Assembly: GCF_022458985.1 (NCBI RefSeq)
Contig: NC_061771.1
Location: 20,099,501-20,163,500, forward strand
DNA from: Mugil cephalus
Lineage: Eukaryota > Chordata > Actinopteri > Mugiliformes > Mugilidae
Length of the DNA stretch: 64,000 bases
Direction of reading: 5' to 3'
Position numbers and translations under genes: made by a program. Positions 1-64,000 of this stretch are shown here, one piece after another; positions within the stretch are counted from its first letter, which is position 1, and every line of letters begins with the position of its first letter. The notes beneath the pieces were generated by a model. It was not told the origin of the DNA and did not search any database. It saw only the letters and a program-made list of their open reading frames with translations.

Positions 1-71
1 ATTGAGACCTCTGCAGTCAGGTTATCTCATGTTAGCATTTGTTAGCTTGGTAATTCAGACTATTGTCTATT

Positions 72-285
72 GGTAAATGGTCTTGCTTTTATGTAACGCT
101 TTCCTACCTATTGGTACTTAAAAGCACTTTACAGTCACAGACACATCCACCCATTCGCTCACACATTAAGACGCCAGTGCCACGCAGTGGGAGGTTCAGT
201 GTCTTGCTCAAGGACAAGTCGGCGCATGGCACATTCTGAGGATTGAACCGCTAACAGCCCTTACTACTGAGCCACAGTCTCTCGT
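72..285. repeat. Teleost dispersed repeat in an sdk1 intron
   Basis: Seen: a TAAATGG-type start, then AGCACTTTACAGTCACAG, CACCCATTCGCTCACAC, TTCAGTGTCTTGCTCAAGGAC, GATTGAACC and GAGCCACAG in order. This block order is that of a very common teleost interspersed repeat, recognised from memory. The copy is decayed and shortened. It lies in the intron upstream of the first sdk1 exon in the window; nothing else is seen in bases 1-707. Confidence 0.6.
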
Positions 286-707
286 ATTGTCTCCCACAAG
301 AACCAAATCATCATCACAGTCATGCCTCTTCAAGCCTAATTCACCTCTGTTAGCTTCAAAACATCAACCAATATTGCAAATGCAGCCATAATTATTATAG
401 TGGCTAATTAAGGAATACTTATTTTTACACATACATATCTTCAGTTAGAAGTGTAACTAGAAATAATGGATTTTTACACCTATTTTAAATTTAATTCAAA
501 TTCAAATACAGATACTGGATGCTTTAACCACCCCTACTACAAATGCTCTGGTTCAAATGAATTAATGTCGGTTAAACATCATAATGCAACAAGTCGGCGC
601 ACCTGACTGAAATTTGTGAATTTATTGCAAAACCAAGCAGGTCTTTATGTTGAATTCCTTTTTGTGTGCATCTGTAAATCCCAACCTGTGTGTATTTGCA
701 TCTATAG

Positions 708-3700
708 GCTGAAGCCCTTCACATCTTACAAGTTTCGGATGTTGGCAACCAATGACGTAGGAGACAGCGTTCTCAGCAAAGAGACAGAGGCCGCTACGAC
801 TCTGCAGGATGGTGAGAAACATGAATGTTGATGTATGGGAGAGAGCAAGTGGGAAAACAGGGGCGTGTGTGCATTTGAAAATCTAATACCGTGGGACTGC
901 AGCAGGATGCTCACATGTGTTCTTCCTTTTCTTCTCAACGCTCGCTCTTCTGTTTTCTATCCAGTGCCTGACGAGCCTCCAGTCATTGTCACGGTGAAGC
1001 CGACAACCACTACCTCCGTGCTGGTGCAGTGGAAGGTATTTTCAGGCTTCTTACGCGGTCTTTGATAAACGCAGGACCGCACAACAAAACCATACAGGCA
1101 GAGTCGAGGTTAATTACGCACTTTGAGAGCAAAAGCCCTACAGACTTTCTTTATATGAGTTTGTACTGTGTGTTTGTGTCTGTGGATGTAATTATCATTA
1201 TTTATTGAAGCAGGATAAGTCAGAGGGCAGCAAAGATTGATTGGAACAATTCAGGGCGGCAGAAGCAGACAGTCGTGGGTGTTCGGCTCTTAATGAGTAT
1301 ATACCAGCGGGATAGACGTTGCAGGGCAAGAGGAGTCGTCAGCAATCAGAAACGTCCGACAAAAAAGAAGCAGAGAGAGGGCAGCTATTGGAGAAGATAG
1401 CAAATACAATCCGGTTACTTCACTTCTTGTCGCTCTTCCGTTTGGAAACGTCCTCTCTCATCCTTGGAGCCTTATGTCAAAACAGAAGGAGGCAATGAAA
1501 AAAAAAAAAAAAGAAGAAAGTCACCAGCAATTTCATCAGCCTTTACAAGAGCGCCAAACCCACTGAAGCATCACTTGGTCCGTGTGCAGGTTACAGCCGC
1601 ACCAATCCAGCAGCCCTTTAAAGGAGATAAAATACTGCTCGCATAGCACTCTGCCAGCCTGCCAGTCTGTCCTGTCTGTCACCTTACTACACCAAGAAAA
1701 TGAAAATGAGCTCAGGACTATGAAATCACGGTGGTTGAATTACTAATACTTTTTTTTTTTTTTTTCGTGTTTCCAGCGTCCCAGTGACCAAAGTATCAAC
1801 GGGGTTTTGACCGGGTACAGGCTGTATTACAGAGAGCTCCCAGTAAACACATCCGCTGTCCCCGAAGTAGAAGTCCAGGCAACCAAAAACAACACCACAA
1901 GTGCCCTCATCACAAGTGAGTAGAGTGAATGGGGTCAGCATTTGTTGAGACCTGCCCCCTTTTGGATGTCGAAGGTAACGACGGCAGATTTATTGATTGG
2001 AATTGTTAAATTTTAATATGTGTGGCAGAGACGGAGACAGGAAATGCAGTGAGAAAGGGGGGACACGCTATGTAACATAGGCAGAAATGTTGACGTTACA
2101 GTTTGTGATTTGCACCTTATTCAGCTCCATGAGATTCTTGGGTCTTGTATTTCAGCGGCAGTCAGAGGCAACCTTCTGATGTCTGGCCAATAACCACAGA
2201 TTTCATTGAGGCCGAAGTGACAACCGTTACTGGCAGTTCCACCCAATATAATTTCCTAATGTTAGCTCCATGAAAGCTTGTTCGTTTATTATATTCGATG
2301 CATTCTTCAGATTGCTTTTTTTGTTTTGTGACTGATGCACTTTGCAACAAGAACCCGTTGCAGACCAGGACAGACCTACTGATATCGTCCTACACTCTTA
2401 TGCAGTCGCATCCAGGATAGTACAGAGTTCACTGTTGAAAACAGCACAGAAATCTTAAAATGCTTTAAAAAGTATTGATCCTACTTCAGCCTTCAGCTCT
2501 GAGTCAACACGTGGAGACGTCAGAAACTTGGTATGAGAGCTGTGCTTCGTTACAGATGTTAAGAGTTGTTTCTGGACTATTCCTATAATCACCAACATAT
2601 GGTCCCAGTATATGCACATCGTATCAGACGTGGCTGATTATGGCACAGTTTTCTAATGTCAGGCATTACACAAGTATAAAACAGCAAATGAGTTAGATCA
2701 TATATTCCACCTGCTTAGCAAGGTTGGCTGTATATTGGTGTCTAACGGGTAGCCTTGCCTGCAATTTGTGAACCCACAATATAATGAAAGAGTAGATTTT
2801 CTAATCATGAATACAGCCGTGCGAGGCTGGCACTTTCCAATTCCATTCCATTTATGTGAGGTTTCGAAAATGTTCATAAATGCTCCAAAAGAATAAAAAA
2901 AAAGAGAGAGAGAGAGAGAGAGAAATAGATTTTTTAGATGTTTTCCACATCAGAGACCAGGACTTAAATGTGTAGCCATGAGGAGGCATTGGGCGAATGG
3001 CACTCTTTGGTAAGTTGTTTTCTCATGAGGCCCCCCTCGCTGCACTGTAGCACGGCTGTCATAAAATATTATTATGCGCTGTGCAGCGTGGAGTGCTTTA
3101 TGGTTGACGATCTGCTCGGCTAGATTAGTAGGTGGATGATTCTCTGCCCACCCAAAGTCCAGCAAGTCTGACGAGCATATTGAAACATAAAAGTAAAACT
3201 TCCCTCTTAAAGGCGGCGATTTTATTGAAGGGTTTTTAAATTGCACAATTCATTGTTGATCTTGAAACATTTATTTATTTATTTATTTATCTCCATCCAT
3301 CTTTCTTTCGCTCTTCCCAAGCCAAGAGCACCTTCAAGACGGTGAGCAGTGCCGCGCTAACCGAGTTTGAGTTGACACGTAAGTCATTTGCGGGGGGGCG
3401 GGGGCGTCGCGGACATTCAGCGGCAACAGTAACAGGGATGCCTTGTTTGGTTGCGCACGTCTTTTCACTCACGCATTTTTTTATTATTTCCCTGCAGAAC
3501 TGAAGAAGTTCAAACGCTATCAGATCGTTATGACGAGCTACAACATAATCGGAGAGAGCCCCCCCTCGGCTCCGTTTGAGGTGTCTGTAGGAGAAGCAGG
3601 TAGGTGAAAGCGTGAAAACTGTTGACCTGGATTTAAGCTTGTGACATTGTTTCTTAACCTCTTTCTTAAGATGGGTCTTCAGTAGTTGGCTGATAAGAGC

Positions 3701-6700
3701 AAGCTGCACTGTTAGCTTCTCTTGTGTCTGGGATTTCACCTGGGGACTGAATAGGCTCTCGGCCAATTGCAGGAAACCTGACAGAGTCAGTGTGTAATGT
3801 GCAGCCTCATGATTGGCTCAGCAGCAGTAGGGGCGTGGCCTGATGTGTTCAGGAGGCTTAGATTGACAGGTCTAGTGTGGCGCTCTGTGTGAAACGTTGC
3901 GCTGCTGAGACAGCTCCTGTGTCACTGAATGAGTGACGAGTTGACTTAAAGATAACATCTTCTGCCTCCGTTTATCCCTTTACTAAAATACATTCGATTC
4001 GTGTTAATGTGTTTTTAAAGAAATTTATGGGGGAAAATTTAAAAAACATATTAAAATATCTGATCAACCAAAGATTTTGCGACCCCCTGCAGAACCTCCA
4101 CAGACCTCTGAGGGGTTGCGCACCCCCTGTTGAAGACCTATGCTTCATAGCCGTAGGAAATAACGGCAACAGCGTGTATTTATTCATTCATTCATCGATT
4201 AATTAAGGACCCACACAAACAAGTTCTAAATCTTTCATTGTATCTATTGCATGGTGGTATTCAGCCGCCACTTCCTGAATTTCCTCTCTGTTTAGTCTGC
4301 GCCCTGTCACTCCCGTCCTGCCCTGCGCTCTGTCCATTGCCCCTTAAGTCTCTGAGAGGCTCAGCGTTCTCTAATGAGGACCATGTGTGTGTGTGAGTGT
4401 GTGTGCTTGCGTCCACATCCACGCGTTTGATCTTTCCCAAGGTCAACAATTTTGTGGCGATAGACCAGTCACTGTTTAACTTTCACTAGAGAGTCACAGA
4501 ATGGAACTGTTACAAAGACAGGAGTGCAAATACGTCCTCCTCTATCGCTCTCCCTCACACACCATCCACAAATAAGAATGCGGCGGGACAGATTTGCATG
4601 TTTTGTTAGTGGAACTGGCACATTTCTGTCACAATCTCACACCCCCTCTTCGAAGCCGCCGAAGCTGCATTCGTATTCAGGTGGAGTGTGTAGCTTGTGT
4701 ATGTTTGTAGAGTTTAGTAGGCCGTGCATCTCACATGCCAAGGAGTGAGAGGTGAGGATAAGCAAGCGAAGCAGGAGGGGGGGAGGCTGAAAAGGCTGAG
4801 GGGGGATGATGAAATGGGGTGATATGGCCTTTTCTCTAGCCTCAGGTGCTCACTGCTGAGTGTTCATGCATATGTGTGATACAGTGGAGTAACAAGGCAC
4901 TGCCTTAGGCCCGTTCTAATTGGAAGGGTGGGACGTATCTTCTCTCCTCTCCACTCTAACACCTAGACGTACACACAATCACACACACACACACACAGTC
5001 TAACTATAAATCTCAACCTGCTGCAGCTCCATCCGTGGCCCCTCAGTCCATCCGAGTGTCAGCGGTGTCGCCCTCTATTCTGGAAGTGACCTGGGACACA
5101 CCCCCCCTCGAGACCCAGAATGGACTCATCCAAGGATACAAGGTGACGCACGGGAAAAAAAAGAAGTGCAAAGAAGTATATTCACACACTCCATGTCTGT
5201 ACTTGAAATGTTTCTGCCCTCGTCTTGGAAAGCTTTTATACTGCCACGCCTCCGAGAGAGGGAGAGTTCAGTCGGAGGAATAATCTGAATATCCTTTAAT
5301 GGTTTCAGTATCACTCCTCTGTCTGTCTCGGCCCCCTCAACTCCCCTGTCCCACCCCCTCACTCTTAGTACTTCAAACACAAGGTTATCTGTCCTGCTTT
5401 AGACACATTGATTTCTGCCAGAGCGGAGGGAGGAATGGAGAATAAAGAAGGGAATGTAATATTTGCAGAGCGAAGGAACGAGACGAGCGAGTGATCCCTG
5501 TAGAATCCTGATTAGAGGAGAAGATCGAGGGAATATGTTCAAACTACCAGAGGTGGCTGGACATGGGAAGGGGAGTGTGTGGGGAGGAGGGGTTAAGGAG
5601 ATTAAATGAGAGAATGGGAGCAAAGAAAGACTGTTTAATGAATTTGTAGGTTCTGACTTCTGTTAACCCTCCTACTCTGTTGGGTGAATCGCTCAAGCAG
5701 CCTACATGACTGAAGAGAAACATAATCTTGCAGTGTAGTTTATCTTCCAGAGGCTTGGTAACAGGAATTATCTCATCATAACTAACGACATCAACCAAAT
5801 GTAAAAAGTTGCTTGTTATAAAATGTTCATTTATGGCCACATGGATAAAATGAAGTAATTTTTTATGATAATTGAACATATTTATCTTATTGTCTTGATA
5901 TTTCTGAGATAGAATAGAATAGAATAGAACAGAACAGAACAGAACAGAACAGAACAGAACAGAACAGAACAGAATAGAACAGAATAGAATAGAATAGAAT
6001 AGAATAGAGGTATGGATGACGTATGCATTGACGTCACTGCCGTCTGGGGCCACGCCCTCTGAGTGGTGGAAAAAAATAACACAGTGAAATGTATCAGTAA
6101 ATACAGCGAGACCAGGAAAAATGTGGATTGTCACATCAGATTAAGGTCAACTGGACTCGACAATGATCCACACCAACTAGTATGGATTTGGAAACGTGGA
6201 TTAGCCTCAGTTTCAGTAAATTTTAGGTCATTTCAATTATGATAAATGTAGCTAAATAAAAGATGCTAACGCTAAGAGCTTTACCGAGAAGTAACGTTAG
6301 CCAGACGATACTGTAGCGTCCGACCAGACGTTAAAAGGACGATGAGGAGTGATCACAAATGTTCAGTTTATTGTTTTATTGTTACATGTTGTTGGAACTG
6401 AAATAGTTAAGTTACTGTCGCACGTAACTAACGTTACGCCTCAACAACAACATCGACAAACTTCTGACAGTACATCTGACAACTCTCCAGAGCGGAACTT
6501 AAGAAGTAACTACTAAGGTTTGACTTAATCATAAAATACAGCATAAATTAATATTTCCTGACATAAAATGTGAACCACAACACCAGGTTTCTGTCCCTGG
6601 ATTCCAGTTGTTTCTTCCTAGTGCAGCGACCCATTTACTTCTCTTTTCTTTGGCAGTCGGAGATATCTGTAAAAAATATGGCAATATGGCATGTTTTTCA

Positions 6701-9700
6701 AATCTGTTGGTTCAGTCAGTTGCAAAACAGCCCTTCTCATTTTTTAAATTCATTTTACAATTTAGACGCCATTAAAGCCTGTGTTTCAAACTAATGTGGC
6801 TAATCTCCATGTTCAACTGTCACTCAGTGGCCGTAACCATGGAGACTTCGCTACCTGTGACGTCACGTAAATACCCTCTTTTGGTATTTTATAAATATTG
6901 CACTTGGATTGTGGCAAAAAATAAATAAATAAATAGACAAATAAACATGTACAAACAAATCGGGTAATTGAAATACTGCACTCGGTTGAATGAGATATTT
7001 ATGTGCTTACAGCATCCAACACCTCACTCCTTTAAAAATAGGTCAATAGTAAATAGATGTTCAACAGAAACACTCAAAATATGATCAAGCACCTCTTTGG
7101 CTCAAAACTTCAATCCTGTTTTTCAAGACTAAACGTCCACTCTTCAACTAAAGAAATACCTTGAAAATCTTTTAGGCACTTGATCTGATCAGATGATATA
7201 TGATCATGCTCTTTCATGTCTGCCTCAAACGTCTTTCAGAGTAATGCTGAGCCTCGAACGCTTAAACACAAAATAGATCTGCTAACAGCAGTAAATGACC
7301 TGCACTTTTAACTTAACCATTCCAATAAAGTATCACAAGAGATATTGTCTATTTTCCCATATAACATGCTTCAGACGGAGCTACCTTTTTGTGTGTGCAG
7401 AAATAAATACATTTGTATTTTAAATTGAGCATCTGGATGAGTCAGTATCTCTCATTATTTTAAGAGCCTGTAGAAGGACAGACACGGTTTAATGCTGCCC
7501 TCAAGTGCTGCTCCGAAGCCGATTTGTCCAAGTTTAGAAGTTGTAAATATAGCTCGTGGTGCTTTGTAGTGCTGCCTTTTAGGAATAATAACAAAATGGA
7601 CCTCTTGGTGTAGCTCTTGGCTTTTTTTTTTTTCTTTTTTTTTTTTTTACCTTTTAAACACAACTACACAGAGATGCTTTTTGTTGGAGGAAACACAACA
7701 AAAACAATGTGTGGTGAAAAGCTGAAAAACATTTACATAAATTAACATCTTCTTTGCCTTTAGTTGCTGCTGGAGATCTGAATACTAAAACCCCACACCC
7801 CCTAAAAATGTTGTTTGTGGGAGTAGAGATGTTAGATTTTTACAGGATTAGTTTTACCCGGGAGACGTCGTGTGATTCAGAAAAGACCCCCATGCCTGTG
7901 TTTTGTGTGGCGCATTCACACGGGATAAATAACTCAAGTTTACCATCATTGACATGACAGAGCACATTTTATACATTATATACTTTTTGACAGCTTTAGG
8001 TGATGAGACTATTGATCCCGGGGGGGAATTGGAAACAACCTGGTACCCAAGTATTAAGTATTGAGTATGTATGATCCAGTATGATCAGACCCACCTTTAC
8101 AGATGAACACATCCATTCTTGACTGTACAATTTTGCCATCTGAACGGATAAATGGGTCAGCGACATCTCAATTTTTTACACCTTAACATCTGTCCAAACT
8201 TTGATTTACACCACTGCCTTCATAATTCTTAAGGGACAACAGGGAGAAAAAAGACATAAATCTGACAAAAGTCTTGAAAAAAAAAAAATACCCCACCAAA
8301 TCACAGAGATGCTGATTGGCATTGGATTAGTATTATTGCAGGGCCTCTATGTTAGGGGAAATAGGTGAGGTAATTTGCGGTGTAATTTGTACTTTACAAA
8401 TTACAGATATGGCCAATTCGCACAGGAGACAGCCTCTGTTTGCAGTTATTAGAAATCTCCAGGTGAGACTAGTCTGGTGCGAATGGGGCTTTAGTTACTG
8501 TGATATTTCAGGGTGATACAGTAATAGTCGGAAAGCTGGAAAGTGGCAAGATTACATTCATTTAAAACAAATGAAAACCATCACACGCCAATAACACCTG
8601 CCAGTGTCCCACTTTGTTTCCATATTGATGATCCACGACTGCTGCTCAGAACAATCATCACCCAAAAAAACGCCAGTAGACGCTAGATCTGTCTGTCCTC
8701 AGACCAAAGGCCACAGCTTCATGACGCGACTCCAGACTGACTGACAGAGCTAAGGGACCGTGTACTTCATGATTAGATGCGTGGGTGGTTGATTGTCGCT
8801 GAATGTACGTAGGTTGGACAAAATGTCTATGTGCTGCAGCCGTACAAGTTTTCTGTCAATGTTCCTTTTAAAGCTTAAAGATTTAAGCTTAAAATAAATA
8901 AGAGGTGGCTGCGGCTGCTTCGAGTCCTCATCACTTGAACAGCTCGACTTGTGTAGATACGTTTTCTTTCTCTTTTTTTTCCTGACGCCAATTGTGACCT
9001 CGCTGTTGGTGTCAGACATCAGATGTGGACTGTATGTGTTGGGAAAATCCAACCCTCGAGTCGTCCTTTGTGCCGGATGCGTCTGTTTGAAGCCATGATA
9101 AATATGTCACTCGGTGAAAATGTGTTATTAACCAACCAGTCAAATGTGAAGGTTTCAAAGATTTGCAGGTTTCAAAATCATCAAAAACACGTGGGGCACG
9201 AATGCTGATAAATCAAAGACCTAATAAAGTTTCCTTCCATAATAATCTCAAGCATGCGAGGCGCGCTCTGCAGACAATAGCACCAGATGAAAGATCAAGA
9301 CGGCAGATTATCCACGAATCCCAGTTGCCTCTGTAAAAAAAAAAATAAAACCTTGTAAAACCAGTGGCGAGTGTTAGTGGAAACCTTCCGCTCCCCATTT
9401 AAATTCCCTGAATCATCCACCCCATGATTTTGAGTAAACACGATTAACATGATTTGCAATCCGGTGGGAGGACCTCCGATGCTAATGTGCACTAGTTTTG
9501 TGTTTGTGTCGTGATTCCTGCGCACGACAGCGTTGGAAAACTAGGAAAGGGTCACACTCTGTATAGTTTTCATTCTATTCACATATTTTGAAACAGTAGA
9601 ATGTGTTTAAAAGTCCAATTCTCTGCCTTCCCTGCTCCTCATTCTCATTGCATGTATAATTTGTTATTTAACCGTAACACTAAAAGCTGCAGGCTACGAG

Positions 9701-12512
9701 GTCTTATTATTAATATTGATCAATCAGGGCCCATGTGTCTTCATTACTGACCAATGTCATAAAAGTTAATGGCCATGTCTATGGTTATTGATTCAGTCCC
9801 ATATGAGCATGTTCAGCCTCCCAGTACACAGACTGGATATATATATATGTATATATGTGTGTGTGGGGGTTTATACAGTATATAAATTCATATATATTCA
9901 CATATATATATATTAATTTTAGATTGAATCACAGAAATAATGATGTAAAGCATTCAGGTTTGGGGTTTCAGGCACTTCTGTTGCCAGTCATGATAATATA
10001 ATATTGATACGGTTTTATCATCATCAAATAGAATTTATACGCTTCCTGGAATCTGGTGATCTAAATTTGGAAACTGATCCTCACAATTACGATTCTCCTT
10101 TCCATTTCGAGTTATGGTTTAAAGGAGCTTTTGCACTGAGTGTAGTTGATACATAGTCCAAAGTGTCAAACGTGTGGAAAGTGAAAACCCTCGTACGTCT
10201 AGACTAGACTAGAGCAGCGCTATCTACTTCCAAACCGTCAGCCGCAGAACTAATCCCATCAGATGCCACTTTAAAAACATCAGTAAGCAGCTTGTTTGTC
10301 TGAAACATTTAAGAGACTTCGGGAGCAGATGAGAGGAAGTAAATCACGCATCGAGTTGGCAGAAATTAAGTGAGGGAACGGAGGAGTCATGAGCCGTGTA
10401 ATGTCGTTAGGAGTGACGGGCTTGAGTGTTGTTGACGGCGTCTCCGTCCTGTGGTACAGATCCACTACTGGGAGAGAGACAAGCAGAACCAGAGCGAGAA
10501 GGTGAAGGTGATTTTCGTCCCGGAGACCAGCGTGAACCTGACCAACCTGACCAGCTACACGCCGTATCTGGTCACGCTGACTGCCTTCAACACGGCCGGC
10601 GACGGGCCTCCCAGCGACCCCCGCGGGGCCCGGACCATGCAGTCCGGTAGGAACAGATGACAGTTCTGGATCCTGAAACCCAGACTAACGAGCGTCGTGG
10701 TAAAAGCGTTTCCCCCGTTTCCTGAGTTTGTCATCGTTTGTGTGCCCGCAGCTCCCAGCCAGCCGAGCTACCTGTCCTTCTCCGAGGTGACAGGAGGAAG
10801 CGTCAATGTGTCCTGGGGAGCTCCGCTCACTCCTAATGGACAGCTGGAAGGCTACAGGGTCATCTACCATCCCACCGCACCGGTGCAAGGTGTGCGCACG
10901 ATGCACGCGTACACACACACACGGATGTAGCGTAGCGCGCTGACTTTTAAGCTGACATTTCTCTTCAATCCCCTGCAGGAGTCAGTAAAGTGGTGACAGT
11001 GGACGTGAAAGGCAGCTGGCAGCGGTGGCTGAAGGTCCGGGACCTGACGAAAGGAGTCACGTACAGCTTCGGCGTTCAGGCTCTCACGGTCAGCTACGGA
11101 CCACCCATACAGGCCAACATCACCGCTCAGCCCGTGAAAGGTAGGCGAGGACTGCGCATATGATACGTGGAGGCCAACGCAGTGTCGTACCACTCTAGGG
11201 TACTAGACTGCAGCTGTGATATATATTTTATAATATCAATTATGCTACATATCATTTTTTCTATTAACCGATTCATTATTTAATCCGGGGAGAAAAAAAA
11301 GGCAGTGAAATGTGAAAAAAATGGCCTTTAAAAAACTGTATAAAACGCTCACATTCACAAGGTTTCGGATTGCACTCGTAGGAAACAGGAAAGATACACG
11401 TCTGAGGAGCTGGAATTACCAAATATTTACCATCTTTTCTTCAAGACAAGAGAAATGACAAACTGATTTTGTTTCCAAAAACTAATGTATTTGTTTTTCA
11501 GGGTTAAGAGGTTTACTCAGGTTCACTGTATAATTGGTTTTCAATTTTGATCGCTTGTTACTTGTGGCCTTTAAGCTGCTTCCATGCCCTTTTAATTTGC
11601 CCCCCGGGGGCTGATACATTGATTTGAATTGAATTGAATTGTTGCTTTAATGCCAATAATCTCGGGAAGCCGCGATACATCAACGCGTGTTCCTCTGGCT
11701 TGACAGGCTCCCCTGGGTCACCCATGGAAATGTCCATCTCCAAGACGTCCTCCGAGCTCACCATCCACTGGTCAGAGGGGGACGTCGGCGCGGCACCGGT
11801 GACCGGATACGTCGTGGAGGCTCGTCCTTCAGGTGAGCTCAAACTCGAGCGGTGCGCGCGGGTCAGCCACAGCCCACTCGACGGGCACCTTTTCATCAAG
11901 TGCGCTAATTCTTTTCTGTTAATCAAGAGGCAGCCTAAGTGCCACCACGCGCTAAACAGTTCTGAGCGCAGCTTCCTCCACATTCATTAAGACCTGCTGT
12001 GCAAATCAAGTCAGGCACAATTTTCTAATAAAGATTACCAGAGGTGTAATGCAGACGGTGTACGACGTGTGGGAAATTATTTTCGCACTCTGCAGGAGAG
12101 CCGGTGTCGACTGGGATATCGTTCTCCTACTAGTAATAATAAATATGTCCCTTTTAAAAATAGTAATAACCCTAACATTGATCACTGTCATCACCACGTT
12201 ATCTTAAACGGGATGCAGCGATTTATAATTTCCTTTAAACAAATTCTGACCTCTGTGATGGCCTTTATTTTTTGAAAGGTCCTCTTACTTCTCTTGCTTG
12301 TTGCTTGTCCATTCGATCACTCTCTCTTTGTGTCTCTCTCGGCAGATGAAGGAGTGTGGGATTCCTTCATCAGGCTTCTCCCTCCGAGCAGCAGGTCTGT
12401 TTCGGTGCCGCTGGAGCGCCTGAGGTCGGGGATCAGCTACGAGTTCAGAGTCATCGCCATGAATCGCTATGGTTACGGGCAGCCGAGTACACCCTCTGCT
12501 GCTCTCGCTGGT

Positions 12513-12550
<38 letters not shown>

Positions 12551-15500
12551 GGTGCTGGACTTGAGGCTAATTAACAAACTCACCTTGCCTGAGTGGGGTC
12601 TGACAGACATCTGCTGGATTCAGTGTGATGCCGCTGTTATGTGTTACGTGCTCATGCTGCCACCTGAAGGCAAAGTCGCGCAACTACAACTTGATGTGCA
12701 ACTCACCTGATGCACCAAATTCAACAGCTTCTAAGTAAATTAAATCATTTATGAACAGTTTTCAGTGTGTTAATTTATTATTATTAATAAACTGAGGCTA
12801 AGAACAGGATATTTCAAGTCATCTTTGTGTCATGGAACCAGCTTGGAGACGAAGCATATGACAGAAAATACACTTCAATAAGTATAATTTACAGAGTGTG
12901 GGCAACTCTTGTCCAGTGAGGCAGAAACAAAAAAGTACAGAAGCAGAAGAAATATTGACACCTCCCTGATACATGTGCCTCTGTGTGCCTGCAGCTCTGT
13001 CAGACCGTCCCTTCTATGAGGAGTGGTGGTTCTTGCTGGTCATGGCTCTGGTGGGACTCATCCTCATTCTGGTCCTGGTCTTCGCGCTGCTGCTGCACGG
13101 ACACAGCTCCAAGTACAAGGCCTGCGGCACAGGTTTGTGATTTAGCATTTAGTTCGTTTCACAATTAGTTCGTATAGCAATAAAGGTAATAGTTTGTTTC
13201 ACGTTAAAGGGTGCATCTTTCTGTCATCAGTTACATTCACGTCGTTCCTCTGAGCCTCTACGGGTTGGACACGTGTTCCCTTCACAGGTCCATCATAGTT
13301 TCACTCAGTGTTTGTGATTCTGACAAGTCCTGCATCGGCACAGATCATCTGCCTCCACCAGCTTTGTTCCTGCAGGAGTACAGTCTGTATGAGGGAGTGT
13401 TGTTCCTTTAGCAGGACAAATGGCACCCTGACGTACATCACCAAAAAAATGACCTGCACAAAGTTTCTGCCATCTCTCTGGAGGGTCTCTGTGTTTGTTA
13501 CACGTGGTTGTCAACTATTTACCACCACAAAACTGGGATAAACATATTTATAAAAAACAAACTGGTGAATTTAAAGAGATTGTTGTGTAGTAGGACAGTA
13601 ACATGTTTAACTCCTAAATTCACACTCGGAGTGAATCTGATTTGAACCCATTTATTTGAACTGAAAACCTGACTCGTACTCCAGTTTTTTCACATTCGAT
13701 TATTCACTGGTTTATTATATCTGACCTCACTGTGCGGCGGCTCTTGAGCTGGAGATTCAAAATCGGACTCTATGATGCTCGCCAGCATAGCTGAAAAACA
13801 AATTGACTGCTCGTCTGTGTGAAACGTTGCCCAGCTAATCTTGTGAAGCATGCGGAGGCCTCCTGTTTCCCTGTTGTCCTCAGTGGTGGACGCAGGATTC
13901 ACTTTCTGTGTGTGTGAATGTGTGTGCCCTGACAAGTTCAGGTTATCATCAGGACAGATGTTAGTCTGAGTTGCCACAGAAACATTGGCAAAACCTCCAG
14001 GCAGCCGTCAAACAAAAGAGGGAGTTTCTGTGGGAGGGAGGAGGGAGAACGACCACACACACGCACACGAGTTAAGGAACAGCAGGAGTCACCGGGCGAT
14101 GGAAAATTACATCTTTGATTTTTGCTCAGCGGCTCACTGTGTTCCAGGCAGCATCACTCTTTCGATTTCTAACATGACACCGTCTGCTTTTATTGTTTCA
14201 TTTTTTATGGATATTGGTGGAAAATGATAGAAGCGTTCCGCATTGTTGTTTTGCTTTCATTTGCCTCTTACTCTGACACTTCGAAGGTAGACAAATATGT
14301 GGTAAATGAACAGGAAATTGCGCATAAACTCTGTGCGGCAAGAAGAACAATTTCAGGAAAACATCTCAAGGAGCGCGGCTGGACCGGTTCGAAGTTTTAG
14401 CATTTATCTGAAGTTCCCTCTGAATTATGTTCCCCTGCAGGGAAGCACGTGTCCACAGCGGAGGAGTCAGTGACGCTGGACAACGGAGGCTTCACTGCTC
14501 TGGAGCTGAACAGCAGAGCTCTCAACTCTAAGAACTCCTTCCTGAAAAAGAACGGGACCAGGTGAGCGCTCACTTCCTCTCTCACGCAAACCTCCCTGGC
14601 TTTGACCAAAGTCTAACGTGCGTTTAATGTGTGTCCAGGTCTCCTCCCAGGCCCAGTCCAGGTGGTCTCCACTACTCTGACGAGGACATCTGTAACAACT
14701 ATAATGGAGCTGTCCTCACTGAGAGCACCACACTCACTGAAAAACCCACCGAGGTCTCTGAGTCAGAGGTATCTCTTTCTATCCGTCCGTCCGTCCGTCT
14801 GTCTCTCCAAAGAATCATAAACGGGCCATCCTATTACATCCTGTTGGCTCTTACATGTTTAAAGTCCGAGTTCCTGCGCAAGTATGGGAAGCATGGAAAA
14901 GTATAGAATTTGATTTTCTAAGGGCGTATTCACACCAGGAAAGTCCGATAGTTCACTTGCTTTGGTCAGGAAAAAAATTGGTTCGGTTTGTATTCACATT
15001 GAATTTTTTGACAAGCGGACCAACATTATAAACAAACCCATGTGTGTCCCGATAAAAATTATTGGCGGGATCTTTGAAGTTTTTTCACTTTAAGCCGACA
15101 CTGCGTTGGAGTCCAGGTAAAACCTGCCTCGCACAATCTCTCTGGGATTTGGCCGTAGACATCTGCATTTTTTGCGTCAAGCAGCTGATATATGCTCTCC
15201 TCCGACCATATATCAAGGAGGCAGTGCATCTCTTCTGTGCCCCACTTTGACCCACGGCTCATTCTTGGTATAAAATAGAAATAATAGAATAAATGAAACG
15301 GCCGATAACCGATCACAACATTTTTTGTAACTTTTTTGTTCCTGGTATACCAGGAATCAATTGCACTTTTTAGTTTTTTCTAGTTGTTGTGGACAAAACT
15401 TATTTTTCCTTTGGACACCTGCGGCAAATGGATTATATTAAGTTCGTTTAACTTTGCAGCATTGGCGAACGTGAAGTTAAACGAACTTAACATAATTTAA

Positions 15501-17375
15501 TTATTGTTGTCCTGAAAAAATCCCCCTTGTGTGTGTGGTGAATTGTTACCTGTTAAATCTAAAAAGGCGTTCAGATGCTGCATTTTCAGGACAAACAAAG
15601 TGGACCAGGGTTCGTTACGGACTCTGGTGCGGACCAAACAAAGTGAACCCCGAAGTGAGTCCCAGCTGCGGAGGTGATCTCGGTTCACTTGTTTGGTCCA
15701 CACCAGATTCCACTGACTTGTATTCACACCTACCCAAAAGGTCCGCACCGGAGAAAAGGTCCGTTTCAAGCGGACTAAACGAGCCTGGTGTGAATACGAC
15801 CTGAGTTTATGTTGCTGCATTCGATACACCTTTATAGTCTGAGTGTGACAGCTGCTCTGCGCACTGTAAAGTTTATGATAAAATTACTTGACAGCACCTC
15901 CTGGTTCTCTCTCAGCTGTCTCCAGTTTTACTTTTGTTTCGATACGTTTATGTATAACCAGACGATTGGACTCATTTGTTTCTTCACTGCCTGACTTCAG
16001 TTCAATGCTTGTATGCGACAAAATGGCTGTTTTTACCTGATCTGCCATATTGTCGAAATGTAAGCTTGAAAAGATAGAAACTTAATTGAAAGTACAACAG
16101 AAATAGAAAGCTCACTGGAAAGAAAGATTAAACGGCTCAAATCCCTGGGGTCTCTTCCCCTCTGCCTCCGCCACGCACTCCACACAATGAGGGCCACTGA
16201 TAGCGGCTTAAAGTGCCATCTGAGGACGTAATGAGATCTCAGCGTCTTTAGATCGAACCCAGGCTTTCCCCGTGTCTCCTGTCTATCAGCTGTCAAATTA
16301 AAAACTGCAGGCGATGACATCTGATGCACATGATGTATTAGAGCCCTTAGAACGTTAAATCCAATTTTACACGTCAAAGTCTGTTGACGGGTCTTAGAGA
16401 GGGCTGAGTATAAAGCCGCTTGTGATCGTAATTGCACAACATACTCATATGAATAAACATGGAGACTGGAAACTGAAAACAATCTGAAGGTGCGTAGTTT
16501 GGAAGGAATGAGGCTGGGGGTCACATTAGTTGCGACTGACAAAGCACACCACAATCAGCGGCCAGCGGTCAAACTGCATCGTGGGTAAATTACAGATTTT
16601 GACATAAAAGGGAAAAAACATGCCGCCTGAGTGGCAAAAACACAGTGAAATGTATCAGTAAATACAGCGAGACCAGGAGAAATGTGGATTATCAGATCAA
16701 ATTAAGGACGACAGGACTCGACAATGATCCATACGAAATGGTATGGATTTGGAAAAGTGGACTAACCTCAGTTTCAGTTAGTTTAAGTTAGCTTTAGGTC
16801 ATTACAGTTATGATAAATGTAGCTAAATAAAAGATGCTAACGCTAAGAAGTAACGTTAGCCATGCGATACTGTAGCGACGGACCAGATGTTAAAAGGTCG
16901 ACGAGGAGTGATCACAAATATTCCGTTACTGTCGGCCGTAACTACGCCACTACAACAACATCGACAAACCTATCTGAATCTGAATAGGTGCTTTTTTCTT
17001 AGCAGTAAAATTCTCTTGTTTCGTTCGTCACTCAAACTCTAACCCTGCTGCGTTCGTTTCCAGTTAACAGACAGCGACTACGAGGACGAGCAGCCGAAGC
17101 ACTCCTTCGTCAACCACTACATGAGCGACCCCACCTACTACAACTCCTGGAAGCGGCAGCCCAAAGGCCTCAAAGGGATTAGCTCGGGCGCTCCCTTCGG
17201 CTACGAGGAGTGCGCCACAGCGGACACGGAGCCCTACTACCAGACCGTGGTCACCCAGCACAGCACGGGGGGCGCGTACACGCCCACGGGGCAGCCCGCG
17301 CACACGCACGTCAACCCCAACACCAACCCACCGGGGTCACGCACCCCCGTGACAGGATTCTCCTCGTTTGTTTGA
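708..17375 (+). CDS. sdk1: Sidekick-1 cell adhesion protein, 3' part (15 exons)
   Basis: Homophilic immunoglobulin-superfamily adhesion protein of synaptic membranes; the 5' part lies left of the window. Exons: 708-811, 965-1035, 1777-1915, 3322-3378, 3498-3599, 5027-5142, 10460-10646, 10752-10889, 10979-11140, 11707-11832, 12346-12510, 12995-13132, 14441-14561, 14639-14768, 17064-17375. All have AG/GT borders and join in one open frame of 688 residues. They encode the end of one FnIII domain, four complete FnIII domains (probably FnIII 10-13 of 13), a membrane segment in exon 12995-13132 ([20 protein letters not shown]) and a cytoplasmic tail of about 200 residues. The tail carries the family blocks [22 protein letters not shown] and [17 protein letters not shown] and ends in GFSSFV, the known MAGI PDZ ligand. 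SDK1 rather than SDK2 is chosen from NGAVLTES and DSDYED in the tail and from linkage to foxk1 and radil. Confidence 0.93.
5911..6008. repeat. AGAAT/AGAAC pentanucleotide array
   Basis: About 19 tandem five-base units. The first and last units are AGAAT and the middle run is mostly AGAAC, with AGAAT units interspersed near the right end. It is a simple satellite in an sdk1 intron and abuts the element at 6016-6875. It reads as a Phe/Cys/Ser/Leu repeat on the minus strand, which is not a gene. Confidence 0.95.
6016..6875. mobile_element. Non-autonomous DNA transposon-like element, fullest copy
   Basis: Seen: the left end contains GTATGCATTGACGTCAC and the right end, read on the other strand, GTATTTACGTGACGTCAC, an imperfect terminal inverted repeat. 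Blocks from about 6078-6480 recur at 16620-16975, and blocks from about 6650-6805 recur at 34640-34808, so the sequence is dispersed. No transposase reading frame was seen. The superfamily is not assigned. Confidence 0.6.
12514..12549. repeat. (CA)n microsatellite beside an sdk1 splice donor
   Basis: About 18 CA units starting four bases after exon 12346-12510, directly behind its GTAA donor. Confidence 0.97.
15059..15316 (-). pseudogene. Myb/SANT-like DNA-binding domain relic
   Basis: The open frame on the minus strand contains [16 protein letters not shown], then [14 protein letters not shown], then [12 protein letters not shown]. This is the helical tryptophan-spaced pattern of the Myb/SANT-like domain found in Harbinger-type accessory proteins and MSANTD proteins. 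The frame is only 85 codons, lies wholly inside the inverted-repeat element, and has no recognisable continuation, so it is most likely a fragment of a transposon-encoded protein. The family is recognised from the pattern, not from a search. Confidence 0.55.
15432..15496. repeat. Hairpin: 23-bp arms, 19-base loop
   Basis: Arms 15432-15454 and 15474-15496 are reverse complements with one mismatch; the core arm is AAGTTCGTTTAACTT. It lies inside the transposon relic 14922-15801. Confidence 0.85.
16620..16975. mobile_element. Second copy of the dispersed element (left part)
   Basis: Shares long collinear blocks with 6040-6480, for example ACAGTGAAATGTATCAGTAA, GACTCGACAATGATCCA, GATAAATGTAGCTAAATAAA and GGAGTGATCACAAAT, with substitutions and small indels. 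The right half of the element is missing. Confidence 0.75.
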
Positions 17376-18880
17376 CTCTAGAAAACCTGCACAAATTCAT
17401 ACACACACACACACACAAACACAACCACATGTACACATTATGGAGGATTGGGGCCGATGTGTGTTTGGATTAAAGGAGACGGGGACGAGACGAGGACACG
17501 TGGGACGAGCTGGTGACAAAACAGCCCCGGAAGGACTGAACTCACACCTCTCACTAGCCTTCTCCCCTCCTTCACAAACACCCCGTGGTGAAGAGTGTGC
17601 GTGTGTTGCTCTTTTACTCTTTTACGCCTCTGTGTCACTGTGCTTTCACACAGTCGCCGTCCTCAATTTCCACACACACGGACGCACACATTCACGCCAT
17701 GAACCACCAGATACTCTCAACTGTTCCAGAGACTCTCCGCTGGGAGCGGCGAGCAGACAAGTCCATTTGTGTTCATGTCGACGAGAGAGAGACTGGGATT
17801 TCTGCACAAAGCTTATCCTCTGTTTTCTGTATTTACACTTAAGTGCACAAGTATACACACACACACACACACACAAACGCACTCTCTGATGCACCATTTC
17901 AGTACCTCCTACTGGGAGAGAGGAACCTCAAGGTTGAGGGGAGTTATTAAAAGATGGCACAGGAGGGAGCAGCTTTTGTTGACAGACTGGTTCATGTACA
18001 AAAAAAACGCAGAGCTGTCAGCTTCAAAAGGCCGCCGCACAGAGAGGACAAAGACGACGTAACGATCGATAATCACCGCTTTCGAACTCGAAAAAAAGGG
18101 ACGGAGAGCGACGTGGACAGGGGGTTCTTCAGCACTTAACGGCATTCTCAGCGAGAGCGTCGAGTGAAAGGCAGCGTGTGACGTTTGAGTTTCAGCTTGG
18201 AAGATCTAAAACCATGTTTTTTATACCGTCTACTGCCTGTTGTCTCCTTATACCGCAGCCTCTCAAGCCATAATGCTTGCACTGAGCCGAAACCCCACAC
18301 ATCTCACCTTAGTTCTGTTCCCATGTCATTTTTTGATAGTCTGAGTGTGACACGTGTGCGTACAAGCATGCGTGTGAAATGTCCGTTTCCAAAGCCCCGA
18401 CCGTCCGTCTGTGTAGTTCACCGCTAAGCAAAGTGTGCCATTGTATGTATGTTTGTATTTTTAGGATGGATTTTGTACAGGGAAAAACCTTTTTACTTGT
18501 TGCCCGTAGTTCGAACCACGTTCGTGCGTTTAAAAGCAAATGACTGAACGGCACTGGAGGAAAGTTGACATACAGGAACGGAGGAGAAAGAAAAGGAACA
18601 AATCATTGAACAAAAATCATAAAAAAAAAAAAATAAAAAAAGCTGCAGCGACTGAGAGAGCGAATGTGGAACGACAGGAGGATCATTCTCGTTCAAACTG
18701 TCTGAGGCTGGCTGACACACATGTACTTTGTACTTCTCTCCAAGTGCAAACAAAGTTCACCTGTAAGTATAATTTAAATGTTCGTCAGCCAGACAGCGGC
18801 TTCCCTCACTCTGCCACGCTTGTTTTGATCTCCATGCAGTGTGTGAATAAATGATCATTGTTTATCAGTGTGTGTGTGTG
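17376..18880 (+). other. sdk1: sdk1 3' untranslated region
   Basis: Follows the TGA at 17373-17375. It contains (CA)n tracts near 17400 and 17855 and no sizeable coding frame with domain content. It ends near the poly(A) signal at 18846; a weaker alternative signal lies near 18948. Confidence 0.65.
18846..18851 (+). terminator. sdk1: sdk1 poly(A) signal
   Basis: AATAAA followed 15-40 bases later by a GT-rich run (TGTGTGTGTGTGTGTATGT), the expected signal plus downstream element. It gives a 3' UTR of about 1.5 kb. Confidence 0.65.
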
Positions 18881-18969
18881 TGTATGTAATCTGCCTCAGT
18901 CCTGCCACACTGGACTTCTCTCTCTGCTTCTACACTACGTTAACTGAAATAAAGATACACGCGTCAGCA

Positions 18970-19800
18970 TAAAAAAACAAAACAAATGAATGAATAACCA
19001 GGTCTGTGTGAGAAGTAAAAGGAGAGAAAGTTCAGAGCTTTATCAGCTGTGTTTCAGAGTTCACATCAGGTCCGTCGGATACATTTCTTGAAACAAGGTG
19101 CAGGGTGCATTCCAGGAAATAGATGGCGGCAGGTAGTTGAATTATTAAACAGTGATGTAAGAGATTGTTTAGTAGAGACAGGGTGTATTCATTACAGCCG
19201 TGTGTGCTCTTTGCAGTCTGACAAATAGTGGTGGGAGAGAACAAAAGGACCAAAGATACAAAATAGAAAAAAATAAAAAGGTAGAAGTACAACAACAAAA
19301 AAGACGACATCGAAGGGAAAGTACTTCTGCTTCTTTTTCACTGTATTTGAACCAAGGGTGTTTTTTATCAGTTACTTGTAATGACTTTGTTCCTTTTAAA
19401 AATCTATACTCATCGATGCTCAGGTTGAATTTTTCTAACACTTTGGTGTGATGTGACATTATACGTTGTGTGAAAGCTGTTATTCTCATTACTCGTTATT
19501 ACCTATTATTAGAAATCACGGCAAAAGATGAACCATCTGGAGAAGATTAGTGAGTCATTCATCGGGTAAAAATGTCAAATATTCATTGGTTGAAATTCAT
19601 AAAGGTTCTAAGGACTTATGTTTTCACGGGCTGATCAGTGTCGTGATCATTTTGGTGTCAGAGTCGCAGCCTTGTGACAAAGTAGTTAAATATTAGATCC
19701 ACGTAACTTCAGTATAATGCAGCTTAAACGCTTCACATGAGCCATTTTTCTGATTTACACACATTTTAGCTAAGAAGTGAATGAATTGTATACAGGCAGG
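18970..19800. other. Intergenic stretch, nothing recognised
   Basis: AT-rich sequence between the sdk1 3' end and the probable first exon of the Gag-zinc-finger gene. I see no exon, RNA gene or clear repeat family here. Confidence 0.5.
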
Positions 19801-19815
19801 TGGTTGTCTTCCCAA

Positions 19816-19830
19816 CCAGCAGGGGTCGCT
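19816..19830 (+). promoter_or_regulatory. Candidate CTCF site
   Basis: CCAGCAGGGGTCGCT matches the CTCF core (CCASYAGRKGGCRS) except for one T in place of G. It lies between sdk1 and the Gag-zinc-finger gene. Motif match only. Confidence 0.4.
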
Positions 19831-19849
19831 GTGGAGGAGGAGGGGGCTG

Positions 19850-20087
19850 CCGGACCCCGGGAAGTGTTCTGTTGTCCCGAAGAAGGAGCACCAGCATGGC
19901 GGATAGATTTTCCACTTTATGCTCGTCTCTCCAGTCAAACGTTTTGTCTTGAGGCGTCACCAGAAGTGATTTATTAAAACCGTAACAAGCTGTGTGTTCA
20001 GGTCCAGGCAGGAGACCCCACCTCATCCCCCCTGTCTCTCTGTCCGCCCGAGTGGAGGTACCGAGACTTGTAACCCAGTTTGGTTCG
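19850..20087 (+). other. Probable noncoding first exon of the Gag-zinc-finger gene
   Basis: A locally GC-richer block ends in a good donor (TTCG followed by GTGAGT at 20088). The next strong acceptor is TTTTTTTTCTTCTGTAG ending at 21962, just upstream of the large coding exon. The left border is a guess; cDNA would be needed to fix it. Confidence 0.35.
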
Positions 20088-21962
20088 GTGAGTTTTCATC
20101 TCCTCCTCGACTAATGCCACCTTCTTATTATGTAGTCTGTATTGTCACCTCACAGACACACAAATAGCCAGGTCCAGATTAGCAGAAACAACCACAAGTT
20201 GCTTTTTGTTTGTTGTTGTTGTTGCTGTTGTTGTTGTTATTATTGATAGGCTGGACACAGATTTCAAAATCACAGTTTGTTTGTACACTAGACTCACACA
20301 GGAGTCAGTTTAATTCATTTCTTCATTTTTTTCTATTTAAATCTTAAATATGTAATTGTTCTGCAGGGAAAACACGTGTGTATCTCACAACATCTTCACT
20401 GACACTTATGTACAGTTTACCGCTTTTTTTAGATTAGATACTAACTAACACTAACTCGTTATTATTTAACTCTTCTGTCAGTGTCAGACTAAGCTACAGC
20501 TGTGATATCACGTCATTGATCTAAAGCAGAATACGACAAACCAGCAGTAATGTCACCACTTGTGGATTAGCCAGAGACGCTAAAGTCATGTTAAATATAA
20601 GATTTGATAAAGTCGTGGTCATTTACAGACTTCTTAAAGTCATATTGTTTTTGTTTTTAAAAAAAAGTCCCAGTGTTGATAACCTCCATCACAGCTTACA
20701 GGAACGAACCAAACAGAGAGGGGGGTCTTTGTGCACCAGTCAGTTTTAGATATAACTTTAAACATACAAGAAAAGGTATTTAAAAAAAAAAAATAAATAA
20801 TACATTTTGCCATTAAAGTGTAATCAAAAATTACTTACTCGTTTCTGTAGCTGTCTGTTTAGACATCTGAGATAATAATGGCCCCCTCCAGTTGAGCGAC
20901 GCCTCTGAGTGATCACTGCAGGTCATGGTGTTCTCCAGGACCAGACCCTCAGGCCACTGACAGGACCCCCAACAATTAACATCTGTAGTTAATCCCTCTT
21001 CAGCCCAGGGGCCCCGAAGGGCCTCAGACCTCCATAACTGGATCTGCGGTCAATGCAGGCTCCAACAGCGAACCTCTCGTGTGTAGTCGCTGGTTTGTTT
21101 GAACAGTTTCACTCAACTTACAGTGTTTGTGTTTTCAAAAGTTATACCTGATGGCAGATGGTTTTCATGAAGCTTTTCAAGGAAAACACATATTGAGTTT
21201 CATAATGAAATCACAACAATCATGTAGTTTCTCTGGTGTATAAACAAAAATTTCCAGGTATAAACTGGGTGCTGACATTTCTCACGCTGAGAAGTGATAA
21301 AACTCATTAGTAACATAGCCTGTGTGTCAAAGAGATCAGTGAATGGATGAGGCTGCTCTGCTTCTGTCAGCCAATGAGAAAATAGTATTTCTCCTTTCCA
21401 GGTGAAATAGTTGCGCCGCAATAGTCACACCTTCCACAATTTGTCCTTTATTATATTTATATACTAATATACTATTTTCAAACACACTTCATCCTCGTCC
21501 TGCTTAAAAAAAAAAAATCTCACTCCACTCCAGCCCTGCTGATAATAATATGAAATAGTAAAGCTGGAGCAGTTTGTCAACTGCAGCATCTCAAACGTGA
21601 AAGTTTGTGTTGTTAGATGAGAACTGATGACATCATAGGCTTTACGAGTCATTTTCACTAACTTCCAGTATTAAGAAAGAAATGTTTAACTGAAAATGAA
21701 AACAAATCTAATTTTAACAAACCATAAAATCTGACATTTTCAATTAGTATAAAACCAAACGATCCCACATAATCATAGATCATCGTCGTTTAAAACTGAC
21801 CTGAAAACACCTTCATGAACATAGGATCTATTGCAAGACTGCATCAGTTTCAGCCAGGTGTAGTCGGTGTAGTGAATAATTTAGTGCAACTTAGTGTAAT
21901 TGTGTATAAAGACATGTTGTCTGATTTGTGTTTGTTTTACCGTTCTTTTTTTTCTTCTGTAG
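20088..21962 (+). other. Probable 5' intron of the Gag-zinc-finger gene
   Basis: Bounded by the putative donor at 20088 and the strong acceptor at 21961-21962. Contains a short TTG-rich run near 20210-20240 and an A-rich run near 20780. No exon or recognised repeat family was seen. Confidence 0.4.
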
Positions 21963-21966
21963 GGAC

Positions 21967-22029
21967 ATGAGTGCCATGAAACATGGGGACTCTGAACACG
22001 AACCAGAGGATGACGTCTTAATTGAGTGA
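21967..22029 (+). promoter_or_regulatory. Upstream ORF in the leader, in frame with the main ORF
   Basis: ATG at 21967 opens 20 codons and stops at TGA 22027-22029. The start is 123 bases (41 codons) before the main ATG, so it shares its frame. No other stop lies between this TGA and 22090. It may lower translation of the main ORF; that is inference. Confidence 0.6.
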
Positions 22030-22089
22030 ATCCTCCTTGACTCAGGAGAGAGAGCGGAAAGAAGAGGAAGATATATCGTCAAACCAACA

Positions 22090-25000
22090 ATGGGAGAAGT
22101 GAAGGTGGAACTAGATGAGGAGGAGCAGACGAAACACGACTTCTCGTCGGCGCCACTCCCGGAGCCGCTGCTCTTAATCCTCTCCCCGCCTCCACCTTTC
22201 CTGACGGTCCCCGGTGAGCCGACCATGCTTTGGCCGAAATGGCTGAAAGCCTTTGAACACTACATCAAAGGTCTCGGTGAAAAGGAGCTTGCCGACTCCA
22301 CAAAGTGTTTGCTCTTACAGAACTGCCTCGGCCCGGAGGGGGAGCGGATCTTCACAACTCTGATCCGAGGTGAGAGCACGTACGCGGCAGCCGTCTCCAC
22401 CCTGACTGTTTACTTCACCTCCGATAGCAGCGCTCAAGCGCGGCGCCTTAGATTCCACCAAAGGTCTCAGATGCCTGGAGAGACGGTGGATCAGTTCGTC
22501 TCCGCTTTAGAAGAGTTGCTGAGGCCTTGCGGCTATGGAAACTTACAGGACAAACTTATCCTGGATCAGCTGATTGAAAAGACGAACTACCCACAGCTCA
22601 GAGAGAGGCTGCTGCAAGCGAGAGAAACTTTAACGTTGGCCTCGGCGTTAGTCGTCGGTAAAGACGTGGAATCTCAGCTGTTTGATGTTCACGAGGTCAG
22701 CGTGTACATCGGAGACGACTTGCAACCCTCCGCTAAAAGAAAAGCTAGAAGAGGAAGGCCTCGGCGCGGGGAGGAAAGGAAGCAAACAAAACCCTGTTTG
22801 ACTAAAACGCTAACACGAGTCAAAGACGACTACTACTACAGCAAAGATAAGCAGTATTACAGTGATAACGATGAGAAGGAGATTAAGAGGAAGGATGAGG
22901 CTGATAAGGTAGGTGATGACGATGATGATAATGGAGAATCATCATCGTCATTTGAGGTCAAAGATGAAGATTACGACAACGTCGACAGTGACAACGACGC
23001 TGACGATCGTGACGACGACGATTACGGCGTCTTGTCTCCGACGGCGCAAAAAGGCCACCGCTGTCCCTTCTGCAACAGCAGGCCCTTCAGAGATACGCAC
23101 AAGCTCGCCAGACACATGAGGATGCACACGAAGGAGAAACCGTACGCCTGCCCGGTCTGCGCCGTGACCTTCAGCCAGTCCTACCACATGACCCGGCACC
23201 TGAGGAACCAGCACAGCGCCGGCCCGCACATCTGCAGCACCTGCGGGGAAAGCTTGGCGAGCCCCGCGGAGCTGCTGACGCACAGGAGGACGCACAAGCC
23301 TCGGGTTCTGTCGTGCACGGCGTGCGAGGAAACGTTCACCAACAGCGGTGAACTTTCCAGTCACATCATGACACACAGCGAAAAGACGGCCACGCAGCAG
23401 GGAGGAAGTTTGGAGGACGCCGATGAAACTGGATGTAAAAATGAAGACGTAGCTAATGGCGATTCTAAGGGCAAAGCGTCTGAAGACGTGGATACGACAG
23501 AAGAGAAGAACTCGGATGAAGCTGAATCTCAAAATGGAGACGGGAAGAAAAAAACAGCCACCTCCGAAACCAAGAGAAAGGGACATTACTGTCCCATCTG
23601 CGTCGGGCGACGCTTCAGAGGTGCGAACAAACTCGCCAGACACATGAGGACACATACGAAGGAGAAACCCTTCAGCTGCCCGGTCTGCGCCTTGACCTTC
23701 AGCCAGTCCTACCACATGACCCGACACGTGAGGAACCAGCACGGCTTGGGCGAATACATCTGCTCTAAATGCGGGGAGAGTCTCGGCAGCTTGCTGGAAC
23801 TGAAAGCCCACAGGAAGACCCATGTAATCGAAGGCCTCACGTGTTTCGCGTGCAACAAACAGTTCAAGGAGAAGTCGGCCCTGGCGAGTCATCTCAAATT
23901 GCACAAGAAGGTCGAGTCCAGCCCTCGAAGCCTCGTCTGCGGCGACTGCGGCAAAGTATTCGGCCGGCTGTATCATCTGAAGAGGCACATAGTGACTCAC
24001 CGGAAAGAAGCGGATGCCGAGTGTTACACGTGTCCCGATTGTCACAAGGTCTTCGCCTTCCCAGAAGACCTCAACAAACACCTGGAGATCCACGTGAAAG
24101 AAAACAGCGGGACTTGTCCTAAATGTGACGAAACCTTCGGTAGCCCGGAGGAGCTGGAGACGCACATGGGGGTTCACCAGAAGTCTTACAGCTGCAGCAC
24201 CTGCGAGAAGAAGTTTAAGGTGGAGTACGCCCTGAAGAAGCACGAGCAAGGTCACCTCAGCGAGCAGTATTACTGCTCGCTGTGCCGCAAGCGCTTCCTC
24301 AAGCTTTCTCACTACAAGAGACACGTGCTGGTCCACAAAAGGCGAGAATCTAGATGCCCACACTGCGACGGCGTTTTTCTGCAGCTAACGGCTTTGAAGT
24401 ATCACCTGCGGACTCACACCGAGGAGAGACCGTACCAGTGCTCTTGTTGCATCGAAACCTTCGAAGAGAAGGAAGCTCTAGAGCAGCATTGCCTCAAACA
24501 CCGGAAGTTCAAGAAGGAGAAGCCGTACTCGTGCACTCGGTGCGACTTTGCTTTCTCCACGCTGATCGAGCTAACGGAGCACATGGGCTCGCACGAGGGG
24601 GAGCAGCCCATGACTTGCCCGGTGTGCGGCAGGACTTTCCTGAACAAGAACAAGCTGGACAAGCACCTGTCGATCCACACGGGGGAGAGGCCTCACCTCT
24701 GCTCCGTCTGCGGCAACGGCTTCCCGTCGGCCGCCAGCCTCAAGCTGCACATCCACGTTCACACCGGGGAGAAGCCCTTTCAGTGCGCGCAGTGCAGCAA
24801 GAGCTTCAGGTCGTCCAGTGGGCTGCGTCTCCACAGCAGGCAGCACATGGAGGTGCGACCCAGCTACGAGTGTCCCGAGTGCGGGCGGACGTACGGCCGC
24901 ATGACGGAGCTGAAGATGCACCAGCGTTACCACACGGGAGATAAACCGTACGCGTGCTCCTGCTGCAACAAGCGCTTCATTAGCAAGGACAAACTCAACG

Positions 25001-25107
25001 TACACATGAGGATACACACGGGGGAGAGGCCTTACTCCTGCCCTCACTGCGCGCAGACATTCACACAGACCGGGGACAGAAACAGACACGTCAGTAAATA
25101 CCACTAG
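22090..25107 (+). CDS. Gag capsid-like domain fused to 22 C2H2 zinc fingers
   Basis: Intact 1005-residue frame in one exon; probably a nuclear DNA-binding protein. Residues about 45-195 resemble the Ty3/gypsy Gag capsid: WPKWLKAFEHYI, then LLLQNCLGPEGERIF, then RRLRFHQRSQMPGETVDQFV (about 118-137), then LILDQLIEKTNYPQLRERLL. An AT-hook (RGRPRRG) lies at about 221-227, and an Asp/Glu-rich stretch at about 250-312. C2H2 fingers 1-4 start at Cys325, a charged linker covers about 430-496, and fingers 5-22 run to the C-terminus. Linkers are TGE(K/R)P or TKEKP-like. No protease, reverse transcriptase, integrase or flanking LTR was seen, so this looks like a host gene that captured a gag domain. The ATG at 22090 is the first in frame after the upstream TGA. 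A SCAN domain was considered; the long Gag-type block fits better. No orthologue name is offered. Confidence 0.85.
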   Translation: MGEVKVELDEEEQTKHDFSSAPLPEPLLLILSPPPPFLTVPGEPTMLWPKWLKAFEHYIKGLGEKELADSTKCLLLQNCLGPEGERIFTTLIRGESTYAAAVSTLTVYFTSDSSAQARRLRFHQRSQMPGETVDQFVSALEELLRPCGYGNLQDKLILDQLIEKTNYPQLRERLLQARETLTLASALVVGKDVESQLFDVHEVSVYIGDDLQPSAKRKARRGRPRRGEERKQTKPCLTKTLTRVKDDYYYSKDKQYYSDNDEKEIKRKDEADKVGDDDDDNGESSSSFEVKDEDYDNVDSDNDADDRDDDDYGVLSPTAQKGHRCPFCNSRPFRDTHKLARHMRMHTKEKPYACPVCAVTFSQSYHMTRHLRNQHSAGPHICSTCGESLASPAELLTHRRTHKPRVLSCTACEETFTNSGELSSHIMTHSEKTATQQGGSLEDADETGCKNEDVANGDSKGKASEDVDTTEEKNSDEAESQNGDGKKKTATSETKRKGHYCPICVGRRFRGANKLARHMRTHTKEKPFSCPVCALTFSQSYHMTRHVRNQHGLGEYICSKCGESLGSLLELKAHRKTHVIEGLTCFACNKQFKEKSALASHLKLHKKVESSPRSLVCGDCGKVFGRLYHLKRHIVTHRKEADAECYTCPDCHKVFAFPEDLNKHLEIHVKENSGTCPKCDETFGSPEELETHMGVHQKSYSCSTCEKKFKVEYALKKHEQGHLSEQYYCSLCRKRFLKLSHYKRHVLVHKRRESRCPHCDGVFLQLTALKYHLRTHTEERPYQCSCCIETFEEKEALEQHCLKHRKFKKEKPYSCTRCDFAFSTLIELTEHMGSHEGEQPMTCPVCGRTFLNKNKLDKHLSIHTGERPHLCSVCGNGFPSAASLKLHIHVHTGEKPFQCAQCSKSFRSSSGLRLHSRQHMEVRPSYECPECGRTYGRMTELKMHQRYHTGDKPYACSCCNKRFISKDKLNVHMRIHTGERPYSCPHCAQTFTQTGDRNRHVSKYH

Positions 25108-26028
25108 TCTGATGTTATAGTAGCCCAACGGAGACACTTCGGTTGTTACTTATGAAGGATCGTGCCAGTGGTTGTGCATGTTTGTAAGGTCAGGCATTAA
25201 CCGTTTATTCACAATCATGTATGAAACCAGGTTATTTCAAGCAGCCGTGACGTCCGAATGATCGTAATGGAGGAGGTTATGTGACCGTTCTTTTAATGAA
25301 AATAGCACTTTTGACATATTCAAGCGAAGTTACGTAAGTATTTTAAGTTTCAGTTCTTTCACATGTATTCACAAAAAAACTGAAGAAGCAGAATTTCTCA
25401 GATGTTTAAATGCCTGATCGCAGCTAAGTGCTTATGATGATTAAAACCAAAACCCGTCTGAAAGCAACTGAGCCAAGCAACGTTTCAGTTTGGCATCGTT
25501 ATTGGACTGTACATTTTTGTAGCCACTCTGTAAATTAGTGTTACGTGGAGATAATTCTCAGTGTCTGTTTCTCAGCTGATAATGTTTAGTTTATATTTAC
25601 TACTGAAACAAATCACTTATCCAAACGAAGCAGAATCATGGCATTAAGAGGTGATCGGATATGAACCTTCAAACTCACAGTTTTCTGTTTTGTTTTTTTG
25701 TTTGTTTGTTTTCTGAAACATTTGTACATGTGTGCAAACACATGCAAAACCACAACACTAGTGTCAACAATGTGTTCCAGAGAAGTTGCCACTGTTTGTC
25801 TGTTTCATGCCACTACATTATATAAAGATACAAACACTCTGCATGATTTAGGTTTAGTCCCTGAACCTATGTCCACTCACATCCGTGCCTGAAGCATCCT
25901 TTCCATGAAGACGTCATGCTAGTGGCCAGTATGGGAATCTTTGGCCTTTAAGTCCGTGGGTACAAACTAGATACATCCTACATCCTCTAAACACAAACAA
26001 ATTACACTAAATGATTCCACGGTGATTG

Positions 26029-26064
<36 letters not shown>

Positions 26065-26185
26065 GTCTTGTAATAATATTATGTACGTCCTCATTTCACT
26101 TTTTGATATCTTTGATGGTGCTTTTCTGTAAGGAAGCATTTTGTGTTTTGAGAAGTGCCAAAAAATAAAGCTGTTATTCACTTGA
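25108..26185 (+). other. 3' untranslated region of the Gag-zinc-finger gene
   Basis: About 1.1 kb after the TAG, ending near the AATAAA at 26164. It includes a T/G-rich run near 26030-26065. No pol-like coding remnant was seen. Confidence 0.55.
26164..26169 (+). terminator. Poly(A) signal of the Gag-zinc-finger gene
   Basis: AATAAA in AAAAATAAAGCTG, about 1.06 kb after the stop codon; the best signal before gpank1. Confidence 0.5.
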
Positions 26186-26813
26186 CTAGTCTGTAGTGGG
26201 ATTATATATGTAGGAGCCATTTTGTTGTCTTTGGTGATTAGACCCAGTAGAGATGTCATAGATTCTCAGGAGAAGTAAATGCGTGTTTCCCCAGGAGGTA
26301 ATGACTGCAGGATGGCGGTGGCAGCAGTTTGAAAGAAATGACGTTTGAAAACAGAAGAGAAAAGTATTTAAATTTGACAGTAAAGACACAATTGGCTAAT
26401 CTGAATCTGAATAGTTAAACTAGAAACTCTCAGAGTCAAGAGTCATAGAGAGAGAGAAGGAGTTGTGATGGAGAAAGATAAGTCTTCCTGATTGGATTTA
26501 ATGCTGAACTTCATTACAGAAAGAATTAGTCAGGAACAGTGGAACACAAACAAAAGTCTTTATGGTTGAGAGTAATTTAATGATGGGTGTCGTCACTTTC
26601 ACTTCTCACAGCTTCAGAAAGTAGTTGGTCTGATTAATATTTTACACGTAAATATCTGTGTTACAGACTCGCTCACTGTAAAACTGTGTAACATACACGT
26701 GTTTAGCGCATTTAATTGACTGTGTTTACACACCCTTAGTAAACATTAGAGCAAACGGTAGACAGCCATCCAGACTGGTAGGTGGCAGCACTCTCAGCTA
26801 CATGCCAGACTGA

Positions 26814-27433
26814 AGGGATGTGCGATACCACCATTTTAACTTTCGGCCCGATACCAAGTAATACCAAGCCTAATATCCCGATATCGGTACATTCAGACTT
26901 TTACTTGCGTATAAATGGAAATAATGACGTTTATCATACTTATCTTTAATCGGAGCAATTAAAAGACAATATGAGCAAATTATATTTAAAAAAAAAAAAA
27001 CTCAAGAAAAAAATAAAGTAAGAGCAGTGGCTCTGACTTCGATATGATTTTGTTTGGACCAGACAGAGTGGTATTCAGGTTAGAACTACATTCTCTATCA
27101 TATCATATTTTGTAAAGAAATAACAACATGTTGACATATAAGCCTGCGATGGGCACTGTGATGTGATGTATTTTCACTATACATGAAAATACATGTCTGC
27201 CTCTGAATTTGAGGGCTTCCGTCATAGAGGTAAGTCTCAAGTGTGGGGACGTTTCCCTGCGCACCCCCTCTCTCACACGCACGTTTTACTTTTTTAGAAC
27301 TGATTACAGATCAGTGAAAGTATTAATATTTCTCTGAAGGCGGCCTTGGGATATTTTGATGTGAAGATCGATTCTTTAAAAAAGATGTCTGTATCCCAAG
27401 TATCGATGTTTCTGGATCGATACGCAGACCCCT
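26814..27433. mobile_element. Non-autonomous inverted-repeat element upstream of gpank1
   Basis: Left end AGGGATGTGCGATAC; right end, read on the other strand, AGGGGTCTGCGTATC. Both ends continue into GATAC/ATCGAT-rich sequence, as in a common fish repeat. No coding capacity was seen. Its right end lies about 470 bp before the gpank1 start codon. Confidence 0.5.
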
Positions 27434-27906
27434 ATGCTCGGGAGGAAGTGGGCCGACGCTAGCTTGAAGAGCCTTGAAATATTGAATAATTTTAGTCTTG
27501 TGCCTTATTTACCTTTCGACATTTCGCATAGATTGCATCTCTATGTGATGTGGGTAATGTTTTATCCGAAGTCTTCTCTAAACTAACTACCTAAACGCCT
27601 TACAATCGTCTAAATGTTCATGCTAACCGATGCTAGGTGGCTAGCTAACTTCTGTTGTTTAAAGCTGCCAAGGCTGGCTGTGTTACTCAGATAAATAGTC
27701 ACGCCGGTGTTACATTATTAACATAGTGTGTGGACTGGTGTCGGTTTACCTTCAACGTGTGTTGTCGGGACTTTAATTAAAGGCTGTGTGAAGTAAACAA
27801 AAGATAAACCAGTTCGGCTTGTTGACATGGTAACACCTGAACACTCTTACTTCCTGTCACAGTAAAAACCTTCAACCTGGGACACCTGGACCTACAGTCC
27901 GTCCTC
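27434..27906 (+). promoter_or_regulatory. gpank1: gpank1 upstream/promoter interval
   Basis: Contains ETS-type motifs (GAGGAAGTGGG near 27442 and ACTTCCTGTC near 27850) in an interval with no TATA box that I could recognise. The transcription start was not located. Confidence 0.35.
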
Positions 27907-30493
27907 ATGGCTGCTTTAGGTTTCACTCCTGCCAGCGACCACGATGTTTTCAGCATTGAGACCGGTCCATCCAGCTCTAAAACGAGCAGCGTGCTTAGTG
28001 GGAAAGAAATCAGGCATTTCTACGAGAACTTGATAAAAGGTGACAGAGATCAAGATGAGTCAAGAGACCAACATCATAGCAGAGAACATCCGGGTAGACA
28101 CTCAAGTGGAGGAGCGAGGGCGAGGAGGAAGAGGAGGAGGGGGAACGGGGCTGGGGAGGGTCAGCAGGGTCAGACTTCTTCTGTGGTGCAAAGAGTGGGT
28201 GTAAGTGAAGAGGATCAGAGAAGAGAGACGAGACAGTCGGAGAGATCCATGGAGCTGCTGGGACTCCGGTTGCTACGCTGTGCCCACGAAGGAGACATCC
28301 CCGTCCTCAAAGAGCTGCTCTCTAAGGGAGTCGACATCAACTTCCAGGTATAATACTTAAAGCTCAGCATCTTTTCATTTTTAGGGTGTACACAACTGAT
28401 AATTTGCTTCCCAAAAGTGTGCGCTTTCACCTGCAGGACGCTTTCTTCTGGACGGCGGTGATGTGCGCAAGCTGGTCCGGACAGAGGGCGGCGGTGAGAC
28501 TGCTGCTGCAACACGGAGCTGCCTGGGTTGGAGTGGTGGATACGCAGGGCAGAGATGCTAAAGACCTGGCCCTGGAAGGTAGAGCCATGCAGCCTCCATT
28601 CATACATTTATGTGTGCATGTGTAGTAATGTTTAACTCATTCGTTTGTTTGTTTCCCCTCAGCGGGCCACAGTGATGTGGTGGAGGAGTTGATGAGCTAT
28701 GGGAGAAGTTCACAGGGGGAAACGCAGTGTGACAGAAGGTGAAAACACTCTCTGAGAGACATGCAGTTTTTAAATCAGATCTGAACTCTTCCTACGTCTG
28801 GGTAAAGGATCAGTCACTGCCGTCTTGTCAGGTCTAATCTCATCAGTCTAATATTGATTTCTTTTTAACGCTCATACCTTATTTTTTAAGGCATTAAGGG
28901 ACAAAAGTGTCCTCTTCAAAAACGACCCATAAAAAAAGCATAGGTTAAAAAAAAGTACTTTTTCTTACATAAATCTTTTAATCCACTTCAGTGCTGATTT
29001 TAATGAGATTTGCTACAAAAAAATAATAATAATAAAAAAAAAACATCAAAATCAGTGTTACTATTAAGCATTCACATGTCCAAGGCTCCAGTAATCACTG
29101 CAAGAAAAATCCACTTTGCACTAGATTATTGAAAATATTCCAATTTTTGTGTTTTTGTTTTGTTTGTTTTTTTTAATTGTGATTCCATCACACTGGCATA
29201 TAAAGGGCTAAAAGTCAGAAAATAATCAAACTTTTGGTATTTGTGATTAGTAGGAAAAAGCAAATAGCAAAGGACACTTTTGTCCTTATTAGGGCATGAG
29301 GGTTAAATCAGATAACCATATAACAGGTTATTTGACTTCCAGAGTTTGAAAATCCCCTTTCAATTGATGAATTAAAGGCTGATCATAGTGTGTACTAAAC
29401 AGGAGATTTTATGACTTCATAACCTCTGTTAACTGATATACAGTGTGTTGACATCACTTTTATTTGTCATCACTAATCACTATATGGGCCTGAGTTAAAC
29501 ACACTTCCTGCAGAGGTTGAAGGAAGCATTATGCCTTTGAGAGAATTACTGTGAAAACTTAAACCAAAGAGCAAATCTAACAGTTAGGTTAGAAATATAA
29601 AAATAAAGGTAAGGTATAAAATCAATACAGTATGGAGTAATGGCTCACTGGTGAAAACATTAAAGGCCTTGCAGGCGGCGCAGAGTTACGTTAGGTCACT
29701 GCTCTCTGGTCACAGTTCGTACCAATAAAAATGTAGAAAGATAAAGCAGTTGGTCTCACCGAGATACGAATATTTGCTTTACCTAAGGCCTTGTTAGATA
29801 CTACAACTACATTTATGACAAGATTCCAGTCTGATATTACACCAAATTATTTATAACGTCTTGTCCATCAGTGGTTAGAGTTGAAGTGCATCAGTAACAG
29901 ATCTGTTAAGGCCAGGAAAAGCACGATTAATACAGCAGACAAAACCTGGCTTAATGTGTATATTGCCAACAAACTGTTAATTAAAAACGGAGTAGGAAAA
30001 AAGTAAATCCGTCACTAATATTTCTTTTGACGTCTATGTTGTATCTTCCAGCTCCAGGTCCCTCCAGTCTCAGTGGTGCGACGTGTGCGGCAGCGAGTAC
30101 AGCAGCAGCTTGTCATCACATCTGTCGTCCACTCTGCACCAGTTCAGTCTGCGGCGTCCTCCACCCACCCCCTACTACTGCCTCCCGCCCTCCAGTAACA
30201 GCTACAAGATGATGGTTCGTTGTGGCTGGAAACCGGGGACAGGGCTGGGGCCGGAGGGAGAGGGCCCCCAACAACCAGTGCCCACTGTGTTGAAGAGAGA
30301 CCAGGAGGGTTTGGGGTTTGGACACCAGAAAAGAGCCAAAGTTACTCACTTCCAAGCCGGGGATAAGGACGCCGTGAAACCCCGGTCCAGAGAGGAGAGG
30401 GGGAAGAGAGGACAGAGGAAGGAAGAATGTAAGAGAAAAGAGGAAAAGGACAAAAATTGGGAAAGAGATTTTCGCGCGTCGTTCTATTCATGA
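27907..30493 (+). CDS. gpank1: G-patch and ankyrin repeat protein GPANK1
   Basis: Four exons, 27907-28347, 28437-28578, 28663-28738 and 30052-30493, join in frame to give 366 residues, close to the mammalian length. The N-terminal 110 residues are charged and low in complexity. Ankyrin-like helices follow, at about residues 115-215 ([20 protein letters not shown], then [20 protein letters not shown], then [14 protein letters not shown]). A C2H2-like motif ([15 protein letters not shown]) lies near 228 and a G-patch at about 269-313 ([14 protein letters not shown] and EGLGFG). The C-terminus is Lys/Glu-rich. The domain order is that of GPANK1 (BAT4); G-patch proteins commonly bind RNA or DEAH helicases, but the exact role is unclear. 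ATG context CCTCATGG is good. All borders are AG/GT. Human GPANK1 lies in the MHC class III region, so its position here differs. Confidence 0.9.
28865..29306. mobile_element. piggyBac-like MITE with TTAA flanks
   Basis: In the third intron of gpank1. TTAA at 28865-28868 and 29303-29306 flank termini TTAACGCTCATACCTTA and, on the other strand, TTAACCCTCATGCCCTA. Both ends lead to the shared block GGACAAAAGTGTCCT. No coding frame is present. TTAA target sites are typical of piggyBac elements. Confidence 0.65.
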
Positions 30494-30821
30494 CGCCCGC
30501 TCACATTGACTTCTCCACAAGCGTTTTCCCACAGGCTCCACTGACAGTAAACTGACACGAGTTGTTTCTGTGTTTTTACTTCAAACTGTGGCGGTGTTTG
30601 TGAAGCCGGACGAAGCTGATCGTTAATTCCTCGACTCCCTCAGAGCTTCGTCCTAGGCCTCACACAGAGCAGCCTGTGGGCTCAGATGTGACTCATTTCA
30701 CCTTCACAGTAATTGTGTTTACTCACACAGGCCTGACCCGACAAAGATCATAAAGAGCTCTGGTCATAGTTCACTGTGCAGGAAGTCAAACACCGTTTAT
30801 GTCAAGGGTCTGATCTATGCT

Positions 30822-30827
30822 AATAAA
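30822..30827 (+). terminator. gpank1: gpank1 poly(A) signal
   Basis: AATAAA about 330 bases after the gpank1 TGA, giving a short 3' UTR (30494 to about 30845). The LINE fragment begins directly behind it. Confidence 0.5.
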
Positions 30828-30834
30828 AGAAGAT

Positions 30835-32890
30835 CTGTCGGTAAAACTGATTGTTAATTTGGATTCAGAGAAAACATTATCACATGGATACGCCTTCTTT
30901 TTACATCACCCTTTGCCCATGTTAACACAAATAGGCAGTACTCATCATATTTTCCCGTCAAGGCTGCCCGCTGTCGCCGTTGCTTCTTGCTCTTGCTATT
31001 GAGCCGCTAGCCATACGGTTGAGATCTTCTGCACATCTGCAAGGTGTTAAACGGGGAAACATTGAGCATCGGGTCTCCCTGTATGCAGATGATCTATTAA
31101 TCTATATAACAGACCCTGTTACGTGTGCCAGTAATTTCATTCAGATACTAGATGATTTTGGTACAAATCAACCTCCAAAAAACTGTTTCCCAATTAACTC
31201 TAAAGCCAAAACACTCACGCAGGGACAGATTCCTTTTAATTTCTGTCCAGAAAGTTTTCAATATCTGGGGATCAACATCACCCACTCTTTTAAGGAGTTG
31301 CATAAATATAACATTGAGAAATTGATAAATAAAGTCAAAACTGACCTACAGGGTGGTCTAAGTTGTCGTTAGCAGGCAGAGTCCAGTGCATAAAGATGGA
31401 TATCTTGCCAAGATTTTTGTTTGTTTTCCAATGTTTACCTCTCTTACTGACTAAAACATTCTTTAAAAGACTCGATCAAGTTACTCTTTCATTCCTGTGG
31501 GTGGACAAGGCAGCCAGGATTATTAAAAGCGCACTACAGTCAGCAAGGCAGGAGGGTGGACTGGGCCTATCTAACTTTATGTTATACCACTGGGCAGCAA
31601 ATATACAAAAGATACTCTGCTGGTGGTGTGAAAGTGAGTTAGACTGGTGTAAAATGGAGTCCCTTTCGGCCACACCTCTTCACTTGTGGCTCTGACATGC
31701 TTCCCTTTACCATTCTCAGTTTTGTCATATTATACCTCAAATCCTGTAACTATGAAAATATGGACAGTTTTGCAAACATTTCAAGCTAAGCAATCTTGTC
31801 CTCCCAGCTCCGTTATGCAATAATCATGCTTTTTTTTTACCCACTAAACTTGACTCTGCATTTGCACTCTGGAAGGAGAAAGGTATCATATCCTTCTGAG
31901 ATCTGTTTTTAAATGGTACATTTGTTGATTTTAAGACTCGGTCCCATAAGCATGACTTTCCCCAGACCAACTTCTTTCAAGATCATTGCAGCACATTCCC
32001 ACATTTACCGGCAGATTTATCTAAAATTCTTGACAAACCAGAAACTTGGACAAAAATGATATCAAATCTGTACTCGGGCCTTTTCCAGGCTAACTCCTCT
32101 TCACAGATCACAACAAAACAGGGGTGGGAATAAGAGCTAGGAGTCCTACTCCAGGATGCTTTGTGGGAGAGACACGAATTACAAGTGAATAACTCCACAT
32201 CCTGTGCCCGTCTTAACTCAATACAGTTCAAAGTACTGCATAGAATGCATTTCAGCAAAGCAAAACTAGCAAAGATTTTTCCTCGCAATAGTGAAGCTTG
32301 CAATAGATGTGCCTTTGTCCCAGCTGACTTAGCCCATAGTTTCTGGTCATGCTCGAAGCTAACAGGGTTCTGGAAGAACTTTTTCAAGATCATATCAGTT
32401 CTAGGTGTAGCTATCTCTCCCTGTCTGCTCATTGCTATTTTTGGAGTTCCCTCAAATTACTCCGAATTCAGTAAGCAGACGGTAAGCATTCAGTAAGCAT
32501 GTTTTAGCATTTGCCTCTCTGATTGTCTGCAGGTGTATCCTTCTGCACTGGACCCTAAACCCCCAACAGAACAATCTTGGCAGGCTGACCTAAGGAATGA
32601 CGTTGTTTAAATTAGAAAAGAAAAAATTTTCACTCTGAGGGTCAACTGAGAAATTCTATACTACATGATAACCTCTTATGTCATATTTTGATAATGTAGT
32701 TACAACCCCTACGGTGTAGGAGTGAACAACACATTCTGTTTTTTTTGTCTAACTGTGCTCTTACATCAATATGAATGTAGAAATATAAGGTGGTTGATGA
32801 GATATTCTGTTTGAAAAGGGACGACTAACTGGGGTGGGTTTTTGTTTTGAATGTTTTCTACTTGTTTGTTTACTTTCAGAAAAAAAAAAA
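30835..32890 (+). mobile_element. 5'-truncated, decayed L1-type LINE
   Basis: Pieces of an L1-clade reverse transcriptase are readable in shifting frames. LIVNLDSEK (the LDxEKAF block) lies near 30850, QGCPLSPLL-like near 30960, and YADDLLIY (the catalytic YADD) near 31080. After these come the L1 C-terminal landmarks LAGRVQCIKMDILPRFLFVF near 31370 and CNRCAFVPADLAHSFWSC near 32300. Frameshifts, stops and an internal deletion before the QGCP block make it non-functional. An A-rich tail at about 32880-32890 marks the probable 3' end. It lies on the + strand between gpank1 and cyp3a. Confidence 0.82.
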
Positions 32891-33059
32891 TCACGCATGT
32901 AAAGTTCATTTAACATGATGTGATGTGTTTCAATAAACAGATTTATATATAAAAAGATTTATATATGTATATAAAAAAAAACTGATGGGACCCCAACAAG
33001 TACACTGCCAGTTAAACCTTCTGACTGGGAGTGTAATTCTCACGAGTTGTTGGTGCTTA

Positions 33060-33410
33060 TCTGCTCTATGAGTCACTCTACTGCACCGTGACTCTGGTAA
33101 TCGTTATGACTTTCCTGGTTTCACGTCCTAACCTGGACTCTCGTCTGACTACCTGTTGGCGTTGGATACCAAATAAGGAAGTAAGCCTCACACAAAACCA
33201 CCTGTGACACAGTATGTGCTCTCCTGTTGTTATTTTTTTCCATTTCACAGTCCAGGCCAAAATGTGACAACTGAGGCAGTTTACCACCACCAGGGTATGT
33301 ATGACTGTGTAAACAAATGAATAATGCATCCAATTGTAAGCGCTTTGAGCATCTAAAAATGGAATAACGCAATATAAAACCGATACATTATCATTATTAC
33401 AGTGTTTGTA
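33060..33410. repeat. Probable SINE/LINE-tail repeat
   Basis: The segment 33335-33410 (AATTGTAAGCGCTTTGAGC, then GGAATAACGCAATATAAA, then ATTATCATTATTA) has the form of teleost SINE tails. The left part is less certain. Confidence 0.4.
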
Positions 33411-33589
33411 CAATATTTAATTAAACTATCAGTTGTTTTTCTCCTTAAACAACTGAGTCACATATGATAAGTGTAATGGTAAGTGTTTGATTTGGGAGGG
33501 GGTGGATTTCGTTGCATTACGTCACGTACCTTTTATTTTCATGGTCCTTGAGATGTTTGCTGCTTTTTAAGTCTTGTTTTTCTTAGTCT

Positions 33590-33825
33590 TGTTCAGTGGT
33601 TCGGCACTGATGCCTCGAAGCAAGAAGTTTGCTGGGATCCAATCCATTGTAGTTTGCATGTTCTCCCTGTGTCTGCGTGGGTTCTCTCCGGGTTCTCCGG
33701 CTTCCTCCCACCGTCCAAAGACATGCTCGTTAGGCTCACTGGTGATTCTGAATTGGTCGTCAGTGTGAGTGTGAATGGTTATCTGCCTCTGTTTGCCGGC
33801 CCTGCGATAGACCGGCAAAATGGAT
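33590..33825. repeat. Common teleost interspersed repeat
   Basis: Contains, in order, GTTTGCATGTTCTCCCTGTG, GCGTGGGTTCTCTCCGGG, CCGGCTTCCTCCCACCGTCC, AAAGACATGCTCGTTAGG, GTGAATGGTTATCTG and CCCTGCGATAGACCGGC. This is a very frequent fish repeat, recognised by its block order. Confidence 0.75.
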
Positions 33826-33928
33826 AAATGAATGTGTAACTTTTCTTCGGGTCTCCTCCATATCAGCAGCTCCCAACTATTAACCATAAAACAAATAATC
33901 GACTCATGAATCTAGTAGATACCCTACC

Positions 33929-34275
33929 AGTGGCGGTTCTAGATCAAAGTTACCAGGGGACACATATAAGGACAAAACGGTATTTAAAAAATGTTTAGTT
34001 TAGTTTATTTAAAACAAAAACAAAATACATTGAATATTAATACAATAAGACAAACATTCTTGCTTATAAATAAAACTTTTATCTGCACAGTGACTTACAA
34101 TGATTCACATAAACTTGTTGACTAGGTTTTTGTGTCAGGCCCTTTGTTTTATTTGTTGGCTACATAAATAACCCCTTGCTACCAGTGAGCTGACCTTCCC
34201 TCTACTGTTATTTTTTGAATGATGAGCATTGCCTGGGGTCAAATTGACCCCAAGGATAATAGGAGGGTTAAACAA
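33929..34275. repeat. Repeat debris: hAT-like start and a TTAA-type end
   Basis: CAGTGGCGGTTCTAGATC at about 33929 resembles the terminus of a fish hAT element. GGGGTCAAATTGACCCC followed by GGATAATAGGAGGGTTAA near 34236-34271 resembles the terminus of a TTAA-inserting element. Neither has a convincing partner end nearby, so both are treated as fragments. Confidence 0.4.
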
Positions 34276-34639
34276 GTAGCTACATGCTGTTGTTTATTTC
34301 ACCCATTTCTAAAGCATGACATCATGTTAACTGACTTCAATAGCTTTGCATATTCACAAACATAACAAGACCAAGCCGTGATTAAGCGCCATAAAAACGG
34401 ATTTTATTATTGTAGTGAACAACAGTAAAACAGGATCTTTCAATACTGACGGCACGTAATTGAAACCTTTGCCTCTTTGCAGTAGTTCGTGCAGGGCTGC
34501 TGACTGTTCGCTTTCACATTCAAAGTTCCAAATTCGCGCTGCCGGGGCCAACACAGGGGCCAACACAGGGGCCAGGAGCAATTTTACAAGGGCACTGGCT
34601 CCTTTTGGCCCCTGTGTTAAACAGCCAATGGCTTTCTTT

Positions 34640-34808
34640 GAAAGTCGGAGATATCTGTAAAAAATATATATATATATATCTCCAACTGCTTTTCAAATCT
34701 GTTGGTACAGTCGCTCAACAACTGGTCTTCACCCCTTTTGTTTTTAGATCAATCTTAACGCCATCTTTAGACTCTATTAAAGCCTTTAAAGCCTGATGTG
34801 GCTAAACT
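34640..34808. mobile_element. Third copy of the dispersed element (right part)
   Basis: Shares AGTCGGAGATATCTGTAAAA, TTTTCAAATCTGTTGGT, ATTAAAGCCT and TGTGGCTAA with 6655-6805, in the same order. An inserted TA run replaces part of it. Confidence 0.7.
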
Positions 34809-34875
34809 TTATTTTTGTGAAGTACAAATGACAGAACACAACAGTCATCCCAGTTCATTGTGGTAATAACATTGG

Positions 34876-34881
34876 TTTATT
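34876..34881 (-). terminator. cyp3a: Candidate poly(A) signal of the minus-strand cyp3a
   Basis: TTTATT on the + strand reads AATAAA on the minus strand, about 800 bases after the stop codon; a GT-containing stretch (GACTGTTGTGTTCTG) follows. Other signals are not excluded. Confidence 0.35.
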
Positions 34882-35680
34882 AACAGCGGCGCCAAATAAG
34901 AGACCAAGGAGAAAAGAACAAGACTGCATCATTTCTGTGACACTTATTGTTTGTAAACCTCAGAACAGATATCCATCAAAGCTACACATTTTATATTTGT
35001 GATTAATTGAAGATTAAGCCTGAATCCACTTCAAACAACTTAAACTGTGGAGATGATTTTACATTTATGGATGTGAAATTTACAATGGTACATAATTTTC
35101 TTTCTTTGAATTTGAAAAAAGCACTAAGCAATGAGTAAATAAGTAATAATGGTCTTCCCTTCAATGTTAATTTAATATCTTGTTTTGCACAGTATGTAGT
35201 TTTCAAGTTCTCTCTAAAAATGTATCGCTATATAAGCAACCATAAAACAAATGAGTGACACTTTCAGGTTAATTTTTACAAAAGGTGCATTTGCCTACGT
35301 GTTAGATGGGCATATGTTATGTAATATTTTGAAATGTAATTCTTTGTGACACACAATTTAAAGGGAATGAGCCATTTCCAGTGCCAATTAATATCTGTAA
35401 AAATAGCGTTCCAGAAAAAATTGCCACGTGGTGTAATTTCCTCAGCGTTATAAAAATTATCTCTGAATGTGTCTATTAGTGCATTTAGATAGATACAGGA
35501 TATCAATTCCATTTATATAAAGACTTCTACAGTGGTATGTTGCACATCCTGTTTCTTATAGCTGTTTTTTTTTTTTGCTGTGCAGACTTCGCTTGCTGTG
35601 ACGTGGCATTTTCAGCTGCTAACGGAATAAATTCAAAGCAAAGCATCGTTATCCCCAAAGGACACATCTCTCTGCGCTTC

Positions 35681-38600
35681 CTAGTTCGCTGGGCTGTCCG
35701 AACGAGGCACCAGCTTTAGTTTGATGGGTCGAAGCGGTGCAATGAAGGTTTTAGGGTTCATCTGCAAAGGGATCTGGGGAATAGAAATTCACTTCATTAG
35801 AACCCCTTAGCGCAAATATCGTTTGTCACATGTCTCAAAACGTTGATGCCGTGTGGTTTGAATCACCTCTGTCTCCTCGCAGACTGAGAAGCTGTAGTTC
35901 TGCAGAACTTCCACCATGGCCAGTTTAACCATCACCAGAGCGAATCGCATCCCCAAGCAGTTCCTCGGCCCGATCCCAAACGGCAGGTAAGTGTACGGGT
36001 TGATCTTGGGCTTGTTCTCTTTACTGAATCTACAGAAACAAACACATAGCATATCCTCAGGTAGTCCACAATTCATGTATCAGTCAGTCACGGTTTCTGC
36101 TCACTGTCGCGTGCTTGTCAAGTTTATCAGAACCAATATTTAAATAATAATGCTATTTTAATTTTTTATTTATTTATTTTATATATCACATTCTTAAAAT
36201 ACAAATAATGTTAATAACTCTGTATGTAGAGCAATGAGGTCTTCACATAACCACTGCAGCTCTCTGGGCAACCAGGAAATACAACCTGTATGTGACTATG
36301 TGGGGAATGTGTCTTTGCAGATCTATGTTCTAGACATAAAACATGGAACAGCTTGTTACCTCTCAGGTCTGAACTCCTCGGGTTCTGGCCACAGCTCGGG
36401 GTCACGGTGCAGAGCGTAGACTGGGACCATGACAGTCATGCCTTTTGGGACTTGGATTCCGTTGATCTTGACCGTTTCTTTAGCTATTCGTTCCAAGCGT
36501 GCAGCTGGAGGGTAGAGCCTGTCCACAGAATATGCACACGTCTGTATTAGACCACGACGTTTAATCAGAATCCCGGTGCGTCCAAAGCGCGAGTATTTCG
36601 ATTTGTGGTTGTTGCATTCGACTCAGTGGCTGTGCAGGTTTTAAGGTTTGCTCTTCTCAAAGTGGAGAAAAGCACCACTCTAATCTGAGATTAATAACTA
36701 ATGCTTAGTTTTGGTGTTGATTCACAGAGGGTTCGGTCCTACAGGCTTGTTTGATTCTGTATTTAGTTTTGTCGTAGAAAGCATTTTGCTCATCAGTCTG
36801 GCATGACACGTAGTGAAAGAACGTTACCTCAGACTCTCGTGAACCACGCAGTCGAGGTACTCCATCTGCATCAGAGCCTCGTAGTCCACTGGAGCCTGCA
36901 GAGTTGTTACCAATGACAACACAGTTTCATTTGTGAAGGGACTCCACACCAGAAAACGTCTCGTCTACCTTGTCTGGGAACGTGGCGTCTATCTCCATTT
37001 GCAGGCGTTCCATGACGTCAGGATTTCTCGCCAAATTGTAGGCTAAGAAAAGGAGGGTCAAGGCGCTCGTCTCGTAGCCGGCGAACACAAACATGGACGC
37101 TTGGGACTGGATCTCGTGATCGGTCAGACCTGCCAGGACAAACAGGGGCCATAAGCAGGAAGGAGGTGAAAGGAACGTGCTTACGTACGGTATGAGAAGG
37201 AGCACGTGAGGGAGCGTGTAATTGCCCTTACCCTGCTTTTCTCTCTTGGGGTCCTTGGTGCTCTGGGAGTCGAGCATATACTGAAGCACGTCACCCATTT
37301 TCTGAAAACAGCGAACAAGAATTTCGTCTCATGGAAGTTGGTCACGTTTTCAATATATTAAACAGTACCAACAGGTAGCTTTGATTTATTCAAACTAATT
37401 ACATAAAGAATTGACAATTTACAACCTATTTCATAATGATAATAATAGTAATGATAAAAGAAAATATCAGACACGTTGGGAAAACCATTTATATATCACA
37501 TTTACAAAGAGGGCTACACCCTGAAGAAGAACGTTAGCACTAATGTTTTAATCCGTTTCACCATTAATCATCTCAATAAAGTCTTTTTATATATCTTTTT
37601 TTGTGCTAGAGGAGTGCCTTGGACTTTTCCTTTGAGCTTAGCAATTTGTGTCCCATTCCAAAGAGCCAAAGAGCGCCCTCATTATATGTACCATGGACCT
37701 TGTTTTTTTTTGTTTTTCCTCTATAATGCTTAAGTTGAACTTGACAACTAAAATTGGAGACAGCAGTCACAATATCCTCACCGCTGTGTCCATTTACTCG
37801 CTGTCTAGTTGCTTTACAGTTACATCACACGATGAGTCACATGATCTCCATTCACCATCACAAAACACGCATGTCATTTGTCATTTATAGTCAGCCTCAA
37901 GTGGTGAAATCGGTGTGAAGACTCCCAGCCGTTCAAGTCATAGTTTTACAAGTTGAAACAAGGGCGACTGGACCTGTTTGTTTTCTTGAAGCCGTTTCAC
38001 CTTTAACCAAGTAGCTTTTTCCCTTGTCGCTCATCTGAAGATCATCTGTCTTCTCTGGCTAAAACATGTATGTTGGGAGTGACCGAGGCCACTCCTTTGA
38101 GGACGAAACCGTCTGACTGAGATGTAATCTGTCAACAATCTACAACAACAGACTGTAGTTTCGAATATTTGATGAATGAATGAATATTTAACTTTAGAGT
38201 GATCGTGACTGCCATCATGGATTAAGATTTGATGTACCGCAAGACCAGATTTCATTCACAATGACAACCCCCTTAGGTGTGCGTTTTGTCTAAACCTGGG
38301 ATGAGCTGCCTTTGCGTTCTGCTTTGATCTCGTCCAAAATCGTTTTGAAGAAGGCAACAGAGGACTTGGAGAACAGGGAGAAACCCATCAGGTCCAACAG
38401 AGGAAGAGAGAACGGGAAGAATCCTGAGAAGGAAAAGGAGGGTAAACAACCAAAGCGTTTGGTAGCACGATGTGAATCAGTAAAAAGGAAAAACACATTC
38501 GAAGACTGAGTACGAGAAAAAAAAAAAATGTTGAAAAAGCAGTACCCTGGAACATCACGAGAGGCGTGGAGAAATTGAACATCTTTGACGCATGAGTGAT

Positions 38601-40601
38601 GAAGGGACTTGAAGGGTTGTTCATTAAATCCATATCCACACTGAAGAGGCAGCTCACCATCACACTCAGACTGTAAGGTCCGAAGAAGCTGCAATACACA
38701 TTTCATACTCAGCCGATCAGCCACAACATTAAAACTGTAGTAAATGAAGTAAATAACATTGACCATCTTGTGACGGTTTATTGTTCTGCTGGGAAACATT
38801 TGGACCTGGCATTCACGTGGATGTTACTTAGACATGTATCACCCACCTACACCCCACCCCATAGCAATTATCCTCCTTGATGCCAGCAGCCATGTTCTGG
38901 AGGCACAGGGGAGCCCTACACGATATTAGGAAGGTGGTCATAATGTTATGCCTTATTAGCTTAATAAGTTAGTACAGAGTTTGCTTGTTTTCTATTTTAC
39001 ACTCACTTAACACTGATACATGCTGTTATATGGGCACTTGAGTTCATGTGCACGTAAAATGTATCAGAATGGTATTAAATGCTATCTTTTTTTTTTTTTT
39101 TTTACTATGACTGTGGCATTAAGTGGATTGTTGGTGGCCGATGGGCTGGTTTGGATGACAATGACAATGTCGAGGTTTTGAGTTTACTCAGAATGGTGCC
39201 CGATGACTACGGTTGGTCCTGGTGGTAATGTGTGGACAATGTTCGGCTCCCGTAAAAACAACTACTCATGACAATGTGCCTCGTTGTCTTTCTTCTACTC
39301 AAATAATCAGCCCCAGTCGCAAAGCAAAAGCCGTCTCAAACTTCAACATGAAACGGTCTCACAGTCGCCACATCTGGACTGAGGTCGAGTTGAGGGCAGA
39401 GAGCAATCGACACTGTACTTAAACTGGGACAAAATCCACCTACCAGCACTTCTAAAGAACATTAATTAACACATTTAGTCTTAGTGTGGCCTTCCGACTT
39501 TAACTACATGCTATTACTCACTCTCTCACACTGATGACTTCATTGCTGTGCGCCTGCAGGCTTTCCTTCAGTTTGCAGGACTGATGTTTCATGATTGTGA
39601 ACATCTTGAACAGAGGGAGAGAGGCCAGGTTAGACAGAGTGGTGAAGACAGACGTACAGGCTGCTCATACGTCCGTGTCCTCCTACCTCTTTCAGACGGC
39701 CAGACGTGAATGTGGGACTGAGGATGTTACGGATCCGTCTCCACAGATCATCCTCAGCGATGGACACAGTGTCGTAGAGATCCCCGTTCAGACCCAAGTT
39801 CTGGAGGAGCACAGCGGAGGTGTTCATGTGTGTCTGTCTTCACAGTTGTGATGGCAGTTTGTTGTATGTGGTATGTGGTATGGGTTACTATCAAATAACG
39901 GCACACAAAGGCAAAAAAGACAACCTACATTTCTTAATCGATTAGTCCCATTTGGACTTTCCAGCATGATTGTTCTGTAGTTTTAAAAAGAGGATGAAGG
40001 TCAACTTTAGCCATTGGATTTTCTATTCAGAAAAGGATGACTTTCAGGGCATTTTTCATCAGGGTCGAGAGTGGATAAACAAAACTTTAAAAACCAGTCT
40101 ATTTTCATTTTGTGTTTCTAAACATAATGAAAAAAAAATTGTTGGAAGACAGAAACAAAAACAAACATTTTTATACATGTTGCAACCGGAAGTTTATGTT
40201 TTCAAAGCAAGAGCACGTATGAGGACGGTGCTGTGTTTCTGGCCAGAGCACCCAAATACATGACTTCTATCTGTGGTGTCCCTAACCCAGGCTAAAATGT
40301 CTTTGGAACCTTACTCTGACGTGATTTTTGACATAGCAAAACAAGGCTTATCATCTGCAGAAATCTATAATGATAGATACAATTCCCTGATAATATGTAG
40401 TTATCTGTAACCTGAAATATGTGGCGTAGTTTATCTGCAGTCATGTCGTCTTCCCTGGGACACACTCATTTATCGTTTCGAAAAACAGCGCACTGATCCA
40501 CGTTCATCAACTTATGTTGCTCTTACTTTGAAAACAACAACTTCCGGTCGCACAATATGGGAAAAAAAATGGCGCTTTTGTTGGTTTCTGTCTTCTTACG
40601 A

Positions 40602-40632
<31 letters not shown>

Positions 40633-41672
40633 TCCAGAAACAGAAATTTAAAAACGAGTGGGGGTTTAATAGTTGTTTAGCCATTCTCGACCTCGATAAA
40701 GAAAAGTATTGTGAATTTCAATTTTAACTTTTGAATTTTAAAATAAAAATCAAATAACCACAATTTTTTTGTGTGTTGTTAACATCCTTTTCTGAACAGA
40801 AAGTCAAATGACCAAAAAATACACGGACCAACTCTCCTTTATTTGTCAATTTATTATTTGTCAGCCTGCTTTATGGTAAGTGAAGGAACAAAGTCCTTTT
40901 TTTCTGCCATTTACACCTTGAAATGTGATAACAGTTCTCCTGTTCGATGCCTTGTGCGTTAAACTTGCGTGTTCTCACCCTGCGGTTGGTAAAATACGTG
41001 AAGCACTCCTTCACCAGGATGGTTTTCAACATGTCAGGATCCATCACAGCCAGCAAGGGTCTCCTGAACTCGTACATGCTGAGCATTTCCACACAATCAC
41101 GTTACATTTTGGGGGAATTTACTCTATTACGCTTTATCAGCGCAGAGGACGAATAACATAGACACAGTGGGTGTTCATTTTCAAAGCTTTGTCAACTCAC
41201 CCCCAGAGTCTCCCATACTTTTGAGCACACTGTGTGTCATCTACGTAGTAAACCTGACAACAGGGAGATCATATCATCACTGTGTGCATGCATTCTTTCA
41301 TTTCAGTTTTACAAGCAGAGTCTGGGAGCATGTACAGCACTTACGATGTCGTGCCTAGCAAGTGTCCCCCAGTACAAAAACGGCTTGGGACCTGGGATCC
41401 CCATCTTCTCAAACACTCCAAATGTCCACTGGCCATACCTGCAGAGAACAGCAGAAGCATTGTGTCGGAGAAGTTATGCAGAGTTCATCTGAGACCGTTC
41501 ACTTTGCAAAGGCTGAACTTTGGATTTACTTTCTCTAAAAATGAGCAGCGCCGCCTGGAGAGAGAGAGAGAGACAGAGAGTAAAAATGAATTTCCTCTTA
41601 CATGACAAATAAACAGACGAATGTGATCAGTAGAATCCATGTTTCTAAGGAGAAGGAAGGAAAATACTCCAT
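35681..41672 (-). CDS. cyp3a: Cytochrome P450 family 3A, minus-strand paralogue
   Basis: ER-bound haem-thiolate monooxygenase of the CYP3A type (steroid and xenobiotic oxidation in this family). Exons, in transcript order: 41602-41672, 41345-41438, 41201-41253, 40979-41078, 39687-39800, 39522-39604, 38546-38688, 38296-38423, 37232-37301, 36969-37129, 36828-36895, 36360-36518, 35867-36029, 35681-35773. They total 1500 nt, 499 residues, open throughout. The N-terminus is a membrane anchor ([13 protein letters not shown]). The I-helix motif FAGYETS, the K-helix ExxR (ESLRLYP) and the haem loop [10 protein letters not shown] with its ligand Cys are all present. The gene has 14 coding exons because the usual 227-nt exon is split by a 309-bp intron. 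Against its neighbour, exons 6, 7 and 9 are shorter by 2, 2 and 1 codons and the last exon is longer by 5. Confidence 0.93.
38711..38955. mobile_element. Tc1/mariner-like MITE in a cyp3a intron
   Basis: Starts CCGATCAGCCACAACATTAA and ends GGTCATAATGTTATGCC, the two ends of a common teleost repeat with partly inverted termini. It begins about 23 bases upstream of minus-strand exon 38546-38688, that is, next to the acceptor. It has no coding frame. Confidence 0.65.
40604..40632. repeat. (ATT)n microsatellite
   Basis: About nine ATT units in the intron between minus-strand cyp3a exons 39687-39800 and 40979-41078. Confidence 0.9.
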
Positions 41673-42235
41673 GGCTCCTGTTGCTCGGTCAAGTTGTGAC
41701 GATCTTCGCTTTGCCTTGAACACACTTGGACAGGAAGTGGCTTGTGTTACATAAAACCTCCAGTGTGACCCAGTGTGTTGGTGGAAAACAACAGAGGTAT
41801 TATCAGCCTCACACACATGTCAGGACAAGTCTTCATGGGCCCACAATAATAATGAATGTTTAAATGTTGAATCTTACTAAAAGCAAATAAAACTCAAATT
41901 TCCTGTATTTTACTTAGACACCTGAAAGATTATTGAATATTGTTTGAAATTAATAATAGCACTTCTTAGAAACCCTGCTTATGTTTATTATTATTATTAA
42001 CACAAGCAATATAATAATATAGGCCGAAGGATTGCAGCCGTAATATATATATATAGACACAATAAAATGCTGCCCAGCCTGTTTATTTTGTCAATGATTC
42101 ACCTGGCGCTGCCTGCTGCTATTGGCTCAACTCTCACACACTTCCCCTGCTCACGCAATGGGGTTGTGCAGCAGCAGATAAAAATTGTGATTCAAAGCTC
42201 GACTTGCATTTTGCGACCAGAGAAAGCGTGCAGAC
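41673..42235. promoter_or_regulatory. Shared interval between divergent cyp3a genes
   Basis: 563 bp separate the two start codons. On the + side are a FOX-type site TGTTTATTTTG (42080-42090), an inverted CCAAT box ATTGG (42121-42125) and a TATA-like ATAAAA (42178-42183), which would place transcription start near 42208 and leave a leader of about 28 bases. No clear TATA box was found for the minus-strand gene. Nuclear-receptor half-sites are present (GGGTCA-like near 41765), but I could not assign a DR or ER spacing with confidence. Confidence 0.5.
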
Positions 42236-45200
42236 ATGGGCTATTTCCTCTACTTCTCTGCGGAGACATGGACTCTCCTGGTTGCGTTCGTCACGCTGCT
42301 GCTGGTGTAAGTGTCAAAAAAAAAACATTCAAGTTATTTCAGGTGCCATTTGTGCTGCTTGTGTGTTTAATGCAAATATTTTTGCTTCTCTCCACCCCTT
42401 CTTTGCTTCACATTTAATGTGTCTCACAGGTACGGCTACTGGCCATATGGAACATTTAAGAGACTGGGCATCCCAGGTCCCAAACCTGTCCCCTTCTTTG
42501 GGACTATGCTGGCATATAGAAAGGTTGGTAAATGTTCTTTTCCGGCCACCATACACCTGGAAAATGGTTTCACTGTTACTGCTGTAAATAGCTACAAATG
42601 AGTAAGAGCTGCACTTAATTGCCAATTCATTAGGTACACTAATGAAACACTAGTGCACTAGTACACTAGTGAAAAACGAATCTCTTCTAATACCTGCACT
42701 AAATCTTTGTTTCATGAAGATTAGAACCATTAATTCAGTCGTGTTTTCCTGTTGGAGGCTGTGGAATGTAACATTTTCTGTTTTGTTTTTTTATTATATT
42801 CAGTGGGTTAGGCTAAATAACAGAGATGCATTTATTGTTTTTATTATTATTATTATTATAATTATTAAATCCAGTTTAACGGCACCACAAACTACATCCT
42901 CCAGAATGATCATACAGTTGAATCACCCCCTTTCAGTCTCCGTTTAAACATAAACTGAACGTTATAACAAGATTTAGTGCAGCACTGCATTTATACGACG
43001 TTAAGTGAAAGTAACTTTTAATAATCTTTTTAAGGAGCAATGTTTGGTTTTGGTAGATTCTTTGAACACTTTTACTGTACTCTACCTGTTTACTTTGCTC
43101 CATGTGTGAATGTAAATGTCTCAGTGAAGGCTCTAATTTTAACAGGACTTGGAAGTGTTTCTCTCTGAGTACATTTTAGAAAAGATTACTTTGTCTTTAA
43201 GTGTATCTGAAATTTATTTTAAAAGCTATCGACTATTGTGTGAACTGTCAGAAAACCCCATTTTATATCAGTGACTTCCATTCACAGTATAATTGTATTT
43301 TATATTGCACAAATACCTTTACCTTTTAATGTTAAAACGTGATGTAGAAAATGTGCTTAATCCATCACCTGTGTATTCTTGTCCGTAGGGATTCACCAAC
43401 TTTGATGAACAGTGCCACAAGACTTATGGGAAAATGTGGGGGTGAGTATTGTGTGTGTCGCCCCTGTTTGCTGTTTGTAGTGTTCTATACTTATTTAAAA
43501 CGCGGTGTAAATGTCTGAAAACGCTTCTCTTATTCATTAATGTTCTATGTGTGTGTTACATTCTCCTAACGTTTAGTATTTATGATGGCCGTCAGCCCGT
43601 GCTGTGCATCACAGATCCCGCCATGATAAAAACGGTTCTGATAAAGGAGTGTTACTCCCTCTTCACCAATCGCAGAGTATGGACACTCCCTACATAGTCT
43701 CTGTTTGTGATCATTATGTTGGTTTTCAGTTAAACTTTTGTCCTCATTTTTTTTTCTTTCTTTTGTTTTTTTTTCATTGGTGTTTCAGAACTTCCGTCTC
43801 AATGGTCCGCTGTATGACGCCGTGTCTATAGCAGAGGATGATCAGTGGAAGAGGATCCGCAGCGTACTCTCGCCATACTTCACCTCGGGCAGACTGAAAG
43901 AGGTACGACCCTCTCCTGCTCTGGGCTTTTCCTGCATGTCAAACTAAACATTTTTCTGTGTGCTGTGAGAAGAGAGGAGTGCTTCTCAACTACTTCTGTT
44001 TGTAAAAACGAAAATGCTCCTGTGACTTCATGATCTCAGTGACTATTACCAATGACATTTTAAAGAAGGTTTACACATAACCATGCATAACCAAACTGTG
44101 TTGGAAGCTTTTTGTGTCATTTTCCGAAATAAAACCCAAGAAACGCTGTAGTTGGATGTGATTTCCAGTGTTTTCATTAGATCTCTGTCTTTGTGTGTGC
44201 CTCAGATGTTCGACATAATGAAGGACCACTCTGCTAACCTCGTCAAAAGCATGAAAGCGGAGGCAGACAAAGATAAACCATTAGAGATGAAAGAGTAAGA
44301 ACATTTCATACACCAACATATTAAAGTGATTGAAGTTCTGAAGACTGATGTGTCTTCTGGATGTATTTATATTCTTTTTTAGGTACTTTGGACCCTACAG
44401 TATGGACGTAGTAACCAGCACGGCTTTCAGCGTGGACATTGACTCACTCAATAACCCCTCGGACCCTTTTGTCACCAACATCAAAAAGATGCTGAAGTTT
44501 GACTTCTTCAATCCTATCTTCCTCCTCGTTGGTAAACCATTTGTTTAAACTTCTTCAAATGCGGTGCATACGCAAGAAGAAAATATGTGCTGTGTTGCTT
44601 ACTGAGAACCCGTAGCTTCCTTGGTAAATGTGCTGCTCTCTCATTTAATTTCAGCCTTCTTCCCCTTCATTGGTGTCCTCTTCGAAAAAATGGAGTACTC
44701 CTTTTTCCCAGCATCTGTGACTGACTTCTTTTACGCTTCACTGAGGAAGATCAAGTCTAGTCGGCAGAGCAACAAGCAAAAGGTACGACTGTCCGTGAGT
44801 CTGTCTGTGTTCACACGTTTGCATCGGTTCTCATGTATGTGTCCACCCCCAGAGTCGTGTGGACTTCCTCCAGCTGATGATCGACTCTCAGAAAAACAAT
44901 GACTCCAGTGGGGTGGGGGAAAAAGGTGATATATATACAGTTCATGCTCGCGTTCATAGTAACGCAAGTCAAAGTTGTTCTAAATGCTCCATATCCTCCG
45001 TGTCTCCTCCCCAGGTTTGAGCGATCACGAGATCCTTTCTCAAGCAATGATTTTTATCTTCGCCGGCTACGAAACAAGCAGCTCCTCTCTTTCTTTCTTG
45101 TCTTACCTTTTGGCAACAAACCCTGAGGTCATGAAAAAGCTGCAGGAGGAGATTGATGCCACCTTCCCCAACAAGGTAAGTTTTAAGATAGAAGATAACA

Positions 45201-45692
45201 GCAGCAAATGAGGTCTCGAAAGAGAGAGATCTAAAGCCTCCTTTGTTGGTATTTGGTCACTTTGAAGTAGAGGATCTCCACAACATGCTTTTAGAATTTC
45301 ATAAAAAAACTAATACTGGGCCATTATTAACTAGTGGAGCGCAAATCTAAATCCTCTCGTGGTACAGTGAGGCAGTGTGAGGTAATAATTCGTCACTGAA
45401 TTTGTTCGTGCAGGGTCCTGTTGACTACCAGACACTGATGCAGATGGACTATCTAGACTGCGTCATCAATGAGTCTCTCCGGTTGTACCCCATCGCCGCG
45501 CGTGTGGAGCGCGTGGCCAAGGCGACCGTGGAGATAAACGGCATAGTGATCCCGAAGGGCACTGTTGTCATGGTCCCCACGTGGCCCCTGCACCGGGACC
45601 CAGATGTGTGGCCTGAACCTGAGAAATTCAAACCTGAGAGGTACAGAAAAGATTTATATGACTTCGTTTAACAAAACAGACAATAAAGAAAA

Positions 45693-45738
<46 letters not shown>

Positions 45739-46270
45739 TTATGGGGTGGGTGCGCTCGCAGGTTCAGCAAGACAAACAAGGAGCCTGTGGATCCGTACAC
45801 GTACATGCCTTTTGGAGCCGGGCCAAGGAACTGCATTGGGATGCGATTTGCTCTGGTGATGATGAAACTTGCAGTGGTGGAGATCCTCCAGAAATACAGC
45901 TTCTCCGTGTGCAAGGAGACCCAGGTGAGGCCGCAGCTACGCATCTTTACACGAGTCAAACCAGGCATTGTCCGTGACGTGTTCAGACATCAGTCACACC
46001 TAGTTCAGCAGCTTTATTGACGGTTACATAACCGTGACGTGAGGCCTGCATTTGTTTGTCCAAAGATCAAATCCTATCCCTGACACAGCACTTGATACCG
46101 AATGATGAATGACAAGAACAGCCACTTTGAATTAAGAAACCACAGTGTGGTGGCCATTGACTTTACTCACACTTCTTGTTTTTTCAAATCAGGTCCCACT
46201 TCAGATGGGCATCGAGGGTCTTCTCTCGCCAACGAAACCTATCCAACTAAAGCTGGTGCCACGCCCTTAA
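42236..46270 (+). CDS. cyp3a: Cytochrome P450 family 3A, plus-strand paralogue
   Basis: ER-anchored CYP3A monooxygenase. Thirteen exons: 42236-42306, 42430-42523, 43389-43441, 43577-43676, 43789-43902, 44206-44294, 44383-44531, 44655-44782, 44853-44925, 45015-45175, 45414-45640, 45762-45924, 46193-46270. They total 1500 nt, 499 residues, in frame throughout. The N-terminal anchor ([13 protein letters not shown]) is followed by the proline-rich hinge [20 protein letters not shown] (I helix), ESLRLYP (ExxR) and [10 protein letters not shown] (haem Cys) are intact. The 13-exon layout, including the 53-, 100-, 114-, 161-, 227- and 163-nt exons, is the standard CYP3A structure as I know it. The acceptor of exon 45762-45924 is weak, lying behind a TA repeat. 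The gene is arranged head to head with the other cyp3a. Which fish CYP3A number applies cannot be said. Confidence 0.95.
42618..42680. repeat. Repeat fragment with CACTAGTG palindromes
   Basis: CAATTCATTAGGTACACT resembles the end of a common vertebrate repeat ('ATTAGGTACAC'). It is followed at 42648-42671 by CACTAGTG, CACTAGTA and CACTAGTG in a row. It lies in the second intron of the plus-strand cyp3a. Confidence 0.5.
45701..45734. repeat. (TA)n microsatellite before a cyp3a exon
   Basis: About 17 TA units preceded by an A run, ending 27 bases before exon 45762-45924. Confidence 0.95.
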
Positions 46271-46443
46271 TCCTCCAGCAAAAAACAAAAAACAAAAAAA
46301 AAACAGGAGGAAGGATTCTCATTTCACTATTCACGCATTGTATAGAGACCTGCTGATGACGTACAACATGACATGACGAACCTCTGTACCACTTCAATCA
46401 CAACTGATTGTCAAAAGGAAGCTTTCTAAAATTGGAATTTTTA

Positions 46444-46449
46444 AATAAA
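46444..46449 (+). terminator. cyp3a: Poly(A) signal of the plus-strand cyp3a
   Basis: AATAAA about 174 bases after the TAA, followed near 46469 by TTGTGTGTTGTC, a GT-rich downstream element. Confidence 0.7.
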
Positions 46450-47798
46450 GAATATATTGATTCTTCCTCTTGTGTGTTGTCATCCTTATAATAAATAAGA
46501 TGCACGAAGGCAATATGGGACGAATAGTGATACCTATGAGAAAGTATTTTAAAATATGAGCCATATCTTCATCAGGCTTCAGATCATGAGGTTGAGCTCA
46601 GATACGAGACCAGTTAGGATGCAGCAGCACTCTCAACTGTCAACAATCAAGTGTCACATCTCTGATAACAGTTGTTTTTTTTTTTACAGTGTTCCTCACA
46701 ACTTTTTAAACACATTTCCAGAAACCGTGGCTCTGATTTTCAAGTTTTTGAAACACAAATGTCAAGGACTAGTTTGTCAAAATGCAAAATGAAGGTGTTT
46801 TATGAGGGCTGGTCGTTGAAGTGTGCAGAAATATGTTTCCTGTTTTGAATACTGAAGGGTATTTTTTTTTCTTTCTTTCTTTTTTTTTTTTTACTGAAAT
46901 GGGATTGACATGTACGTGCAACTTAAATGCAACTTCATGTAGTATAAAATATATAACTATTTTCACATTTCTAAGAACATCAAGAAATACCAAGAAAAAT
47001 CTCTGCATAGATACAAAAAGATAAGAAAATAAATCTTTTTACTATCTTCAGTAAGAAACAATAGCATTGCTCAGAGATGCGCAGCTCAGACTCATGTTAT
47101 TTCGTGTTTTGTGCATAATTCCATATTCCTGGGTATAAAATGGTGAAACACGTTGCGAACATGAACAGAAATGTTTTCCATCTCACAGCGCTCTCGTGTG
47201 GACGTTCTGTTTTCAGGGTTTGTTTCAATAATCTCGCATGTGCTCCTTCCATTGGATCCATTATCCGGGTTTTTCGACCATCTTGTTCTTTCCATGTTTA
47301 TAAACAGAAGGTAGAGACAAAAAATATATATCTGAAAATGCCTCCATTTACAGGCTGTTCAATGCAGCTGAAGTCCGGGCGATTACACGTGTCAAATGGA
47401 TGCACCGTGTTTCCTCTGCTCCTTGATGAGTTGCCTAAACTGTAGCACGAAATGCAACACAATGAGAGAATGATTGATGGTGACACGTTTTAAAGACTGT
47501 AATTTGAGTAATGTGTCTATTTGCATGGAGACATGCAGATGGACACAGACGCAGAGAGAATCGTGCGCCGACTCATGCACATCATGCAAACCAGGACAGG
47601 CATGCAAGTAAAGAGCAAAATTAAATGATCGGCTGGGAATAATATTGATCTTAAATCTCATTATACTAATCTAACTACGGTTTCCTGATGTGACGACACA
47701 TGGACTGTAGCCTATCGACGGAGGGGGCCGGATGTGGCGTTCATGGGAGAGAAGCTGCAGGCATGTAAAGCTGATGCAGCAGTATCGTTACTGGCTAG

Positions 47799-47887
47799 TT
47801 TAGATTAATATTTAGTCCGGGCCTATTTGCTGTCAGCGTTATTGTCTGACATGGATTGTTTCAGATATGTTAATTATTAAACGTATT
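47799..47887 (+). repeat. 89-bp direct repeat, copy 1
   Basis: Starts TTTAGATTAATATTTAGTCC and ends TTAAACGTATT; a second copy lies at 48060-48148 with a few substitutions. Confidence 0.9.
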
Positions 47888-48059
47888 CACGTTTCTTTTA
47901 TGCACTGTCCTAAAGACAACATAGATACTGATTTTATTTTCGTTTTCAGTGTTTTTAATGCCATATTATTTCCTGTAAAGAACGCTCAATCACCTGTATG
48001 TTTAAAAAGTGATATATTAATGTATATGAAGAAATAATAAAAAAAAATGTTTCATTACA

Positions 48060-48148
48060 TTTAGATTAATATTTAGTCCGGTTCCATTTGCTGTCAGCAT
48101 TATTGTCTGACATGGATTGTTTCAGATCTGTCAATTATTAAACGTATT
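48060..48148 (+). repeat. 89-bp direct repeat, copy 2
   Basis: Same ends and length as copy 1; differences include GGGCCTAT versus GGTTCCAT. It lies about 330 bp before the foxk1 start codon. Confidence 0.9.
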
Positions 48149-48435
48149 AAAAAAAATTTTTAGATGTTACTTTAAAAAAAATCGGAAATTTTGGGAATAA
48201 ACAGTGTTTTTTTTTCTCGTGACGGTTCATTCATCGGTCATACAGCAGTTTAGTGAATTCAAATCCCCTGCCTGCAACAGAGCGGGCCCTGAACGCAACA
48301 CCAGTCCGGTTCCTGCGGACTCCGTTCCCGGTCTTGCACCGACCCAGACTCCATGTTGTTCCGTCAGCCACGGAGCGAACAAGTGTTCTGGCCGAAAACT
48401 CTCACGTTGCAGCCCTCTGTGTGTGCTAGAAGTAA

Positions 48436-58682
<10,247 letters not shown>

Positions 58683-60680
58683 ATCCCCCCAGGGCCCCTT
58701 CACCAGGTACCCAGTGGACGGCCCCTCTCTCTCGATCATCCCCTCAACGCTTCGCCTTTTATACTCACTTGATATGACTGTAGCCGGCACGGCCAGGAGA
58801 AATGTACAGGCAGCCTCTCAGAAGGGAATTAAATTCTACGGAGCACATAAATTGGTCAAACCTAAAGGAAAACGTATTCACAGAAAAGCAAGCAAACCTT
58901 TAAGGACGTTAGCACCCTCAAGTCTTTTTTAATCCATTCTTCGGCGAAAACACAGAGTAGTAAGGACCTCGAGGCTTTCGTGTATTTTCAAATCATTTCA
59001 GCACTACTTTTACTATGTGAATGTTGGATAATATCTCAGATACAGCCTTTCCTCATGTTGATGGATGAGATGCACCACTTATCATCACTCTCAGGCCAAA
59101 GAACTCTCCTTTCCATTACTGTCTGGTTTAAAGCCAGGGAATGTGTTTTTAGAGATTTGAATGACCTGCATTTACAGAAGAAGCTGTGATAACTAGAGAT
59201 GATATATTGTCCCTGTGCATTGTTTCACAAACTTGTAGAGGGGGAAAAAAAGGTAGTGTGTGTGTATATATTTATATATATACACACACAGAGAGAGAGA
59301 CCAGGATGATGAGACTGTTAATGATATGATTGTAGGCTTTCCTTGGAGAGAAAAAAGTGAGACAGAAGAAATCAAAGGGGGCGTCTCAGAGAAAAGACAG
59401 AAGTTAAGATCAAGGCCAACAGCAGAACGTTCTTCTTTCCTTCTTTCTTCCGTGAAGCACAAAAAAAAAAACATAAAAAAAGTAACATGTATACTGTATC
59501 GAAGAACAGACGTGAGGAAACCCAGGAATGACAAACCAGCAGTTTTCGCCTCACTTGAGCTCAGCTTCATTTCGGCGCGAAGCTCGTCAGATTCAGGGCG
59601 ATCGGGACGGCAGAGAGAAGGGCAGGAAAGAGGCAACTATTTGGAGTTGATTGAAGTGGAGCTAACCTAACATAGACAAACTGATTGTTGTTTTAATTAT
59701 TTTTCTCGTTTCTGTAGTGGTAAAAGGAGGAATGGAACAGCCTGTGCGTACAGTTTTTGTTTGTCTTAGCACAGTAAAGCATTATTGTAATAATCCTTAA
59801 AGCCTTAAATATTTCTACATTTTTTTTTTTTTGTTATGTTATTTTAACCTTTAGACAGCTTCACCATGTTAGATTAACATAGCGCTTTAACAGCACATGA
59901 TCGGCAACACTACAGTGGTGACAGTTATGTTGCGTCAGTAGACTTGTATCGGTTTTATCAGGGGAAGGGCGGGACCAACACATGACCACAAATTTCAACT
60001 GCTCTCGTCTTTTTCTTTCATCCTGTATGGTACTTTTGACATCCTCTCTATTTTTGGCTCGCCTCTCTTTCGCGTTCCCGTAATTCTTTTTACCTTTTCC
60101 CTTTTCTCTCCCCGTCTCCTCACTAAGCAGTCTCTGCAGAGGCATCGGGCTGTGGGCAATTCCTGTCACAGACGCTGCCTTAATTAGATATTCTTTAGCA
60201 CTTTTCTCCCCCGCTCTGTTCTCTCCGTCTCACCCCGCCTTTAGCTTTTTTTTTTTTTTTCCCGAATGTCCTCACACAGGCCACATTTTCTTTTCTTTTT
60301 TTTTAGCTGGCAATCAGGCACAAGATTTCAGTGATTGTTGTTGCACATTATTAGAAAAACAAACAAAAAAAAAGATGCGTAATGATTGTATGCTGCTCTA
60401 TCTGCTAAATGACAAAGCTATTTAGAAGGTATTTTTTTTCTCAAAACAAAAAAAAAAATATTTTGCTATGTGTAAAAACAGCTGTCATCAATACCTAAAC
60501 ATTCAGGAAATAGAGAAGTATATGTATTTTTAAATGTTCCCGTTTTGTGATTTGTTATAATGTGTAGCACAAATTAAAATTTCTCATTGACCTAAATATC
60601 TCCTCGTTTTTTTCCATGTGAAAACGTGTCGGACACACAGGTTTATAATCGGGAAAGAAATAAAAGAAGCAAGTATCCAA
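58683..60680 (+). other. foxk1: foxk1 3' untranslated region
   Basis: About 2 kb after the TAG, with short GT/TA and GA tracts near 59258-59300, several A/T runs, and a pyrimidine-rich interval near 60180-60300. It ends near AATAAA 60659-60664. No coding exon was seen; in particular nothing like AP5Z1, which separates FOXK1 and RADIL in mammals. Confidence 0.55.
60659..60664 (+). terminator. foxk1: Candidate foxk1 poly(A) signal
   Basis: AATAAA in GAAATAAAAG, about 2 kb after the stop codon; no strong GT-rich element follows, so the site is uncertain. Confidence 0.4.
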
Positions 60681-60685
60681 TAATC

Positions 60686-60691
60686 TTTATT
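60686..60691 (-). terminator. radil: Candidate radil poly(A) signal
   Basis: TTTATT reads AATAAA on the minus strand. It lies about 2.4 kb after the radil stop codon, facing the foxk1 signal. Other minus-strand AATAAA sequences (for example near 61215) could be used instead. Confidence 0.4.
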
Positions 60692-63094
60692 CTTCAGTAC
60701 CATCGTTCTTAACAGTATAAATAATGAGCGGGGAAGAGTAGACATGCATGAGATCGGTGTCGTATAAACCTTGTAATGCACAAATGTAAAATGTTATTGC
60801 AAAGAGCTGAACTGGAACGGTTCCTCCAGAGGGAGAAAAAAAAAAAACACAGACTGAAATTTACAACTGTGTCTGCAGGAAGAAATAATAACTGGAAAAT
60901 GCCAACAAGTGCTGAAACAAGTATTTAATCTATGGTTTTAATTTCAAGTAAAATTGGCAAATGTTCTCTGGCTGCGCTTTCTCAGATCAAGGCCTTACAC
61001 ATTTTATCACCTTATTGTTTGACAATACAAAGCATCTTTGGGAAGTGTGTTTTTTTTCCAGGTTTTCCAACTAAAGGCTCAACAAGAAAAGAAAAAAATA
61101 AATAGTCAATGAAATAACTGCAACCCTAGGAGACATTACTTAGAAAGGTAGATTATTAGTGCAATCACATTACATTCGATTCTTATTACACATCTCCCCG
61201 TGCGCGTATTTGGTTTTATTTGCCCAAGTTTTGAGATTTCTGCCTCCTCCTCAGTCCAGTCTGAGGTGAATGTAGTTCGTTTGTTTCTTGCTCACAGCTC
61301 TGAACAGAAGTTCACCTTCTTCCAGGAAAAAAAGGCATAATAAAAAAAAAAGTGAGGTCAGGCCACCTGCGGATTATGAGAGTCACCACAGGTAGTAATG
61401 CTACGGTGTTGTCGAGCCTTCTGTTGCTGCAATAAAAATTAATTAACTACAAACAGATCATACAGCTCCTGTAGGTGAGGACCAAGAGGACGTCCTGTTT
61501 TTGCTTTTACTGTCTTCAGGAGAGAAGTCCATAGAAACGGCGCCCTCTTTTGGCATTCGCCAAGTCGTAGATGGTACTTTTTGGTACGATCCAAGCTCAA
61601 ATTAGTCGTGTAACACTTTATTTTGGTTTTATAAATAGTGGATATTACCAAAGCCTCGATCCTTTTCATCATCCCTTTGTATTTTTCACGTTAAGCCAAA
61701 CTGTCGTTAAATCTCATCTCCAGAGGCTTTAACACAGGTGACGTTTACATGTGAAAAGCAAGAATTAAATGTACACTCCTTCCCACTCCTTCTATTTTAA
61801 GCTTGAGAAGGTTTCAAAGTAACTGGAGTAATTGCACAGTGGAACCAAAATAACTGGATTAAACTGTGCGTCAGGCTAATTTAAGCTTTTAAAGCAAAAC
61901 AATATGAGATTAAATAACACTGTATTAGATTTTGTCAGACTAAAATCTCAAAACCTTGGGCAAACCATCTGTGTGGCTAAATTCCTTTTTTTGAAGGTAA
62001 TATGTATTTCCTCACTGCAGAAACATATGCCTGTGTTTATAAAACATAACAATTAAAAAAAAAAAGGGGGTGTAATATCCATAACTACAGTTCTCTCTTT
62101 CCAGACAACACTGATTTCAGAGAAACCAAAACATCACAGAATGGTTCCCAGATGCAGGTTTTCTTTTCAATGGAAGTGTTAAATATTTACAGTTATTTAC
62201 ACCTCTGTTTGTACAAGCCGGGACTGTGCGTCTGAGCCTCTGAGGTGAAGCATTTGTCTTGATGACGAAATGAATAAACAATGTCCCATGGTAGCTGCAC
62301 ATCCTTTGAGAATAAAACTTCACATTTTTCCCGTGAAGGTGAAGTCCAGAGATGTGGTTCTTTGTGAAACGCGAGTCCTGAAATTCTTCTGTGCTTGTTT
62401 CCCTCCGCCATTCACTCTCCAATACAAAAGTTAACATTCATTCACAAAAGTAGAGTAGACACCAATGGAGCTTTAGGAGCTTTTAACAAACAGGTGTATA
62501 AAACGTTCTACTCCAAAAGCGCTGTGTGAGACATCCACAATTCAGACTGTACTCCACTGTTTGTCAGGAAATGCTTTTAAAATCGTAAAGGGCGTCTTCG
62601 TTTTGTGTCCATCTGTCTCAGAGTCCCTTTGTGTGAGAGCCTGGGGGCCGTGTGACCATGCTATTTACATCTTATAGAAATGATTCTAAAATACGGGTGG
62701 TAACATCACACATGCTCCGAGGGTTGACTGATGACAATCTACTGTGCTTTAAACCACATCAGACCTTTCCCACCTCAAACACTGATTAATTAGGCAACTT
62801 TCCCGTGGGTTCCTTTGATGCTGCGGCGGGTTTTAGAAAATGTTACACAAACCCAGTAGGAGTCGACATGAATGAAACAGTTTGGAGAGTAGCAGTGGAG
62901 TCATGGAGCCGTATCTGTAGTCTGATTGCTTTGTGCTGACGCCAATGTTCACGTACTTCATATTTCATGATGCTGAGTGTGTGTGTCTGTGTGTACCCTG
63001 TTTGTCAGTGCACACAAGTATCCCTTGTTGTTGTCCAGTCCAGTCCAGTGCAGTCTAGTGTGCTGTGAGTGTCATAGATGGTCAGTGGAGGTGG
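60692..63094 (-). other. radil: radil 3' untranslated region
   Basis: Follows the radil stop codon at 63095-63097 on the minus strand. No exon or clear repeat was seen. Its extent depends on which poly(A) signal is used. Confidence 0.5.
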
Positions 63095-63568
63095 TCAGCA
63101 GGAGGAGGCACTGATCTTCTCTGAGACTTCTGGGTCTGACTTGGCTACCAGGAAACGTAGTCGTCCCCCTCCCAGACGGATCAGATCCACGGCGCTGGAC
63201 GGAGCACAGAGGAGGAAGTGAAGGGAGAAAACACAGAGTCCAGTTACATGAAGCTCAGCAGAGACAGCCAGGATAACGGGGCATCACTGTCTGGGCTCGA
63301 AGCAATCAATCAAAGCAATCAATTCCCTTAAGAGGCTGACAGCAGTGGGTACGGTCAATATCTACCAGTGGCATCGTTCATCTCTATCACTGTTGTTACG
63401 GGCACACGCGGCACTAACGTCTTCATACCTCTGGTAGTCTGCTCCGATCAGACTGGTGCCGTTCACTGCCAGGATGCGGTCTCCGATCCTCAGCCGGCCG
63501 TCAGACGCAGCCGGACCGTCGGGGATCAGAGTCCGGATGTAAATGCCTGGAGCATTAAGAGGAGTGTG
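63095..63568 (-). CDS. radil: RADIL C-terminal PDZ domain (last two exons, partial gene)
   Basis: Rap GTPase effector involved in cell adhesion and migration; only the end of the gene is in the window and the rest lies to the right. Exon 63429-63568 encodes APGIYIRTLIPDGPAASDGR followed by GDRILAVNGTSLIGADYQ, the core beta strands and carboxylate-binding region of a PDZ domain. The last exon, 63095-63194, encodes SAVDLIRLGGGRLRFLVAKS and ends in SSC and TGA. Acceptors (CTGCAG, GTCCAG) and the donor (AGAG/GTATG) are good and the phases match. AVDLIR plus RFLVAKSD matches the RADIL C-terminus as I recall it. The minus orientation next to plus-strand foxk1 agrees with the mammalian order. Confidence 0.85.
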
Positions 63569-63884
63569 CTGCAGGAGGGAGAAGTGTCAGCATTTGCACA
63601 GTGTGCATGTTTGTGTGGAGGTAATTTAAATCAATATATATATAGCACATCCAGGGGAGACACTTGGCACACTTCAGTTAAACCACTGCTTTATGCTCAA
63701 CTATTATAAAGTGAAAGCTTTGAAAAGAGGTGGATATTTAACATTTATAAGCAGTATAAACACTGTTTTAAATGTAGATGTTGTGAAGCATCTAAAAAAA
63801 GCATAAAAGTTCTGATTGTAGACATTAGTATATCTGTATGGCGGGTACACAGGCATATATAGTCAATGAGGTAATGATATACAT

Positions 63885-64000
63885 TATATTGTCAAAAGTA
63901 TTCGCTCACCAGCCTTCACACGCATATGAACTTAAGTAACATCCCATTCTCAATCCATAGAGGTTAATATGACGTCGGGCCACCCTATCAAACTATAACA
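63885..64000. repeat. Tc1/mariner-like repeat, cut by the window end
   Basis: ATTGTCAAAAGTATTCGCTC, then CCTTCACACGCATATGAACT, then CATCCCATTCTCAATCCATA and TAATATGACGTCGG. This is the start of a well-known teleost repeat. It lies in the radil intron upstream of exon 63429-63568. Confidence 0.75.

What the first reader, a model, noticed from the sequence alone, without database searches (positions are those of the whole stretch)
22090..25107. Gag capsid-like domain captured by a 22-finger C2H2 protein
One intact 1005-codon frame joins a Ty3/gypsy-type Gag capsid pattern, an AT-hook, an acidic region and 22 zinc fingers. Reverse transcriptase, integrase and LTRs are absent, so this looks like a domesticated host gene rather than a live element. 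The design parallels SCAN-zinc-finger proteins, whose SCAN domain is also thought to derive from a gypsy-like Gag, but this N-terminus does not look like SCAN. That suggests a second, independent capture in fish. A capsid domain could give dimer or multimer assembly on DNA (inference).
Basis: partly seen in the sequence, partly recalled or inferred. Interest (0 to 1): 0.75.

Follow-up and report, generated by a model that had tools for sequence, protein, structure and literature searches.

The report
Retrotransposon Gag fused to zinc fingers
A vertebrate, probably fish, gene joins a capsid domain taken from a jumping element to 22 zinc fingers, a design like that of the SCAN zinc-finger proteins of mammals but from another source; its function is inferred, not measured.

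Summary
Window 22090-25107 is one open frame of 1005 codons with a Gag-like N-terminus, an RGRP AT-hook core, acidic linkers and 22 C2H2 fingers. Pfam alone is weak: PNMA E=1.6e-4, below its cut-off, no Retrotrans_gag or SCAN match. The host genome settles the origin: the Gag part matches a decayed Ty3/gypsy element at E=1.1e-27, 40% over 167 residues. One sister copy has reverse transcriptase; another Gag relative has RNase H and integrase. A Gag profile reaches Drosophila Arc capsids (E=0.00095). Of 64 other Gag matches, 29 were inspected: 0 have C2H2 fingers within 1.5 kb, 14 have a CCHC knuckle. No LTR pair or pol domain was found within 5 kb. Best reading: a domesticated host gene, probably a nuclear DNA-binding factor that pairs through its capsid-derived domain, parallel to SCAN-ZNFs but from another gypsy Gag lineage. 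Orthologues, expression and structure could not be tested, and earlier description cannot be excluded. A new variant of a known kind.

The parts
19860..20087 (+). possible non-coding 5' exon (start uncertain), ending at a consensus donor G|GTGAGT
   Evidence: read by eye; no transcript evidence; CpG o/e 0.65-0.72 in 19800-20099, no strong island
20088..21962 (+). possible 5'UTR intron (GTGAGT ... pyrimidine tract-TAG)
   Evidence: read by eye; inference
21967..22029 (+). upstream ORF of 20 codons in the main frame, closed by TGA 20 codons before the main ATG
22090..25107 (+). Gag-C2H2 coding frame, 1005 aa
22180..22674 (+). Ty3/gypsy Gag capsid domain, residues 31-195
   Evidence: E=1.1e-27 to a gypsy Gag in the same genome; alignment A1; Arc1 profile hit; PNMA E=1.6e-4, below cut-off
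22444..22665 (+). part of the Gag domain that aligns with SCAN (residues 119-192)
   Evidence: hhalign A1 vs A2: E=0.0013, probability 18%; best of 10 shuffled controls E=0.02
22735..22770 (+). basic stretch with AT-hook core RGRP, possible nuclear localisation signal
   Evidence: by eye; no CCHC motif in the locus L032, CCHC in 14 of 29 inspected relatives
22861..23049 (+). acidic linker, residues 258-320, 27 D/E of 63
23062..23376 (+). C2H2 fingers 1-4
23401..23580 (+). second linker, residues 438-497, 17 D/E and 10 K/R of 60
23590..25104 (+). C2H2 fingers 5-22; the four TGEKP-type linkers follow fingers 17, 18, 20 and 21
23049..23294 (+). finger block, copy 1 of an internal duplication (76% identical to copy 2)
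   Evidence: dN/dS 0.11-0.50 by four methods
23577..23822 (+). finger block, copy 2
26164..26169 (+). AATAAA polyadenylation signal candidate
   Evidence: read by eye

Best explanation
This is a host gene in which the capsid part of a Ty3/gypsy Gag became the N-terminal domain of a 22-finger C2H2 protein. The Gag nucleocapsid knuckle is missing; a basic AT-hook stretch and C2H2 fingers stand in its place. Most likely mechanism (inferred): the protein enters the nucleus, the fingers (above all the regular C-terminal run) bind specific DNA, and the capsid-derived domain pairs copies of the protein, as SCAN does in mammals, so that two finger arrays act together in gene regulation or in silencing of repeats. 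Shown here: Gag ancestry, fusion in one intact frame, no LTR or pol remnant within 5 kb, no C2H2 fingers at the 29 other Gag loci inspected, and constraint on the duplicated finger block. Inferred: nuclear location, DNA binding, dimerisation and regulatory role.
For: Gag part vs own genome: E=1.1e-27, 40% over 167 aa, to a decayed gypsy element. That element has a 196-bp direct repeat at 91% bounding about 5.4 kb and a CCHC knuckle. Sister copies align to it at 85-97% DNA identity in pieces; the one scanned, L035, has RVT_1 at E=9.2e-11. Another Gag relative, L034, has RNase H, Integrase_H2C2 and rve. The profile of 17 rows (window plus 16 of the 29 other loci) finds Drosophila Arc1 (E=0.00095, 0.0017) and Arc2 (0.024). 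C2H2 fingers near other Gag loci: 0 of 29. No LTR or pol within 5 kb. In the full-protein search every other match begins at residue 474 or later (46 of 1094 first-look candidates scored); in the Gag search all 66 candidates were scored. Against the nearest element, codon positions 1, 2, 3 differ at 0.50, 0.36, 0.67 over 161 codons, yet the frame is intact; under drift at 0.3 changes per site the Gag part stays stop-free in 1% of 1000 runs and the whole frame in 0 of 150. Finger block dN/dS below 1 by four methods. Capsid-to-SCAN profile similarity E=0.0013.
Against: No orthologue, transcript or structure could be examined. Pfam's Gag models do not reach their cut-offs on this sequence. The constraint test on the Gag part is indirect: at 0.1 or 0.2 changes per site drift leaves it stop-free in 13% or 3% of runs, and third-position saturation partly reflects selection in the elements. 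The dimer idea rests on a weak profile match (probability 18%). Besides zinc-finger-type models and the weak PNMA match, the Pfam scan showed no effector domain such as KRAB or BTB. The element locus L033 itself gave no Pfam pol match within 1.5 kb.
Confidence: 0.68

Rival explanations
1. Fv1-like restriction or silencing factor: the Gag-derived part joins the Gag assemblies of related gypsy elements or retroviruses in trans and poisons them, while the fingers recognise element DNA.
For: Gypsy-type Gags survive in the same genome; Fv1 is a Gag-derived restriction gene (PMC3424704, passages).
Against: The closest element family is decayed, with stops or frame breaks in the nearest copies. Gag identity of about 40% seems low for co-assembly (inference). 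No target tested.
Confidence: 0.15
2. Capsid-forming protein: the Gag part still assembles shells as Arc and PNMA2 do (recalled), and the fingers replace the knuckle as cargo binder.
For: Nearly the whole Gag capsid region aligns with element Gag; profile hit to Arc1 and Arc2 entries.
Against: The PDB match covers about 60 positions, and PNMA2 (E=1.2) ranks below three unrelated chance hits. A 1005-aa protein with acidic linkers and 22 fingers is awkward inside a shell (inference). AT-hook and basic stretch suggest a nuclear protein.
Confidence: 0.08
3. Part of a mobile element whose Gag had already acquired C2H2 fingers.
For: Gag and fingers share one frame without an intron. A zebrafish survey reports 45 'Znf' domain sequences among 1119 gag genes (PMC8672886, passages); the kind of finger is not stated in the passages seen.
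Against: No LTR or pol; no second Gag-finger unit found; 0 of 29 inspected relatives with fingers; neighbours are ordinary host genes.
Confidence: 0.04
4. Chance or decaying fusion without function.
For: Expression untested.
Against: 1005 open codons, drift simulation, finger constraint.
Confidence: 0.04
5. A diverged member of the SCAN family itself.
For: In-register remote similarity to SCAN, E=0.0013.
Against: SCAN model does not match the window, nor the Gag relatives in the alignment at E<=0.01.
Confidence: 0.02

Closest known systems
SCAN zinc-finger proteins (ZSCAN, e.g. ZNF24, PEG3)
   Same: Gag-derived N-terminal domain plus C2H2 fingers; remote alignment between the two Gag-derived domains
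   Different: No SCAN match; nearly the whole capsid region is kept, whereas SCAN is described as only the C-terminal part of capsid (PMC3406341, passages); different gypsy source
Arc and PNMA families
   Same: Domesticated Ty3/gypsy capsid domain; profile reaches Arc1 and Arc2 in the PDB; PNMA Pfam at E=1.6e-4
   Different: Those proteins carry no C2H2 array (recalled); the PNMA match is below the curated cut-off
Ty3/gypsy Gag of the same genome (L033/L070, L035/L072, L041/L073)
   Same: 40% identity over 167 aa for L033; similar N-terminal start in all three
   Different: Elements have knuckle (L033, L041) and pol (L035), are repeated and broken
Relic at L071 (C1:294912-295364)
   Same: Closest kin in the core: 49-51% over about 58 aa; groups with the window at 98/95 support on 65 columns
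   Different: Broken by stops and frame changes; no finger or knuckle motif within 1.5 kb

Membership tests
SCAN zinc-finger family | SCAN domain (PF02023) | tested here: not met
   No match listed at E<=10 for the Gag part; window absent from 124 genome matches at E<=0.1
SCAN zinc-finger family | C2H2 fingers C-terminal to the Gag-derived domain | tested here: met
   22 fingers
SCAN zinc-finger family | dimerisation through that domain | not tested
   structure prediction answered busy in all 30 calls (first 15, last 116); no assay possible
Gag-derived (Ty3/gypsy) domesticated genes | significant similarity to Gag of elements with pol or LTRs | tested here: met
Gag-derived (Ty3/gypsy) domesticated genes | no LTRs or pol at the locus | tested here: met
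   (5 kb either side for pol)
Gag-derived (Ty3/gypsy) domesticated genes | orthologues at the same site in several species | not testable with these tools
   of eukaryote genomes only the window's own was reachable
Gag-derived (Ty3/gypsy) domesticated genes | purifying selection on the captured domain | tested here: inconclusive
   codon-position pattern and drift simulation agree with it, but no orthologue dN/dS
PNMA family | PNMA domain over its cut-off | tested here: not met
   21.6 bits against 25
Retrotrans_gag family (PF03732) | match to the model | tested here: not met
   no match for the window (not among 48 genome matches at E<=0.001), though 5 of 17 rows of A1 match at E<=0.01

The most novel reading that the evidence does not exclude
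A second, independent invention of the capsid-plus-zinc-finger factor in a lineage outside amniotes, in which nearly the whole gypsy capsid domain was kept, so that the protein could form higher-order assemblies (hexamers or patches, not only dimers) on DNA chosen by 22 fingers.
Probability: 0.2. Interest if true: 0.8.

Novelty: new variant of a known kind. Interest (0 to 1): 0.55.

Why it matters
SCAN-ZNFs are the best-known case (recalled, and PMC3406341 passages) of a retrotransposon capsid turned into a module for zinc-finger factors. A separate capture from another gypsy Gag would show that the combination evolves repeatedly, and would give a natural comparison: which part of a capsid has to be kept in a DNA-binding protein, and whether dimer or lattice assembly is what is selected.

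Tried and rejected
Relatives of the Gag part in viral contigs and genome contigs: none confirmed; in phages: best E=0.6, chance. Motif scans gave 2 and 1 viral and 20 prokaryote stretches; the 2 were checked by tblastn and are chance, the other 21 were not checked further. phmmer of the Gag part against the PDB: one chance hit at E=0.35. Reversed and shuffled controls: 0 of 4 matched PNMA (6 had been made, 4 were scanned). Gag-like sequence within 1.5 kb of the 7 best other finger loci: none (best E=5.6). FOXK-type FHA region vs PDB: no hit at E<=0.001. Structure prediction was asked for 30 times and always answered 'busy', so no fold search was made. The tree holds the same stretch twice (L040 and L071), so its 100/99 pair is trivial. 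The alignment A1 took 16 of the 29 other Gag loci. Paper searches for a Gag-C2H2 fusion in fish; no such report seen in the listings, but a zebrafish survey mentions 'Znf' domains at gag loci, and Emerson and Thomas 2011 and Wang and Han 2021 (which I recall as covering co-opted gag in fishes) are not held, so prior mention cannot be excluded.

Full report
What is there. Window 22090-25107 (+) is one open frame of 1005 codons, far longer than composition gives: 300 order-2 simulations had a mean longest frame of 157 and a maximum of 466. The order of parts is: short N-terminus, Gag-like region (residues 31-195), basic stretch with AT-hook core RGRP (221-224), acidic linker (258-320, 27 D/E of 63), fingers 1-4, a second linker, and fingers 5-22. 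Twenty fingers have the 12-residue loop and two have 13. No CCHC motif was found in the locus L032, which holds the Gag part and 1.5 kb on either side.

Is it Gag? By single-sequence profiles only weakly: PNMA at E=1.6e-4, 21.6 bits against a cut-off of 25, and no Retrotrans_gag or SCAN listed at E<=10. One reversed and three shuffled versions gave no PNMA match. The host genome was decisive. It is held as G000, 634.8 Mb in 24 contigs, with the window on C2. The Gag part (173 aa) has 65 matches at E<=10, itself included; 24 others reach E<=1e-3. The best other is E=1.1e-27, 40% over 167 residues, on C7. That locus is a decayed LTR element: a 196-bp direct repeat at 91% bounds about 5.4 kb, with Gag next to one repeat and a CCHC knuckle after it. 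Two sister copies on C5 align to it or to each other at 85-97% in pieces. The one scanned has RVT_1 at E=9.2e-11 about 1 kb after Gag; the C7 locus itself gave no Pfam pol match within 1.5 kb. A further relative on C2 has RNase H, Integrase_H2C2 and rve. In the alignment of the window with 16 of the 29 other fetched loci, 5 of 17 rows match Retrotrans_gag and 2 of 17 match PNMA at E<=0.01. Its profile finds Drosophila Arc1 (E=0.00095 and 0.0017) and Arc2 (0.024) among solved structures; PNMA2 at 1.2 is not significant and ranks below three unrelated hits.

Is it an element or a host gene? About 5 kb on either side, in six frames with stops as X, gave no Gag, protease, RT, RNase H or integrase at E<=0.1; only sub-cut-off ankyrin signal downstream and one chance-level DUF. 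No LTR pair was found in 12-36 kb by the ungapped repeat search. An RT relic at 30935-31372 (RVT_1 E=2.1e-8) is non-LTR by eye. In the full-protein search every other match begins at residue 474 or later, i.e. in the fingers; that search scored 46 of 1094 candidates, so the Gag search, which scored all 66 of its candidates, is the better test of uniqueness. Loci were fetched for 29 of the 64 other Gag matches: 0 of 29 have a strict C2H2 motif within 1.5 kb, and 14 of 29 have a CCHC motif. None of the 7 best finger loci has the Gag within 1.5 kb. Neighbours are a CYP3A-like P450 (PDB match to CYP3A4/5/7), an FHA region and a forkhead region that together suggest FOXK (the FHA part had no PDB hit), and a G-patch gene with ankyrin signal, GPANK1 by recall. 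Upstream is an fn3 gene (24.6 bits, just under the cut-off of 25) whose C-terminal tail I recognise from memory as Sidekick. PMC3012610 (passages) places fish CYP3 genes of region CYP3HR1 beside FOXK1, so the neighbourhood looks conserved. No tool names the species; 'fish' is inference from genome size, number of contigs and this neighbourhood.

Is it under constraint? Against the nearest element, mismatches at codon positions 1, 2, 3 are 0.50, 0.36, 0.67 over 161 codons, and blastn of the gene region against the four larger element loci finds nothing, so the split is old. Drift simulation (substitutions only): the Gag part stays stop-free in 13%, 3%, 1% and 0.3% of 1000 runs at 0.1, 0.2, 0.3 and 0.5 changes per site, and the whole frame in 0 of 150 at each. 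An internal duplication of a finger block (23049-23294 and 23577-23822, 76%) gives dN/dS of 0.33, 0.50, 0.11 and 0.12 by NG86, LWL85, YN00 and ML. This supports selection on the fingers; for the Gag part the argument is indirect.

Nearest kin. A relic on C1 (L071) shares 49-51% over about 58 residues and some features not seen in the C7 family. It groups with the window at 98/95 on a short alignment of 65 columns, in which the relic appears twice, and the C7 element joins at 94/91. It is broken and has no finger or knuckle motif within 1.5 kb. It may be a relic of the donor element family or of a copy of the gene; the data do not decide.

Relation to SCAN. SCAN matches 124 places in this genome at E<=0.1, not the window. 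The 8 loci fetched have no C2H2 motif and 5 of 8 have a CCHC knuckle, as expected for retroelements. PMC8672886 (passages) reports SCAN, PNMA and 'Znf' domains at gag loci of zebrafish elements, and PMC3406341 (passages) describes SCAN as the C-terminal part of a Gmr1-like capsid, joined to fingers in the Anolis lizard. PMC11011659 (passages) notes that its capsid profiles did not detect human SCAN proteins. Profile comparison of the present Gags with five SCAN domains of this genome aligns 74 columns in register, E=0.0013 but probability only 18%; ten column-shuffled controls gave best E=0.02. So the domain is probably a cousin of SCAN through Gag, not a SCAN domain.

How it probably works. 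The PEG3 SCAN domain forms a stable dimer, and SCAN dimers resemble a domain-swapped retroviral capsid C-terminal domain (PMC3720700, passages). By analogy, the capsid part here would pair or assemble copies of the protein, the basic stretch would bring it into the nucleus, and the finger array, whose four TGEKP-type linkers all lie near the C-terminal end, would bind DNA. That is inference; no structure could be predicted because the service stayed full (30 calls). A silencing or restriction role and a capsid-forming role remain open rivals.

Limits. No orthologue, transcript or structure; Gag copies found by PF03732 (48) and PF14893 (32) were not inspected for fingers. Prior description of this fusion cannot be excluded, since key papers are not held.

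Noticed in passing
window 21967-22029: Upstream ORF of 20 codons in the same frame as the main ORF, ended by TGA; possible translational control.
   Followed up: partly
window 30935-31372: Relic of a reverse transcriptase, non-LTR (LINE) type by eye, between the G-patch gene and the P450 region (RVT_1 E=2.1e-8); further open pieces that look like it run to about 32496 (not scanned).
   Followed up: partly
G000, 124 places; L062-L069: Many SCAN-domain matches, some in frames over 1000 codons; 5 of the 8 fetched loci have CCHC knuckles: probably retroelement Gags that keep a SCAN-like domain.
   Followed up: partly
L071 4713-5165 (C1:294912-295364): Broken Gag relic that is the closest kin of the window's Gag; origin (donor element or dead gene copy) open.
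   Followed up: partly
G000 C10:5334714, C11:208314, C13:26711124, C5:13406859: Four Retrotrans_gag matches inside 1443-codon open frames, a seemingly young gypsy family.
   Followed up: no
window 23049-23294 and 23577-23822: Internal duplication of a three-finger block; the contact residues of the middle finger are identical (QYHR) and those of the outer two agree at 2 of 4 positions each.
   Followed up: partly
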